64,000 nt of DNA. Source: Methylomonas sp. GTDB taxonomy: Bacteria; Pseudomonadota; Gammaproteobacteria; Methylococcales; Methylomonadaceae. A program made the translations under genes and the position numbers. Shown here piece by piece: positions 1-64,000 of this stretch; within the stretch, counting starts at the first letter, position 1, and every line of letters starts with the position of its first letter. Under the pieces are notes generated by a model. That model was not told where the DNA came from, ran no database searches, and saw only the letters and a list, made by a program, of their open reading frames with translations. The stretch covers positions 1 through 64,000 of the forward strand of contig JALSJK010000065.1 of NCBI GenBank assembly GCA_026989395.1, given 5' to 3'.

Positions 1-1
1 T

Positions 2-415
2 CGAGATTGGGACCAATTCCATTCGCCAAAAAACTTGGCAATGGCGCTTAGCGTCGAAGCTTCCGAATTACTGGAGCATTTTCAATGGCTGACTGAAGTA
101 TACTTTTTACGGTCAAAAATACCTCACTGCATCCATAATAATCGATTTACATTCAGTATGTTACAGAATTCCAAAAGTGTATTTTTCAGCGTAAACAGTA
201 TACAATCAATACAACTGGATGAGCAAACCAGGGCGCAGGTAAGGGATGAGATTGCTGATGTTCAGGTTTACCTGGTGCGTTTGGCTGACAAGCTGGATAT
301 TGATATTTTGGAGGCTGTTGCTAAGAAAATGGAAAAAAACAAGCAGAAATATCCTGCGGATAAAGTACGAGGCAGTTCAAAAAAATATACCGCTTATTTG
401 GAAAAAGGCAATTAG
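2..415 (+). CDS. MazG-like nucleotide pyrophosphohydrolase, 5' partial, with in-frame palindromic insertion
   Basis: The reading frame is open from base 2 and must begin upstream of the window. Its first residues (RDWDQFHSPKNLAMAL) match the start of MazG-like NTP pyrophosphatases, which hydrolyse nucleoside triphosphates to monophosphates. The first metal-binding helix is visible in SVEASELLEHFQW and the second in DEIADVQVYLVRLAD, giving the family ExxE...ExxD pattern. Between them, after WLTE, a 106-bp palindromic element (98-203) is translated as about 34-35 foreign residues, and the family sequence then resumes at LDEQTRAQV with no stop or frameshift. Whether the extended loop still allows folding or activity cannot be read from sequence. 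Confidence 0.85.
   Translation, partial: RDWDQFHSPKNLAMALSVEASELLEHFQWLTEVYFLRSKIPHCIHNNRFTFSMLQNSKSVFFSVNSIQSIQLDEQTRAQVRDEIADVQVYLVRLADKLDIDILEAVAKKMEKNKQKYPADKVRGSSKKYTAYLEKGN
98..203. mobile_element. 106-bp palindromic MITE-like element, family 1, copy 1 (inside MazG-like gene)
   Basis: The ends are imperfect inverted repeats: the left 25 bases and the reverse complement of the right 25 agree at 22 positions, and both termini are GTATAC. A second copy of identical length lies at 62111-62216, with about 93 of 106 positions the same in my hand alignment and no indels. It has no coding capacity of its own. The flanks fit a TA-type target duplication, which would make the net insertion 102 or 105 bp, a multiple of three either way. 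It interrupts the MazG-like gene without breaking the frame. Confidence 0.85.
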
Positions 416-455
416 CTTTTTTGTAAAAACTGTTTGAAAAATAAATTTTTTTTAC

Positions 456-1895
456 TTATTTCACAATGCGATAGCAAGGAATGTATTCCTTCATTGGTAA
501 TTTCATGCGTTTTTGTTCAACAAAAGAAGTTAATAGTTTATCCAGTTTGTCCATGATTTCTGGGTCGCCTTTTATTTCGTATGGTCCGTGTTGTTCAATT
601 CTCTGAATGCCTTCTTCTTTGACATTTCCTGCCACGATCCCGGAAAAAGCGCGTCTTAAGTTTGCTGCCAGCAAGTGAATGGGTTGGTTGCGATGAATTT
701 CCAGTTTTGCCATGTTTTCATGGCTGGCTACAAATGGAGCCTGGAAAATTGGATCGATTTTTAATAGCCAGTTAAAATAATAGGCGTCATGGCAAGCTTC
801 CCTAAAATGTTGGACTGAACTGATAGCTTCCTTGATTTCTCTGGCAACTTTTGCTGGATGGCCAATAATTATTTTATATAGCTGTTTTGCTTCAACGCCC
901 AGGCAATAACCAATAAAATCATCAATTTGCTGAAAATAATCGGCGCTTTCTTCTGGGCCAGAAAAAATCAATGGAAAAGGTAGTTCACTGTTTTCTGGGT
1001 GTAAAAGAATTCCTAAAATGTGAAGAATTTCTTCGGCGGTTCCAACGCCACCAGGAAAAACAATAATTGCATGACCAAGCCTGACAAATGCTTCTAGGCG
1101 CTTTTCAATGTCTGGCATGATGATCAGATCATTGACAATTGGATTAGGCGATTCGGCGGCAATAATACCTGGTTCGGTTATGCCTAGATAACGACCGCTG
1201 TATATACGTTGTTTGGCATGGGCTATAGTTGCGCCTTTCATTGGTGCTTTCATAACCCCTGCGCCACAGCCAGTACAGATATTTAAACCACGTAGCCCCA
1301 GTTCATAACCTACTTCCTTGGCATGTTCATATTCGGTACGATTGATAGAGTGGCCACCCCAGCAAACTACAATATCTAGCATATCAGAAGTTTTTAATAC
1401 TTGGGCGTTACGTAAAATACGGAACACAGCATTAGTGATATCTTCTGATTGGGAAAGATCAAACATGCCACTTTCGATGACTTCATTTCGGGTATAAACG
1501 ATATCTCGAAGCACGGCGAATACATGTTCTTTAATGCCTTGGATGATTTGACCGTCAACAAATGCGGAAGCCGGCGCATTGATGAGTTCCAGCCGGATTC
1601 CACCTTTTTGCTGAAAAATTTTTAATTCAAAATTTTTGAATTGCTCCATGATGATTCTGGAATCATCAATTGGACTGCCACAATTTAAAACGGCCAGCGT
1701 ACAACGTCTGAACAACTGATATAATCCACCGCGACTGGCATCTAATAATCTTTCAATTTCATGGTGAGATAAAATTTCCAGGCTGCCTGTAGGCGTAATT
1801 TCAGCGTTGACAGTCGCTGGCTTATTTTTTAATGATTCGGCAAGATGACTGATTGTTTCTTGATCAGTAAGAATTTCCCACTTCTTTTTTTGCAT
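456..1895 (-). CDS. ppnN: Nucleotide 5'-monophosphate nucleosidase PpnN (YgdH family)
   Basis: PpnN cleaves the N-glycosidic bond of purine and pyrimidine nucleoside monophosphates, giving base and ribose 5-phosphate; the E. coli enzyme is tuned by (p)ppGpp. The 479-residue product is close to the E. coli length. It has the N-terminal YgdH-type domain (about 1-150), then a LOG/lysine-decarboxylase-like Rossmann domain with CTGCGAGVMKAPMKGA (about 207-222) and the signature PGGVGTAEEI (281-290). ATG at 1895 is preceded by a GGA-type ribosome site. It is a single gene, divergent from glnS. Confidence 0.93.
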   Translation of the reverse strand: MQKKKWEILTDQETISHLAESLKNKPATVNAEITPTGSLEILSHHEIERLLDASRGGLYQLFRRCTLAVLNCGSPIDDSRIIMEQFKNFELKIFQQKGGIRLELINAPASAFVDGQIIQGIKEHVFAVLRDIVYTRNEVIESGMFDLSQSEDITNAVFRILRNAQVLKTSDMLDIVVCWGGHSINRTEYEHAKEVGYELGLRGLNICTGCGAGVMKAPMKGATIAHAKQRIYSGRYLGITEPGIIAAESPNPIVNDLIIMPDIEKRLEAFVRLGHAIIVFPGGVGTAEEILHILGILLHPENSELPFPLIFSGPEESADYFQQIDDFIGYCLGVEAKQLYKIIIGHPAKVAREIKEAISSVQHFREACHDAYYFNWLLKIDPIFQAPFVASHENMAKLEIHRNQPIHLLAANLRRAFSGIVAGNVKEEGIQRIEQHGPYEIKGDPEIMDKLDKLLTSFVEQKRMKLPMKEYIPCYRIVK

Positions 1896-2012
1896 GGTTT
1901 TCCGTAATTGTAATTAACGCATGGATGATTGATGATACATTTACCGATTTTAGATCACATGCTAGTATAAAAAGTTTTATTTATCTTTGATAATGTTGAT
2001 TTTTGTGTTCTC

Positions 2013-2117
2013 AGGAACGCGCATGAAAATAACTTGAACAACTTGATTGTCTTTTTTTCGTCTTCTGTGTTGTAAAAATACTGCGTCTGTTGCCTGATTT
2101 ATTCTGTACATGTTCTA
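2013..2117. mobile_element. Family 2 palindromic element, internally deleted copy
   Basis: It starts AGGAACGCGCATGAAAATAA and ends in TTTATTCTGTACATGTTCTA, matching the two ends of the full copies at 10735 and 35899. About 50 bases of the middle are missing: after the GTTGTA block it jumps straight to the distal GTCTGTTGCC block. It sits about 60 bp upstream of the glnS start, so it may lie in the glnS leader. Confidence 0.65.
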
Positions 2118-2179
2118 AGAAATGTTAAAAACAGCATTGTCAAAGTATCAACTACCCATTCCCAATAAACAACAATTTT

Positions 2180-3850
2180 ATGTCTACTGTAGATAATCAA
2201 CCAGCAAATAATTTTATTCGCCAAATTATTGCGCGTGATCTTGAAACGAAAAAATTCGATGGCAAAGTTGTCACACGTTTTCCACCTGAACCAAATGGAT
2301 TTTTGCATATTGGTCATGCTAAGTCCATTTGCCTGAATTTTGGCATTGCCGAAGAGTTTAATGGCGTTTGCCATTTGCGATTTGATGATACCAATCCCGA
2401 AAAAGAAAGCGTCGAGTTTATGGAAGCTATTGAAAAAGATGTTCATTGGCTGGGGTTTGAATGGGATAAATTATGTTATGCCTCGGATTATTTCGAACAA
2501 CTCTATGATTATGCGGTGCAGTTAATCAAAAAAGACAAGGCTTATGTCGATAGCCTGTCTGCTGAGCAAATCAGGCAGTATCGCGGCACATTGACCGAGC
2601 CGGGAAAAGAAAGTCCTGATCGTTCTCGCAGTATTGAAGAAAATCTGGATTTATTTTCGCGAATGAAAGCAGGCGAATTTGCCGATGGCAGTTATGTACT
2701 CAGAGCCAAAATTGATATGGCCTCACCTAATATCAATATGCGCGACCCGACTTTGTACCGTATTCGAAGGGTTCATCATCAGAGGACTGGAAATGATTGG
2801 TGTCTTTACCCGATGTATGATTATACCCACTGTATTTCTGATGCTATTGAAGGTATTACCCACTCTCTTTGTACCTTGGAATTTGAAGATCATCGTCCTC
2901 TGTACGATTGGGTGCTAGAGCAACTGGAAACAGAGCATCATCCCCAGCAAATTGAATTTGCCAGGTTACAGCTTGAATACACAGTAATGAGTAAACGCAA
3001 ACTCCATCAGTTAGTTGCCGAGGGTTATGTCAATGGCTGGGATGATCCGCGAATGCCGACAATTGCCGGGCTTCGTAGAGCAGGATATACCCCGGCTTCA
3101 ATTCGGGATTTTAGCGAACGCATCGGTATTACCAAAAAAGACGCCTGGATTGAAATGGGAGTTTTGGAATATTGTATTCGTGAAGATTTGAATGAAAATG
3201 CTCCCAGGGCAATGGCAGTTTTGGAGCCGCTTCGAGTTGTGATAGAGAATTATCCTGATGATCAGGTTGAGCAATTAGAGGTGGCGAATCATCCACAAAA
3301 ACCGGAATTGGGAAAAAGGAAAGTTCCTTTCAGTAAAGTCGTATTAATTGAGCAGGAGGATTTTGCAGAAAATCCGCCGCCAAAATTCAAACGGCTGGTA
3401 GAAGGGGGTGAAGTTCGTTTACGTGGCTCATACGTCATTAAATGTGAAAAAATCATCAAGGATGACCAGGGTAATATTACTGAGCTGCGATGCACTTATG
3501 ATCCGGATACCTTGGGCAAAAAACCGGAAGGTAGAAAGGTAAAAGGAGTCATTCACTGGGTATCTGAAGAACATGCTTTGCCTGCTGAAATCAGACTTTA
3601 TGATCGCTTGTTCAAGTTGCCAAATCCAGATGCTGAAGCTAATTTTCTGGATGCGCTTAATCCTGAATCCCTGAAAATTCTTGAAAATGCCAGGGTAGAA
3701 CCCGGCTTGGCAGAGGCACCGTCAGAGGCACGCTTTCAATTTGAAAGAAAGGGTTATTTTTGTCTGGATGCTATTGATACCAAAGCAAAGGATAAACTGG
3801 TTTTTAACCGGACTGTGACTTTGCGGGATACTTGGTCGGGTAGTAATTAA
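2180..3850 (+). CDS. glnS: Glutaminyl-tRNA synthetase
   Basis: This class I aminoacyl-tRNA synthetase charges tRNA-Gln with glutamine in the cytoplasm. The 556-residue length fits the family (E. coli about 554), and similarity runs end to end. [15 protein letters not shown] carries the HIGH motif at 43-46, and VMSKR (about 269-273) is the KMSKS-type loop. The C-terminal anticodon-binding beta-barrels contain [12 protein letters not shown] and end in [11 protein letters not shown]. There is no clear Shine-Dalgarno before ATG 2180. The leader contains a deleted family 2 palindromic element (2013-2117). Confidence 0.97.
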
Positions 3851-3975
3851 CAAGCTTCGCGAACGGGATATTAAAAGCAGGTTCAATTTCACAGTTTCTA
3901 AGCTAAATTAGCCAGTCAGGATTGGATACTCGACTAAACTTGTTGTAATACTTTTTGCAACAAACAGGTTGAGCA

Positions 3976-5643
3976 ATGTCAGAACAACAATCCAATATTC
4001 TAATTGGTTATCTTACCGAAGTTCGGGGCGATGGCATGGAAGCCAGAATGGCTTCTGATCATGCTGGAGAAACTCCTCTTATCAAACTGGGCGATCAGGA
4101 AATTCTGGCCGGACAGATCGGTTCCTATGTGGTTATTCGACAAGCCCATATCGGGGTGTTGGCGTTGGTTTTTAAAATGTCCGAACTGGATCGTTTCAAT
4201 CAACATGGCGAACGACATACTGACCGAAACATTTCACTGATTCCAGTTGGAGAAATTTCAGAAAATGGTGATTTTGTTAGAGGTGTCAGACATTACCCAA
4301 CTCCGGGTGCCAAGGTTTTTGCTGTCGGAATGGAGGAAATCAATGCGATTTTTTCCAAATTCAGAAATTATGAATTTTTTATTGGCCAGCTATCTGCAGC
4401 AAAAGATTATCATCTAAGCCTTGATCCAAGAGCGCTATTTGGTCGGCATTTTGCCATTATCGGTCAGTCTGGCTCGGGTAAGTCATGGACGGTGACCAGT
4501 TTGATTCAAAATACCATTAAGGCGATGCCCAAAACCCATATTATCATGCTGGATCTGCATGGCGAATATTGCTGGAAAGATAAGGAGGGAGTTTTACATT
4601 CAGCGTTTCCAAAAGATAAAGTCAATTATGTTGATGCCATGGAAATGGAAATGCCTTATTGGATGATGACTTACGCTGAGCTGGTTGATTTGTTTATTGA
4701 TCGCTCAGACAGCGGCGCATCTATACAGATGGCTTTTATGCGTGAAGTCTTGCAAACCCTGAAACGTAAAACTGCAAAGGAAATTGGTTTGCAAACAGTT
4801 TCTATCGATACCCCGATTTATTTTTCGTTGGCAGAAATGTATTTGCAGTTTAAAAATGCCAATGAGGAACGCAAGGATTTCGGTAAAGTACAGGGAGCTT
4901 TATTTGGCCAGTTTGACGAATTTTTAGTTCGCTTGCAAAGCCGTTTTAATGATGTCCGGTATGATTTTCTGTTAAAGCCAAAAAAACGTAACAGTTCTGA
5001 AACGCTTGTTGATTTGTTACGGGAATTTGTCGGTTTGGGGCAAAATAAAGGCAATATTACCGTTATTGATTTGAGTTCAGTGCCGACAGATGTCAGGCCG
5101 GCTGTTTCAGCTCAGGTTGGCCGTTTAGCTTATGAGTTTAATTACTGGAACCCCAGGCGCAGCGAGTTTCCCATTACCTTGATCTGTGAAGAAGCCCATG
5201 CCTATATTCCCAGAGAAAAAGGTGGGCAGTTTGAAGGCACCAAAAAAATGATGGAACGGATTGCCAAAGAAGGTAGGAAATACGGTGTTTCTATTGGTGT
5301 GGTTAGTCAAAGACCCACTGAGCTTTCAGAAACGATGTTGTCGCAATGCAGCTCTTTTATTTGCTTGCGGACAACGAATCCAGACGACCAAGGGTATATC
5401 AGAGGATTGGTGCCGGAGGCCGAGGGTGATTTAACAGATATTTTAACTTCTTTGGGGCGCGGTGAAGCACTGGTTTTAGGTGAAGCGGCGCCTTTGCCGA
5501 CCCGGGTGCAAATTTATCGTCCGAACCCCGAGCCAAAAAGTAATGATGTCGATTATTTTACCAGTTGGCGTGAAGGGCCAGAGGATCTCGATGTTGAAGA
5601 AATTGTTCAGCTCTGGCGAACTCAAACCCGGAAAACAATTTAG
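3976..5643 (+). CDS. HerA-like/DUF87 ATP-binding protein
   Basis: A 555-residue P-loop ATPase of the HerA/FtsK superfamily. The N-terminal 120 residues are a beta-rich HAS-barrel-like domain. The Walker A motif GQSGSGKS is at 163-170, and a Walker B-like strand LICEEAHAY lies near 401-409, followed by the sensor region VVSQRPTEL. Characterised HerA proteins are hexameric DNA translocases that work with the nuclease NurA; other HerA-like proteins occur in defence systems beside Sir2 or DUF4297 effectors. No nuclease or effector partner is adjacent here, so the role is open. It ends 23 bp from a convergent membrane-protein gene. Confidence 0.85.
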   Translation: MSEQQSNILIGYLTEVRGDGMEARMASDHAGETPLIKLGDQEILAGQIGSYVVIRQAHIGVLALVFKMSELDRFNQHGERHTDRNISLIPVGEISENGDFVRGVRHYPTPGAKVFAVGMEEINAIFSKFRNYEFFIGQLSAAKDYHLSLDPRALFGRHFAIIGQSGSGKSWTVTSLIQNTIKAMPKTHIIMLDLHGEYCWKDKEGVLHSAFPKDKVNYVDAMEMEMPYWMMTYAELVDLFIDRSDSGASIQMAFMREVLQTLKRKTAKEIGLQTVSIDTPIYFSLAEMYLQFKNANEERKDFGKVQGALFGQFDEFLVRLQSRFNDVRYDFLLKPKKRNSSETLVDLLREFVGLGQNKGNITVIDLSSVPTDVRPAVSAQVGRLAYEFNYWNPRRSEFPITLICEEAHAYIPREKGGQFEGTKKMMERIAKEGRKYGVSIGVVSQRPTELSETMLSQCSSFICLRTTNPDDQGYIRGLVPEAEGDLTDILTSLGRGEALVLGEAAPLPTRVQIYRPNPEPKSNDVDYFTSWREGPEDLDVEEIVQLWRTQTRKTI

Positions 5644-5666
5644 AGTTTTTGTGGGCGGCTTTTTTG

Positions 5667-6041
5667 CTAAAGGGACTGAGTGTTTGGTGGCGACTTTAGT
5701 GATTTGCTAAATGCAAAACCGCTGATAACGCCCCAGGACAGAACATATATATTGTAAAATAAGGATAAGATGCTGAAATTAGTTATTTCTATAAAAAAAT
5801 CATAAACTTCACCCAGCACCAACACAGCAAAGATTAGCGGCAATAAAATTTTAAATTTGAATTTATATTTAAAATGGAGCATTCCAATAATAAAAAGAAA
5901 GCCAACCAGGAAGTGATACAGGTTGTTTACCATGAGCTCTTTGGAAAAAGAGTCAACATCGACAGCCTGATCAATGAAATAAAAAAAAATCCCGCCGGTA
6001 ATAAACACAAACCAAAACAAACGCATAAATTCAGAAAACAT
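5667..6041 (-). CDS. Small hypothetical integral membrane protein
   Basis: A 124-residue product with about four hydrophobic segments (near 8-24, 42-58, 65-82 and 91-112) separated by short charged loops, including HFKYKFKFK and the acidic GEVYDFFIEIT. I do not recognise a family. The composition is that of an inner-membrane protein, and it fills an otherwise empty stretch, convergent with the HerA-like gene. No operon partner is visible. Confidence 0.6.
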   Translation of the reverse strand: MFSEFMRLFWFVFITGGIFFYFIDQAVDVDSFSKELMVNNLYHFLVGFLFIIGMLHFKYKFKFKILLPLIFAVLVLGEVYDFFIEITNFSILSLFYNIYVLSWGVISGFAFSKSLKSPPNTQSL

Positions 6042-6452
6042 TAAGAAACAATTAAATACTCATTTTAGACTATTAGCCAGCTGAGTAGGGGGTTTATTTT
6101 TGTTTTCCTCTAGATGGTTATTGGTTGCCTGGTTTTTTTATTTTTTGAGTATGACTTTAAACCTGAGTCTGTGATTTTCAATGCGGATAACAAGAGCTTG
6201 CCATCTGTGCCGTAATGAAGATACGGATTCAGGTTAAAATTACATAAAGATTCTAATTTTTCATGTAAACTGTGCGTGTTTTGGGGCTAATCCCAACATG
6301 GCGTTTGTTCGAGAGCCAATAAAATTAAGGTTTTGAATTTCTGTTTAAAAGAAATAATTTGATTTCACTTTACATTCAATGTGTTGGTTGAATGTTGATT
6401 GATCAAATAACCAAATAAAATATTATGCTTGTCTCCTTGAGGGGGGGGATTT
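6042..6452. other. Intergenic region, divergent promoters expected
   Basis: About 410 bp between the small membrane protein (minus) and the PiT transporter (plus). I see no coding sequence, element copy or strong hairpin. It ends in a run of eight G (6441-6448) that serves as the ribosome site of the transporter. Confidence 0.6.
6441..6448 (+). promoter_or_regulatory. G8 homopolymer acting as ribosome binding site of the PiT gene
   Basis: Eight consecutive G residues, then ATTT and the ATG at 6453. The run offers several overlapping GGGG Shine-Dalgarno registers, and its length could change by slippage. Confidence 0.5.
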
Positions 6453-7991
6453 ATGTCAATGAATTTACCAGCGCGCGCGAATGTTTTCCGTATCCTAGGC
6501 GCTATTTCATTTCTTGTTGCCATCGCATTTTTTGCAGGTATTTATTTAAACACTAATAGCGGCATTATGCTGATTGTTGCTGCCGTTATCGGTGGTTATA
6601 TGGCTATGAATATTGGCGCCAATGATGTTGCAAATAATGTCGGTCCTGCGGTTGGTTCAAAAGCTCTAACAATGGGTGGGGCAATTATTCTCGCAGCGAT
6701 TTTTGAGGCTTCCGGAGCGCTTATTGCCGGTGGGGAAGTTGTCAGCACTATCAAAAAAAGCATAATCGACCCGGGTTTGATTCCTAATAGCGATACTTTC
6801 ATTTGGTTGATGTTGGCGGCATTACTCGCAGGTGCAATTTGGTTAAATATTGCAACATCGGTTGGCGCACCGGTTTCTACAACGCATTCTACAGTAGGCG
6901 GAGTGTTGGGTGCTGGAATTGCAGCAGGCGGTTTTGATATAGCGAACTGGGGGACGATGGGCAAAATTGCCGCCAGCTGGATAATTTCACCAGTCATGGG
7001 TGGTGGTATTGCTGCAGCATTTCTTTATCTGATTAAACGAACCATCACTTATCAGTCGGATTTAATTGCGGCTACCAAAAAAATGCTCCCGGTTTTAGTG
7101 ATCTTGATGACTTGGGCCTGTAGTTCTTATCTGATTCTGAAAGGGCTGAAAAAAATCTGGAAAACTGATTTATTTACGGCCTTGGGAATTGGTCTGGTGA
7201 TTGCCTTGATTATTTATTGGTTATTGCGTCCCGTGGTTGCAAAATCAGCAGATGGCTTGCCCAATGAAAAAGCGAGTGTCAATCGATTGTTCAATCTTCC
7301 GTTAATATTTGCTGCTGCAATGTTGAGTTTTGCTCATGGTGCGAATGATGTCGCGAATGCAGTGGGACCTTTGGCTGCCATCAACGATGCAATTACCAGC
7401 GGTGGCATTGTCAGTAAAGCATCAATTCCCTTATGGGTGATGATGATTGGCGCATTAGGCATTGCCTTGGGGTTAGCTTTGTATGGCCCTCGGTTGATTC
7501 GTTCAGTCGGTTCCGAGATTACCGAATTGGATCAAATGCGGGCATTTTGTATTGCGATGGCGGCTGCGATTACCGTGATTATAGCTTCACAGCTTGGGTT
7601 GCCTGTCAGTTCGACGCATATCGCAGTTGGCGGCGTATTTGGGGTAGGGTTTTTACGGGAATATCTAAAGACCAATTATGCCTCCATGCTTGAAGATATT
7701 AGAAGTCATCACCAAGGGCAGGGAAAGGATCATATAGACACGTTAATTGCCGAGTTTGAGAGGGCCACAGTTGAGGAAAAAGCCAGAATTGTCAAGGAAA
7801 TTAAAAAGCAAGGCAAGCAGTCAGGATTAACCAAATCCGAGCGAAAAAAATTGCGCAAAGTAGTAAAAAGTAATCTCGTAAAACGATCAATGTTTTATAA
7901 AATTATTACTGCCTGGGTGGTAACTGTTCCCGCCTCAGGTTTAATGGCAGCAATGTTGTATTTCATGATTCGGGGGATGATGCTTCCGTGA
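6453..7991 (+). CDS. Inorganic phosphate transporter, PiT family
   Basis: A low-affinity phosphate permease of the inner membrane that moves metal-phosphate or phosphate with a cation. The 512-residue product has the duplicated PiT signature: GANDVANNVGP at 55-65 and GANDVANAVGP at 296-306. A second conserved pair, APVSTTHS and LPVSSTHI, follows. About ten to twelve hydrophobic segments are broken by a basic cytoplasmic stretch (about 410-475, rich in K and E) before two final membrane helices. The long basic insert near the C-terminus is typical of the longer PiT subgroup. No PhoU-like partner is adjacent. Confidence 0.93.
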   Translation: MSMNLPARANVFRILGAISFLVAIAFFAGIYLNTNSGIMLIVAAVIGGYMAMNIGANDVANNVGPAVGSKALTMGGAIILAAIFEASGALIAGGEVVSTIKKSIIDPGLIPNSDTFIWLMLAALLAGAIWLNIATSVGAPVSTTHSTVGGVLGAGIAAGGFDIANWGTMGKIAASWIISPVMGGGIAAAFLYLIKRTITYQSDLIAATKKMLPVLVILMTWACSSYLILKGLKKIWKTDLFTALGIGLVIALIIYWLLRPVVAKSADGLPNEKASVNRLFNLPLIFAAAMLSFAHGANDVANAVGPLAAINDAITSGGIVSKASIPLWVMMIGALGIALGLALYGPRLIRSVGSEITELDQMRAFCIAMAAAITVIIASQLGLPVSSTHIAVGGVFGVGFLREYLKTNYASMLEDIRSHHQGQGKDHIDTLIAEFERATVEEKARIVKEIKKQGKQSGLTKSERKKLRKVVKSNLVKRSMFYKIITAWVVTVPASGLMAAMLYFMIRGMMLP

Positions 7992-8101
7992 CTGTGCGGT
8001 TTGGTGATTTGGCTGGTTTTTTTCATATTGAGCTGATACCAAAGTTGCCAAAATATGGTATTCTTGCACGTTTTTATACGGCTTTTTTGGCATGACTTAC
8101 C

Positions 8102-8737
8102 ATGCGAACTCGCATTAAAATTTGTGGATTTACCCAGGCCGAAGATGCAATTTCTGCTGCGGCCTTAGGTGTTGATGCCATTGGCCTGGTTTTTTATTCG
8201 CCCAGCCCCAGAAATATTAGTATTACTCAGGCACGCGGTATTATCCGAAAATTGCCCGCTTTCGTATCCATTGTAGCTTTGTTCGTTAATGAAACAGAGA
8301 AACAAATCAGAACGATTTTGGATCAAATTCCCATCGATATACTTCAATTTCATGGCGATGAGCCACCTGAACAGTGTCGTGCATATAACAAACCCTATAT
8401 AAAAGCCGTTCAAATGCGCCCAAATTTGAATCTTGTTGATTATGCAGCTGCTTATGATGATGCTTCGGCTATATTGGTAGATGCGTACCATCCTGATGCC
8501 AAAGGTGGAACTGGGCATCAATTTAATTGGGATTTGTTACCTGAAAACAGTGATTTCCCACTGATTTTAGCGGGTGGTCTGGGTCCTGAAAACGCCAGTA
8601 CAGCAGTGAAAATAGCTAAACCTTACGCATTGGATGTTAGTAGTGGTGTAGAAATTGAAAAAGGCATTAAAGATGCAGGTAAAATGAAACAGTTTATTGA
8701 GCAAGTTTATCAAGGCGACAAAAGTAAATTAAGATGA
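8102..8737 (+). CDS. trpF: Phosphoribosylanthranilate isomerase
   Basis: Catalyses the Amadori rearrangement of N-(5-phosphoribosyl)anthranilate in tryptophan synthesis. The TIM-barrel protein of 211 residues has the family start [11 protein letters not shown] with the catalytic Cys, the core [13 protein letters not shown], and the phosphate-binding [12 protein letters not shown]. The conserved C-terminal stretch is LDVSSGVE. It is the first gene of a tight operon; its stop overlaps trpB by ATGA. A short inverted repeat, ATACCA...TGGTAT (about 8036-8062), lies upstream and could be an operator, though this is weak. Confidence 0.96.
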
Positions 8738-9936
8738 CAGAAAAATATCATATGCCTGATGAAAGAGGACATTTTGGTCCTTACGGCGGCATGTTTGTGG
8801 CAGAAACATTAATGTTACCTATTCAGGAATTAAATCAGGCTTATCAGCGGTTTATGAAAGATCCTGAGTTTATTGCCGAGCTTGATGCTGATTTGCAACA
8901 TTATGTTGGAAGGCCTTCACCACTTTATTATGCGAAAAGGTGGAGCAGGGAGCTGGGCGGAGCACAAATATATTTAAAGCGTGAAGATCTCAACCATACC
9001 GGAGCTCATAAGGTTAATAACACGATTGGTCAGGCACTGTTGGCCAAGCGAATGGGAAAAACCCGGATTATTGCTGAAACCGGCGCAGGTCAACATGGTG
9101 TCGCAACGGCCACCGTGGCAGCAAGACTAGGATTGGAATGCGTGGTTTATATGGGGGCTGTTGATGTTGAGCGGCAGGCGCTTAATGTCTACCGGATGAA
9201 ATTGCTGGGTGCTAAAGTGGTGGCCGTTGAGTCAGGTTCAAAAACACTGAAAGATGCTTTGAATGAAGCGCTTAGAGACTGGGTGACCAATGTTGATGAT
9301 ACTTTTTATATTATAGGCACAGTTGCAGGACCGCATCCATATCCAGCCATGGTTCGGGATTTTCAAACCATTATTGGCCGCGAGGCTAAACATCAATGCA
9401 AGGTGCAAACGGGGCGTATGCCTGATGCGCTGGTTGCTTGTGTTGGCGGAGGTTCAAATGCGATTGGTCTGTTTCACCCTTTTATTGATGATGTCGGCGT
9501 CAAGATGTTTGGTGTTGAAGCGGCCGGTGATGGTATAGCAACAGGACGACATTCAGCGCCGTTATGTGCCGGTCGTCCCGGTGTGTTGCATGGGAATCGT
9601 ACATATTTAATGGAAGATGATGACGGGGAAATTATAGAAACGCATTCCATATCAGCGGGTCTGGATTATCCTGGTGTTGGTCCTGAGCATGCATGGCTGA
9701 AGGATATTGGGCGGGCTGAATATGTTAATATCACGGATGATGAAGCTTTGCAGGGGTTTCATGCTTTGACTCAGATGGAAGGGATTATTCCTGCTCTTGA
9801 ATCCAGTCATGCAATGGCTTACACCATGAAATTGGCGCCAAACATGGATAAAGAGCAAATTATCATTGTTAATCTTTCAGGGCGTGGTGACAAAGACATG
9901 CATACCATGGCGCAGCGAGAGGGGATTAAAATATGA
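8734..9936 (+). CDS. trpB: Tryptophan synthase beta chain
   Basis: A PLP enzyme that condenses indole with serine; partner of TrpA in an alpha2-beta2 complex. The 400-residue product shows the PLP lysine K93 in HTGAHKVNN, the GAGQHG loop, the phosphate-binding GGGSNAIG motif, and the C-terminal SGRGDKD motif. Four-base overlaps with trpF upstream and trpA downstream suggest translational coupling. Confidence 0.98.
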
Positions 9937-10736
9937 GTCGAATAGCTGCAAAATTTGTTAGCGCATCCAGTGCGGGGCGGAAACTACTCATTCCATTTAT
10001 TACAGCAGGTGATCCAAAACCAGAATTTAGTGTACCGATGATGCATGCAATGGTCGCGGCAGGTGCGGATATTATTGAGTTAGGTGTGCCTTTCTCAGAT
10101 CCAATGGCAGATGGGCCGGTTATTCAGCGGGCCAGTGAGCGGGCGCTCGCGAAGGGAATGAGTTTGCGTAAGGTATTGACATTAGTGTCGGATTTTCGAA
10201 AACAAGATCAAGATACGCCAATAGTATTGATGGGATACTTGAATCCTGTTGAGGCTATGGGGTATGAAAACTTTGCTGAAGCGGCCAAAACTGCAGGGGT
10301 TGATGGTGTGCTGACTGTTGATATCCCGCCTGAAGAAGCGGAAGAATATGTTGTTTTGTTAAAAGCGCGTGAAATTGATCCTGTATTTCTTTTGGCGCCT
10401 AACAGTAGTAATGAGCGCATCAAGAAAATGGATGCAGCTGGAAGTGGTTATCTTTACTATGTTTCTTTGAAAGGGGTTACTGGAGCAGGACACCTGGATT
10501 TAGATGAAGTAGAGAAAAAAATACAGCAAATAAAAAAATATACAAAGTTGCCAATAGGCGTAGGGTTTGGTGTTAAAGATTCGCAAACGGCAAGATCAAT
10601 TGCACGAATTGCCGATGCCGTTGTAGTGGGCAGCGCTTTGATTAGCAAAATTGAATCAAGTCCTGATGATCTGGAAAAAGCAAAGCAGGGAATTGTTGAT
10701 TTATTAAGTAGTATGCGTCAGGCTATGGATAGTTAG
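9933..10736 (+). CDS. trpA: Tryptophan synthase alpha chain
   Basis: Cleaves indole-3-glycerol phosphate to indole, which is channelled to TrpB. The 267-residue TIM barrel has catalytic E49 ([11 protein letters not shown]) and D60 (MADGPVIQ), with the phosphate site GFGVKD near the C-terminus. The ATG overlaps the trpB stop. The last two bases of its TAG stop are also the first two bases of a family 2 palindromic element (10735-10896), so the element sets or coincides with the end of the protein. The length is nonetheless normal for the family. Confidence 0.98.
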
Positions 10737-10896
10737 GAATGTGTACGAAATAACTTCATCAACTTGCTTGGTTTTTTTGTCCGTCTTGTGTGTTGTGGCA
10801 ACAGTTACATAGTTTACTTTGCGTCCGTTACTACGCCTTGAAGACAAACAAAAATCCTATGCCAGTTGTCTCGAATTTATTCCATGCACGTTCCTT
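10735..10896. mobile_element. Family 2 palindromic MITE-like element, full copy between trpA and accD
   Basis: About 162 bp bounded by AGGAATGTGTACG and CATGCACGTTCCT, which are imperfect inverted repeats. Internal blocks (CCGTCTTGTGTGTTGT, GTTACATAG, CGCCTTGAA) match, in opposite orientation, the copies at 25322-25477 and 35899-36055. It lies within the trp-acc operon and could form a long transcript hairpin affecting readthrough into accD. Confidence 0.75.
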
Positions 10897-10998
10897 AACG
10901 GCAGCAAATATTTTTTGTAAATTTTCGGTTTTGATTAAAAGCCAGTTTTTTGAACGACCATGTTCAATTTTAGAATCTGAGTTGGAGACAATACAACG

Positions 10999-11937
10999 AT
11001 GAGTTGGTATGAAAAACTAGTTCCGGCAAAAATTCGTACAGATGCTTCGAATAAAGGTACTGTACCTGAAGGCTTGTGGAATAAATGTCCGAGTTGTAGC
11101 GCGATTTTATACAACACTGAATTAGAAAGAAATTTCAATGTGTGTCCAAAATGCGACCACCACATGCGAATTTCCGCCCGTACCCGTTTACAAATTTTCT
11201 TGGATGAGGATGGTCAGGAAGAAATTGGCAAGGGGCTGAAACCGAGTGACCCTTTGCGATTCAAAGACAGTAAAAAATACAAAGATCGTATTAGTCAGGC
11301 CCAGAAAAAAACCAAAGAGACCGATGCTTTAGTAGTGATGCAAGGTAAATTGGTTGGCCGGGATATTGTTGCCGCAGCTTTCGAATTCAGCTATATGGGC
11401 GGTTCCATGGGCTCTGTTGTCGGTGAAAGATTCGTTCGAGGGATTAATCGGAGTTTGGAAATCGGCGCCCCGTTTATTACGTTTACAGCCAGTGGCGGGG
11501 CCAGAATGCAGGAATCTTTGTTTTCTCTGTTCCAAATGGCAAAAACCAGTGCCGCGCTAACCCGGTTATCAGATGCTGGCTTGCCTTTTATTTCTTTTAT
11601 GACCGATCCAACTATGGGCGGTGTTTCTGCGAGTTTGGCAATGTTGGGAGATATCAATATTGCTGAACCGAATGCATTAATTGGCTTTGCCGGTCCCAGA
11701 GTCATTGAGCAGACAGTGAGGGAAACTTTGCCTGAAGGGTTTCAACGTAGTGAATTTTTGTTGGAGCATGGCGCTATTGACATGATCGTAGATCGGCGTG
11801 AAATGCGAAAAACGGTTGCCAGTATTTTATCAATGTTAATGGCAAGGCGGCAGAACAAAAACCTAGTTGATAGCGAAAATGCACCTGAACAAGAAGAGCA
11901 GGTGTCATCGGATCAAGAAACTCATCAAGAAGAGTAA
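10999..11937 (+). CDS. accD: Acetyl-CoA carboxylase carboxyltransferase subunit beta
   Basis: With AccA it transfers CO2 from biotin-carrier protein to acetyl-CoA in the first step of fatty acid synthesis. The 312-residue protein opens with the AccD zinc ribbon, Cys 30, 33, 49 and 52 (CPSC...CPKC). The crotonase-fold carboxyltransferase domain follows, with [19 protein letters not shown] and IGFAGPRVI. The C-terminal 25 residues are an acidic, Q/E-rich tail. It follows trpA after a 262-bp gap mostly filled by a palindromic element, and is 18 bp upstream of folC. Confidence 0.97.
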
Positions 11938-11955
11938 TAACTGTCACTCGTCTCC

Positions 11956-13233
11956 ATGCATTTTGATGCTCTTGAAGATTGGTTAAGCTGGCAGGAAAAC
12001 TTGCATGCAAAACCTATTGATTTGGGTTTGGGACGGGTGGCTCGTGTTTACCAGGCATTGAACCCTGAGCAACGTAAACCCGTAACGATTATTGTCGGTG
12101 GTACTAATGGCAAAGGTTCATGTATAGCATTTTTGGAATCAATTTATCGAGCTGCTGGATTCCGCGTTGGTACTTATACTTCACCACATATTCTCAAATA
12201 CAACGAAAGAATTAAAGTTGCCGGGAAACCCGTTTCAGATCAGGCGATTTGCGAGGCATTTGAACGAATCGAAGCTGCCAGAGATGACATTTCTCTGAGT
12301 TATTTTGAATTTGGGACATTGGCTGCCCTGGATATATTTTGGCGCTCAAATCTTGATATTCAGCTTCTCGAAGTAGGTTTGGGGGGGCGATTGGATGCTG
12401 TAAATATCATAGATGCCGATGTCGCTATCGTCACAACTATCTGTATTGATCATACTGATTGGCTTGGAGAAACCCGGGAGGCGATAGGCCAAGAAAAATC
12501 AGGAATTTTTCGAGCTGGGGTTCCCGCCGTCATTGGTGATCCAGAACCACCAGCGTCTTTAATAAAGAGTGCGTTGAAAATTCAAGCAAAGGTTTATGCG
12601 GTTGGTAAGGAATTCAGTTATCAAAAAACACCAGAAAGTTGGCAATGGATACTAAATGGTCAAATCATTTTTGACGACTTACCCAGGCCCGCTTTAATTG
12701 GAGAACAGCAATATCGAAATGCCTCTACAGCGATGATGGCAGTAGAATTGTTACAGAAAAAACTGCCGATAGAGACTTCAAATTTTATTCAAGGTTTAAC
12801 GAATGCTCATTTAACGGGCCGATTTCAATTAATTGATGGTGAAATTCCAGTACTGCTGGATGTAGGGCATAATCCACAAGCGGTACGGATGTTAGCGGCT
12901 GGTTTGGAAACGTATTTTCCAAAACAACGAATTCATGCTATTTTTGCAATGATGAAAGATAAAGATATTGGCGGTGTTGTGCAGATCATGAAACCTTATG
13001 TTTTAAACTGGTATATTGCGCCTTTAGATCATACGAGAATAGCGGAACAATCGGTTATAGCCGAGGTTTTGAAAGAGCAGAAAGTAAAAAACCTGGCTTA
13101 CGGTTTTTCTGATTTTACCGAAACATTTAATACGGCCCTGACCAATGCCAGGCAAGGCGATCTGGTTTTGATTTTCGGGTCATTTTTTTTGGTTTCTGCT
13201 TATTTCAATGCTTTTTCCAAAGAGATGGCTTAA
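11956..13233 (+). CDS. folC: Dihydrofolate synthase / folylpolyglutamate synthase
   Basis: A Mur-ligase-family enzyme that adds glutamate to dihydropteroate and to folates, using ATP. The 425-residue product has the P-loop GGTNGKGS (48-55), the omega-loop region YTSPHILKYNER, and the conserved LEVGLGGRLDAVNI. The C-terminal Mur-type domain starts near 290 with DVGHNPQA. It is in the usual accD-folC-dedD order of gammaproteobacteria. Confidence 0.96.
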   Translation: MHFDALEDWLSWQENLHAKPIDLGLGRVARVYQALNPEQRKPVTIIVGGTNGKGSCIAFLESIYRAAGFRVGTYTSPHILKYNERIKVAGKPVSDQAICEAFERIEAARDDISLSYFEFGTLAALDIFWRSNLDIQLLEVGLGGRLDAVNIIDADVAIVTTICIDHTDWLGETREAIGQEKSGIFRAGVPAVIGDPEPPASLIKSALKIQAKVYAVGKEFSYQKTPESWQWILNGQIIFDDLPRPALIGEQQYRNASTAMMAVELLQKKLPIETSNFIQGLTNAHLTGRFQLIDGEIPVLLDVGHNPQAVRMLAAGLETYFPKQRIHAIFAMMKDKDIGGVVQIMKPYVLNWYIAPLDHTRIAEQSVIAEVLKEQKVKNLAYGFSDFTETFNTALTNARQGDLVLIFGSFFLVSAYFNAFSKEMA

Positions 13234-13326
13234 TTTGGATGTAGTCGTTCATATTATTCTTAACATTTATAATATTGTTGAATAATCTGAAAAATACATT
13301 GTTTCTGAAATTGAATAGAGGGTGAT

Positions 13327-13830
13327 ATGGATCAGGAATTAAAACAGCGTTTAATTGGAGCTGTCGTAATCACAGCTTTAGCTGCTATTTTTATACCCAT
13401 GTTATTTGATGATCCTGTTCAGGATGAAGGAAAGTTTATCAATGAACTGAAAATTCCAGAGCCACCCACAGAAACTTTTGTTGAAACTGCTGAAAAAATA
13501 CCAGATTCAGTTGAACAGGTTTTGACTTTGCCTGATGCGCCACCGTTATATGTTGAGCAACAAGAGGATGAGCCCGAACCTTTAGCGTCTGGACTGGTGC
13601 GATGGATTATTCAAGTGGGCAGCTTTGCAGAGCGTGAAAATGCATTGCTTTTGCAGGAGAAATTGCGTAAAAAGGGTTTTTCAACATTTTTGGATTCCGT
13701 TGACACGAAGAAAAACGGGAAATTATTTCGTCTTAGAATTGGTCCTGAACTGGACAAAAAACGCGCTGAAGTGACCAAAGAGCAATTAGAAAAACAATTT
13801 CAATTGCAACCCATTTTAGTGGCTGAATAA
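13327..13830 (+). CDS. dedD: SPOR-domain cell division protein, DedD-like
   Basis: A bitopic inner-membrane protein with one N-terminal membrane helix (about 9-26, LIGAVVITALAAIFIPMLF), a Pro/Glu-rich periplasmic linker, and a C-terminal SPOR domain (about 92-167, starting WIIQVGSFAERENA). SPOR domains bind denuded glycan at the septum. The 167-residue size and the place between folC and cvpA support the DedD assignment. Its stop codon overlaps the cvpA start (TAATG). A GAGGGTG ribosome site precedes the ATG. Confidence 0.88.
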   Translation: MDQELKQRLIGAVVITALAAIFIPMLFDDPVQDEGKFINELKIPEPPTETFVETAEKIPDSVEQVLTLPDAPPLYVEQQEDEPEPLASGLVRWIIQVGSFAERENALLLQEKLRKKGFSTFLDSVDTKKNGKLFRLRIGPELDKKRAEVTKEQLEKQFQLQPILVAE

Positions 13831-14324
13831 TGATCTGGATTGATTACGCAATATTAGGATTAATTTTTATTTCCCTGATTATCGGATTGTTTCGAGGGTT
13901 AATCCGCGAGGCTTTTTCTTTGTTTACCTGGATTATTGCAATCTGGATCGGTTTGAGTTTCAGTCGTAAATTTTCTGTATTCCTTGAGCCGGTCATCGGT
14001 TTTTCCTCCTCAGCCAGAATTGCAGTAGCATTTGCGATACTTTTTTTTGTTACTCTGATTTTGGGCGGCATAATCAGTTATCTATTAAGTGCGCTGGTAA
14101 AAAAAACCGGTTTGACAGGAACAGATCGTTTTGCTGGCATGCTTTTTGGTATAGCCAGAGGTATGGTTGTAGTTGCCGTGCTGGTTATGCTGGCTGGATT
14201 GACGCCGTTACCTGAAGATACTTGGTGGAAAAAATCAAAATTAATTCCGCCTTTTCAATCGCTTGCTATATGGTTGCGTGATCAGGTGCCGTCGAGTATG
14301 GCTGGATATTTAAATTATCAATAA
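13830..14324 (+). CDS. cvpA: CvpA family membrane protein
   Basis: A 164-residue inner-membrane protein with four hydrophobic segments; its homologue is needed for colicin V production and envelope homeostasis in E. coli. The family start IDYAILGLIFISLIIGLFRG and the central GGIISYLLSALVKKTGLTG... region are visible. It overlaps dedD by one base and lies 17 bp before purF, the conserved order. Confidence 0.93.
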   Translation: MIWIDYAILGLIFISLIIGLFRGLIREAFSLFTWIIAIWIGLSFSRKFSVFLEPVIGFSSSARIAVAFAILFFVTLILGGIISYLLSALVKKTGLTGTDRFAGMLFGIARGMVVVAVLVMLAGLTPLPEDTWWKKSKLIPPFQSLAIWLRDQVPSSMAGYLNYQ

Positions 14325-14341
14325 CTGTGGTCTTATAGAAA

Positions 14342-15850
14342 ATGTGTGGAATCGCCGGGATTGTTGCCCATCAAAATGTTAATCAGGATCTGTATGATGC
14401 TCTGACAGTATTGCAGCACCGAGGCCAGGATGCGGCCGGAATTGTCACTTGTCAAGGCAATCGTTTGCATTTGCGTAAAGATAACGGTTTAACCCGTGAT
14501 GTTTTTACCAGTAGTGAAATGTTACGCCTTAAAGGCACGATGGGTATTGGCCATGTTCGCTATCCAACTGCTGGCTGTACAAGTTCTGCTGAAGCGCAGC
14601 CGTTTTATGTCAATTCTCCATTTGGGTTGACACTTGCGCATAATGGCAATTTGACTAATGCAGAAGAGCTAAAAAAACAGTTGTTTGTGGATGATCAAAG
14701 ACATATTAATACTGATTCAGACTCTGAGGTTTTATTAAATATCTTTGCTCATGAACTTCAGCAATTAAGAAAGTTGCGATTGTCTGTTGATGATGTATTC
14801 AAGGCTGTTGCTGCAGTTCATCGACGATGTCGAGGCGCCTATGCTGCAGTCGTGATGATTGCAGGTTTTGGTATTCTGGGTTTCAGAGATCCCCATGGCA
14901 TCCGCCCCGCAGTTTTTGGTAAACGGGAAACCGACCAAGGCAGTGAATTCATGATTGCATCAGAAAGTGTCGCTTTGGATGTCCTGGGATTTGATGTAAT
15001 CAGAGATATTGAACCAGGTGAAGCGGTATTTATTGAGGCGTCTGGACAATTACATACTCGACAGTGTGCTGAAAATATAGAGAAAACCCCTTGTATTTTT
15101 GAATTTGTTTACTTTGCTCGTCCAGATTCCATTTTAGACAATATTTCTGTTTATAAGGCAAGACTGCGGATGGGCGAGAAACTGGCTGAAAAAATTCACA
15201 GAACCTGGCCTGATCATGATATCGATGTGGTTATTCCCATTCCAGATACCAGCAGAACTTCGGCATTACAAATGGCTAATGATCTCGGCGTAAAATTTCG
15301 GGAAGGATTTATCAAGAATCGTTACATAGGTAGAACTTTTATCATGCCTGGTCAGCAAATGCGAAAAAAATCAGTCCGACAAAAATTAAATCCGATTGGT
15401 CTGGAATTTAATGGTAAAAATGTCCTGCTGGTTGATGATTCAGTGGTTCGTGGTACAACTTCTCAACAAATTATTCAGATGGCGCGAGATGCAGGGGCAA
15501 AAAAAGTTTATTTTGCATCAGCCGCTCCTCCTGTCCGTTTTCCAAATGTTTACGGAATTGATATGCCTGCCGCACATGAACTAATTGCGCATAATCGGAC
15601 AGAACAGGAAATTTGTCAGGAAATGGGAGCGGACCGAATGATATATCAGGATCTGGACGATTTAATTGATGCGGTAAGAAAAGGTAATCCTGAAATCAAA
15701 GGCTTTGATACCTCATGTTTCAGCAATGAATATTGTACCGGTGATGTTAATAATGCCTACTTGGAAAGAATAGAAGCGTTACGTAATGACGATGCGCAAG
15801 CAGCAAGAAATGCTGAAAATTTTATTATTGAAATGAGCAATTCCGCCTGA
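14342..15850 (+). CDS. purF: Amidophosphoribosyltransferase
   Basis: The first committed enzyme of purine synthesis; makes phosphoribosylamine from PRPP and glutamine. The 502-residue product starts MCGIAGIV, so Cys2 is the class II glutaminase nucleophile after Met removal. The glutaminase domain includes HVRYPTAG and AHNGNL. The phosphoribosyltransferase domain has the PRPP loop [13 protein letters not shown] (about 361-373). The stop overlaps the metZ start (TGATG). The close E. coli-type sequence suggests it lacks an Fe-S cluster. Confidence 0.97.
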
Positions 15851-17037
15851 TGGATAAAAAAAATATAGATTGGAATCAATACGCTATTGAAACACAAGCC
15901 GTTCGGTCCGGGCATCATAGGACTAGGGAAGATGAACACAGCATACCCATTTTTGCAACATCCAGCTATGTTTTTGATAGTGCAGAACAGGCGGCGCTAA
16001 GGTTTTCCGGAGAATCGGCGGGAAATATTTATTCTCGTTTCACCAATCCAACAGTTTCAGCTTTTCAGGAAAGATTGGCGGCAATGGAGGCGGGGGAACG
16101 ATGTCTGGCTTTTTCCTCCGGAATGGCGGCTATTATGGCGTTATGCATGGGGTTGTTAAAAGCGGGTGATCATGTGGTTTCATCACGCAGTGTTTTCGGC
16201 AATACTGTGTTGTTATTTCAAAACTTCTTTGCCAAGTTTGGCGTGACCACTGATTTTGTCGATTTAACTGATTCGTCAGCCTGGGAAGCGGCAATAAACC
16301 CAAATACCCGGTTTTTGTTTTTGGAAACGCCATCCAACCCGTTGATTGAAATTGCTGATATCCGGGAATTGGCTGATATTGCACACAAGCATGATTGTCT
16401 TTTGATCGTTGATAATGTCTTTTGCACGCCAGCATTGCAAAAACCCTTACAGCTTGGCGCTGATATCGTAGTTCATTCCACCACTAAATATATTGATGGC
16501 CATGGCCGATGTGTGGGTGGGGCAGTGGTCGCCAGTGATGAATTGATAGAAAAACAAATTTATCCTTTTTTACGCACCGGTGGCGCAACCATGAGTCCTT
16601 TTAACGCCTGGGTGTTTTTATCGGGTCTGGAAACTCTGGCCATCAGAATGAAGGCCCATTGCGAAAATGCCATGGCATTAGCGCAGTGGTTGGAGGATAA
16701 GGCAAGTGTTGCTAAAGTCCATTACCCAGGACTTTCATCACATGCCCAGCATGAGTTGGCAAAACAACAGCAAACAGGTTTTGGTGGGGTAATTAGCTTT
16801 GAGTTGACTGGAGGCAGGCAACAAGCCTGGCAATTAATTGACAAGACCCGGCTATTATCCATAACTGCAAATTTGGGTGATGTAAAAACCACCATTACTC
16901 ATCCCGCAACTACAACACATAGCCGATTGTCAGAACAGGAACGGCTTAAAGCGGGTATCACCGATGGCCTGGTTCGTATCTCGGTTGGTTTGGAAAATGT
17001 GAAGGACATCAAAAATGACTTGGAACCCGGCTTGTAA
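15850..17037 (+). CDS. metZ: O-succinylhomoserine sulfhydrylase
   Basis: A Cys/Met-metabolism PLP enzyme that makes homocysteine directly from O-succinylhomoserine and sulfide. The 395-residue protein has the PLP lysine K213 in HSTTKYIDGHGR. Other family blocks are ETPSNPLIEI and the C-terminal TTTHSRLS...RISVGLE. The position just after purF, with a one-base overlap, is the Pseudomonas-type arrangement, which favours metZ over metB or metC. Confidence 0.93.
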   Translation: MDKKNIDWNQYAIETQAVRSGHHRTREDEHSIPIFATSSYVFDSAEQAALRFSGESAGNIYSRFTNPTVSAFQERLAAMEAGERCLAFSSGMAAIMALCMGLLKAGDHVVSSRSVFGNTVLLFQNFFAKFGVTTDFVDLTDSSAWEAAINPNTRFLFLETPSNPLIEIADIRELADIAHKHDCLLIVDNVFCTPALQKPLQLGADIVVHSTTKYIDGHGRCVGGAVVASDELIEKQIYPFLRTGGATMSPFNAWVFLSGLETLAIRMKAHCENAMALAQWLEDKASVAKVHYPGLSSHAQHELAKQQQTGFGGVISFELTGGRQQAWQLIDKTRLLSITANLGDVKTTITHPATTTHSRLSEQERLKAGITDGLVRISVGLENVKDIKNDLEPGL

Positions 17038-17079
17038 AATCGGCATTTGCTTCTAGAATCATAAGCAAGGAGATGATTT

Positions 17080-18747
17080 ATGATTTTTACGATGGCAACT
17101 GCGCTATTAAGCGATAACGTTCGGGTTCTAAAGAGCAGCGTATCAAAGACCGCCTATCAAGGTGTTTTGATTGCAATTGCTGCAATCATTGTCGCAAGCT
17201 GCATGGTCAGCTTTTACTTGGTCGGCGAAGTATCCCTTGAGGGGATAGTAAAAGCCCAAAAAACCAATATGGCGTTGTGGATTCTTAACGGTGTTCCTTT
17301 CGTTTTTGCCTTGTGGGGGCAATATTCCAGCTCAATCATTGCGTATGAAGCGGGTGCAATGATTTATGATCAAACCCAGGAATTGCGCCAAAGAGCAGAC
17401 GAAATGACTCGCCAGGCGAGTTATGTCACGACCCATGATCCACTCACAGATTTACCTAACAGAGCCTTGTTTTATGATCGGGTTGGTCAGGCCATCACTT
17501 CAACCAATCAGCAAGACATTAAATTATCCATATTGTTGATTGAAATAGAGAATTTTAAGGAAGTTTACGATACCTTGGGCCGAACCAGCAGTGATTTGAT
17601 TTTAAAGCAAATTGCGACACGTCTTCAGAGCGTGGTTTTAGATCCGGACAGTGTAGCCAGAATTGATGGCAATGTATTTGGTATTTTGTTGACAGATATT
17701 GATGATGATTTAATGGAAGCACAATATCTTGCTCAGGCCATACAAAAGGCCATGGAGCAGGCGTTTATAGTAGAGCGATTGCAATTTGCAGTGCATTCCA
17801 ATGTTGGAATTGTGCATTTTCCCAAACATGGTGAAGATGTTGATTCGCTGGTTCAACGAGCGGGCGTTGCCTTGTATATGGCGAGAAGCTCCAATAATGG
17901 TTATTCGGTTTATGAATCATCTTTCGACAAACATAGCCCGATGCGACTGACTTTAATGAGTGAATTGCGTAACGCCATTGATCGGGATCAATTGGAGCTC
18001 TATTATCAGCCTAAAATAGATATTCAGAGTTGTGAGTTATTTGGTGCCGAAGCACTGGTTCGCTGGAATCATCCAAAGCATGGTTTTATTTCACCGGATG
18101 AATTTATTCCGATGGCGGAACGAACTCGAACCATTAAAACATTGACATTATGGGTGCTGAAAAGGGCTTTCCAGCACTGTGCTGAATGGCATAGAAAGGG
18201 ATTAGAAATCAAGATTTCAGTAAATCTATCAGCCAAGGATTTATTGGATCCTAACCTTCCTGATATTATTGCCGGTGTTACGGCATCGTCTGGAGTGAAG
18301 CCTGAATGGATTATTCTTGAGATTACTGAAAGTTCAATCATGACAGATCCCGAAAGGGCATTGATTGTGATTAATAGACTTAATGAAATGGGTTTCGAAT
18401 TAGCAGTAGATGATTTTGGTACAGGCTATTCATCCTTGGCTTATTTGAAGAAAATGCCATTATCCGAATTGAAAATTGACAAATCTTTTGTTGAAGATAT
18501 TCAAAACAGTGATAATGATGCCATTATTGTTAAAGCAACCATTAATTTGGCTCATAATCTCGGCTTGCATGTAACTGCAGAAGGTGTTGAGAATCAGGAA
18601 ATTTTAAACAGGCTTAAAGGATACGGTTGCGATATTGCGCAAGGGTATTATTTTTCCAAACCGCTTGCCGTCGATGCTTTTAATGAATGGATGGCAAAAA
18701 TGAAATTGCAGAAAAATCTTTGCGGTATGCATCGAAAAGCAAGTTAA
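17080..18747 (+). CDS. Membrane GGDEF/EAL protein with degenerate GGDEF; probable c-di-GMP phosphodiesterase
   Basis: A 555-residue protein with two N-terminal membrane helices (about 24-46 and 62-83), a short coiled stretch, a GGDEF domain (about 118-285) and an EAL domain (about 300-545). The diguanylate cyclase signature is degraded to DGNVF (196-200), so synthesis is unlikely. The EAL domain keeps E324-[24 protein letters not shown] and KIDKSFV, so c-di-GMP hydrolysis is likely. AGGAG precedes the ATG. It may be cotranscribed with metZ (42-bp gap), which includes a small TTGCTT/AAGCAA inverted repeat. Confidence 0.9.
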   Translation: MIFTMATALLSDNVRVLKSSVSKTAYQGVLIAIAAIIVASCMVSFYLVGEVSLEGIVKAQKTNMALWILNGVPFVFALWGQYSSSIIAYEAGAMIYDQTQELRQRADEMTRQASYVTTHDPLTDLPNRALFYDRVGQAITSTNQQDIKLSILLIEIENFKEVYDTLGRTSSDLILKQIATRLQSVVLDPDSVARIDGNVFGILLTDIDDDLMEAQYLAQAIQKAMEQAFIVERLQFAVHSNVGIVHFPKHGEDVDSLVQRAGVALYMARSSNNGYSVYESSFDKHSPMRLTLMSELRNAIDRDQLELYYQPKIDIQSCELFGAEALVRWNHPKHGFISPDEFIPMAERTRTIKTLTLWVLKRAFQHCAEWHRKGLEIKISVNLSAKDLLDPNLPDIIAGVTASSGVKPEWIILEITESSIMTDPERALIVINRLNEMGFELAVDDFGTGYSSLAYLKKMPLSELKIDKSFVEDIQNSDNDAIIVKATINLAHNLGLHVTAEGVENQEILNRLKGYGCDIAQGYYFSKPLAVDAFNEWMAKMKLQKNLCGMHRKAS

Positions 18748-18755
18748 GGACAAAC

Positions 18756-19517
18756 TTAATATCTAAGCTTATACCATAATTTTCCGAGCAATTCATGTAA
18801 TGCCATAGAGCTAACTTCAAGCGCCGATGCTGAAGGAATATAACTGAAAACAGATCTGTTTTCAGGGGTTATGAAGCCAGTGGGTGCGGGCATGACATTA
18901 AATCCAACCCGTCTGAATTGTTGAGCAGCACGGGGCATATGGAGAGCGTGGGTGACCAACAGTATTTTCCTGATATTTTCTTTGCCGAGTATTTGATAGC
19001 TAAATCGGGCGTTTTCAGCGGTATTTCGACTTTTTTCTTCCAGCCAGTTCGCTTTATATTGGAAATCCTGAACAAGCGCTTCTTGCATTAATTCTGCTTC
19101 AGATGGATATTTCCTTTCAAATACTTTTCCACCACTGACTAACAGGGGAAGATTGGTCAGTCTGGCTATTCTTACTGCATAGCGCAGACGAACTAAAACC
19201 CTCTCATGGAGGACAGTACGGTTATCATATTCCGGTGCAGGAGGGCGCGTTCCTCCGCCTAAAACAACAATTGCTTGAGCATCAGTATTTTTGATTTGAG
19301 CTTTGGATAAAGCAGGATAGATTTGTTGTGACGATGCGAGCATTACAGAAACAGCGGGTAGACTTAACAGGTATAATCCAATTAAACAAATAATTGCTAA
19401 CCCAACGCCGTGATTATTATTTCTAAAGTGACGCAATAAGCTAATGATGGCTACAATTAGCAGGATGGCCGGCGGCAAAATTAATGCCTTGATAAGATAA
19501 ATAAAAAAAATATCCAT
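18756..19517 (-). CDS. YdcF/ElyC-like DUF218 membrane protein
   Basis: A 253-residue protein with two N-terminal membrane helices (about 5-25 and 36-58), then a DUF218 domain: AIVVLGGG, VRLRYAVRIARLTNLPLLVSGG, and the distal LLVTHALHMPRAAQQFRRVGF. ElyC and SanA of this family act in envelope and peptidoglycan integrity; the chemistry is not established. Convergent with the GGDEF/EAL gene (8-bp gap) and divergent from the DUF3301 gene. Confidence 0.85.
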   Translation of the reverse strand: MDIFFIYLIKALILPPAILLIVAIISLLRHFRNNNHGVGLAIICLIGLYLLSLPAVSVMLASSQQIYPALSKAQIKNTDAQAIVVLGGGTRPPAPEYDNRTVLHERVLVRLRYAVRIARLTNLPLLVSGGKVFERKYPSEAELMQEALVQDFQYKANWLEEKSRNTAENARFSYQILGKENIRKILLVTHALHMPRAAQQFRRVGFNVMPAPTGFITPENRSVFSYIPSASALEVSSMALHELLGKLWYKLRY

Positions 19518-19587
19518 ATTCAGTCGCTATTTTAAAACAAATGGGCAACGATTGATAATGGGAATTTGAACGCGTGGAGTATAACGA

Positions 19588-19909
19588 GTGACTTTTACCT
19601 ACCCAGAAATTATTATTATTATTTTACTAATCAGTTTTTTTTCTGTATTGGTCAAATTCTCAACAGGCTAGAGAAATTGCACTAAATGCAGTAAAAATAT
19701 ATTGCCGAAGAATGGATATTCAATTGCTTGATGAATATGTGGCCTTGAACGCACTGTGGTTAAAGCGCGATGAAACTGGCCAGATTAGAATCTGGAGATC
19801 GTTTTTGTTTGAATTTACCGCGACCGGGGAAGATCGTTACAACGGCAAAATCATTATGCTCGGCAAACGTATTGAGACTATTCAGCTAGAACCGCATCGG
19901 ATAGGATGA
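19588..19909 (+). pseudogene. DUF3301 small membrane protein, frameshifted at a T8 run
   Basis: Two frames together make one DUF3301 protein. GTG 19588, preceded by GGAG at 19576-19579, opens a membrane helix (TFTYPEIIIIILLISFF) that stops at 19669-19671. The frame one base on continues YWSNSQQAREIALNAV... into the conserved RRMDIQLLDEYVALNAL and FTATGEDRYNGKIIMLGKR. Removing one T from the run 19635-19642 joins them into about 106 residues, the usual size. It could be a true frameshift, a sequencing error in the homopolymer, or slippage during transcription. Function of the family is unknown. Confidence 0.8.
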
Positions 19910-19939
19910 AACGAAAGTTCTTATAGTGAAAATGGACTG

Positions 19940-20314
19940 TTAGTTATTGGATAGAATAACTAGTGATGACAAATCTCTTTCCAAAATTTCACTATTGCCT
20001 AAATTAAGCTCAACCATACGGCGGAGTTGAGAAATGCTGTCAATATCGATTTGTTCACATTTGAATCCAACGTTATTGCCTTCAGCATGCGCCGGTTTTA
20101 AGTCCATAGTAATTTCAGTATCTTCAGAAAGAGTCAGCCTTAATGTGCAAATATCATCTGAATCTTGCTGCCAGGTTGTAGGGAACTGCAATAGACAGCC
20201 ATTCAGGCAAAGGTCGATTACTTCACAATCCCAGCTTTTGTTATCGGCTACAAGACTTGCTTTGGCGTTGTAGAAAATTCGATGGAATTGTCGCTTTTCG
20301 TTTTCAGTAGACAT
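19940..20314 (-). CDS. PilZ domain protein
   Basis: A 124-residue single-domain PilZ protein, expected to bind cyclic di-GMP. The RxxxR motif is present (RQFHR near the N-terminus), and the second motif appears as DLCLNG, with Cys in place of the usual Ser. The rest is beta-rich and ends in a helix. I chose ATG 20314; a GTG one codon upstream is possible. It starts 3 bases after the FHA gene stop, so the two are almost certainly cotranscribed, FHA first. Confidence 0.82.
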   Translation of the reverse strand: MSTENEKRQFHRIFYNAKASLVADNKSWDCEVIDLCLNGCLLQFPTTWQQDSDDICTLRLTLSEDTEITMDLKPAHAEGNNVGFKCEQIDIDSISQLRRMVELNLGNSEILERDLSSLVILSNN

Positions 20315-20317
20315 CAC

Positions 20318-20926
20318 TTAACCCAGGAAAAATTGCATGGGAGTTTCATCAATAACAACCATGTCATTAGCATTTAATTTGATGGACTCATCTTTCAGCA
20401 ATTTATCATTAATAGTTAAAGATTCATTGCTTTCTAATGAAGAAATATAGTACCCATCAGTCCGTTTGGCAATGACAACAACACCATTGCCACTATGACC
20501 AATGCGAGTCATTGATTTTTTTAAAGGAATTAAGCGACCAATGTGTTTACCTTCCATAATTTGTAAATTTGCTTCAGGCAAATGCTGTTCCGAAGCAAAG
20601 TTATTAGCGTCTTCGCTAGGTGCAGGATTAACTATGGACTCGTTGGTGTTATAAATAATTTTATGTTTGCCAATCAGGATTTCATCATTATTATTTAATT
20701 TGCACTCTTTGCTTGCGTTATTGTTAATACTGATCGGGAAATCATCATTGAGTTGTTTGATGATAGTTTCTTCTTCATTGAAGCATACAGCCGCATGAGC
20801 AGGGGCAATCGCCAAGCTATCAATGATGATGTCATTACTGGTATCACTTCCTATGTGAACCGTTTTTTGATCAAAAATAGCGGATTGAATAGTTCTATCT
20901 TTAAAGATAACAGTAAATTTTGCCAT
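20318..20926 (-). CDS. Tandem FHA-domain protein
   Basis: About 202 residues with two forkhead-associated domains, which bind phosphothreonine. The first (about 1-95) has VHIGSDTSNDIIID and PAHAAVCF, the GR.../SxxH region being replaced by GSDTSND and AHA. The second (about 115-202) has TRIGHSGNGVVV. Both are degenerate at the usual phosphate-contact Arg and Ser, so binding is uncertain. I start at ATG 20926 because the FHA fold begins immediately (MAKFTVIFKDR); an in-frame ATG at 20977 adds 17 non-FHA residues. It is followed directly by a PilZ gene. No Ser/Thr kinase is nearby. Confidence 0.78.
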   Translation of the reverse strand: MAKFTVIFKDRTIQSAIFDQKTVHIGSDTSNDIIIDSLAIAPAHAAVCFNEEETIIKQLNDDFPISINNNASKECKLNNNDEILIGKHKIIYNTNESIVNPAPSEDANNFASEQHLPEANLQIMEGKHIGRLIPLKKSMTRIGHSGNGVVVIAKRTDGYYISSLESNESLTINDKLLKDESIKLNANDMVVIDETPMQFFLG

Positions 20927-21186
20927 TATTTCGTTGAATTCATCGAGTCTCGGCTTTAAGTATAGACAAAAATACAAGATTACTAATAAATTTAAGAAAA
21001 GGATTAGAAGCTGATCAAGGTTTTGCTGAAAATAGCAATCATGGATTGCTTATTGCTAGGGGGGCTGTCAGGTTAAGGTGTGTTTAGCGGTTCAATTTTT
21101 CATTTGGTGCAGACATGATCAGGTTATCCATAATCCGAAAGTTTCCTAATAATACTGATGAGTTTTTATTGGGAAATGAATCCGAA

Positions 21187-22434
21187 TCAGTCTTTTTTAG
21201 GGTGAAATTTGACCAGTTTTATGGTTTTTTTGTCACGAGTCAGAATTTCAACAGGGTAACCATGCAAAACCAGACTGGTGCCAGCCTGTGGAATAGTTTC
21301 CATAAATTCGATAATCAAACCATTAATAGTTTTCGGGCCTTCTGTGGGTAAAGAAAAATTGGTAACCCGATTAAACTCTCTAACTGTCATACTGCCATCA
21401 ACAATAAAACTGCCATCGCTTTGTTGTTTAATTCCCGTATCTTCCGAGACGATCTTGCCGATGATGCCTTGCAATAAGTCATCCAGAGTGATCAAGCCCT
21501 GAACATCCCCATATTCATCAACGATAAGGCCGATACGTACTTTTTCGGTTTTAAAATTTTGAATTTGAATGTGTAAAGGCATACTTTCCGGAATGAATGT
21601 GGGTTTGGTCAAACTCTTAATTAGAGTTTCTTTGGTAACGTTGGGTTCATCACACAAGGAAAGTAATACCCGGACATGAAGAAAACCAATAACTCTGTCA
21701 ATAGTTTTTTTGTAAGCAGGAAGACGAGTATGAGGGCTTTTCTTGATGGTTTTGATAATTTCCTCAATCGGATCTTCCAGGTCAATACCAACAATTTCGC
21801 TTCTTGGTGTCATAATATCTTCAGATGTTGCTGTTTCTAAATCAAGAATACCCAGCAACATGTTCTGATATCGAGGAGGAAGTAGGGAGCCCGCTTCACT
21901 GACAACACTGCGCAATTCTTCAGTTCCTAACGTTTCCTGCTTATGTTTGGCGGCATTGATGCCAATCATTCGCAGTAATAGGTTAGCGAAAAAATTGACA
22001 ATCCAGACTATCGGATAAAAGATTTTTAACAGTGGCGTATAGATCCAGGCAGCAGGGAAAGCTAATAGCTCTGGTTTGATGGCCGCCAAAGTTTTAGGTG
22101 CTACCTCAGAAAAAATAAGGACCACTAGGGTTAAAATCCCGGCACCAATAGCGATTCCAGCATCGCCAGCGATACGCATTGCGATCACTGTGGTTAAAGA
22201 GGATGCGAGGATATTGACGAAATTATTACCGAGTAAAATTAACCCCAGTAATCGATCTGGCCGCTGTAAAAGCTTGGAAGCTCTCATGGCGCCTTTGTGC
22301 TTCTTTTTTACCAGATATTGTAGCCGATAGCGGTTGAGTGTCATTAATGCTGTTTCTGACCCTGAAAAAAAAGCAGAAAGCAGCAGCAAAAATACTAATA
22401 CCCCAAACAGGATATCCAAAGAAATATTATCCAA
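21187..22434 (-). CDS. CNNM/CorB-like transporter-associated protein (HlyC/CorC family)
   Basis: A 415-residue inner-membrane protein: a DUF21 domain of about four helices (1-185, with FFSGSETALMTLNRYRL), then a CBS pair (about 200-325, with DIMTPRSEIVGIDLEDP) and a C-terminal CorC_HlyC domain (about 340-415). Family members are linked to Mg2+/Co2+ export or magnesium homeostasis. The closest E. coli type is YfjD (CorB). It stands alone, divergent from the FleQ gene by 224 bp. Confidence 0.88.
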   Translation of the reverse strand: MDNISLDILFGVLVFLLLLSAFFSGSETALMTLNRYRLQYLVKKKHKGAMRASKLLQRPDRLLGLILLGNNFVNILASSLTTVIAMRIAGDAGIAIGAGILTLVVLIFSEVAPKTLAAIKPELLAFPAAWIYTPLLKIFYPIVWIVNFFANLLLRMIGINAAKHKQETLGTEELRSVVSEAGSLLPPRYQNMLLGILDLETATSEDIMTPRSEIVGIDLEDPIEEIIKTIKKSPHTRLPAYKKTIDRVIGFLHVRVLLSLCDEPNVTKETLIKSLTKPTFIPESMPLHIQIQNFKTEKVRIGLIVDEYGDVQGLITLDDLLQGIIGKIVSEDTGIKQQSDGSFIVDGSMTVREFNRVTNFSLPTEGPKTINGLIIEFMETIPQAGTSLVLHGYPVEILTRDKKTIKLVKFHPKKD

Positions 22435-22658
22435 AAAAGTAATTTCCTTAATTTAATATGATGTCTATAGTCTCTCTACTGGGGAAAATTTGTCAAGTAT
22501 TGAAGAAAAAAATATTGCCATTATTTTGGCAGGTAAAAAAAATGATTTGTGAAATTACTGGCTAATGAAAAATATAAAGGGGCAGTATTTTGACAGACCT
22601 GGGATTCGATGCTTTACTTAAAAGAGTTCTCTAACAAACAATAAGTGGGTTTTAAAGG

Positions 22659-24137
22659 ATGGCTCTGCCACGTATTCTGTGTATCGATGAAAATCAATCA
22701 AGATCCAATGAATTTTCCCGGATTCTGGAATTTTTAGAATATCAGGTTAAAGTAGCCAATCCTTCCTTAATTGAAGATTTAATTAATGATTTAGATGATG
22801 TTATGGCCATTATCGTTGGTGATGGTGGTGAAAAACAAGCTTCTTTAATTTCAAACATTCAGGAAAAGGCAAAAACTATCCCGGTAATATTATTAACCGG
22901 CAATAATTCGCAATCGCAAATATCCTCTTCGATTCGGCAAAAAGTAAGTCATGTTTTAAGTTGGCCGGCAACTTTTTCGGATTTAAAAAGACTTCTTGAT
23001 AATTTACCGACCACTTTGTTACGAAACGGTAATAATAGAACAGGTATTGACAGGCGAGTTTATCAAAGAAGAATGTCACCAGGGCCGCGGCTTGAAGGGA
23101 AAAGCCCAGCAATTATTTATGTTAGAAAGTTGATTGATCAGGTTGCAAACTCAGCAGCAACAGTTTTGATATTAGGAGAGTCAGGGACCGGTAAGGAAGT
23201 TGTTGCGCGATCTTTACACAATGCCTCAGATCGAAAAGCCAAACCCTTCGTTCCGGTTAATTGTGGCGCTATTCCTGCCGAACTTTTGGAAAGTGAATTG
23301 TTTGGTCATGAAAAAGGTGCCTTTACTGGCGCTTTAACAACCCGGCAAGGCCGATTTGAATTAGCAGAAGGTGGAACGCTGTTTCTGGATGAAATCGGCG
23401 ATATGCCAATGCCAATGCAGGTTAAGATATTGAGGGTACTTCAAGAACGGTGTTTTGAGCGTGTAGGCAGTAACAAAACTGTTCAATGTGATGTGCGTAT
23501 TATTGCGGCAACCCACCGTAATCTGGAAGAAGAAATAAAACAAAAACGATTTCGTGAGGATTTGTTTTACCGTTTGAATGTTTTTCCAATCGAGATTCCT
23601 GCTTTAAGAGAGCGGGTAGAGGATATTCCCATTCTTGTCAGAGACTTGATTGTCAGGATGGAGAAGGAAAAACGCGGATCGGTCAGTCTTACGCCCGAAG
23701 TGATCAAGTTATTAATGCAGCATGACTGGCCGGGAAATGTCAGGGAATTAGCAAATTTGATTGAGCGGTTAACCATTGTGAAGCCGAATAGTCTTGTCGA
23801 AAAATCAGATTTACCGGAAAAATATCAAAAATATACAGTACCAGAGGATATGAGCTTTGATTTGAGTCTTCCCACTTCCAGACCAATAGCCAGTGATGTA
23901 CCCGTTAATGTGAATTTATCAGTGCAAGAAATTAAAAATCATTCAGAAATTACTGAGATTCCCCCAGAGGGTCTGGATCTGAAAGAATATTTAAGTGAGA
24001 TGGAACGAAACTTTATTCAGCTTGCACTGGATGAGAGTAACGGGGTCGTTGCGCATGCAGCGAAGCGTTTAAAAATGCGTCGCACTACTTTAGTAGAGAA
24101 ATTAAGGAAATATGATATGAGGAGTGTCGAGGTATAG
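22659..24137 (+). CDS. fleQ: FleQ/FlrA-type sigma-54 activator, master regulator of flagella
   Basis: A 492-residue enhancer-binding protein with a degenerate receiver-like domain (about 1-120), an AAA+ domain (about 142-375; Walker A GESGTGKE at 173-180, GAFTGA at 220-225) and a Fis-type HTH ([12 protein letters not shown]). Length, core and C-terminus match Pseudomonas FleQ closely. FleQ drives flagellar gene transcription with sigma-54 and in Pseudomonas is inhibited by c-di-GMP. Two c-di-GMP contact motifs differ here: LFRS aligns with PGPR (about 141-144), and KExxxRN reads KEVVARS (179-185). No flagellar structural genes are adjacent. Confidence 0.88.
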
Positions 24138-24150
24138 ATAACGAATTCTT

Positions 24151-25251
24151 TCATTTTGCCAGTTCAGCCTCAAATTCCTTGATGAATTCGTCATAACCAT
24201 TGGCAATTAGTTCTTCAGCAGGGATGAAGCGTAATGAGGCCGAGTTGATGCAATACCGCAAGCCAGTTGGTTGGGGTCCGTCCTCAAATAAATGCCCCAA
24301 GTGAGAATTAGCATATTTACTGCGTATTTCAGTGCGGGGGTAAAGCAAAAGATAATCAGTTTTTTTAACGATATGTTCTGGTTTTAAAGGGCGGGTAAAA
24401 CTCGGCCAGCCAGTTCCCGATTTAAATTTATCTTTTGATGAGAACAAAGGCTCGCCCGAAACAACATCCACATAAATCCCGGGTCTTTTTTCATCCCAAT
24501 AAGTATTTTTAAAAGGCGCTTCGGTTCCATTCTTTTGAGTGACGCGATATTGTAAAGGCGTTAGCTGTTGCCGCAGTTGTTCCTCAGGCGGTTTTTTATA
24601 GGGGGTATCAGATTTGAAGGAAAGTTTTAAATCGTCACCCCAGATTTTTTCTAAATATTGATCGCGTCCTGAACGGAAACGATAGTACTTGTATCGAACA
24701 GGATTTTTTTTGTAATAGTCTTGATGATATTCTTCTGCTGGATAAAATATTTTGAATGGAACGATTTCAGTGACAACCGGTTTTTCATAACGTCCAGATT
24801 GCTGTAACGTCTGCCTGGATTTTTCTGCCAGTTTTCGTTGTTTTTCGTTGTGATAAAAAATGACGCTACGATACTGATTGCCGCGATCAACAAATTGGCC
24901 ACCATTATCAGTAGGGTTAATTTGACGCCAAAAGGCATCAAGCAGCTGTTTATAAGAAACGGCCTGGGGGTCGAAATATACCTGAACTGCTTCAACATGG
25001 CCAGTATTTCCTAATGCGACCTGTTCATAAGAAGGATGCTCAATATCGCCGCCAGTATATCCAGAAATAACTTTGTGAACGCCGGGAACCTTCTCAAAAT
25101 CAGCTTCAGTGCACCAGAAACAACCGCCAGCAAAAGTGGCAATTGCCATATTTTGTTCATTGCCATAGTGTTCTGGTTGTTGTGATTCGGCACAGCCAAT
25201 TAGAGTTAATAAGCCAGCGATCAAAGAATATTGGTAGAGATTGAGTTTCAT
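24151..25251 (-). CDS. msrAB: Lipoprotein methionine sulfoxide reductase, MsrA-MsrB fusion
   Basis: Repairs oxidised methionine: MsrA reduces the S and MsrB the R sulfoxide. I chose ATG 25251: it gives a lipoprotein signal ending LLTLIGC (Cys20) and has GGGA upstream, whereas the longer frame runs back toward a palindromic element. MsrA (about 35-205) has GGCFWC with catalytic Cys44. MsrB (about 225-355) has [10 protein letters not shown] and the catalytic region [11 protein letters not shown]. MsrB zinc cysteines are not evident. The 366-residue order A then B matches periplasmic fusions. Convergent with fleQ, 13 bp apart. Confidence 0.92.
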
Positions 25252-25761
25252 AATAATGTCCCGCTGAAGGCAAAATAAATTCGATATTAGGAGCGAGTAC
25301 GGACTATACTTCGCGCGGTCAAGGATGCGAAGTATAAGTTGGGCAACTGGTGCAGTATTTTTATTTGTATTCAAGGCGTAGAAATAGACGCATAGCCAGC
25401 TATGTAACTATTTTTAACAACGCAGAAGACGGATAAAAAGACAAGTCAGTTGTTCAAGTTATTTCATGCTCGTTCCTTAGTTGGATGCATTGGTTATCTA
25501 ATATCAAATTCTGTTTCTTGTTTGTACGATATATTTGCTAAAGGTTCAATCGGAAATATCACGATTGATAAAGCAAATAGGGAAAGCCCATTTCTGAGAA
25601 GATATATCGTGGAATGGGGAGACAGGAACTGGGTGAGGAATCCCCCCAGTTAAGGAAAAATCGATAAATGTTTAATTAAGCAGACTACTCATTGTAGAAA
25701 TCAATTATCACATTTTTTGTTGGGCGGGTATGTATAAGTAAGCAGATTACATCAAATTAAG
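25252..25761. other. Intergenic region holding a family 2 palindromic element
   Basis: 510 bp between the msrAB start and the end of the RRM gene. The only recognisable content is the element at 25322-25477. The remaining 280 bp (25478-25761) show no convincing gene; a 67-codon open frame there has no ribosome site or familiar features. Confidence 0.6.
25322..25477. mobile_element. Family 2 palindromic MITE-like element, full copy
   Basis: About 156 bp bounded by AGGATGCGAAGTATAAGTTG and CAAGTTATTTCATGCTCGTTCCT. Internal blocks (GTATTCAAGGCGTAGAAAT, CATAGCCAGCTATGTAAC, CGCAGAAGACGG) are shared in the same order and orientation with 35899-36055. It lies upstream of msrAB and may include part of that gene's promoter region. 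Confidence 0.75.
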
Positions 25762-26037
25762 TTATCTGCGTCGTTTGCCTTTTCCTTTTCCTTTGGATTG
25801 TCCGTCATCAAACCTGACTTTGAGTGGTTTGCCTTCATACATTTTTCCATCGCAAGCAGCGATAGCCGCTCTTGCTTCATGGCCTTCCATTTCTATAAAG
25901 CCGAAACCCTTGCATTTTCCAGAAAAAATATCCTGTACCAAGTGGATGGAGCGTACAGTACCAAATTCTGTAAATATGTCAGTCACGAGCTGTTCGGTTG
26001 CATTGTCAGGTAAATTTCCAACAAAAATCTTTTTCAA
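25762..26037 (-). CDS. Single RRM-domain RNA-binding protein
   Basis: A 91-residue protein, one RNA recognition motif with RNP2 (KIFVGNL, 3-9) and RNP1 (KGFGFIEM, about 44-51), ending in a Gly/Lys/Arg tail (GKGKGKRRR). Such cyanobacterial-style RRM proteins bind single-stranded RNA and are often cold induced. It follows the cold-shock gene on the same strand after about 143 bp, suggesting joint cold response. Confidence 0.93.
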   Translation of the reverse strand: MKKIFVGNLPDNATEQLVTDIFTEFGTVRSIHLVQDIFSGKCKGFGFIEMEGHEARAAIAACDGKMYEGKPLKVRFDDGQSKGKGKGKRRR

Positions 26038-26085
26038 AAAATTATCTCTTGTAATGGGGTGATAATGGGGTCACCCATTTATAAA

Positions 26086-26115
26086 TGCTTAACCTGAGTT
26101 GCAATAACCCAGGTT
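26086..26115. other. Hairpin between the cold-shock and RRM genes
   Basis: AACCTGAGTT and AACCCAGGTT form a ten-pair stem with one mismatch around a five-base loop. There is no T tract on either strand, so it is more likely a transcript stabiliser or attenuator than a simple terminator. Confidence 0.4.
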
Positions 26116-26180
26116 AAAAGTTTTCGCTGTTTAATATTGAAAAGGGCAAAAACTAATATTTTTGCGCAATCAAAATGCTT

Positions 26181-26384
26181 TTAAACAGGTGAGACTTGAT
26201 TGGCTTGTGGTCCTTTTGGGCCGTTTTCCAAGGAATAACTAACCTTTTGTCCTTCAGTTAGTGTGCGGAATCCATCGCCCGATATTGCAGAAAAATGGAC
26301 AAAAACGTCAGCGCTACCGTCATCCGGAGAAATAAAACCAAAACCTTTGCTTTCGTTAAACCATTTTATTGTGCCTGTTACCAT
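26181..26384 (-). CDS. Cold-shock protein, CspA family
   Basis: A 67-residue OB-fold nucleic-acid chaperone. RNP1 (KGFGFI) and RNP2 (VFVHFSAI) are present, with family start [14 protein letters not shown] and end [14 protein letters not shown] lies nine bases before the ATG. The 600-bp upstream gap could hold a long cold-sensing leader, though no specific thermometer fold can be assigned. Confidence 0.96.
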
Positions 26385-26984
26385 GTAAATAACCTCTTAC
26401 TATATGAAAATTTAAAACTAATAATGAATACTCTTACTGGATATTTACAGGATAAAACAAGATGAACCTTTGGAAAGGCATGGATACCATGCAATAGACT
26501 ACTAAGAATATTTATATACTATACACTATATATTGCTTCTTTGTATCTTTTTTGAAATTGAAAAACTAAGTATACATGGCTATCCAATAACAAACCTGAA
26601 AGCACAAAAATTTCAATACTTAGATTTAATACCATGAATTTTGTTCTCTGGCTTTTGATTTTTATGAAAAATGGTTTTGTCTAATGTGGCATCAAATGAG
26701 TATTGGATTTGGGTGTTTGATAAAAAAGGCTGACAGATTTGTGCTAATTTTTTTCATCGTGATAGAAATCACAAAGAGGAAAAAGAATTAGCAATCATAC
26801 TTTTCAATTAAATCAACTAGAAGATAATGATGCAACAGAAGTCATGGATTCGGTTTTGTGTGAACTGGATCACCTTTTCAAAAAAAATAAATGTGGTTAA
26901 ATTTGATAGAATCCGGTTATGCAATAGAACGATAAAATTTAAAAGTTTTGGAAGTTAACAAAGTAAAGAATAAAAACAAGATAT
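26385..26984. other. Long intergenic region between cold-shock gene and cysZ
   Basis: About 600 bp, very AT-rich, with divergent genes on each side. It contains a short perfect hairpin, GCATGG-ATA-CCATGC (26478-26492), and a stop-bounded open stretch ending FKKNKCG (to about 26900) that has only an 18-codon ATG start and no ribosome site. Nothing else recognisable is seen. Confidence 0.5.
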
Positions 26985-27719
26985 ATGAATAGTCTACATC
27001 TTAATGTCAAAAAAGCCAGTAATCCAGTTTTGGCTGCCAATTATTTTTTCCAAGGGATCAAGTATTTATCGCGGCCAGGACTACGTAAATTTCTGTTGAT
27101 TCCAATTTTTATTAACTTGATTTTGTATTCCGCTGGATTTGCCCTAGGGTATTATTATATTTCAGGTGTAATTGAGCAGCTTATCCCAGAATGGCTACAA
27201 TGGCTGAACTGGATTCTTTGGCCAGTGTTTTTTATCAGTTTTTTTCTGATTGTTTTCTTTAGTTTCACTTTATTAGCCAATTTGATGGCAGCACCTTTTT
27301 ACAGTAAGTTATCTGCCCATACATTGTCTTTACTGACTGGAAAATCTGTTAAGATTCAGGAGCAGCAGTGGCCGAAGGTTGTATGGTCTGAATTCAGACG
27401 TCTGGGATATCTGGGACTGAGGGCTTTACCTCTGGTATTTATCTCGGTTATTCCCGGAGTAAATTTTATTGCTCCAATTTTATGGGCGCTTTTTGGTGCC
27501 TGGGCTATAGCGTTGGAATATATGGCTTATCCGTTGGAAAATGAAGGATTACTATTTTATGAACAGAGGCAGTTAGCTCGTTCAATGCGTTTTGGAGCAT
27601 TGGGCTTTGGTGGGATTACTGTTGCCGCATTAACGATGCCGTTACTTAATATTATTGTTCCGCCTGCGGCTGTTATTGGGGCGACAATTTATATTCAAGA
27701 AATGAAAGATAAACACTAA
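26985..27719 (+). CDS. cysZ: Sulfate transporter CysZ
   Basis: A 244-residue inner-membrane protein of the CysZ/EI24 family, a sulfate channel for cysteine synthesis. Family features are the N-terminal FFQGIKYLSRPGLRKFLLIP, the central FFSFTLLANLMAAPFYSKLS, and the later FGAWAIALEYMAYPLEN. About four hydrophobic segments are present. It is a single gene with a terminator-like hairpin about 180 bp downstream. Confidence 0.92.
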   Translation: MNSLHLNVKKASNPVLAANYFFQGIKYLSRPGLRKFLLIPIFINLILYSAGFALGYYYISGVIEQLIPEWLQWLNWILWPVFFISFFLIVFFSFTLLANLMAAPFYSKLSAHTLSLLTGKSVKIQEQQWPKVVWSEFRRLGYLGLRALPLVFISVIPGVNFIAPILWALFGAWAIALEYMAYPLENEGLLFYEQRQLARSMRFGALGFGGITVAALTMPLLNIIVPPAAVIGATIYIQEMKDKH

Positions 27720-27897
27720 ACTTGGCGTATTACATTGGCTACCGCAGCGTGTTAGAAGATATTGCTTACGACGCAAGGAAAATCTGAAGATATTTGGTCA
27801 TTCGGCTGGCGTTCGGGTTACCGAAAATAACAAAAATGGGCTAAACACTGTTTAAGATAAAGTTTAGACGTTCTTCCAAAAATTGAAGTGGGTTATG

Positions 27898-27935
27898 ACA
27901 ACTGCCCGGTCAAAAAATAACCTGGCAGTTGTTTT
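27898..27935 (+). terminator. Rho-independent terminator downstream of cysZ
   Basis: ACAACTGCC (27898-27906) pairs perfectly with GGCAGTTGT (27924-27932), extended inward by GGT/ACC after one mismatch, and followed by a short TTTT. It lies between convergent cysZ and gltD and may stop both. Confidence 0.65.
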
Positions 27936-27964
27936 GCCATTAAAGTGTAGTGGATCTGGAGAAG

Positions 27965-29482
27965 CTAGGCCTCATTCATGAGGTATTGATCAATTGCATC
28001 AGCGGCGCCGCGACCTTCGTTGATTGCCCAGACTACCAGAGACTGACCCCGACGACAGTCACCGGCAGCGAATACGCCTTCGATATTAGTAGAATATTTT
28101 CCATATTCGGCTCTGATATTGCTGCGCGGGTCATATTCCAAGCCCAATAGATCGGTTGCTGTTTGTTCGGGACCAAGAAAACCAAGAGCTAAAGTAATCA
28201 AATCAGCTTTCCATTCTTTTTCGGATCCTTCAATTTCCTGCATTTTAAATTGTCCATTATCATCTTTTATCCATTCAATATTAACGGTACGGACTCCAGC
28301 TAGATTACCATTGCCGTCATCAATAAATTCTTTGGTAAGAATGCAGAATTCTCTTGGGTCATGGCCATCCCGAGCAATGGTTTCTTCGTGACCGTAGTCA
28401 ACCCGAAAAATTTTAGGCCATTGCGGCCAGGGGTTATCTTTGGCGCGTTGCTTTGGTGGTTTCGGGAGTAGTTCAAAATTGACTACACTTCTGCAGCCAT
28501 GTCTTAATGAGGTGCCAATACAGTCATTTCCGGTATCTCCACCCCCGATAACAATGACATTTTTATCTTTGGCATTAATGTACTGATCATCTTTTAATTT
28601 GCTATCAAGCAGACTTTTGGTGTTACGAGTCAAAAAATCCATGGCAAAATAGATGCCTTTAAGATTTCGCCCTGGAATGTCCAAGTCGCGCGGCTTTGTT
28701 GCGCCTGTTGCCCATAATATTGCATCATGCTGTTGCATCAGATCTTTAGGGTCGATATAGGTTATCTGATGATTGGCATCGGCCATAATACGATTGATAT
28801 GGCCTTCAGGAAATTCCTCTTGTATTCCAATATGGGTATTGGTATAAAACTGAACGCCTTCTTCGCGTAACTGGTCAATACGACGCTCGACGATTTCTTT
28901 GTCAAGCTTCATATTGGGAATACCATACATCAATAAACCACCAATTCGATCGGCCCGTTCATAAACGGTTACTTTGTGGCCTGCTCTTCGTAATTGTTGT
29001 GCGGCAGCGATGCCAGCAGGGCCAGATCCAATAACAGCAACGGACTTGCCAGTTTCAGCTACAGGCTTTGATGGTTTAACCCAGCCTTCTTCAAAACCAC
29101 GATCAATGATGGCATTTTCAATATTTTTGATGGTTACTTGTGGTTCGGTTAAGCCCAATACGCAAGAACCCTCGCAAGGTGCCGGACACACACGTCCAGT
29201 AAATTCAGGGAAATTATTGGTTTTATGCAATCGCTTTAATGCATCTTTCCAGCGTCCGTTATAAACCAAATCATTCCACTCTGGAATCAGATTATCGACG
29301 GGGCAGCCAGTTTCGGATTGACAAAATGGCACGCCACAATCCATACAGCGGGCACCCTGAGTACGTAGATGTTTTTCTAGAGGATCAGTATAGATCTCAA
29401 AAAAATCTCCTAAACGCAACATAGGATCCCGATAGGGGACCGGTTCGCGAGGATACTCTTTAAATCCTGTTGGTTTACCCAT
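27965..29482 (-). CDS. gltD: Glutamate synthase (NADPH) small subunit
   Basis: The FAD subunit that passes electrons from NADPH to GltB. The 505-residue protein has an N-terminal Fe-S region with Cys clusters (CMDCGVPFC...CPVDNL and CPAPCEGSC), the FAD motif [12 protein letters not shown] (about 150-161) and the NAD(P) motif [11 protein letters not shown]. Its start overlaps the gltB stop by eight bases, so translation is coupled. Confidence 0.96.
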
Positions 29483-32400
29483 CTGTCATCACTCCATGTA
29501 AAGGAGCTTCCTGTTCTTCATCATGTAGTGCTCGTTCAGCAAGAACTCGTTTATAATCTATAGGCATAACTTTAACAAAGTGTTTTATATTTGCTTCCCA
29601 GTTGTCGAGGATGTTTTTTGCAACAAGCGAACCAGTGTAGTTGAAATGCAGATTAATTAATCCATTTAACTCATCAATATCATGCTCGTGTTCGAGCTCT
29701 TCCAGTTCGACCATCCCGGGATTGCAGTTTCGTGAAAATTCATTGTTGACATCCCAGATATAGGCGATACCGCCACTCATTCCTGCGGCAAAGTTTCTGC
29801 CAGTGGGTCCCAGAATGACAACGCGGCCTCCGGTCATGTACTCACAGGCATGATCGCCAACCCCTTCAATAACGGTATGTGCGCCGGAATTGCGGACACA
29901 AAAACGTTCTGCGGCACGCCCACGAAAAAAGGCTAATCCTGAGGTCGCTCCATAAAGCACTACGTTGCCAACGATAATATTGTCCTCGGACTTAAAAGTG
30001 CTTTGTTTCGGAGGATAAACCAGAATTTTTCCACCTGACAAACCTTTGCCAACATAATCATTGGCATCGCCTTCTATCTCCATGGTAATGCCGCGAGATA
30101 AAAATGCACCGAAACTCTGGCCAGCTGAACCATTAAACTTTATATGAATGGTATCGTCAGGGAGCATTTGACCGCCCCATTTTTTAACCAGTGTGTGACT
30201 TAAAATGGTGCCAACTGCACGGTCAGTATTGATAATAGGCATTTCAAATTTGACCTTGTTGCCATTTTCCAAAGCGTCTTTAGCTTTTTCGACCAGCTGT
30301 CTGTCAATAACCTGATCAAGGCCATGATCTTGTTCGATAGTTTTATAGACTTCGACTTGTGCGTGTGGTTTTGGAGCTGGTGTCAGTAACGAAGTCAAAT
30401 CTAAGCCATCAGCTTTCCAATGCTGGATTGCAGCGTTGGTTTCAAGAACTTCGGCATGGCCAACCATTTCATTGATAGTGCGAAATCCTAATTCGGCCAT
30501 GATTTCACGTGCTTCTTCAGCAACCATGATCAAATAGTTAACGACATACTCCGGGTCGCCCATGAATTTTTTTCGTAAATCCTTGTCTTGAGTGGCGATA
30601 CCAACCGGGCAAGTATTCAGATGACATTTACGCATCATGATGCAGCCAAGTGTTATTAGCGGTGCGGTGCTAAAACCGAACTCTTCGGCGCCCAGCAGTG
30701 CAGCAATGACTACATCACGACCTGTTTTCAAACCGCCATCGGTTTGTAGTGTGACGCGAGAACGAAGGTCATTCATAACCAGTGTTTGGTGGGTTTCCGC
30801 AATACCTAACTCCCAAGGTAAACCAGCATGTTTGATACTGGTTAATGGTGATGCGCCTGTACCGCCGCCATCACCTGAAATCAGGATGTGGTCGGCATGG
30901 GCTTTTGCAACGCCACTGGCAACAGTTCCAACGCCAACTTCGGAAACTAATTTAACGCTGATTCGAGCATCTGGATTGGAGTTTTTTAGGTCATAAATTA
31001 GCTGGGCCAGATCTTCAATGGAATAAATGTCATGATGAGGCGGTGGGCTGATTAAACCGACACCCGGCGTAGAATGGCGTAAACGAGCGATATAACTGTC
31101 AACTTTAGAGCCTGGTAATTCACCGCCTTCTCCAGGTTTCGCACCTTGGGAAATTTTTATTTGTAATTCATCAGCATTGGTTAGATACCAGCTGGTAACA
31201 CCAAAACGACCGGATGCAATTTGTTTGATAGCAGAGCGTTTACTGTCACCATTGGACATTGGTGTAAACCGTTCGGGGTCTTCGCCGCCTTCACCGGTGT
31301 TGCTTTTTCCACCAAGGCGATTCATGGCAATGGCCAGCGATTCATGAGCTTCAGCAGAAATGGAACCAAAGCTCATGGCGCCGGTACAAAAGCGTTTAAC
31401 AATTTCTGCGGCAGGCTCGACTTCCTCTAGCGGAATGCTCTGTCTGTCAGTTTTGAAGGTTAACAAGCCTTTGATTGAACAACGCGTTTTAGCGTCATTG
31501 TTCATGTGATCCGCAAATTGTTTATACGTCCCGTAATTATTGGTGCGCGTCGCTATTTGAATATTAGCAATAGCGCTTGGATCCCACATGTGGCGTTCAC
31601 CTTTGGCGCGCCAATGAAATTCCCCTTGATTGGGAAGGCTGTCCTGGGCATCATTGATATCTTCAGGGTAGCCAATATCATGACGGCGAATACATTCAGT
31701 TGCCAGTACGTCAAAATCAACGCCCTGGATGCGGCTGGCGGTACCGGCAAAACAGCGATCTATAACTTCATCTCGCAGGCCAATGGCCTCAAAAATCTGT
31801 GCGCCTTTGTAGCTTTGTAAGGTTGATATGCCCATTTTTGCCATGACTTTCAGCATGCCTTTGGCAACAGCTTTGCGATAAGTGGCAACTACTTCAAAAT
31901 CATCTTGTAAGCTCTCGGGGAGCAAACCTTCTCTTCGTGCCTGCCACAAAGCTTCAAAGGCCATGTATGGATTGATAGCATCAGCACCATAACCAATGAG
32001 CAGGCAGTGATGATGCACTTCACGGGCTTCACCGGTTTCCAGTACAATGCCAATTCTGGTGCGTTTGAATTTTCTGACAAGATGGTGATGAACAGCCCCG
32101 GTAGCTAGAAGGGTCGGCAATGCAACCCGTTCTGCGTCCATACTGCGATCAGAAAGAATAACCAACTGGAAGCCGCTCTCGATAGCTTGTTCGGTTTCAT
32201 CACAAATTCTGTCTAAAGCATTAAGTAAACCGCTATTACCTTCGGATTTTGGCCAGGTGATATCAATTGCCTGAGTTTTCCAGCCGCGATGATCCATGTG
32301 TTTGATTGCGGCTAGTTGTTCATTGGACAAGATTGGGTGTTCAATTAACAGGCGGTGACAATGATCCTCAGTGGTTGTTACCACATTACCTTCTGGCCCG

Positions 32401-34058
32401 ATATAACATTCGAGCGACATAATGATTTCTTCACGAATCGAGTCTATCGAAGGGTTAGTTACTTGGGCAAATAACTGTTTAAAGTAATCATACAACATCC
32501 GGGGCTGGTCAGATAAACAAGCAAGGGCTGAATCATTCCCCATTGAACCTAATGGATCGCGTTTTTCTCGAATCATCGGCAGCAACATAAATTGCATGGT
32601 TTCAGTTGTGAAACCGAATGCCTGCATACGTGGCAGCAATGTTTCGGGGTTAAACCCGTGAGGCTCTTTGTTAGGTTGTAACTCGTTCAGGTGGATACGC
32701 TGGTTTTTTAACCAATCAGCATAAGGGCGACGGGTTGAGAAATCACTTTTAAGTTCTTCATCAGGGATTAGGCGTCCTTGTTCAAAATCAACAAGAAACA
32801 TGCGACCAGGTTGTAGGCGGCCTTTATATTTGATATTTTCAGGGTCAACATTAACCACGCCAACTTCAGAGGCCATAATGACAAGGTCGTCATGGGTCAG
32901 ATAGTAACGGCTGGGGCGCAGGCCATTTCGATCAAGAACGGCTCCGATATATTTTCCGTCAGTAAATACGATTGATGCAGGGCCGTCCCAAGGCTCCATC
33001 AAGGTTGAATTGTATTCATAAAATGTGCGTTTGCTTTCGGGCATGGTTTCGTGGTTTTGCCATGCTTCGGGAACCATCATCATGACTGCTTCCTGAAGTG
33101 TACGACCAGTCATCAACAAAAACTCCAGAACATTGTCAAATGTTCCAGAATCGGAACAGTCAGGTTCAACGACGGGAAAAATTTTTGCTAAATCATCGCG
33201 AAAAAGATCACTTTGAGCAACGCCTTCGCGTGCTCGCATCCAGTTTTTATTGCCCCTTAAGGTATTGATTTCGCCGTTGTGGCTCATAAACCGATTGGGC
33301 TGGGCACGATCCCAGGAAGGGAAGGTGTTGGTACTAAAGCGCGAGTGCACCATTGCCAGGTGCGAGGTGAAATCAGCTTCGCTTAGATCAGGATAATATT
33401 TGAATACCTGTTCGGGCATGAGTTGCCCTTTATAAATGATAACTTTGCTGGACAAGCTGCAGACGTAAAACATTTTGCTTTGCTGCAAAGATGAATTATT
33501 TCTAATCTCTTTTGAAGCTTGTTTGCGGATTAAATACAGTTGTCTTTCAAAGGCATCTCCTTCAAATCCATCGGCAGCGGCAATAAATAATTGTTCTATA
33601 AAGGGTTCAGTAGCGCGGGCGGAAGGTCCAATATCAGCACCGTCCGGGTCTACTGGAACCTTGCGCCAGCCAATCAGACGTTGGTTCTGTTTGGAGATAA
33701 ATTTTTCAACAATAGTTTTGCACTGTTTACGCTGCTTTTGGTCTTGCGGGAGAAAAATTAAACCTGCAGCAAATTGACCCGGTTCAGGTAAATTCGCACC
33801 AAACTCGGATTTAGCAACCCGGTTTAGAAAGTCCAGAGGCAGAGCTGTCATAATACCAGCGCCATCACCAGTATTAGCTTCGCAGCCACAAGCCCCCCTG
33901 TGGGTCATGGCCTCTAAAGCTATGCCCGCATCCTGTACTATTTTATGAGAACGTATACCTTTGATATGGGCGATAAATCCAACGCCACAGCTGTCTTTTT
34001 CGTTTTCAGGGTCATAGAGCCCTTGTTTTTTTGGCATTTCGTATGTTTGTCTAGACAT
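29475..34058 (-). CDS. gltB: Glutamate synthase (NADPH) large subunit
   Basis: Converts 2-oxoglutarate and glutamine to two glutamates, the main ammonia assimilation route with glutamine synthetase. The 1527-residue protein begins with a 23-residue propeptide before the class II glutaminase Cys24 (DSCGVGF). The glutaminase domain has [14 protein letters not shown]. The central and FMN domains follow, with [10 protein letters not shown] and [11 protein letters not shown]. The 3Fe-4S cysteines lie in [15 protein letters not shown]. The C-terminal domain is a GXGXG beta-helix (about 1250-1480). It is the first gene of gltBD. Confidence 0.97.
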
Positions 34059-34669
34059 AATTTCACCAACCTAGTTGTATTGCCGGGTTTTGATTTTGAT
34101 TACTTGTGATTAGGAAAGGTTATCCTGAATTGTCAGTATCATTTTTGCAAATTACTTTGTTACTGACTTCACATACAGCATTTTTCTTAAAAAAAATAAA
34201 TGCATTTGAATAATGTCGTCGATTTAACCGTAAAACCTCAGCATAAGTATATGTTTCACTGGCAAGGCATTAAAAATGAATCGCCATAATGACTCTATGG
34301 TGATTTTTTAAATCCGAATATATATAACTTTTCTCCCAAAGAGCCGGGCCATTATAGAAAAAATTAACGAAATAAAGCAAGATTTCGTCCGAGACATTTC
34401 GATGCTTTGGTTAATGCAAGGATGATTTAATTGTGTGCGCATAATTATTTTGCAAGAGTTTAGTGTTTAGTATGGTGTTGAAAATAAAAACATTCGATTT
34501 TTTCTGGCAGGAAGTGTTAATACAGAGTTTTTTATGGATGCCCCGTGATTTCAATTAGTTATTACCATCAGTTAATTTTTTGGTTTGTAAAAATAACAAT
34601 AACTTTCCTTTGAACAATAACATTGAGAAGCCTATAGTATTGGGAAATTTATTAATTCCATGATGGGCT
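34059..34669. other. Divergent promoter region gltB / ubiF
   Basis: About 610 bp of AT-rich DNA between divergent genes. I looked for sigma-54 GG-N10-GC sites, element copies and hairpins and found none that are convincing. It must hold the gltBD and ubiF promoters. Confidence 0.5.
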
Positions 34670-35884
34670 ATGAAACAAAATTATGATGTTGTTATTGTTG
34701 GGGGCGGCATGGTAGGTGCAGCCGTTGCATGTGGTTTAGGAGATAGCGGACTAAAGGTTGCTGTTATTGAGCAGCAAATGCCCGAACCATTTTCTACTGA
34801 ACAGCCCCATGATCTGCGAGTGTCGGCATTGAGTATTGCTTCAAAAAATATTTTACAAGCAGTGGGAGCCTGGGAAGGAATCGTCAGTCGCAGGTTTTGC
34901 CCTTTCCGCCGCATGCGTGTCTGGGAGACAGCAGGAGATACTGAATTTTCCAGTACCGATATTCAACAGGCCGAATTAGGTTATATTGTAGAAAATAGAG
35001 TTACACAGCTAGCTTTATTAGAGCGGTTACAAAATTTTTCGAATGTTGAATTGCGTTGCCCTGCTACTATTAAAAAAATTGAGTATTCGGGGCAATCGAG
35101 TGAACTTGAATTAGCAGACGGGCAGATATTGTCTACTAAAGTTTTAGTTGCAGCTGATGGAGGACAGTCTAAAGTTCGTCAATCCGTAGGTTTGGGGGTA
35201 ACAAGCTGGGATTATCAACAGCAAGCACTGGTTATTTATGTTGAAACAGATTACCCGCAGCAAGATATTACCTGGCAACGTTTTGTTCCATCAGGGCCGC
35301 AGGCTTTTTTACCTTTAACGGGTAATTATGGCTCAATTGTTTGGTACAACACTCCTGATGAAGTCAGGCGATTAAAAAAGTTGGACAAAGAACGGTTGAA
35401 GTCAGAACTTAAGCAAACATTTCCAGATTGTTTGGGTGAAATAAAATCGATTATTGGGATAGCCAGTTTTCCTTTGAAACGACAACATGCCCAGGAATAT
35501 GTAAAACCAGGAGTTGCATTGGTTGGAGATGCGGCGCATATGATAAACCCGCTTGCAGGACAAGGGGTAAATATTGGCTTACTGGATGCTGCAGCACTAG
35601 CTCAGGTTTTGCTGGAAGCTGACAAGCAGGGCCGGGATATTGGCGATTCAAATGTACTCAAACATTATGAGAAAATGCGCCGGTTTGAAAATTTGAAAAT
35701 GATGACTGTCATGGATGCTTTTTATCGGGTATTTAGTAATCAAATTTTGCCGGTGAAGTTTTTGCGCAATCTAGGTTTAGGATTAGCAGAGAGGATTAAG
35801 CCTGCAAAAAACAAAATTATGCGTATGGCAATGGGGTTAGATGGCAATTTACCAAAGCTAGCAAAGGGAGAGCGAATTATTTGA
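34670..35884 (+). CDS. ubiF: Ubiquinone C6 hydroxylase, UbiF type
   Basis: A 404-residue FAD monooxygenase of the UbiH/UbiF/VisC group. It has the dinucleotide fold VVIVGGGMVGAA (GGGMVG at 11-16) and the second FAD motif LVGDAAHMINPLAGQG (about 284-299). TWQRFVPSGPQAFLPL and SIVWYNTP match E. coli UbiF better than UbiH or UbiI. The reaction would be aerobic C6 hydroxylation of the demethoxy-quinone in ubiquinone synthesis. No clear Shine-Dalgarno is seen before the ATG. It is followed 14 bp later by a palindromic element. Confidence 0.85.
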   Translation: MKQNYDVVIVGGGMVGAAVACGLGDSGLKVAVIEQQMPEPFSTEQPHDLRVSALSIASKNILQAVGAWEGIVSRRFCPFRRMRVWETAGDTEFSSTDIQQAELGYIVENRVTQLALLERLQNFSNVELRCPATIKKIEYSGQSSELELADGQILSTKVLVAADGGQSKVRQSVGLGVTSWDYQQQALVIYVETDYPQQDITWQRFVPSGPQAFLPLTGNYGSIVWYNTPDEVRRLKKLDKERLKSELKQTFPDCLGEIKSIIGIASFPLKRQHAQEYVKPGVALVGDAAHMINPLAGQGVNIGLLDAAALAQVLLEADKQGRDIGDSNVLKHYEKMRRFENLKMMTVMDAFYRVFSNQILPVKFLRNLGLGLAERIKPAKNKIMRMAMGLDGNLPKLAKGERII

Positions 35885-35898
35885 AGTGTTTTTTCTAA

Positions 35899-36055
35899 AG
35901 GAATGCGCGCGGAATAAGTTGGGCAACTGACCCCGTATTTTTTTCGTATTCAAGGCATAGAAATTAGACACATAGCCAGTTATGTAACAATTTATACAAC
36001 GTAGAAGACGGAAAAAACACAAGCCAGTTGTTCAACTTATTTCATGCGTGTTCCT
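35899..36055. mobile_element. Family 2 palindromic MITE-like element, reference copy
   Basis: 157 bp. The left end AGGAATGCGCGCGGAATAAG and the reverse complement of the right end AGGAACACGCATGAAATAAG continue into AGTTG..CAACTG, agreeing at 24 of 31 positions. The interior is not coding. It is the clearest copy; others are at 10735-10896 (inverted), 25322-25477 (same orientation) and 2013-2117 (inverted, deleted). Confidence 0.8.
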
Positions 36056-36141
36056 AAGTTGCAGCTTTAAACAACTGGTTTGTTGGTAAAAAAAAATTTT
36101 TGGTCTATTTTTTAAAAAGGGACTTTTAATCGGAGGCAAAA

Positions 36142-36525
36142 ATGAGAAAGAAATTTTACCCAAAGCTTGCTATGCAATTTCCGGCTATTGTTACCAGTGA
36201 TGCAGGCATTCGCCTAAAAGTGATTGGTTTGGAAGTTTCTACTGAGGGGTTGACTATACAATGTAGTACTGCGGAAAGGAATTTAATTACACCGCGGGGA
36301 AGTTTTATCCATAATGGCAGACCTCTGGAGCTTGATTTGCAGATTAATCTTTCGAAATCATCAAATCAGGAAAATATAGTGGTTGCTCGTTGCCATGTGA
36401 TTTTTTCAAGGCGTATTACCAAGAATACTTGTCAAATTGGTCTTGTTTTTTTAGAAATCTCCGATGAAAACCATACACGGATTAAGCGGCTAATTGAAAC
36501 ATCAAGTATAGCCACTGCCGCTTAG
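36142..36525 (+). CDS. PilZ-like protein lacking the RxxxR motif
   Basis: A 127-residue protein with a PilZ-type beta-barrel pattern. The second motif survives as EVSTEG, and the distal half (ARCHVIFSRR...CQIGLVFLEIS) is typical. The N-terminal Arg pair that grips c-di-GMP is missing (MRKKFYPKLAMQFPA), so ligand binding is doubtful. It has a strong GGAGG ribosome site and its own terminator hairpin at 36526-36568, hence is monocistronic. Confidence 0.7.
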   Translation: MRKKFYPKLAMQFPAIVTSDAGIRLKVIGLEVSTEGLTIQCSTAERNLITPRGSFIHNGRPLELDLQINLSKSSNQENIVVARCHVIFSRRITKNTCQIGLVFLEISDENHTRIKRLIETSSIATAA

Positions 36526-36568
36526 AAAGCATACCCTTTCAGGTCAAAACTATGAAAGGGTATGCTTT
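36526..36568. terminator. Bidirectional terminator hairpin
   Basis: AAAGCATACCCTTTCA (36526-36541) pairs perfectly with TGAAAGGGTATGCTTT (36553-36568), a 16-bp stem with an 11-base loop and flanking A/T runs on both sides. It lies between convergent genes (PilZ-like and lipoprotein). Confidence 0.85.
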
Positions 36569-36583
36569 TCAGGTTCTAAGAGA

Positions 36584-36982
36584 TTATTTTACAAAACATA
36601 ATCTTTCTGCGCGTTGCTCAGCTTCTTTCAGGCGGGTTCTTAAATCTTTAGCTTGTGACGGATCCCGAAAGACGCCGCCTTTCTCGCCAGGGGTGCTACG
36701 CATAAAAGTGAAAGTTCTGGCTTCCTCATATTCCTTATAAGTTAGTTTTTCAGCAACTTTGTCAATTTTGCAGCTGCAAGCATATTTATTAATGAACGTT
36801 AGGCCGCCATGTTTGGCAATACAGTTTAGAACATATTCGACACGCTCCTGGGTAGGATACTCATTAATATAAGTGACAGTCTGGGTATCAGGTGCTTTTT
36901 CAGTTTTTGATATTTGAATGGTCGAGCAGCTGGATAGAATGCTAATCAATAGTCCATAAGACAAAAAACGAGTTATTTTCAT
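36584..36982 (-). CDS. Conserved lipoprotein with four-Cys domain
   Basis: A 132-residue predicted lipoprotein (lipobox LSSC, Cys19). The mature part contains YVLNCIAKHGG, YACSCKIDKVAEKL and a C-terminal Cys (ERLCFVK), so it has four cysteines, possibly disulfides. A conserved-looking core is YEEARTFTFMRSTPGEKGG. I do not recognise a function. It starts six bases after the Uma2-like gene and is the last gene of a three-gene minus-strand operon. Confidence 0.72.
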   Translation of the reverse strand: MKITRFLSYGLLISILSSCSTIQISKTEKAPDTQTVTYINEYPTQERVEYVLNCIAKHGGLTFINKYACSCKIDKVAEKLTYKEYEEARTFTFMRSTPGEKGGVFRDPSQAKDLRTRLKEAEQRAERLCFVK

Positions 36983-36988
36983 TGGTGT

Positions 36989-37543
36989 TTATTCCCATAA
37001 AACAGAAAGTGAAAAAGAATGCTCGGTAAAAGGAGCGATAGAAATTTCGTCATTATCTGCAAAAGTTGCAATTAATGACCAATTAGATGCTTGCAAAGCG
37101 TAAGCCTCCAATGTTTTCAGGTCAGGGTCAATAAGCCACAGATATCTGACATCTAATTTGGCATAAATTGGCATTTTAACGATTCTATCCAAACGCATTG
37201 TTCCAGGCGAAAGAATTTTACAAACCCAGTCGGGTGCTATTTCAAACCAAGCAGTTTTCGGTAATGAAGGCAGCTTTTGTTTACGCCACCCGGCAATATC
37301 GGGTACTAAAATGTGGCCATCCAAGTGACATTCCGGTTCATCGAGTATCCACCAGCCACCAGGTCCATCTCTTCTCTTTTGAAAAGGTGATACCAGTTCA
37401 TCGCCAAGGGAAGAAGCTGCAAGAGCATGTTTTGGTGCAGGCCTAGGGCGCGTTTCTAGATGTCCATTAATAATTTCCCCTACCATGTTTTCTGGCAAAT
37501 TAATGATATCCTGATAACTGGCTGGTTTTTCGGCAAGATCCAT
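36989..37543 (-). CDS. Uma2-family (DUF820) PD-(D/E)XK nuclease-like protein with substituted active site
   Basis: A 184-residue protein with the Uma2 plan: GEIINGHLETRPRP, HILVPDIAGWR with metal ligand D82, APDWVCKILSPGT, DRIVKMPIYAKL, and YLWLIDPDLKTLEAY. In active relatives the third block reads (V/C)E(V/I)LSP; here the Glu is Lys109 (AAA at 37217-37219, one base from GAA). D82 and K123 remain. Nuclease activity is therefore doubtful. I chose ATG 37543, just after the DUF302 stop; an earlier start at 37567 overlaps that gene. It sits between two lipoprotein genes, an unusual setting for Uma2. Confidence 0.8.
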   Translation of the reverse strand: MDLAEKPASYQDIINLPENMVGEIINGHLETRPRPAPKHALAASSLGDELVSPFQKRRDGPGGWWILDEPECHLDGHILVPDIAGWRKQKLPSLPKTAWFEIAPDWVCKILSPGTMRLDRIVKMPIYAKLDVRYLWLIDPDLKTLEAYALQASNWSLIATFADNDEISIAPFTEHSFSLSVLWE

Positions 37544-37550
37544 CGTAACT

Positions 37551-38006
37551 TCATTCTTCAACAGCAAAATCCACGATCGCTTGTAATTTCTTATTCATTT
37601 TATCGTAAAACTGATCGAGTTTGGGGTTGTTAGGATCGTTTGGTAATAGTCGAATTTTTACAATGGTTTTACCATCATATTGATATGTCACAACATTACA
37701 GGGCATGTGTCGAATGGTATGTGGAGACATCTCCAGCATTTCTCGGGCATGCGTCAAATTACAAAATTGGATGGTATCATATTCTGGAAAGTTCTTGGCT
37801 CCACGTTTTCGAATTACTTTCCCGACGCGGCTGTGGCCAGTGATTCTGAAATTATGTTCGCTGATTGCAATTTCAAGTTCTTGAAGCACATCATCATAAG
37901 GTTTGCTGGTTTGTGCCTGATAATATCGGGCGGCTTCCATTGGTATTTGATTTGTGCAGCTAACGAGAAAAATCACGATTGCGAGTATAATCAGTCGATA
38001 AATCAT
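37551..38006 (-). CDS. DUF302-domain lipoprotein
   Basis: A 151-residue predicted lipoprotein (lipobox LVSC). Residues about 30-125 are a DUF302 domain: YDDVLQELEIAISEHNFRI, then IQFCNLTHAREMLEMSP and HMPCNVVTYQYDG. DUF302 has unknown biochemistry and often occurs in periplasmic or redox contexts. First gene of the minus-strand trio; divergent from mobA by 40 bp. Confidence 0.78.
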   Translation of the reverse strand: MIYRLIILAIVIFLVSCTNQIPMEAARYYQAQTSKPYDDVLQELEIAISEHNFRITGHSRVGKVIRKRGAKNFPEYDTIQFCNLTHAREMLEMSPHTIRHMPCNVVTYQYDGKTIVKIRLLPNDPNNPKLDQFYDKMNKKLQAIVDFAVEE

Positions 38007-38046
38007 GTGGATTTACATTGAAATAAATGACCTTTAGCTTAGCACT

Positions 38047-38643
38047 ATGAATCAGCAAACAAAAGTGACCGGCGTGATTCTCGCTGGCGGATTAGCAAGA
38101 CGAATGAAAGGTCAGGACAAAGGCCTGGTTGAGTTTCGAGAGAAACCTTTAATACAGTATGCCATTTCGGCCATTGAACCTCTGGTCAAGCAAGTTTTTA
38201 TTAATGCCAACCGCAACCTTGATTTATATCAACGGTTTGGCCATTCAGTTATTATGGATCAAACTAATACCTTTGATGGGCCTCTGGCCGGTGTTTTAAC
38301 TGCCTTGAAAGCATGTGAAACAGAAGTTTTACTTGTAATGCCATGCGATTCTCCATTAATTAAATCGTCACATTTAGAAAGACTATTATCGATGAGGGAA
38401 AATGCCCAGGCCGATATTTCGGTAGCTTTTGACGGCACGCGCTTGCATCCAGTTTTCCTTGCCTTGTCAGCAGATTTAACAGCGAGTCTGGAGCAATTTT
38501 TGGCATCAGGCGAACGAAAAATTGATAAGTGGTTAGGCTCGCATCAAACCATTAACGTAGATTTTAGTGATAATCCAGAAATTTTTGCCAATATCAATAC
38601 GTTAGAAGAATTACAAGTTTTGCAGCAGAATGAAAATGACTGA
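38047..38643 (+). CDS. mobA: Molybdenum cofactor guanylyltransferase
   Basis: Attaches GMP to molybdopterin to make the guanine dinucleotide cofactor used by formate dehydrogenases and other DMSO-reductase-family enzymes. The 198-residue protein has the nucleotide-binding start VILAGGLARRMKGQDKG (10-26), the metal-binding MPCDSP, and FDGPLAGVL. It overlaps fdhD by 14 bp, so the two are coupled for formate dehydrogenase maturation. Confidence 0.94.
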   Translation: MNQQTKVTGVILAGGLARRMKGQDKGLVEFREKPLIQYAISAIEPLVKQVFINANRNLDLYQRFGHSVIMDQTNTFDGPLAGVLTALKACETEVLLVMPCDSPLIKSSHLERLLSMRENAQADISVAFDGTRLHPVFLALSADLTASLEQFLASGERKIDKWLGSHQTINVDFSDNPEIFANINTLEELQVLQQNEND

Positions 38644-39460
38644 CAAACGACGACAACCTGTTTTATCAGATGCTGGTCTAAGTTATTCAAAGCCAATTAT
38701 TGCTATAGATGAGCAGGGAAATCAAAGAAATATTGAATTGGTCGGTGAAAGAGCATTGACCATTTATGTCGATAAGCAGGAAATCGTAACCCTGATGACC
38801 GTTGGAGCCCATCCAGAACTATTGACTTTGGGGTATTTGAAAAATCAGGGTTTTGTTGAAGATATTGCTGCCATTAAAGTGGTACAGGTGGATTGGGAAA
38901 CCGAGGCTATTGCCGTAGTGACTCATGAGGCACATTCAGATTTTTCTGAGCAGCTCAAACAAAGAACAGTTACAACAGGGTGCGGACAAGGAACTGTTTT
39001 TGGGCGGTTGATGGAAAAATTACAGAAAATTCAGATACCGGAAATATCCATCAGACAGTCTACTATATACGCTTTATTGGATTCACTTAAAAAACATAAT
39101 GAAGTCTATAAGAAAGCAGGTGCCGTACATGGTTGTGCTTTGTGTAGCGGCAGTCAAATTGATTTTTTTGTCGAGGATGTCGGCCGTCATAATGCCGCTG
39201 ATGCTATTGCTGGTTATATGTGGCTTAATGACATTTCAGGTGCAGACAAAATTTTTTATACAACGGGCAGGTTAACATCGGAAATGGTGATCAAAGTTAC
39301 GCAGATGGGTATTCCGGTTTTGCTTTCGCGATCAGGTGCTACGCAAATGGGGTTACAAATGGCGCAACAATCCGGAGTAACACTGATTTCCAGAGCCAAA
39401 GGTAAGCATTTTTTGATTCTCAATGGAACAAAAAATATCCAACTGGATGTTACTGACTAA
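38630..39460 (+). CDS. fdhD: Formate dehydrogenase accessory sulfurtransferase FdhD
   Basis: Passes sulfur from the IscS desulfurase to the Mo-bis-MGD cofactor of formate dehydrogenase. The 276-residue protein has the family segments TVGAHPELLTLGYL, TTGCGQGTVFG and CSGSQIDFFVEDVGRHNA. E. coli FdhD uses a CxxC pair; here only Cys118 is at that place (CGQG), a variant I believe is common outside enterics. A second in-frame ATG at 38636 is also possible. Overlaps mobA. Confidence 0.93.
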   Translation: MKMTDKRRQPVLSDAGLSYSKPIIAIDEQGNQRNIELVGERALTIYVDKQEIVTLMTVGAHPELLTLGYLKNQGFVEDIAAIKVVQVDWETEAIAVVTHEAHSDFSEQLKQRTVTTGCGQGTVFGRLMEKLQKIQIPEISIRQSTIYALLDSLKKHNEVYKKAGAVHGCALCSGSQIDFFVEDVGRHNAADAIAGYMWLNDISGADKIFYTTGRLTSEMVIKVTQMGIPVLLSRSGATQMGLQMAQQSGVTLISRAKGKHFLILNGTKNIQLDVTD

Positions 39461-39683
39461 TTTTCTTGATAGCGACAAACTTGTTATTGCAAGTTAATTC
39501 CATTTCAAACAAGCCTTTGATGCCATCATGGGCTAGAAATTGACGAATATTTTGTGCTGGAAATTCAATTCGTTGTGAATTTTCTGCTAAAACAGAAATA
39601 CGTTTGGCAGAGCCTTGATAAACGCGTAAATATTGATCTGCTGTCAGTTTTAATGGGAATCTGATGAAGTAATTTTTGGACAT
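39450..39683 (-). CDS. DUF2835 family small protein
   Basis: A 77-residue protein matching DUF2835: FPLKLTADQYLRVYQGSAK, RIEFPAQNIRQFLAHDGIKG and the end NNKFVAIKKI. Function unknown. I chose ATG 39683 because the family begins there (MSKNYFIRF); the longer frame would run into htpX. It follows htpX by 73 bp on the same strand and converges with fdhD with an 11-bp overlap of stop regions. Confidence 0.82.
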   Translation of the reverse strand: MSKNYFIRFPLKLTADQYLRVYQGSAKRISVLAENSQRIEFPAQNIRQFLAHDGIKGLFEMELTCNNKFVAIKKISQ

Positions 39684-39756
39684 TGTTGAGAGAACTTCTG
39701 AGCGAAACATCCCTGTGTGCTCGAATAAGTTTGTATCAGAAGAAACAATTATCAGG

Positions 39757-40626
39757 TTAGCGTTGGCTTTGCAATGCCGCGATACGCTCTTCAATAGGCG
39801 GGTGGCTGCTAAATAAGCCGCGTAATCCACCATTAATACCAAAGGCGGCAAATTCACCTGGTAAATCTTCCGGTTGTCCTCTTTGCAGAGCTTTCAGGGC
39901 ATTTATCATTTTTTGGCGGCCAGCCAGTTCAGCACCGCCTTTGTCGGCCTTGAACTCACGATAACGGGAAAACCACATAACCAGCATGGTGGCCAGGAAT
40001 GACAAGGCAATCTGAGCAATCATCTGGGTGATGTAATAGCCAATTCCTAAACCTTCTTCGTTTTTCAGTAATACCCGGTCGACAATGTAGCCGATTATTG
40101 AGGCAAAAAAGTAAACAAAGGTGTTAACCACACCCTGCATCAAACTCAAGGTAATCATGTCGCCATTGGCAACGTGACTAATCTCATGGCCTATAACTGC
40201 TTCAACTTCATCTTCGCCCATGGCCTGTAAAAGACCCGTGCTAACAGCAACCAGCGCATTATTGCGGTTCATGCCGGTTGCAAAGGCATTGGGATCCGGC
40301 ATGTTGAAGATTCCAACTTCAGGCATGCCTATTCCAGCTTGTTTGGCTAGACGGGATACGGTATTAAGCAGCCATTGTTCGGTTTGATTGCTGGGACGCT
40401 CGATGATTTGTACGCCCATCGAGCGTTTTGCCATCCATTTAGACATTAGCAGCGAGATGAAAGAGCCGCTCATACCAATGACTGCCGACATGACCAGTAG
40501 CGCATTCAGGTTCAGGTTTACACCTTGCTCATCAAGGATGCCGCTTAACCCAAGAATATTAAAAACGATGGCGATCACAACCATAATGGCAAAGTTTGTT
40601 GCCAGAAAAAGTAAAATTCTAAGCAT
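39757..40626 (-). CDS. htpX: Membrane zinc protease HtpX
   Basis: An inner-membrane M48 metalloprotease in quality control of misfolded membrane proteins. The 289-residue protein has two N-terminal helices (about 4-26 and 41-61), the zinc site HEISH (147-151), two further hydrophobic segments, and the downstream EFKADKGGAEL, which gives the third ligand. The family block FNMPDPNAFATGMNRNNA is intact. Confidence 0.96.
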   Translation of the reverse strand: MLRILLFLATNFAIMVVIAIVFNILGLSGILDEQGVNLNLNALLVMSAVIGMSGSFISLLMSKWMAKRSMGVQIIERPSNQTEQWLLNTVSRLAKQAGIGMPEVGIFNMPDPNAFATGMNRNNALVAVSTGLLQAMGEDEVEAVIGHEISHVANGDMITLSLMQGVVNTFVYFFASIIGYIVDRVLLKNEEGLGIGYYITQMIAQIALSFLATMLVMWFSRYREFKADKGGAELAGRQKMINALKALQRGQPEDLPGEFAAFGINGGLRGLFSSHPPIEERIAALQSQR

Positions 40627-40726
40627 TGATTATTTCTCCCTAAAAAGTATTATCTGTATTATGGTGACTTGAATCTCTGATTTCAATGGTACGGAGGTTT
40701 AGAGTATTTATCAATGAGGTATTATT

Positions 40727-41863
40727 ATGCTCAATGTAAAACGATTCAATGATTTTCTAAAGCTGTCTGGCTTGTTTATTTTATTAATTTTCACGTCATT
40801 AAAAGCAGTCCAAGCACAATCAATACAGAATAAAATTAAATTACCGAAAGGATTTGTGATTAGTATTTTTGCTGATGATGTTCCTGATGCCAGAAGCATG
40901 ACTTTAGGAACAATGGGGACGGTTTTTGTTGGCACAAGAAAAAAGGGAGATGTCTATGCGTTACAGGATGTAGACGGGGATGGTAAAGCCGATCAGCGTT
41001 ATTTGATTGCAACCGGCCTGTTTTCTCCGAATGGCGTTGCATACCGAAACGGCAGCTTGTTCGTCGCGGAAATTAACCGCATCATCCGTTTTGACAATAT
41101 TGAGCAAAATTTAAAAAATCCTCCAGCACCTGTTGTCGTTTATGATCAATTTCCTGATAAAACGCATCATGGCTGGAAATACCTTAAATTTGGACCTGAT
41201 AATCGTCTTTATACAGCCATTGGGGCGCCTTGTAATATTTGCGAACCCGATGCAAAAATCTTTACTTCTCTGGTGCGGCTAACTCCTGACGGCAAAAAGA
41301 TGGAAATTTTAGCCCGCGGTATTCGAAATACCGTCGGTTTTGATTGGCAGCCAAAAACACATTATTTGTATTTTAGTGAAAATGGCCGGGATAATTTAGG
41401 CGATGATGTGCCTCCGGATGAGCTAAATAAATGGACACAAAAGGGCCAGCATTTTGGTTATCCCTATTGTCATGGCAGTGAAATCGCCGATCCTGAATTT
41501 GGCAAATTGAAGAAATGTCAGCAGTTTGTGGGACCGGAATGGAAGTTCAAAGCACATTTGGCACCTCTTGGCATGCATTTTTATCGTGGCAAGCAGTTCC
41601 CCAAACTTTATCAGCAGCAATTATTTGTTGCCCAGCATGGCTCCTGGAATCGTTCAAAACCTCATGGATATAGAATTGCTTTACTGAAGTTTAAACAAGG
41701 AAAAGTTATTTCTGAGACTGTTTTTGCCGAAGGCTGGCTAGATAAAAATGATCAAGTCATTGGGCGTCCAGTTGATATTCTGGAATTGCCTGATGGCAGT
41801 CTTTTGGTTTCAGATGATTATGCTGGGGTTATTTATAAGATCAGCTATGTAAATAATTTATGA
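40727..41863 (+). CDS. Periplasmic sorbosone dehydrogenase-like beta-propeller protein
   Basis: A 378-residue exported protein (signal peptide about 1-31, ending VQAQS) of the L-sorbosone/soluble glucose dehydrogenase fold. Motifs are LPKGFVISIFADDVPDARSM, FSPNGVAYRNGSLFVAE, GIRNTVGFDWQP and VAQHGSWNRSKPHGYRI. Relatives use PQQ to oxidise sugars or aldehydes, but the substrate here is unknown. Two Cys (CNIC) and another Cys pair may form disulfides. Its stop overlaps the nudF start by ATGA. Confidence 0.85.
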   Translation: MLNVKRFNDFLKLSGLFILLIFTSLKAVQAQSIQNKIKLPKGFVISIFADDVPDARSMTLGTMGTVFVGTRKKGDVYALQDVDGDGKADQRYLIATGLFSPNGVAYRNGSLFVAEINRIIRFDNIEQNLKNPPAPVVVYDQFPDKTHHGWKYLKFGPDNRLYTAIGAPCNICEPDAKIFTSLVRLTPDGKKMEILARGIRNTVGFDWQPKTHYLYFSENGRDNLGDDVPPDELNKWTQKGQHFGYPYCHGSEIADPEFGKLKKCQQFVGPEWKFKAHLAPLGMHFYRGKQFPKLYQQQLFVAQHGSWNRSKPHGYRIALLKFKQGKVISETVFAEGWLDKNDQVIGRPVDILELPDGSLLVSDDYAGVIYKISYVNNL

Positions 41864-42444
41864 AAAAAAAAATAGAAATAATCAGTAGAGAATCTGTCTA
41901 CCAGGGTTTTTTTAGTATGGAAAGAATCCGTCTGAGACATACTCTATTTGAAGGTGGCTGGAGCCCTGTGCTCACAAGAGAATTGTTTCATCGTGGCAAA
42001 TGCGTTGCTGTACTTTTATACGATCCGGATAGAGACGAAGTTGTTCTGATTGAGCAGTTTCGGATGGGAGCTTTAGAACAGGTTGAGCGTGCCTGGTTAA
42101 TAGAAATTGTTGCTGGGGCCATTGAACCCGGGGAAACGGCAGAAAATGTTGCATTAAGAGAAGCTGAGGAAGAGGCAAATTGTAAAATAAGAAAATTGTT
42201 TAAAATCAATGAGTTTTATACTACTCCGGGTGGTTCTGCTGAACAAATATCACTTTTTTGTGGTTTGGTTGATGCCACTAATGTTGGAGGTATTCATGGA
42301 TTGAAAGCAGAGCATGAAGATATCAGGGTTTTATCAGTAAAATTTGAACAAGCCTATCAAATGATTGAAAAAGGGAAAATTGAATCTGCAATCCCTATCA
42401 TTGCAATTCAATGGCTGGCATTACATAAAGAAAAGCTGTTTTGA
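41860..42444 (+). CDS. nudF: ADP-ribose pyrophosphatase, Nudix family
   Basis: Hydrolyses ADP-ribose to AMP and ribose 5-phosphate. The 194-residue protein matches NudF: VVLIEQFRMGAL, LIEIVAGAIEPGE, and FYTTPGGSAEQISLFCG. The Nudix box is at 86-108, but its conserved C-terminal Gly is replaced (EEEANC instead of EEAG). The catalytic REAEEE Glu residues are present, so activity is still plausible. Confidence 0.9.
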   Translation: MKKKIEIISRESVYQGFFSMERIRLRHTLFEGGWSPVLTRELFHRGKCVAVLLYDPDRDEVVLIEQFRMGALEQVERAWLIEIVAGAIEPGETAENVALREAEEEANCKIRKLFKINEFYTTPGGSAEQISLFCGLVDATNVGGIHGLKAEHEDIRVLSVKFEQAYQMIEKGKIESAIPIIAIQWLALHKEKLF

Positions 42445-42521
42445 CAGTAATAGCTTACAGCATATGTCGCATAAATATGATAAGTTGTTTTGCTCTATGA
42501 CGTAGAAATAAAGTCATTGTT

Positions 42522-43514
42522 ATGAATTATAAAATTATTATTACAGGTCCAGTAGGTTCCGGAAAAACAACAGCCGTTAATTCTTTGACCGGAAGAGATG
42601 CAGCATTAACGGATGCAGTTGTTTCTGATTCTGATTTAGTGACCAAACAACGAAAAAAAACCACTACCGTTGCAATGGATCATGATGTTGTGCAACTTGA
42701 AAATGGTGACACGATCAATGTATTTGGGACACCCGGTCAGGAGCGGTTTGATTTTATGTGGGATATCCTTTCACAGGGTGCGCATGGCATTATTTTGTTA
42801 TTGGATAATACCCGGAATTATCCTTTTCGGGATTTGAAGTTTTATACTGAGCGTTTTTCTAAGCTAATTGGCAGTTCACGTTTGATTTTAGGCATAACAC
42901 ATACCGATATTAATAAAGAATTACCAATCGCAGCCTATCGTAACTGGCTTAATGAAATGGAAATTAAAGCCGAAGTATACGCCGTGGATGCTAGAAAAGG
43001 GGAGCAAGTTCTTGGTTTGTTATACAAACTACTTGATATTGCAAATGAAGACGTCAGTTTGCCAATTGATTTTATTAACCATAGTGCGCAGAAAGCCGAG
43101 TTAAAGAAATTTTCTGTACGAAAGTTTTTGGATAAACTTAAATTTGAAAGTAGGGAGGAATTTTCTGATGCTGCTCAAGAAAGGAGTCTGGAGATTGACA
43201 AAAAAGCGCTTGCCGAGATTGCGAAGGTTGAAGGTGTAAGGGGGATTTCTTTGCTTGATTCCGAAGAATTACTCCATTCAACCATTGATGATGAGCAGTT
43301 AAATGAATTTTTGAAGTTTTTAACGGCAATTGCTGCCGATATTACAGCAGATCTGGATAGAGGAAGCATTCATCGGATTATGTTGCGTTCGCCTGGCGAT
43401 GAAAATGTGACGCTTTTTTTAGAGCAGGAAAAATCCCTTGGGATTATTTCAAAACAACAGAAGTCTATTCAGGTTTTGAGTCAGCAGATTGAAGATAAAC
43501 TCCAATGGCTTTGA
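42522..43514 (+). CDS. MglA-like small GTPase fused to a roadblock/LC7-like domain
   Basis: 330 residues. The N-terminal half (about 1-185) is a small Ras-like GTPase: G1 GPVGSGKTT (9-17), G3 GTPGQERF (69-76), and a G4 position THTD (126-129) instead of NKxD, as in MglA-like bacterial GTPases. The C-terminal part (about 225-330) has a roadblock/LC7 pattern (LAEIAKVEGVRGISLLDSE...). In Myxococcus, MglA and the roadblock protein MglB are separate and set cell polarity. A fusion with its own regulator-type domain is unusual. First gene of an apparent six-gene cluster. Confidence 0.82.
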   Translation: MNYKIIITGPVGSGKTTAVNSLTGRDAALTDAVVSDSDLVTKQRKKTTTVAMDHDVVQLENGDTINVFGTPGQERFDFMWDILSQGAHGIILLLDNTRNYPFRDLKFYTERFSKLIGSSRLILGITHTDINKELPIAAYRNWLNEMEIKAEVYAVDARKGEQVLGLLYKLLDIANEDVSLPIDFINHSAQKAELKKFSVRKFLDKLKFESREEFSDAAQERSLEIDKKALAEIAKVEGVRGISLLDSEELLHSTIDDEQLNEFLKFLTAIAADITADLDRGSIHRIMLRSPGDENVTLFLEQEKSLGIISKQQKSIQVLSQQIEDKLQWL

Positions 43515-43573
43515 TTACAAACAGCTGTCTTATTAAACAAAGCAATACTACTATTCTAAAAAGTACAAGATAG

Positions 43574-44236
43574 ATGTTAGAAAAAATGATGGAGAAAGTT
43601 CTTGAAAACATGAATCGATTGAAAGGCGTTCATCATTCATGCATCTATCATGAAAGTAACGGAATATTTTCCACTTTTCCGGAGGCAAAAGGGGATATTT
43701 TATCGACAGCAAGAAGGGTAGAGCAGGTATTTTCTAGTTTGCAATCCATTGATAAAGCACATGATGAAATCTATTTTTCGGTTGAAGACAAATATTTAGC
43801 CGCATACTTAATGTATGATTCTCACATCGCGCTTTTACTGACTGATAAGAAAATAAATTTCAGTTTGATTCATATGGGGATACGAGCGGCATCAGCGAAA
43901 ATCAGGGCGCATTTGTCACTTAATGCCAATAAACAAACCCACGTAGAAATTAAACCGGCTATCGAGGATAGCGGTGATCCAACGCTTGATTATGCTTTTG
44001 AACAAATATTAACTGAATTGATAAATTATTTTGGTCCCGCCGCAAAATTTGTTTTGGAAGATGCGGTTATTCAATGGGAAACCAAGTATCTTAAAAGTTA
44101 TGACAATATTCCTGAATTATCCGAGATCTTAGCGGAACAATTTGATACTGTTATCGAAAAAAGGACGTTTAAGCAATTTATCAATAAATTACTCAAGGAA
44201 TTACTGAAAAAAGAAAAAAGGAAATTTAATTTATGA
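43574..44236 (+). CDS. Roadblock-like protein with C-terminal helical domain
   Basis: 220 residues. The N-terminal 115 residues resemble a second roadblock/LC7 domain (MNRLKGVHHSCIYHESNG...IALLLTDKKINFSLIHMGIR). The C-terminal region (about 130-215) is helical, with FEQILTELINYFGPAAKFVLEDAV, resembling the short GPxA helical module I know from DUF8082-type proteins. It ends in a Lys-rich tail. Function unknown, but pairing with the upstream GTPase is suggestive. Its stop overlaps the next gene by ATGA. Confidence 0.68.
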   Translation: MLEKMMEKVLENMNRLKGVHHSCIYHESNGIFSTFPEAKGDILSTARRVEQVFSSLQSIDKAHDEIYFSVEDKYLAAYLMYDSHIALLLTDKKINFSLIHMGIRAASAKIRAHLSLNANKQTHVEIKPAIEDSGDPTLDYAFEQILTELINYFGPAAKFVLEDAVIQWETKYLKSYDNIPELSEILAEQFDTVIEKRTFKQFINKLLKELLKKEKRKFNL

Positions 44237-45423
44237 AAGCAAAAAAAATCAGGGATAAATTGCTTCTGGTTTTATTAATTTTTTTACTGGTTCCAACTTT
44301 GATACTAGGCGTTTTTTCATTATTTTTTGGAAGTGGGGCATTAAATAAAGGGAGTTTAACAACCCAAGAGGCTAGGTTAAATCATAGTCTTGCAGAAATT
44401 CACGGTTACCTGGATCAAGTCGATAATGATTTATTTTATCTGAGTGAATCCAGTGCGCTGAATTTATATTTTTCTGCACTTCAATCAGGAAGCGCAGTTA
44501 AACAAAGATTAATGCTGAATAATTTACGCCAAAGCTTCAAGAAATTTTTAAAGCATAAACCGCAATATCTGCAAATCAGTTTTGTTGACTCGGGTGGTAT
44601 GGAAATTGTTCGTCTTGTCAATATTGATGGAAAAATAAGAAATATTTCTGACCCGGAGTTGAAAAGTCAAAGAGAGATGGTTTTTTTTAAACGTACAATC
44701 GGGTTGCAAAAAGGTGATTTGTATATGTCAGAGCTTGAACTAAGTCGACAAGATAACGAAATCGTTAAACCTTTCAAATCAACAGTTCATTATGCCGCTC
44801 CGATATTCGACAAGCTAAATGATCCGCAGGGTATTTTAGTATTTAATGTTGACATGAACAGAATTTTACAAAAAACTACTTCTCAGTTACCTAAAGGAAT
44901 GCAAGCATTTTTAGTTGATTCAGAAGGCTATTATCTTTTTCATCCTGACCCCAAAAAAGCCTGGAGTGGAAAAAATAATCTGGATACCAGGACTGATTTT
45001 TTTTCGGACAAAAATATTTCGAAGGCTGATATCAAAAGTACCTCCGCTATCAATCATTTGAATATTTCGAATGAAGTAATGAGTTATGCCGCTGTTAAAA
45101 TTAACGATAATCAGCGTCAGCTGGGAATACTGTTTCTTACTGCACCGAAAGATATTGTTTTCCAGTTATCAGAGAAGTTTAGTTCTACATTAATGTTGGT
45201 AATGATATTGTTGTTGCTTTTGGGGGCTATTGTTGCTTACTTTATTTCAGGTCTTATGCCAAGGTCGTTGATCGCTTTTTCGGAAGATGTTGAAAAATTA
45301 AGTAAGGGCGATATTGAAAATCCTATTGTTGTAGCTACTAATGATGAGATTGGCGATTTGGCAATTGCAGTTGAACGGTTACGGAAATCAATAAAATTCC
45401 TGATGAAGAAAGTTGAACATTAA
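44233..45423 (+). CDS. Cache-HAMP membrane receptor with no output domain
   Basis: 396 residues: membrane helix (about 9-31), a periplasmic double-Cache-like domain (about 35-310, with YLQISFVDSGGMEIVRLV and FLVDSEGYYLFHPDPKKAW), a second helix (about 318-341) and a HAMP domain (about 342-392). The chain ends right after HAMP, with no kinase, GGDEF or methyl-accepting domain. The next 48 bases hold no remnant of one, so this looks native. Coupling with the upstream roadblock gene (four-base overlap) suggests it signals to the GTPase module. Confidence 0.85.
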   Translation: MKAKKIRDKLLLVLLIFLLVPTLILGVFSLFFGSGALNKGSLTTQEARLNHSLAEIHGYLDQVDNDLFYLSESSALNLYFSALQSGSAVKQRLMLNNLRQSFKKFLKHKPQYLQISFVDSGGMEIVRLVNIDGKIRNISDPELKSQREMVFFKRTIGLQKGDLYMSELELSRQDNEIVKPFKSTVHYAAPIFDKLNDPQGILVFNVDMNRILQKTTSQLPKGMQAFLVDSEGYYLFHPDPKKAWSGKNNLDTRTDFFSDKNISKADIKSTSAINHLNISNEVMSYAAVKINDNQRQLGILFLTAPKDIVFQLSEKFSSTLMLVMILLLLLGAIVAYFISGLMPRSLIAFSEDVEKLSKGDIENPIVVATNDEIGDLAIAVERLRKSIKFLMKKVEH

Positions 45424-45471
45424 TATTACTTTTTGGCATAAATTGATAAATTAAATAGAGGACCAGTATTC

Positions 45472-45777
45472 ATGAAATACCTCAAAAAACTATTGTTATA
45501 TATCCCGTTGATTTGGGTTCTTACTGGTTGTCAGCAAAGTGACACTGAAAAACAGTCGGATAGACAAGCTGAAGCCTCACAACAGCAAGCTGCGGATGAT
45601 GAGAATAAAGAAACAGCTTCAACTAAGGTGATACCATCCGTAGATGAACAACCAGATCAGCCTCTGAGTATTGATGAATTTAATGATGCGATTTATGAAG
45701 TTGTTCAGGATTCAATTCAGGACGCCGTTGAAAATGCTGTAGAAGATGAAGTGACTAAAGAGGAGCAACAAAAATGA
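45472..45777 (+). CDS. Small acidic lipoprotein
   Basis: A 101-residue predicted lipoprotein with lipobox VLTGC (Cys20) followed by a Gln/Asp/Glu-rich disordered stretch and a helical acidic C-terminus (DEFNDAIYEVVQDSIQDAVE). I recognise no family. GAGG precedes the ATG. It overlaps the rhodanese gene by ATGA, so the two are translationally coupled. Confidence 0.7.
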   Translation: MKYLKKLLLYIPLIWVLTGCQQSDTEKQSDRQAEASQQQAADDENKETASTKVIPSVDEQPDQPLSIDEFNDAIYEVVQDSIQDAVENAVEDEVTKEEQQK

Positions 45778-46409
45778 AAACAGTATTAATTACATTATTG
45801 ATATTAACTAGCTCATGGATAGTTCAAGCTGAAGACGAAATAAAGATAAAAATTACTGCTGATCTTCCTTATCTTGATGTCAGACATAATGGCAAGATTG
45901 TCAGAATCATGAGAATTCAGGATCCTGAACATCGTTTAAGTAACAGCTATGCTAAAACATCCAGGCCTTGTCCGCCGTTTTGTGTCCATCCTATCAAGCT
46001 CACAGATAACGTACAGACAGTGGGAGTGTTGGAGTTATTGGATTTTCTGGATAATCAAGTTAAAAAAGGCAAGGGAGCTTTAGTCGATGCCAGATTGCCT
46101 CAGTGGTACGAAAAAGGCACTATTCCCGGCTCTGTAAACATCCCTTTTCCTATTTTGACAGCTGGAACTGATAATCCACATACGGCTCGAATTCTCAAAC
46201 TCTTGGGAGGCAAGCAAAGCAAAGACGGTAAATGGAATTTCGAAAATGCCCGTGAATTAATGCTTTATTGTAATGGTTTATGGTGCGGACAGTCGACCAG
46301 AGCAATCATGGCTCTTATTAAAATTGGATATCCGGAAAACAAGTTGTTTTGGTATCGTGGTGGCATGCAAGATTGGCAGTTGTTAGGTTTAACAACGGTT
46401 ATTCCTTAA
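45774..46409 (+). CDS. Periplasmic rhodanese-like protein
   Basis: 211 residues with a signal peptide (about 1-19, VQA) and a rhodanese domain (about 85-211). The active-site loop is CNGLWCGQS, with the catalytic Cys in usual position. VDARLPQWYEKGTIPGSVNIPF is the preceding CH2A region. A second pair, CPPFC, sits near residue 65, in a strand-rich N-terminal extension. A sulfur-transfer or thiol-redox role in the periplasm is inferred. In the GTPase-Cache cluster, followed by the LysM gene. Confidence 0.85.
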   Translation: MKTVLITLLILTSSWIVQAEDEIKIKITADLPYLDVRHNGKIVRIMRIQDPEHRLSNSYAKTSRPCPPFCVHPIKLTDNVQTVGVLELLDFLDNQVKKGKGALVDARLPQWYEKGTIPGSVNIPFPILTAGTDNPHTARILKLLGGKQSKDGKWNFENARELMLYCNGLWCGQSTRAIMALIKIGYPENKLFWYRGGMQDWQLLGLTTVIP

Positions 46410-46436
46410 ATTAAAGAGATACCAAAGAGGTTTGTC

Positions 46437-47144
46437 ATGAAAACATTAATCAAACTTTTGATTCTGTTTGCCGCTCTGCCAGTTATTGCGGATACACCGG
46501 ATCCTTATATTGAGGCTTTGAGTAACGAGGCTAATAAAACCAAAATGAAACCTTCCCAAGTTATTGTGACAGATAATGAACCTGAACCTGGTGTTGTTCT
46601 TGATGAGCCTGTTGATGAATTAGCCGAAAAAATAAGCGATCAGCTGGAAGTTATTCTCACCGGTAAAACCAGTAAAAAGCACAAACAAAAAAAATTGGCC
46701 GAGGTTATTTCTTCTGGAGTTAAGGAAGGGCGTAAAATTGACGAGATTCATGGTATTGTTCGCCAGGCAATGGCTGAATTAAGGGGAAAAGAAGAACTGA
46801 ATATTCAACCGGAGGTAGCTGAATATGCTGAAAAAGTTGTCAATGATATAGTGACTACCAGTAAAAATTTGGCGCGAGGCGATCAAAATGATCCTTATAT
46901 TAAGGCGCTTAATGCGGAAGTGAGTGGAACAACACTGGATGATGACAGTGACAAAAATATTGAAAAAAAACAGTCGCAACGGCAGCAGACCGTTGTAGTG
47001 CTAAAGGGGGACTCATTATATAAAATAGCAAAGAAGATTTATGGCTCTGGTGAAAAATATATGATGTTATTTAATGCAAACAGAGATAAATTAAAGGATC
47101 CAGATCTGATTGAGATTGGTCAGATCCTTAATGTCCCACTTTGA
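46437..47144 (+). CDS. Exported LysM-domain protein with internal repeat
   Basis: 235 residues with a signal peptide (about 1-18). Two related segments follow: TPDPYIEALSNEANKT and NDPYIKALNAEVSGTT. Between them is a helical region (about 55-150). The C-terminal LysM domain (about 186-235, VVLKGDSLYKIAKKIYGSGE...) binds peptidoglycan. GAGG precedes the ATG. Last gene of the cluster, probably anchoring it to the cell wall. Confidence 0.8.
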   Translation: MKTLIKLLILFAALPVIADTPDPYIEALSNEANKTKMKPSQVIVTDNEPEPGVVLDEPVDELAEKISDQLEVILTGKTSKKHKQKKLAEVISSGVKEGRKIDEIHGIVRQAMAELRGKEELNIQPEVAEYAEKVVNDIVTTSKNLARGDQNDPYIKALNAEVSGTTLDDDSDKNIEKKQSQRQQTVVVLKGDSLYKIAKKIYGSGEKYMMLFNANRDKLKDPDLIEIGQILNVPL

Positions 47145-47340
47145 ATGGAGTGAATACCCAAGCCTGCCTATAATAATTTCATTTTCTGAATAATCAGTGA
47201 CTTATATCGACTGATCAAGAGTCAATATTTTACAATTCAAGTTAATGCTGTTTACACAAGAACTTATTTTCCATATCAATCAATAAGATCCAACTTCCTT
47301 TCGTATAAAATTAGTCTTACCAATTTTATAGAAACTGCTA

Positions 47341-47376
47341 GTCTTAAATTTATAGTTAATTCTCTAAATTTAAGAC
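47341..47376 (+). promoter_or_regulatory. Perfect 12-bp inverted repeat abutting the TonB-receptor start codon
   Basis: GTCTTAAATTTA (47341-47352) and TAAATTTAAGAC (47365-47376) are exact inverted repeats separated by 12 bases. The right arm ends at the base before ATG 47377, where the ribosome site would be; no Shine-Dalgarno is visible. It could be an operator or a translation-blocking hairpin. Confidence 0.6.
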
Positions 47377-49401
47377 ATGAACGGAAACAATCGACTCATT
47401 ATTCAGTTTCTAACCATTCTGGCGGTTTTTTTTAGCCACGCTCACAATGCAATGGCCGATTCAGATGAGCTAATGAGCTTAAGCGTTGAAGACCTTTTGA
47501 ATGTTGAAGTTATTTCCACTGCTAAAAAAGCAAAATCTCTTAATGATTCCCCAGCCGCAATCTTCGTTATTACCGGAGATGATATTAAACGAATTGGCGC
47601 TACCTCCATTCCTGAAGCATTAAGATTAGCGCCGGGTTTGGATGTAGCTCGTATCAATGCCAATAAATGGGCTGTGACTGCCAGAGGCTTTAATGGTCGG
47701 TTTGCTAACAAACTGCTGGTTATGATTGATGGACGAAGCTTGTATACGCGATCATTTGCCGGAGTCTATTGGGAAAATCAGGATGTCATGCTGGAAGATG
47801 TTGAGCGTATCGAAGTTATTAGAGGCCCAGGTGCCACATTGTGGGGTGCTAATGCGGTTAATGGTGTTATTAATATTATTACCAAACATTCAGAAGATAC
47901 TCAGGGTGGTCTGTTGAGTGCAGGCGGTGGAACTGAAGAACAGGGTTTTGGCGCTTTTCGATATGGCTGGAAATTTAATTCCAATACGACTGCACGTGCA
48001 TATTTTCAAGGTTTTAATCGGGATGAATTTCATTCTACATCTGGAGAAAATGCGGGCGATAATTGGAATAAAACTCAGGGAGGTTTCAGAATGGATTCGC
48101 AACTGTCGTTAAAGGATACATTAACCATTCAAGGTGATTTTTTCCAAAGTAATATTCATCAGGCAACAACCGAATTTCAGGTAACTCCGCCGTATAGAAG
48201 AGATTTCGATGAAACGATTGATTCATATGGAGGTAATTTTTTGCTTCGACATCAACGTACCTTTTCTCTAACTTCAGATTACACCTTCCAGTTTTTTTAC
48301 GATTTTTATGAAAGGGATGCCGCCTTTTTAAAAGAGAACCGGCATACTCTGGATTTTGATTTTCAACATCGTTTTGCTTTCCTGGACTGGAATGATGTGA
48401 TCTGGGGGCTTGGATATCGTTTAAATATGGACAATTTTGGGGCGGGTGCAGTAACAAGTGTTTCGCCTGCCAAGCGTAAAGATCAGTTATTCAGTGCTTT
48501 TGTGCAGGATGAAATAACCTTGATAGATGATTATTTATGGTTAACCCTGGGAAGTAAATTTGAACATAACGATTACAGTGGCTTTGAAGTACAACCTACA
48601 GCCAAAATTATGTGGAAGCCACACCATCAACATCGTTTATGGGGGGCTGTTTCAAGAGCAGTAAGAACGCCTTCACGCTTAGAGCATAATACTAAATCAT
48701 TACAATTAGTTAATCCACCCCAGACTTTGCCTGTATCACCCTATTTTTTGCCACCTGTAGCCTTGTCGTTTAATGCAAATAATGCTTTTGAAGCAGAAGA
48801 AGTAATCAGTTATGAAATAGGCTACCGAACCACCTTTATTGAGAATTTGTCGATTGATTTAACGGCTTTTTACAATGACTATAGTAATTTGAGATCGGTA
48901 GAATTAGCGCCAGTTGTTTTTAAGGGCACCTATATTGAACAGCCCTATTTTCTTGCGAATAACCACAAAGTGAAAACTTATGGGTTTGAAATTGCCGCAG
49001 TTTGGCAAATGCTGGATTGGTGGCGTTGGGATGTCAACTACAGTTTATTGAAAACTGACTTCAGCAGCGATAAAGCCAAACTTGAAATAGGTGAAAGTCC
49101 GCAACAGCGAGTTTCTTTACGGAGTACGTTATCTCCGAGAAATGATGTCGATTTAGATGTGTTATTTCGCTATGTTGATAAGAACACAGCATTTGATTTG
49201 AATGGCGAAGATATTATCGGTGACTATGTTTCATTGGATATTCGCTTGGCTTGGCGGCCAGTCGAAGGGATCGAGTTGTCATTGGTTGGACAGAATTTGT
49301 TGGCTGAACATCATCAGGAATATGTTCAGGAAACTTCAATAACACAGACGGAAATTGACCGTGGCGTCTACGGAAAAATAACCTGGCAATTCGGGCAATA
49401 A
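47377..49401 (+). CDS. TonB-dependent outer-membrane receptor
   Basis: 674 residues with a signal peptide (cleavage near A27), a plug domain (about 45-165: FVITGDDIKRIGATSIPEALRLAPG, RGFNGRFANKLLVMIDGRSLY, VERIEVIRGPGATLWGANAVNGVINIITK) and a C-terminal beta-barrel ending ITWQFGQ. Siderophore, vitamin and carbohydrate receptors share this fold; the substrate cannot be told. It heads an operon with a YfiR protein, a hybrid kinase and a GGDEF-EAL protein, which suggests a signalling or sensing function. Confidence 0.9.
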   Translation: MNGNNRLIIQFLTILAVFFSHAHNAMADSDELMSLSVEDLLNVEVISTAKKAKSLNDSPAAIFVITGDDIKRIGATSIPEALRLAPGLDVARINANKWAVTARGFNGRFANKLLVMIDGRSLYTRSFAGVYWENQDVMLEDVERIEVIRGPGATLWGANAVNGVINIITKHSEDTQGGLLSAGGGTEEQGFGAFRYGWKFNSNTTARAYFQGFNRDEFHSTSGENAGDNWNKTQGGFRMDSQLSLKDTLTIQGDFFQSNIHQATTEFQVTPPYRRDFDETIDSYGGNFLLRHQRTFSLTSDYTFQFFYDFYERDAAFLKENRHTLDFDFQHRFAFLDWNDVIWGLGYRLNMDNFGAGAVTSVSPAKRKDQLFSAFVQDEITLIDDYLWLTLGSKFEHNDYSGFEVQPTAKIMWKPHHQHRLWGAVSRAVRTPSRLEHNTKSLQLVNPPQTLPVSPYFLPPVALSFNANNAFEAEEVISYEIGYRTTFIENLSIDLTAFYNDYSNLRSVELAPVVFKGTYIEQPYFLANNHKVKTYGFEIAAVWQMLDWWRWDVNYSLLKTDFSSDKAKLEIGESPQQRVSLRSTLSPRNDVDLDVLFRYVDKNTAFDLNGEDIIGDYVSLDIRLAWRPVEGIELSLVGQNLLAEHHQEYVQETSITQTEIDRGVYGKITWQFGQ

Positions 49402-49413
49402 CGCCCAGTATTA

Positions 49414-49959
49414 ATGCTGAACATTAACAGCAAAAAAACGGCGATTCTGTGGGCGTTACTGTGTTTTGGTTTACTGAAACCATTATATGCCAAACCAGTT
49501 GATAAACAATCCCTTCTAGCAGCGTTGACACTGAATCTTGCCCGGTTTACCACATGGCCTGATTTGGTAAATCCGATTTTGAATGTGTGTGTCATTGGTA
49601 ATAATGTTGTACAGGCATCATTTTCCAATTTGAACGTTAAAACCATCAATGGCAAACAGGTGCGCTTTCTAAATCGTTCACGTCTTAGGCCATTGGAACA
49701 TTGCCAGGTGATTTATTTTGGCGACTTGAAAAAAAATCTGGTCAGGCAAGCCTTAATATCTATTATGGGTCAGAATGCTTTAACAATCGGGGAAGGGGTG
49801 GAATTTCTTAAAGCTGGAGGAATGGTTAGTTTGGAACAGCAAGGAGGAAAAATGCAATTAAATATCAATTTGTCGGCAGTGCAACAAACTGGTTTAGTGG
49901 TGAGCTCAAGGATATTAAATTTAGCCACCATTTTTGAGTTTCCAGCTAATATGGAATAA
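49414..49959 (+). CDS. YfiR family periplasmic protein
   Basis: 181 residues, signal peptide to about A26, then a YfiR/DUF4154 domain: LTLNLARFTTWPDL, LNVCVIGNN, VRFLNRSRLRPLEHCQVIYFG, and the conserved LTIGEGVEFLKAGGMVSL. Pseudomonas YfiR represses the diguanylate cyclase YfiN; the domain has cysteines that respond to redox. Here it lies 12 bp after the TonB receptor and 12 bp before a CHASE8-type hybrid kinase, so it may regulate that kinase instead. Confidence 0.92.
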   Translation: MLNINSKKTAILWALLCFGLLKPLYAKPVDKQSLLAALTLNLARFTTWPDLVNPILNVCVIGNNVVQASFSNLNVKTINGKQVRFLNRSRLRPLEHCQVIYFGDLKKNLVRQALISIMGQNALTIGEGVEFLKAGGMVSLEQQGGKMQLNINLSAVQQTGLVVSSRILNLATIFEFPANME

Positions 49960-49971
49960 GGTGATGAAAAT

Positions 49972-52701
49972 ATGACCAGCTTTACTAACGCATCAATAAA
50001 AGACAAACTCCGTATACTCTTGAGCATAAGTATTCTATTGATGTTATTAATTTCTGGCAGCATTTTGATGCTAAATTCGTTTCTTTCCAATCGCTCTGTA
50101 TTGAACAATGAAGCTAACGCATTGGCTGAAATTACCACCTTGGCAATTACACCCGCGCTGATATTTGATAACCCATCAGATGCCCAGCAAACTTTGGATA
50201 CGCTAAAAGCGCATAAGGATATTATTTATGCGGCTGTGTTAAAACCTAATCAACTAAAGCCTTTTGCATATTATCAACGTGAAGGCGACTGGCAAATACC
50301 TGAAAATGAAATAACCCAATCCGGTCTTTGTCAAGATCATCAATTTTCATTGACTTATCTCAGTGTTTGCAAACCATTGGTTCTAGACGATGTTAACTGG
50401 GGCAAGATGGTGTTGGTCATTAGCTTGCATGATATTTATCAACGTCTGGGTAGGGAATTGGCCATTGCAATATGTGGTTTGTTAATAGCTTCCTGGTTGA
50501 TTTTTCTGGTTATGGAGCGGTTTGCCAAAAAATTCAGTGATCCGATTCTGGAATTATTGGCCATTAGCGAGGATGTTCGAAAATCAGGAAAATATGAGAA
50601 ACGTGCAACCATTCAATCATCGGATGAAATTGGTCGTTTGGGGCAGGCATTCAATAATATGCTGGACAAAATTCAGCATTGGAATAATGCCTTGCGGCAT
50701 CAAAAGGAAAATCTGGAAGAATTGGTGGAAGAACGAACCAGAGATTTGGTCGAATCAAAAAATAAGGCATTAATGCTAGCTGATCAGGCTCAAAAAGCCA
50801 GCCAGGCAAAATCCGAATTTTTATCAGTTATGAGTCATGAGATCCGTACGCCACTGAATGCAATCATTGGTTATTCGGATTTACTGAAAGAATCACATCT
50901 TGATCAACAACAAAGTGACTACGTTAATATTATTAATCAATCAGGAAATTCCTTATTAAGTCAAATTAACGATATTCTTGATTTTTCAAAAATTGAAGCA
51001 GGCAAAATGGAAGTAGATCTGGTTTGGTTTGATGTTTATGATTTATTGAACACGGTCCTGTCTAGTAACCGTCATGCCAGTAGCAGTAAGTCCTTATTAT
51101 TAGATCATCAGGTCGATACCGATTTGCCGCATTTTTTGTATGGTGATGAGCAGAAAATCCGGCAAATTTTACATAACTTGTTAAATAATTCCATCAAATT
51201 TACCGAACGTGGCGCTGTTTCACTAACAGTAAAAACCCAAAAGACTGGGCATGATGTCTGCCAGCTTGTTATTACTGTCAAGGATACCGGAATCGGAATT
51301 TCCAAAGAAAAGCAAGCAGCATTATTCGAGCCATTTACTCAGGCAGATGCATCAAACACCCGAAAATACGGTGGCACTGGATTGGGTTTGGCGATCGTAA
51401 AAAAAATGGTGACCTTATTGGGTGGTGAGATTTGTTTTCAAAGCATAGAAGGATTGGGAACAGAATTTGTTCTAAAATTGCCACTGACAATTACTGCACC
51501 TGAATCTCAACAAAGACCGGTTGAATCTCCTTTAATTGCATTGTTTGATGATCAACCGGAATCAGCATTTGCTTTGCAACTAAAACAACTCGACTACCAG
51601 GTCGAAGTGATTCTTCCCGCGACTGCAAAATCTTTACTGCAACAACCGGATTTAATAAAAAAATATACTCTGTTGCTTTTCAGCCATGCCAGTATTGAGC
51701 AAGCGATTTATTGGCAGCAACAGAAAACTAATAACGATCAAAAAACCATTGCAGCCTATTGCATAGAAGACAAAGCCGGGAATGAAGAGCTAAAGCAACT
51801 GACAAATATGGCATTTATTCAAATCAGTCATGACAATCTGCACATGGTTGAACAGCTTAATCGATTAATTAATGCAGATTTGTCGGATATTGTTTTTAGT
51901 GAAATTGCTGGCCAGACCAGCGTGTTAATTGTTGAAGATAATCCGGTCAATATGTTAATGGCCCAGACCATGCTCAAACAGACTGGTTTTAAAATACACG
52001 CAGCTTCTAATGGACAAATTGCTGTTGATGTTTACAAGACCAATGAATTGGATTTAATTTTGATGGATTGCCAAATGCCCGTTATGGATGGCTTTACGGC
52101 GAGCAGGGAGATTCGCGAACTGGAAAAACAAAGTGGCAGACATATTCCAATTATAGCTTTAACGGCTAATGCCTTTAAGGAAGATAAAGAAGCATGCCTT
52201 GCAGCAGGTATGGATGATTTTCTAAGTAAGCCATTCAAGAAAAAACAATTGTTGGATGTTATGGAACAATGGCTGGCAGTCGATGGTATTCAGCAAGAAA
52301 TTTACAGCGAAAATGAATTGTCGAACGAAGATGTTTTGGATGAAAACATGATTGAAGAGCTAATGGCTATGGACGAAGATAATTCAAAACAATTCATTCG
52401 TCAGATCAGTGCCACCTTCTTTGAAAATGCCGAACAGGTTTTTCAACAAATAGAGATGGCCTTGGCAAAAAAATCATGTGACATTATTGCTAAGTGCGCC
52501 CATCAATTAAAGTCCAGCAGCATGAATGTTGCAGCCAAAAAATTATCCGGGTTGTTCAAAGAACTTGAAAATGCCGCATCCCATAAAGAATTTCTGGAGG
52601 CGCAAACATTGTGGCAGACAATTAACCAGGAATACCAATATGTTGTAAAGGCTTATGACAACCTATTAATGGATGAAGCGAGTTGCGAAGAAAATGGATA
52701 A
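49972..52701 (+). CDS. Hybrid sensor histidine kinase with receiver and HPt domains
   Basis: 909 residues. Two membrane helices (about 16-38 and 164-186) bracket a CHASE8-like periplasmic sensor. HAMP follows, then HisKA with phospho-acceptor His289 (SHEIRTP), a HATPase domain ([22 protein letters not shown]), a degenerate receiver-like segment (about 520-635), a true receiver with Asp699 ([11 protein letters not shown]), and an HPt domain with His844 (AHQLKSSS). This is a full phosphorelay in one chain, well suited to phosphorylate the receiver of the next protein. It overlaps that gene by eight bases. Confidence 0.93.
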
Positions 52702-54883
52702 AATTTATAAAATTTTGGTTATTGATGATGATCCAACGCTATGTTTGATTGCAGAAAAAAAATTGTCGCAGTACGGCTATCAAGTTTTTACTGCTGAAAC
52801 TGGGAATGAAGGCATCACCAAGGATCTTGAATGTATGCCTGATCTAGTATTATTAGATTACGATTTGCCCGATATGGGCGGTATTGATGTTTGTAAATAT
52901 CTACGGCAAAACATTACGCGTAAAGACAAACCCATTGTATTTGTTGCAGGAACAGATGAATATCAATCCATTGAAAGTGCATTCCAGGCTGGCGCTACAG
53001 ATTTTTCCAGAAAACCGATAAACTGGACCATTCTGATCTATCGAATTAAGTATTTATTGCGCGCCTATGAAATCAACTTGTCCTTGATATCTAGTGAGGA
53101 AAGGCTGACCAAAGCACAAAAAATTGCCAAAATTGCCAATTGGGATTACCACCTGGTCAATGAGTCATTTAATTGGTCAAATACTGTTTATGATTTGCTC
53201 AATATTTATAAACAATCCAGAACAAGTTTTACAGTACAAGATTTCCTCAGGCATGTTCCTGCGCAGGACACGGATATTGTCAGAGAAGCAATCGTAAATT
53301 GCGTCAACAACCATGTCAATTTTGAAATTGAACATGAAATCCTAACTGGGGATGGGGGCACGAAAATTATCTCCCATATGGGTAATGTCATAAAAAATGA
53401 TGTCAACGAGGTGGTTGATTGCATCGGCACATTGCAGGATATTACGGAACGGCGCAATACCGAAAATCAAGTCAGAGCACTGGCATATTTTGATTCCTTG
53501 ACTGGCCTAATGAATCGTGAATCATTCTTGATGGTTCTGGATAAGGTTTTGGAAACCAACAAGCAATATCAATTATTATCCGCATTATTATTTATTGATC
53601 TGGATGATTTTAAGCGGGTTAATGATTCTCTAGGGCATAATTTTGGCGATTTATTGTTGTGTGATATTGCCGAAAGATTAAGGAATTGTATCAGGACAGC
53701 CGAGCAGGACAAGTGTTATAAAACCGATAATCTCAGAATGATTGGCAATATTCTGCCTGATCGGGTTTTTAGCGCCAGTTCGATTGATTTTAATCGTTTC
53801 GACCTTGGACGTTTGGGTGGTGATGAATTTACGGTTTTTTTAGCGGACATTCCTAATGAAGAAGTTGCCGCCAGTGTTGCAGGGCGATTATTAAAAGCGC
53901 TTGAAAAGCCTTTTAACCTGGATGGTCATGAGGTTTATGTAACTTTTAGTATTGGCATTGCAATTTCACCAAATGATGGTGACAGTATTCAGACTTTGCT
54001 AAAAAATGCGGATACTGCAATGTATAGCGCAAAAACGAATGGTAAAAATAATTTCCAGTATTACACCAAGGCCATGAATGAGCGATCATTGTATCGGCTT
54101 ACCCTGGAATCAGATCTAAGAAATGCCATTTCCAATGACGAATTGTATCTTGTATTTCAGCCGCAAGTTTGTTTACAGAGAGGTTGTTTAATCGGTGCAG
54201 AGGCGTTAATGCGCTGGCGGCATCGAACAAAAGGAGAAATTTCGCCAGCAGAATTTATTCCTTTGGCAGAAGAAACCGGTCAAATTTTAGTAATAGGCGA
54301 TTGGTTATTTACACAAATCAGTCAATATTTGAAAACATGGAAACAGCAAGGACTGATCCAGGAAAATTTCAAATTGGCATTGAATATCAGCTCGTTACAA
54401 TTTCATCAGACTGATATTTTAGAGAAAGTAAGACAGCAATTTCCAGATTCCAAGCTCAACAAGCATCTTGAGTTTGAATTAACTGAAACTGTCATGATGA
54501 ATAATGTTGAAACCAATCTGAAAAAACTGAAGACACTGGCTACCTACAACATCAGCTTGTCAATTGATGATTTTGGTACGGGTTATTCATCGCTCAGCTA
54601 TTTACATCGATTTCCGGTTGATACAGTAAAAATCGATCGGTCATTTGTGTCAAATATGGAAAACGATGGCCAGGTTGGAATTGTTAAGGCTATTATTGCC
54701 ATGGCTCATGGAATGAATATCAAAGTAGTTGCGGAAGGGATTGAAAATCAGTGGCAGTATGATTTTTTGAAAGAGGAAGGGTGTAATATCGGTCAGGGTT
54801 ACTTCCTTTATCGGCCTATGAAAAAAGATCAATTTCAACAATTATTACTTGAATCAGTCAATAAGGTTAGTGTTTGTCCTTAA
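52694..54883 (+). CDS. REC-PAS-GGDEF-EAL c-di-GMP turnover protein
   Basis: 729 residues with ATG 52694 (a start at 52673 adds seven). The receiver domain (1-130) has acidic VIDDDP and phospho-acceptor D55 (LLDYDLPD). A PAS domain follows (about 145-255). The GGDEF domain has an intact RLGGDEF and an about 30-residue insert before it; the EAL domain has [16 protein letters not shown] and KIDRSFV intact. So both synthesis and breakdown are possible. The likely phosphodonor is the upstream HPt, giving TonB receptor/YfiR to kinase to c-di-GMP signalling. Confidence 0.93.
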
Positions 54884-55019
54884 TTTTGTCTACTTGATGT
54901 TTGTAAGGATGTTTTTTTAAAAAAAAGTGCTCTGTACACAATATTAACTTCGGGTAAGAAATTAAGGTTTAAATCATGTCCAGAGCGAATCGAAAGGTGA
55001 ACTACGAATGAAAAAAATA

Positions 55020-55039
55020 AAACTAAACTAAACTAAACT
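55020..55039 (-). repeat. Four tandem AAACT units at the PEP-CTERM stop
   Basis: AAACT repeats exactly four times at 55020-55039, covering the last codons and the stop. Change in unit number would shift the reading frame of the sorting-signal end. Confidence 0.8.
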
Positions 55040-55823
55040 TTTTACGGGCTGTTAGAAAGCCAATGCCTGTAATCATTAACCAACCAGCCGCAGGAACAGG
55101 CACAGGAGTTTGTTGAACAAATCCAGTCATACTAACAATGCTGTCTGCACTAAGATTAAATGAGACTTCGATACCCATTTGATCGTAAGCCAGGTCGCCT
55201 ATGATTGAATCAGTATCTGTGTAGACAGGGGAGCTGCTGGTTGAAGGTCCGCCCAAATGAAAATGTGTGTCTCCAACATCAACATTTTTATTCAGGCTGC
55301 CGAGTCCCCCAACTGAAGTATCAATATCCCATGATTGTACGACTTTGTTACCGCCTAGTCCCTGAATTTGGGCGCCAGCACTGGTTTTTGAAGTTAATGA
55401 ATAGGAAACGCTGGATTTGGTTTCAATAGGGTCGCTAAGAGCAATAGGCAAGTCAAAAATAAAAGAATAATTGCTTGCGCTTGAAGTTGTTTCAGCACCC
55501 AGGTTGAAAAAAAGCACTGGATCAGCATTACCACTGATTGAATTAACCATGACCTTTTCGCCATTATCCAGGCTCCATGTGATGCCGCCAAAGTCATTAG
55601 CAACTCCGCTGCCAATAATCTTTTCTTTACTTAGTGCAATATCGCCAGTTTTTGCATCATAAAGAAACTCTCCGCCACCAATGTTTTTGCCATCTGCTTT
55701 GATCGTGAAAGCTGATGAACAGGTAGCCTTGCCACATGGCACTATCGTACCAGCGTTAGCGGGGGCATAGAAACAAAAGTTTAGTGCCAATACACCTAGA
55801 ATTGGAATCTTGTTGGTAATCAT
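55023..55823 (-). CDS. PEP-CTERM exported surface protein
   Basis: 266 residues with an N-terminal signal peptide (about 1-24) and a C-terminal sorting signal: PVPVPAAGWL, a hydrophobic helix and ARKKFSLV. That is the PEP-CTERM pattern, recognised by an exosortase in bacteria that make extracellular polysaccharide. The mature part is low-complexity, Ser/Gly-rich, and unlike a known enzyme. ATG 55823 is chosen because AGGAG lies directly upstream; an ATG at 55838 would overlap it. A sigma-54-type promoter lies at 55901-55917. Four tandem AAACT units span the stop codon. Confidence 0.87.
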   Translation of the reverse strand: MITNKIPILGVLALNFCFYAPANAGTIVPCGKATCSSAFTIKADGKNIGGGEFLYDAKTGDIALSKEKIIGSGVANDFGGITWSLDNGEKVMVNSISGNADPVLFFNLGAETTSSASNYSFIFDLPIALSDPIETKSSVSYSLTSKTSAGAQIQGLGGNKVVQSWDIDTSVGGLGSLNKNVDVGDTHFHLGGPSTSSSPVYTDTDSIIGDLAYDQMGIEVSFNLSADSIVSMTGFVQQTPVPVPAAGWLMITGIGFLTARKKFSLV

Positions 55824-56173
55824 TAAAAATCTCCTCATTATTGATGTTGGTAAAGATTGTTTTTTCCTGTCAATCCAGCGAGCAGGTTCATTGTATAAGA
55901 AGCATTTCTTGTGCCAGATTATAAGTCTTTGTTTTGTAAAAATAATAAATGTTAATGATTCAGGTTTAAGGAATAAACTAAGTTAAATGACACGTTTGAG
56001 CGCCATTTCACTGAAATTTTGTATTTTTAGTTTCTCAGGCTTTGATTTTTTAAAAAGTAAACTAAGCTTTACTTGGAAGATTAATTTTTTTAGCAGTTAG
56101 AAAATGACAGGAAATTTCATAGAGGTGCTGAAAAAATACGGGTCATTTATTTGGATAAGATAGAGGTTTTTAG
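55824..56173. other. Divergent region PEP-CTERM gene / pomA
   Basis: 350 bp containing the sigma-54-like promoter for the minus-strand gene (55901-55917). No coding sequence and no comparable promoter for pomA were found. Confidence 0.6.
55901..55917 (-). promoter_or_regulatory. Sigma-54-type promoter for the PEP-CTERM gene
   Basis: Reading the minus strand, CTGGCACAAGAAATGCT matches the -24/-12 consensus, with GG (55915-55914) and GC (55903-55902) separated by exactly ten bases. Predicted start near 55890, about 67 bases before ATG 55823. PEP-CTERM genes are known to be controlled by the PrsK/PrsR sigma-54 system in several bacteria. Confidence 0.72.
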
Positions 56174-56935
56174 GTGGATATAGCTTCTCTGGTTGGATTC
56201 CTGCTTGGCGTGGGGATTATTGTTGCCGCAATAGCGACTGGCGGCGATGTGATGCTGTTTGTTAATGTTCCATCGCTATTGATTGTGATAGGCGGAACAT
56301 TCGGCGTCACCTTAATGCGTATTCCGCTATCTGATTTTTTACGTTCCTTTGGAGTTTTAGGCAAGGCTTTTCTGAACAAGAAAGAAGACCCAAATGAATT
56401 GATCGAAGAGGCAGTTCGTTTGGCCGATGTGGCTAGAAAAAACGGATTGCTGGCATTGGAAGGTGAAGAAATCAGCAATCCTTTTATGAAGAAGGGAATT
56501 ACCCTCTGTGTCGATGGTCATGAGCCGGCATTTGTGCAAAAAATGCTAAGTAAGGAGATCAATCAACTGATCAGTCGCCATGAAGTTGGACAGGATATGT
56601 GGAAAGGCGTAGGCGATCTTGCGCCGGCAATGGGAATGATTGGGACATTGGTCGGTCTGGTACAAATGCTGGCCAATATGTCTGACCCGGCAAGTATTGG
56701 CCCGGCAATGGCGGTAGCGCTTTTAACAACCTTATACGGTGCGATGGTAGCCAACTGCTTCGCCTTGCCGATTGTAGACAAGCTGGCTTCGGTGTTGATT
56801 TACGAAAGAGCCAATAAAGAGTTGATTCTGGATACCATCACCGGTATTCAGGAAGGTATGAATCCCAAGGTGCTGGAAGCTTTGCTAAATTCTTACGTTT
56901 CCGAGAAAAAACGCAAAACTGAAGATGGAGAATAG
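56174..56935 (+). CDS. pomA: Flagellar stator protein PomA
   Basis: Forms the Na+ or H+ driven stator channel with PomB. The 253-residue protein has four membrane helices and is close to Vibrio PomA: VDGHEPAFV, DLAPAMGMIGTLVGLVQML and GPAMAVALLTTLYGAM. The start is GTG 56174 with GAGG seven to eight bases upstream. First gene of pomA-pomB-PilZ. PomA similarity suggests sodium coupling. Confidence 0.92.
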   Translation: MDIASLVGFLLGVGIIVAAIATGGDVMLFVNVPSLLIVIGGTFGVTLMRIPLSDFLRSFGVLGKAFLNKKEDPNELIEEAVRLADVARKNGLLALEGEEISNPFMKKGITLCVDGHEPAFVQKMLSKEINQLISRHEVGQDMWKGVGDLAPAMGMIGTLVGLVQMLANMSDPASIGPAMAVALLTTLYGAMVANCFALPIVDKLASVLIYERANKELILDTITGIQEGMNPKVLEALLNSYVSEKKRKTEDGE

Positions 56936-56944
56936 GTAAATAGA

Positions 56945-57817
56945 ATGTCTGATTGTCCCAAATGTCCCCCTGCTGGTGCACCTTTATGGCTGGCAACATT
57001 TGCCGATTTGATGTCTTTACTGATGTGTTTCTTCGTTTTGTTGCTTTCTTTTGCCACAATGGATGCAGCTAAATTTAAAAAAATGGCAATTTCGTTAGAA
57101 AATGCCTTTGGCGTGCAAAGAGATATACCTGCTACTGAGCCTCCGATGGGAACCAGCATTATTGCCCAGCATTTTTCGCCCGCCCAGACAAACCCGACAC
57201 CTTTGGAACAAATCAAACAGAGCACCAATAAACAGTCAGATACGCTGGATGTCGATGCTGAAAACATGGAGCAGGTCAAACAGCAATTGATGGAAATCAT
57301 GGTGGAAAAAGTTGAAGATCAGGCGGAAAAAATCAAGGAGGCATTAAGGAATGAAATTGATAAAGGCTTGGTAACTGTTGAAACCGATGGCTTGAAGATC
57401 ATTTTAAGAATTCAGGAAAAAGGTTCATTTTCTTCAGGAAGCGCCATACTTAAGTCAGGTTTTGAGCCGGTGATGGATAAAATCACCGAATCAGTCAAAA
57501 ATGCCAAAGGTAAAATTATTATTGCAGGACATACTGATGATATTCCAATCAACACGGACTGGTATCGTTCCAATTGGGAATTATCAGCTTCCAGGGCTGT
57601 TACGGTGGCCCATCATATCTTGAGGCACAAAGGTATTGATCAAAACCGGCTGATTATTGAAGGTTATGCGGAAACCAGACCCTTAGTTCCCAATAATTCT
57701 GCAGCAAATCGGGCAAAAAACAGACGTGTGGAAGTAATTATTGCCCAGGATGACCCAACTGATCAGGAAAACCAGGATCTAGTGAAAGATATCATTGAGA
57801 GTAAGGCCAAACACTAA
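56945..57817 (+). CDS. pomB: Flagellar stator protein PomB
   Basis: 290 residues: one membrane helix with the ion-binding Asp21 (TFADLMSLLMCFFVLLLSF), a plug/linker region rich in Gln and Glu (about 60-165), and a C-terminal OmpA-like peptidoglycan-binding domain (about 175-280; AGHTDDIPINTDWYRSNWELS and NRAKNRRVEVII). It lies nine bases after pomA. Confidence 0.93.
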   Translation: MSDCPKCPPAGAPLWLATFADLMSLLMCFFVLLLSFATMDAAKFKKMAISLENAFGVQRDIPATEPPMGTSIIAQHFSPAQTNPTPLEQIKQSTNKQSDTLDVDAENMEQVKQQLMEIMVEKVEDQAEKIKEALRNEIDKGLVTVETDGLKIILRIQEKGSFSSGSAILKSGFEPVMDKITESVKNAKGKIIIAGHTDDIPINTDWYRSNWELSASRAVTVAHHILRHKGIDQNRLIIEGYAETRPLVPNNSAANRAKNRRVEVIIAQDDPTDQENQDLVKDIIESKAKH

Positions 57818-57828
57818 CAGGAGACAAA

Positions 57829-58431
57829 GTGACAACTCAAAATACCCAGCCTGTCAGAGGTGAGGATAGAAGGCGTTTTTTTCGGATTGATGATGAGGTG
57901 AATCTGACTTACAAAAAAGTCGATTCACAACAGGTATCAGAAATCAGTCATGTTGAAGACAATATCTTAGGGAATTTTTCATTGGCTGCTGCAATGGATG
58001 CCTTGAGTCAGGAATCTCAATTAATTCTACGCAGATTGGAAAAAAATGATTCTGATATTGCTGACTATTTGAAACTCATGGATGATAAAATAGAACTCAT
58101 TGCCAGGGCGGTTTTATTGCAGGAGACCGACTTTTCTGCCGAAAATACGCGTGAAGTCAATATCAGCGCAACGGGTTTGGCTTTTGCATGTCAAGAAGCT
58201 TTAAATGCAGGCGATTTCCTGGAAATTAAAATGTTATTAACTTCCAGTATGGCAATTGTCATTACTTATGGTAAAGTGATTTACCGAAAAATGAATCATG
58301 CAGACGACAAAGAATATCCATATATTGTTGGTCTGGATTATGTCAATATGAAAGAACAGGATCGAGAATTAATTATCAAACATGTTGTTAAAAGACAAAT
58401 GCAACAAATCAGAGGGCAAAAAGAATCCTGA
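57829..58431 (+). CDS. PilZ protein with long helical insert, next to pomAB
   Basis: 200 residues starting at GTG 57829, preceded by AGGAG. RRRFFRIDDE supplies the RxxxR motif, and NISATG supplies the second c-di-GMP motif. Between them is an insert of about 90 mostly helical residues (SLAAAMDALSQESQLILRRL...), where most PilZ domains have a short link; heptad-like helices suggest oligomerisation, as known for Xanthomonas XC6012. Cotranscription with pomAB (11-bp gap) suggests that c-di-GMP controls the stator. Confidence 0.85.
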   Translation: MTTQNTQPVRGEDRRRFFRIDDEVNLTYKKVDSQQVSEISHVEDNILGNFSLAAAMDALSQESQLILRRLEKNDSDIADYLKLMDDKIELIARAVLLQETDFSAENTREVNISATGLAFACQEALNAGDFLEIKMLLTSSMAIVITYGKVIYRKMNHADDKEYPYIVGLDYVNMKEQDRELIIKHVVKRQMQQIRGQKES

Positions 58432-58465
58432 AAAACAACACCTGACAATCTGCTTCATTCCATTT

Positions 58466-58487
58466 AAGCGCCAAATAAGGCGCTTGT
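58466..58487 (+). terminator. Terminator after pomAB-PilZ operon
   Basis: AAGCGCC pairs with GGCGCTT around a six-base loop, followed by GTCTT. The stem is short and the T tract weak. Confidence 0.55.
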
Positions 58488-58587
58488 CTTATCATTCATT
58501 TTCAAGTCAAACTTTATTCTCGCTAGAGAATTTTATTTTCAAGCAAAGATTCTCTGATTGTTTTGCTTCATTTGGAAGTTTATAACA

Positions 58588-59580
58588 ATGGCTATTTCCA
58601 ACACTACAAAAAAAATTCTGGAAATTCTTGCGGATGGCCAATTTCATTCAGGAACCGAATTGGCCGAGCAAGTTGGCATCAGCCGGTCTGCGATCTGGAA
58701 ACATATTCGTGGTTTGTCAGAGTTAGGGCTTGAATGTTATGCCTTGAGCGGTAAGGGGTATCGTTTAAATCAAACTTTGGAATTGCTTGATGCACAAAAA
58801 ATTCTAGAAGCCTTGCGTCCCGAGGTAGAAAAAAACATCAGTCAGCTTGATATTTTCGACCAAATTGATTCGACCAATAGCTATTTAATGTCAGAGGCGG
58901 GCCGACGAAATAGCTCCGGCGCTATTTGTATTGCAGAATATCAACGTGCTGGCAGAGGGCGGCGGGGAAGAGAATGGGTATCGCCTTTTGGCAGTAATAT
59001 ATATCTTTCGATCCTATGGCATTTTTCCAGTAGCCCGGCAGCTATATCTGCCTTAAGCCTGGTTGTAGGGATTGCTGTCATCAGGGTTTTGCGTCAGATT
59101 AACATTCAGGAAATTGGTTTGAAGTGGCCAAATGATATTTATTGGCAAGGAAAAAAACTCGCAGGTATTTTGGTAGAAGTAAGTGGTGAGGTTGATGGTC
59201 CTTGTACTGCAGTGATCGGTTTGGGACTGAATATGTTTTTGCCGAAAAATTCAGCGCAGAATATTAGCCAGGAATGGGTTGATTTGCAACAAATTCTTCA
59301 AGACAAACAGATATCAAGAAACGATCTGACAGCACTGCTAATAAATGAACTGGTTGCCGTTATTTCAACTTATGAAAACTTGAATTTTGACGCTTATTTT
59401 GAAGAGTGGTGTCGCTACGATTGTTTAAAAAACAAACAGGCAATGCTTTATATTGGGCAGCAGCAATTTTCTGGAAAAGTCTTGGGTATCGATACACAAG
59501 GCTTGTTGCTCATGGAAGATTCAAATGGCATATCCAGAACATTTGCTTCAGGAGAAGTTAGTTTTAGTCGCCGGGGATGA
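58588..59580 (+). CDS. birA: Biotin-protein ligase and biotin operon repressor
   Basis: Biotinylates AccB and represses biotin genes. The 330-residue protein (ATG 58588, GGAAG upstream; the 10-residue longer frame lacks a ribosome site) has an N-terminal winged helix (about 7-60, GISRSAIWKHIRGL) and a ligase domain with GRGRRG (122-127), LKWPNDIYWQGKKLAGILVE and a C-terminal SH3-like part. Its stop overlaps coaX by ATGA. Confidence 0.95.
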   Translation: MAISNTTKKILEILADGQFHSGTELAEQVGISRSAIWKHIRGLSELGLECYALSGKGYRLNQTLELLDAQKILEALRPEVEKNISQLDIFDQIDSTNSYLMSEAGRRNSSGAICIAEYQRAGRGRRGREWVSPFGSNIYLSILWHFSSSPAAISALSLVVGIAVIRVLRQINIQEIGLKWPNDIYWQGKKLAGILVEVSGEVDGPCTAVIGLGLNMFLPKNSAQNISQEWVDLQQILQDKQISRNDLTALLINELVAVISTYENLNFDAYFEEWCRYDCLKNKQAMLYIGQQQFSGKVLGIDTQGLLLMEDSNGISRTFASGEVSFSRRG

Positions 59581-60314
59581 ATCTATTAATTGACATAGGC
59601 AATAGTCGTTTAAAATGGGCTTTGCATGAAAATACTGATCTTAGGGAAGGTCAGCCCGTTAGTTATGATCCTAATATTACAAAACAATTATTTTCCAGAT
59701 GGCAGAACATAAGCCAGCCTGGTTGTGTCGCGATCGCTAATGTCAATGACAGCTTAATTTTAAATCAGGTGCAGATTGTTGTATCTCAGCTTTGGCCGGG
59801 TATCAAGATATTCAAGCCCCAATCGTTAGCAGAAGGCTATGGGGTTAGAAACGGTTATCAAACCCCTGAGAAATTAGGTGTAGATCGCTGGTTGGCGTTG
59901 GTCGCTGCACGCAATTATTATCCATTTTCAGTTTGTATTGTTGATTGTGGAACAGCGATTACCATTGATTTATTAAACCAGGATGGAAGACATTTGGGGG
60001 GGCTGATTACACCGGGATTAAGCTTAATGAAGAAAGCACTGGCACAAGGAACGGCGGAACTTGAATTTTTTGATCATGAATACCCTGCAAAATTAGCTGA
60101 TAATACTGAAGCAGCGATTTACACAGGTGCTTTATTCTCAATTGCTGGTTTAATTGAACACGTTATGTTGAAAAAACCGGGTTTTCAGTTGATTTTAACA
60201 GGCGGCGACGCAAAAAAAATCGCTAGACAACTGACAATAGAGGCTATGGTTAAGTCTGATTTGGTGCTCTCCGGACTGGCATTAGTGAGCAGTCATTCTT
60301 CAGAGGAACCTTAG
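59577..60314 (+). CDS. coaX: Type III pantothenate kinase
   Basis: Phosphorylates pantothenate, the first step of coenzyme A synthesis. The 245-residue ASKHA-fold protein has MNLLIDIGNSRLKWAL, then GVDRWLALVAARN and IVDCGTAITIDLL, and GGLITPGL. The birA-coaX order is common in gammaproteobacteria. The next gene starts ten bases downstream. Confidence 0.95.
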   Translation: MNLLIDIGNSRLKWALHENTDLREGQPVSYDPNITKQLFSRWQNISQPGCVAIANVNDSLILNQVQIVVSQLWPGIKIFKPQSLAEGYGVRNGYQTPEKLGVDRWLALVAARNYYPFSVCIVDCGTAITIDLLNQDGRHLGGLITPGLSLMKKALAQGTAELEFFDHEYPAKLADNTEAAIYTGALFSIAGLIEHVMLKKPGFQLILTGGDAKKIARQLTIEAMVKSDLVLSGLALVSSHSSEEP

Positions 60315-60324
60315 CCAAACTGAT

Positions 60325-61029
60325 ATGCGATATTTGTTTTTCTTGGTGTTACTGACTAATATCATTTTTTATTTTTGGCATTGGCGTACCGAGGCATTAA
60401 AACCATTAATAGACCCAGTAGCCGAAGATGTGAGCCAGAGTGATCAAAAAATTTTTTTGCTAAAAGAAGTTGAATCACTGGAAAAACCGCAACAACGAAC
60501 CCATCGTTCTGATATGCAGCCTCCTTCAGGCAATGATACCAGCGGGTTAGTTTGTTTCGAGGCTGGGCCTTTCGAAAACAAGCATGAGATTCTGGACTGG
60601 GATAAACAAAATCAGATCAAGGCTGAGAATATAGCGTTCCAATTCAAGGATGTCGAAGTGGTTGATGGTTATTTGTTGTTTTATCCAGCCCCAGAAACTT
60701 TGGCCAAAGCTGAAGAGAATGTCGCTATTCTTGAGGCTAAAGGGGTGAGAGATTTGTGGTTATTCCGTTTTGGCGATATGAAAGGAGCTATTTCCCTTGG
60801 CTTTTATGATACCGCAAACCAAGCGATTCATGCTCAGGAAGCACTGGAGAAACTTGGGGTAGATGCAAAAATTAGAAAACACGCCATGGTCAAAAATCAT
60901 ATTTTTTCCCGAATAATCTGGAAGGCCGATGACCAGAAAACTAATGAGCTTATGGCGAGTTTTAACCAAAAATTTCCTGACAAGACATTGAAAAAATGTC
61001 ATTTATCTAAAATCACTCAATATCAGTGA
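60325..61029 (+). CDS. Hypothetical SPOR-like membrane-anchored protein
   Basis: 234 residues with an N-terminal membrane helix (about 2-17), a variable linker, and two repeated strand-helix-strand segments resembling SPOR domains: LLFYPAPETLAKAEENVAILEAKGVRDLWLF and ISLGFYDTANQAIHAQEALEKLGVDAKI. Sequence identity to known SPOR proteins looks low. Likely cotranscribed with coaX. Role in division or envelope is inference only. Confidence 0.7.
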   Translation: MRYLFFLVLLTNIIFYFWHWRTEALKPLIDPVAEDVSQSDQKIFLLKEVESLEKPQQRTHRSDMQPPSGNDTSGLVCFEAGPFENKHEILDWDKQNQIKAENIAFQFKDVEVVDGYLLFYPAPETLAKAEENVAILEAKGVRDLWLFRFGDMKGAISLGFYDTANQAIHAQEALEKLGVDAKIRKHAMVKNHIFSRIIWKADDQKTNELMASFNQKFPDKTLKKCHLSKITQYQ

Positions 61030-61514
61030 TTTATGGAAGAAGTGTATGTGTCATGGATGATACAACCACGCCTACACGAACGTATTGACGGCGTCTTCTG
61101 GAAGAAGTTTCTGATATTGAAACTATAAATACGCTGAATAGTTACGAATTTAGAATTTGATTGCTTTGGTTATGAAATGTAGACTCTTCACGACAAGGAA
61201 TTCACAGCCAGAATCTTCATGGTGTGAAATCAGTTAAAAAATATTATTGTGTGCTGTGTCATGAAAATTAGGTGAAGTACGCATGAATAAAGCCACTAGA
61301 GTTTGAAATTCTCCTCGCAGATTTATGCCATTTTATGACAGTCACGGAACGTGATTGACTCAAAGCAACAAATACAAGCAGGTAAAATAGGAAACTCACC
61401 GTATGTTATAGTTCTTGATTCCATAGAAGCAAGTGCCAGTATTACGTGAATCGTTTTTTGATTATCAGGGCGGACTTGTTCTACAGCCTTCTCAATTTAT
61501 TAGGAGATTACTCT
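61030..61514. other. Intergenic region with no recognised gene
   Basis: About 485 bp. Contains a small palindrome TCACG-GAA-CGTGA (about 61340), but no ORF with a ribosome site, no element copy and no clear transposase remnant. The GTGCCA at about 61430 does not fit a sigma-54 promoter. Confidence 0.5.
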
Positions 61515-61925
61515 ATGTCTATATCAGGAAAATGTCTTTGCGGTGCCGTGTCATATACGTGTTCCATTCCACCAGTTTTTTCAGGAAACTGTCATTGTAA
61601 CGATTGTAAAAAAACCTCTGGCAGTGGTTATGCAACAGCCATGTTCTTCCCGGAAGATAGTGTTTCGATCTCAGGCGAAGTTAAATACTTTGAAAGTAAA
61701 GGTAGTAGCGGAAAAATGGTTAAGCGTGGATTTTGTCCAACTTGTGGTTCGCAAATGTTTGGAATCCCAGAAGTCATGCCAGATATGCTGGCTATTCGGG
61801 CTGGTTCTCTTGAGAACCTCTCAGACTATGAGCCACAAATGGATATATACACGAGTCATTCAACAGTATGGGATGTTATGGCGGAAGGTTTGCCAAAATT
61901 CCCTGAAATGCCACCGCAAGACTAG
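61515..61925 (+). CDS. GFA-family zinc protein
   Basis: 136 residues with three Cys clusters: CLCGAV, CHCNDCKK and CPTCGS, the zinc-binding pattern of the glutathione-dependent formaldehyde-activating (GFA/CENP-V) family. Most members are not proven formaldehyde enzymes; the role here is open. ATG 61515 has AGGAG upstream; the 23-codon longer frame does not. Confidence 0.88.
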   Translation: MSISGKCLCGAVSYTCSIPPVFSGNCHCNDCKKTSGSGYATAMFFPEDSVSISGEVKYFESKGSSGKMVKRGFCPTCGSQMFGIPEVMPDMLAIRAGSLENLSDYEPQMDIYTSHSTVWDVMAEGLPKFPEMPPQD

Positions 61926-61970
61926 CTACTACTGTCGCTTAGTAGGGTGTCGCGGTAGTTGTAAAAAACT

Positions 61971-62009
61971 AAAGCCGCTAATACATAATTGATGTATTTA
62001 GCGGCTTTT
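61971..62009. terminator. Terminator downstream of GFA gene
   Basis: AAAGCCGCTAATACAT pairs with ATGTATTTAGCGGCTTT (one-base bulge), flanked by A runs and TTTT. Usable in either direction. Confidence 0.82.
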
Positions 62010-62110
62010 CTTGAAAATTATTAATGTTGTTAGAAATTGCCGAACTGGAGATGATTAATATTGGCAATGTGAATAACAGCCGTATTCTAATCTCACAACT
62101 CGACAAATAT

Positions 62111-62216
62111 CTATGCTATTTACGGTCAAAAATACCTCGCTACATTCATAATAATTAATTTACATTCAGTATGTTACATAACGTCAAAAGTGCATTTTTC
62201 AGCGTAAACAGTATAC
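62111..62216. mobile_element. 106-bp palindromic MITE-like element, family 1, copy 2
   Basis: Same length as 98-203 and about 88 percent identical by hand alignment; most differences are in the middle and the leftmost eight bases. The right terminus GTATAC at 62211-62216 touches the stop codon (62217-62219) of the multiheme cytochrome gene. Confidence 0.85.
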
Positions 62217-64000
62217 CTAATCATCAAAGCTCTTACTTAGGCTGTGACAAAGATTACAGGCAACTTCATCTCCTGCTTTAAGTGTTGCCAACACCTTGCC
62301 TTTGGGGTCTTTAAGTACCCGGTCAACTGGTACTTTTGCTAATCGCGTTCCTAAGTGATCTGCTCCATGACAGGCAGCACATTGATCGCCATTGGCTCTG
62401 TTTTCGGCAAATTTACCATGACCATCTTCTTCATTCCAATTTGGATCATTGACTGGATGCATACCATGCGGACCATCTAACGTTCCATTAGGAAAGCTGT
62501 TTGGTTCATGGCAGGTTGTACATTCCAGAATTGTGCCAGTATGTCCCTGAAGTTGCTTGGCTGTAACATTGTCATTAGCATTTGGATCCCTATTTGGCCA
62601 AATCGCATGTGGACTGCCGTGGCAGGATTCACAACCCAGATTTGCATGACCATCAAGACTATTACGATATAGAGTGTTGTCATTAACAGCAAATTTAGGG
62701 GTTTTAGCTGGTAAAGGTTCAGCTGCTGGATCATTTGGGTCATAAGCAATATTACCAACAGGGTCGCTGCCAATACCAGTATGGCAGGACTCACATTGTG
62801 GCTCATCTACCCAAGGTTCGCGGACTGAGCCATCTTGTCTTGTGAACTCTCCACCAAGCGCAAGTAAGTCGCCATGACAACTATCGCATTTTTGACCGGC
62901 TGTGAACATCACGCCTCGGAAACATTGAGTGATTTTACCCGGATGACACTGAAAGCAGTTCTGTTCCATAGGAACATCGGGACCGAATGGGATTAGTGAA
63001 GTCGTACCAGCAAGATTTTGTGGATCGACCAGAATTGGCTCTCCCTGGAAATCACGCGAGAGGTTTCCAGAAGAGTCAGTTTGTAAACGACCGTGGAATC
63101 CGTGCATGACTTTTGACATGCTATTAACAGTTGGATCGCCACCTGGACCACCGACACTAGCTAAAGCATTTGATCGATGGCAGCTAGCACATAACACAGG
63201 CTTATCCTGAGCTATAAAATCAGTGCCGTGTTTGAAATCGTGCAACATCAGAATATTTTTCTTTGCTGCCAGTTCCACATCTAGACGATCACTGGATGCA
63301 GGGGCAATAAATGCAGGGCCATTATTGCGGACATTTGAATTTGCACCAACTTTACCTGCCGTATGACAATCCCTGCAATCAACTTCTGCAGATACCGGTG
63401 TTACAACATCAGTCGTTGCAACAACCTGACCACTAGCATTATCAACAGCCTGAATTCGCATAAGTGGATAGGAATTTAAACGGCCTTTATCATCAATATT
63501 TGTGAGAGGAATACCTTGTGCTGTATGCCAACCGAATTCAGGAATAAATTTACTGAAGTCTTGTGGATCATTTGCAACATAAGGGTTTGCAATTCCTGGC
63601 ATATAGCGTCCGTGTCCTTGATCAACATTGTCAAGGGTCAGCAAGCCCTCATCAACAACCGGATTTAATCCTGGAAATAACAGAGAAGCAATAGTTTGAC
63701 CAGAGTTTTTAAAGTCATCCCAAAAATCTGATTTTCTGATCGTGGCATCGGCTAGTTGGCTGCCAAGAGGAAAATTATGACTTGTAGAATTGATTGAGTC
63801 TGGACCAACCGGGTCATTAGGATTAGATGCCGCAGAATATCGTAATTTAACTGAACTCGCATCCAAAATTATAGGCTTGTTGCCGCCGGTTGTCCCTTTT
63901 TTGATGACATGAGCATTTACGGTATTGAAAGGAGGTAAGATTTCAAGTGGATAAGAACCCAGGTCTGCACAGTGCATACCCAAGTCATTGGCTGGTAATA
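62217..64000 (-). CDS. Multiheme c-type cytochrome, 5' end outside window
   Basis: The frame is open to the window edge (ANDLGMHCADLGSYPL), so the start is not visible. Nine CxxCH heme sites can be counted: CRDCH, CASCH, CFQCH, CDSCH, CESCH twice, CTTCH, CAACH and CNLCH. The N-terminal half is beta-rich and heme-free up to about 200 residues. It is probably exported and could act in periplasmic or extracellular electron transfer. The last codons SKSFDD and the stop abut a palindromic element, which may have trimmed the natural C-terminus. Confidence 0.88.
   Translation of the reverse strand, partial: LPANDLGMHCADLGSYPLEILPPFNTVNAHVIKKGTTGGNKPIILDASSVKLRYSAASNPNDPVGPDSINSTSHNFPLGSQLADATIRKSDFWDDFKNSGQTIASLLFPGLNPVVDEGLLTLDNVDQGHGRYMPGIANPYVANDPQDFSKFIPEFGWHTAQGIPLTNIDDKGRLNSYPLMRIQAVDNASGQVVATTDVVTPVSAEVDCRDCHTAGKVGANSNVRNNGPAFIAPASSDRLDVELAAKKNILMLHDFKHGTDFIAQDKPVLCASCHRSNALASVGGPGGDPTVNSMSKVMHGFHGRLQTDSSGNLSRDFQGEPILVDPQNLAGTTSLIPFGPDVPMEQNCFQCHPGKITQCFRGVMFTAGQKCDSCHGDLLALGGEFTRQDGSVREPWVDEPQCESCHTGIGSDPVGNIAYDPNDPAAEPLPAKTPKFAVNDNTLYRNSLDGHANLGCESCHGSPHAIWPNRDPNANDNVTAKQLQGHTGTILECTTCHEPNSFPNGTLDGPHGMHPVNDPNWNEEDGHGKFAENRANGDQCAACHGADHLGTRLAKVPVDRVLKDPKGKVLATLKAGDEVACNLCHSLSKSFDD

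Follow-up and report, generated by a model that had tools for sequence, protein, structure and literature searches.

The 64,000-nucleotide stretch of Methylomonas sp. DNA analyzed here (the window) carries a conserved operon of six genes (42522-47144, forward strand) that probably encodes a transmembrane G-protein switch, in which the HAMP domain of a membrane receptor would act on a separate adaptor protein through a helical module with a G-P-x-A motif (GPxA), and the adaptor would in turn act through a pair of roadblock domains on a Ras-like GTPase. Domain content, predicted folds, and the conservation of gene order come from computation, as does the finding that receptors ending at HAMP accompany the GPxA module in many genomes; gene context and the predicted folds suggest the coupling, with contacts, direction, ligand, and output that we infer. 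In design, the operon resembles a bacterial counterpart of receptor-driven G-protein signaling.

The six open reading frames run in a single direction, all start with ATG, and are separated by 59, −4, 48, −4, and 27 bp, the two 4-bp overlaps lying at 44233-44236 (genes 2/3) and 45774-45777 (genes 4/5). This layout is as given in a preliminary description made from the sequence alone, which had pointed to six same-strand genes with short gaps and two overlaps. Scans for promoters and terminators found no enrichment over shuffled sequence. A NUDIX gene lies upstream, and a TonB receptor/YfiR/hybrid-kinase group lies downstream; among the loci compared, both flanks recur in the nearest relative only, and for this reason we exclude them from the system. 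The downstream genes (47377-52701, directly 3' of gene 6) code for a TonB-dependent receptor, a YfiR-like protein, and a hybrid histidine kinase and are seemingly an ordinary separate group.

The same gene order was found in several other genomes, a co-occurrence that the preliminary description had proposed to look for. All six genes are kept in order in L035, L036, L037, L038, L042, and L050, with gene 4 of the relatives located by hand and recognized by its position and C-terminal helix, and the order is maintained in Thiotrichaceae and Leucothrix at approximately 30-60% identity. Genes 1 to 3, coding for the GTPase-roadblock protein, the adaptor, and the Cache receptor, also stand together, in the G411 order, in a separate family, where the stretch compared ends before the genes further downstream. 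At the other extreme, L048 and L049 contain gene 1 alone.

Gene 1 (42522..43514, forward strand) encodes an MglA-like small GTPase with a C-terminal roadblock domain, an assignment drawn from Pfam Roc/Ras matches, Robl_LC7 matches in homologs, an AlphaFold2 model, and Foldseek. Residues 1-174 form a Ras/Roc-type GTPase domain by both Pfam and structure comparison, followed by a linker of about 50 residues (aa ~177-222) modeled with very low confidence, so the placement of the two domains relative to each other in the model is meaningless. The roadblock domain (aa 223-330; 43188..43511) matches Robl_LC7 in 15 of 19 homologs, with a best E value of 4.5e-7, while the window copy scores below the cut-off of 23 (15.4 bits, E 0.015). 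The fusion of an MglA-like GTPase with a roadblock domain, as first described, is thus borne out for the family, with the window copy sub-cut-off. A profile of the C-terminal domain searched against the PDB matched mostly roadblock chains, including dynein roadblock and Asgard Robl. The best Foldseek matches of the gene 1 model were Gtr1/Gtr2, LokiRagO, and RagA/C, and the structure-comparison rows span the GTPase domain only, so their Z scores are uninformative on the roadblock part.

The distribution of gene 1 is narrow. Full-length matches occur in only 3 genomes among 101 relatives, all of the same genus as the window, and the fused C-terminal domain was found in 2 of 369 gammaproteobacterial genomes and in 1 of 398 in another draw, both counts including the window's own genome. 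In a tree of GTPase domains, fused and stand-alone groups are separate (rows L024 and L112 being ordinary stand-alone GTPases, not fusions), and the window protein groups with the Thiotrichaceae sequences L033 and L035 (support 99/95), while L005, from a second genome of the window's genus, branches elsewhere. This placement, taken with the narrow distribution, suggests that the fused gene was gained horizontally. In a close relative (L034:8001-8998, from same-genus genome G001), the gene 1 homolog is split into 2 ORFs in the linker, which may reflect an error in sequencing or a genuine interruption of the gene.

Gene 2 (43574..44236, forward strand) encodes the putative adaptor, in which the AlphaFold2 fold and a module profile delimit an N-terminal roadblock domain (aa 1-120) and the C-terminal helical GPxA module (aa 136-220). 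The protein matches no Pfam or NCBIfam family, and Robl_LC7 matches none of 17 members. Its AlphaFold2 model has a mean pLDDT of 87, and residues 1-118 of this predicted model superpose on MglB (Z 14.5, 2.2 A), with matches to other roadblock structures as well; these structure-comparison rows span residues 1-120, that is, the part without the GPxA module. Profile comparison of the gene 1 and gene 2 roadblock domains gave a weak match (hhalign probability 21), and it is therefore by predicted fold that the N-terminal domain of gene 2 is a roadblock. Gene 2 had been proposed as a second roadblock-like protein, and the predicted fold agrees where Pfam misses it.

Gene 3 (44233..45423, forward strand) encodes a receptor with a Pfam dCache_1 domain, two transmembrane (TM) segments, and a HAMP domain (45289..45393), and it ends approximately 9 residues past HAMP. 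The window HAMP is weak, at 21.6 bits against a cut-off of 25, and clear in homologs, with L033 and L044 exceeding the cut-off. Domain scans found no kinase, MCP, GGDEF, or other output domain, in line with the first reading of the gene as a Cache-HAMP receptor that lacks an output. The dCache domain of the window receptor has no heme motif.

How a receptor of this kind could act is suggested by the GPxA module (43979..44233, forward strand), which we identified by profile search and a neighbor survey and propose as a receptor-coupling module. It comprises the last ~80 residues of gene 2, forms three helices in the model, and has no family in Pfam or NCBIfam. Of the 369 Gammaproteobacteria sampled, 32 matched the module profile, counting the genome of the window, and few genomes of the phylum draw did so. 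Domain scans of 27 carriers identified 17 as Ser/Thr kinases and 6 as class III nucleotide cyclases; the module lies mostly at the C-terminal end, and many carriers have two copies.

We surveyed 43 GPxA regions outside the operon, 36 from the 369-genome search and 7 found later. In 38 of the 43, a same-strand ORF lies at most 200 bp from the module gene and has a HAMP match ending 0-13 residues before its stop codon, as scored with a custom HAMP profile built in part from a few of the same receptors; CxxCH occurs in 29 of these 38 ORFs. Pfam, which is independent of the custom profile, finds HAMP in 25 of 25 receptors adjoining GPxA genes and a Tll0287-like domain in 18; none of the 25 matched an output domain. 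A single further HAMP ORF occurs elsewhere in the 332 kb of GPxA regions, and one occurs in 855 kb of comparison loci, which are the surroundings of stand-alone GTPases and not a random genome sample. All 7 of the later regions, 4 from plasmids and 3 from the phylum draw, have a HAMP-ended neighbor, and the four named plasmid records carry a DUF3365 and kinase pair annotated as such by others. Five regions have no such neighbor; L161, L181, and L185 are contig ends or fragments, and L178 and L190 have full flanks. In three plasmid regions from Caballeronia and Skermanella (L195, L196, L198), the DUF3365 receptor and module kinase adjoin type VI secretion genes. At two further loci (L163:4017-7967 and L173:3100-7094), one heme Cache-HAMP receptor is flanked by two module genes, of kinase size and cyclase size respectively, which looks like a receptor common to both.

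We consider the chances about even that GPxA marks an undescribed trans-HAMP class, in which output-less two-TM receptors, many with heme Cache domains, would act on separate kinases, cyclases, and a roadblock-regulated GTPase. We found no paper describing the module in a literature search mostly without subscription journals, so the claim of novelty is limited to the searchable literature. The closest receptors already in print are sCache_heme (DUF3365/Tll0287) HAMP proteins, which bind NO (PMC12889525). These are likewise output-less two-TM HAMP receptors (Target 2 of that paper is of this build); the build matches that of most GPxA partners, and the family adjoins the module in most loci. 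The passages of PMC12889525 available name no trans partner, and the window receptor differs in its dCache domain.

If the operon is a switch, then the Cache domain of gene 3 would read a periplasmic signal, and the HAMP domain, which is almost the entire cytoplasmic part, would change state and dock in trans onto the GPxA helices of gene 2, in place of driving a fused enzyme. Gene 1 contains its own roadblock domain, with which the predicted one of gene 2 would pair; together they would control, in the manner of a GAP or GEF, whether the MglA-like GTPase holds GTP or GDP. The GAP or GEF activity of gene 2 is assumed from the precedents of MglB and the actinobacterial conservons; a regulatory role seems plausible because GAP activity of the roadblock protein was demonstrated in a mycobacterial conservon-type system, whose CvnC homolog is likely a GEF (PMC13343842). 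GTP-bound gene 1 would then act on a target outside the cluster or on one of the envelope proteins, and the lipoprotein, rhodanese, and LysM protein may be envelope partners that condition the signal or tie the complex to the wall. The preliminary description suggested that the receptor may signal directly to the roadblock/GTPase pair. The idea of signaling is supported here, but the likely contact is the GPxA module of gene 2 rather than the roadblock, because elsewhere the module is found on kinases and cyclases beside HAMP-ended receptors.

The variant loci bear on this switch reading in both directions. In Thiothrix L044, the Cache protein lacks HAMP, which is instead on a separate Tll0287-HAMP (heme-Cache) receptor, and in L047, where genes 1 and 2 occur with no receptor nearby, gene 2 is without the GPxA module; both arrangements favor the switch. 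Counting against it are L045 and L046, which also have genes 1 and 2 only and no adjacent receptor but keep the module, L043, which lacks the receptor and keeps the rest, and the fully flanked GPxA regions L178 and L190, as do the window HAMP and roadblock scores under the Pfam cut-offs. Neighbors in an operon may also be co-regulated without contact. The broadest form of this objection, that the six genes are a co-expressed neighborhood with no common pathway, draws on the fact that operon membership by itself is no proof of contact, but it seems very improbable to us given that gene order is kept between families at low identity and that the module and receptor are paired in 38 of 43 other regions.

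The exported products allow another reading. Gene 4 (45472..45777, forward strand) encodes a small lipoprotein. Its C-terminal helix (DSIQDAVENAVEDEV) is found again in relatives, and in some of them the N-terminus resembles a single TM anchor instead. Domain matches identify gene 5 (45774..46409, forward strand) as an exported rhodanese with a CPPFC motif and a CNGLWC active-site loop, and gene 6 (46437..47144, forward strand) as an exported protein with a C-terminal LysM domain. These genes, which the preliminary description took as a putative link to the wall or redox state, co-occur in order in most members, and the rhodanese and the receptor are each absent from some. The operon could then be an envelope sensor of sulfur or redox stress, with the rhodanese and lipoprotein delivering the signal and the GTPase a mere secondary modulator, and the conservation of the rhodanese where it is present (~54-65% identity across loci, with CPPFC in 8 of 8 relatives compared) fits this idea. 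We judge it quite unlikely, since L040 lacks the rhodanese and none was found in L044, while both retain the GTPase, gene 2, and a receptor. Genes 1 to 3 also stand together in the G411 order, in a stretch that ends before the genes further downstream.

In the three loci with genes 1 and 2 only, all from MAGs (L045:6600-7835, L046:6089-7324, and L047:6365-7810), an FtsZ family gene with Tubulin and FtsZ_C domains and an N-terminal extension precedes the GTPase-roadblock gene by ~150 bp. This neighbor, the MglA-type GTPase domain of gene 1, and the presence of the operon in Leucothrix and one Thiothrix, carriers that include filamentous or gliding organisms, would suit a polarity or motility module, in which the GTPase/roadblock pair would place envelope or motility machinery as MglA/MglB do, with the receptor and LysM protein as markers of a pole or septum. 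The neighbors listed for the operon loci include no motility gene, however, and the gene 2 module is usually associated with membrane receptors and enzymes, which makes a polarity role unlikely.

The preliminary description had known of no system with such a set of genes, but comparable combinations of receptor, roadblock, and GTPase exist. The closest known system is that of the actinobacterial conservons, or AGPS (CvnA-D; Mfp system), in which a receptor is thought to act on a GTPase via roadblock and GEF-like partners and in which a membrane receptor, a roadblock protein, and an MglA-like small GTPase likewise share one operon (PMC13343842, PMC4316618). CvnA is histidine-kinase-like, whereas the window receptor consists of Cache and HAMP and stops at HAMP, and the GTPase and roadblock are separate genes in conservons but fused in gene 1. 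The operon would work like a conservon, yet lacks these two defining features. No CvnC-type family match was found in the window operon, which adds the GPxA module and the exported lipoprotein, rhodanese, and LysM genes.

With MglA/MglB pairs, the operon shares roadblock partners and a GTPase domain ~45-52% identical to stand-alone MglA-like proteins of the same and related genomes; the fusion, the receptor, and the GPxA module set it apart. Contig C1 of the window's own genome carries a stand-alone MglA-like GTPase operon (L002:64-3138) with roadblock-like, PAS-like, and PhnD-like proteins, as identified by eye, and comparable operons are present in loci from Methylococcales and Thiotrichaceae. 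We rejected it as an instance of the same system since its partners differ, namely a receiver-like protein and roadblock-like genes, and from the gene-context description in PMC4316618 we read the stand-alone group as the Group 3 MglA of that paper.

The fusion itself was first taken as a departure from known systems, but Rag/Gtr and Asgard proteins already provide examples of a GTPase fused to a roadblock domain (PMC10933270). Rag/Gtr with Ragulator and the Asgard GTPase-RB fusions resemble the window system, in design only, in having a C-terminal roadblock after the GTPase and further roadblock proteins. By sequence identity, the closest proteins to the window GTPase domain are of the bacterial MglA type, the tree of GTPase domains having been built without Rag sequences; the linker of gene 1 spans ~50 residues, and the receptor is bacterial; the Rag-like layout of gene 1 is likely convergent.

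It is not obvious how a HAMP receptor without an output domain acts. If GPxA is their docking site, then many of them, including the heme Cache receptors of the NO-binding family, would gain a predicted effector. The window operon would then represent the GPxA scheme in G-protein form and provide a bacterial example of the Rag layout, and receptor control of a Ras-like GTPase would become testable with a few small proteins.
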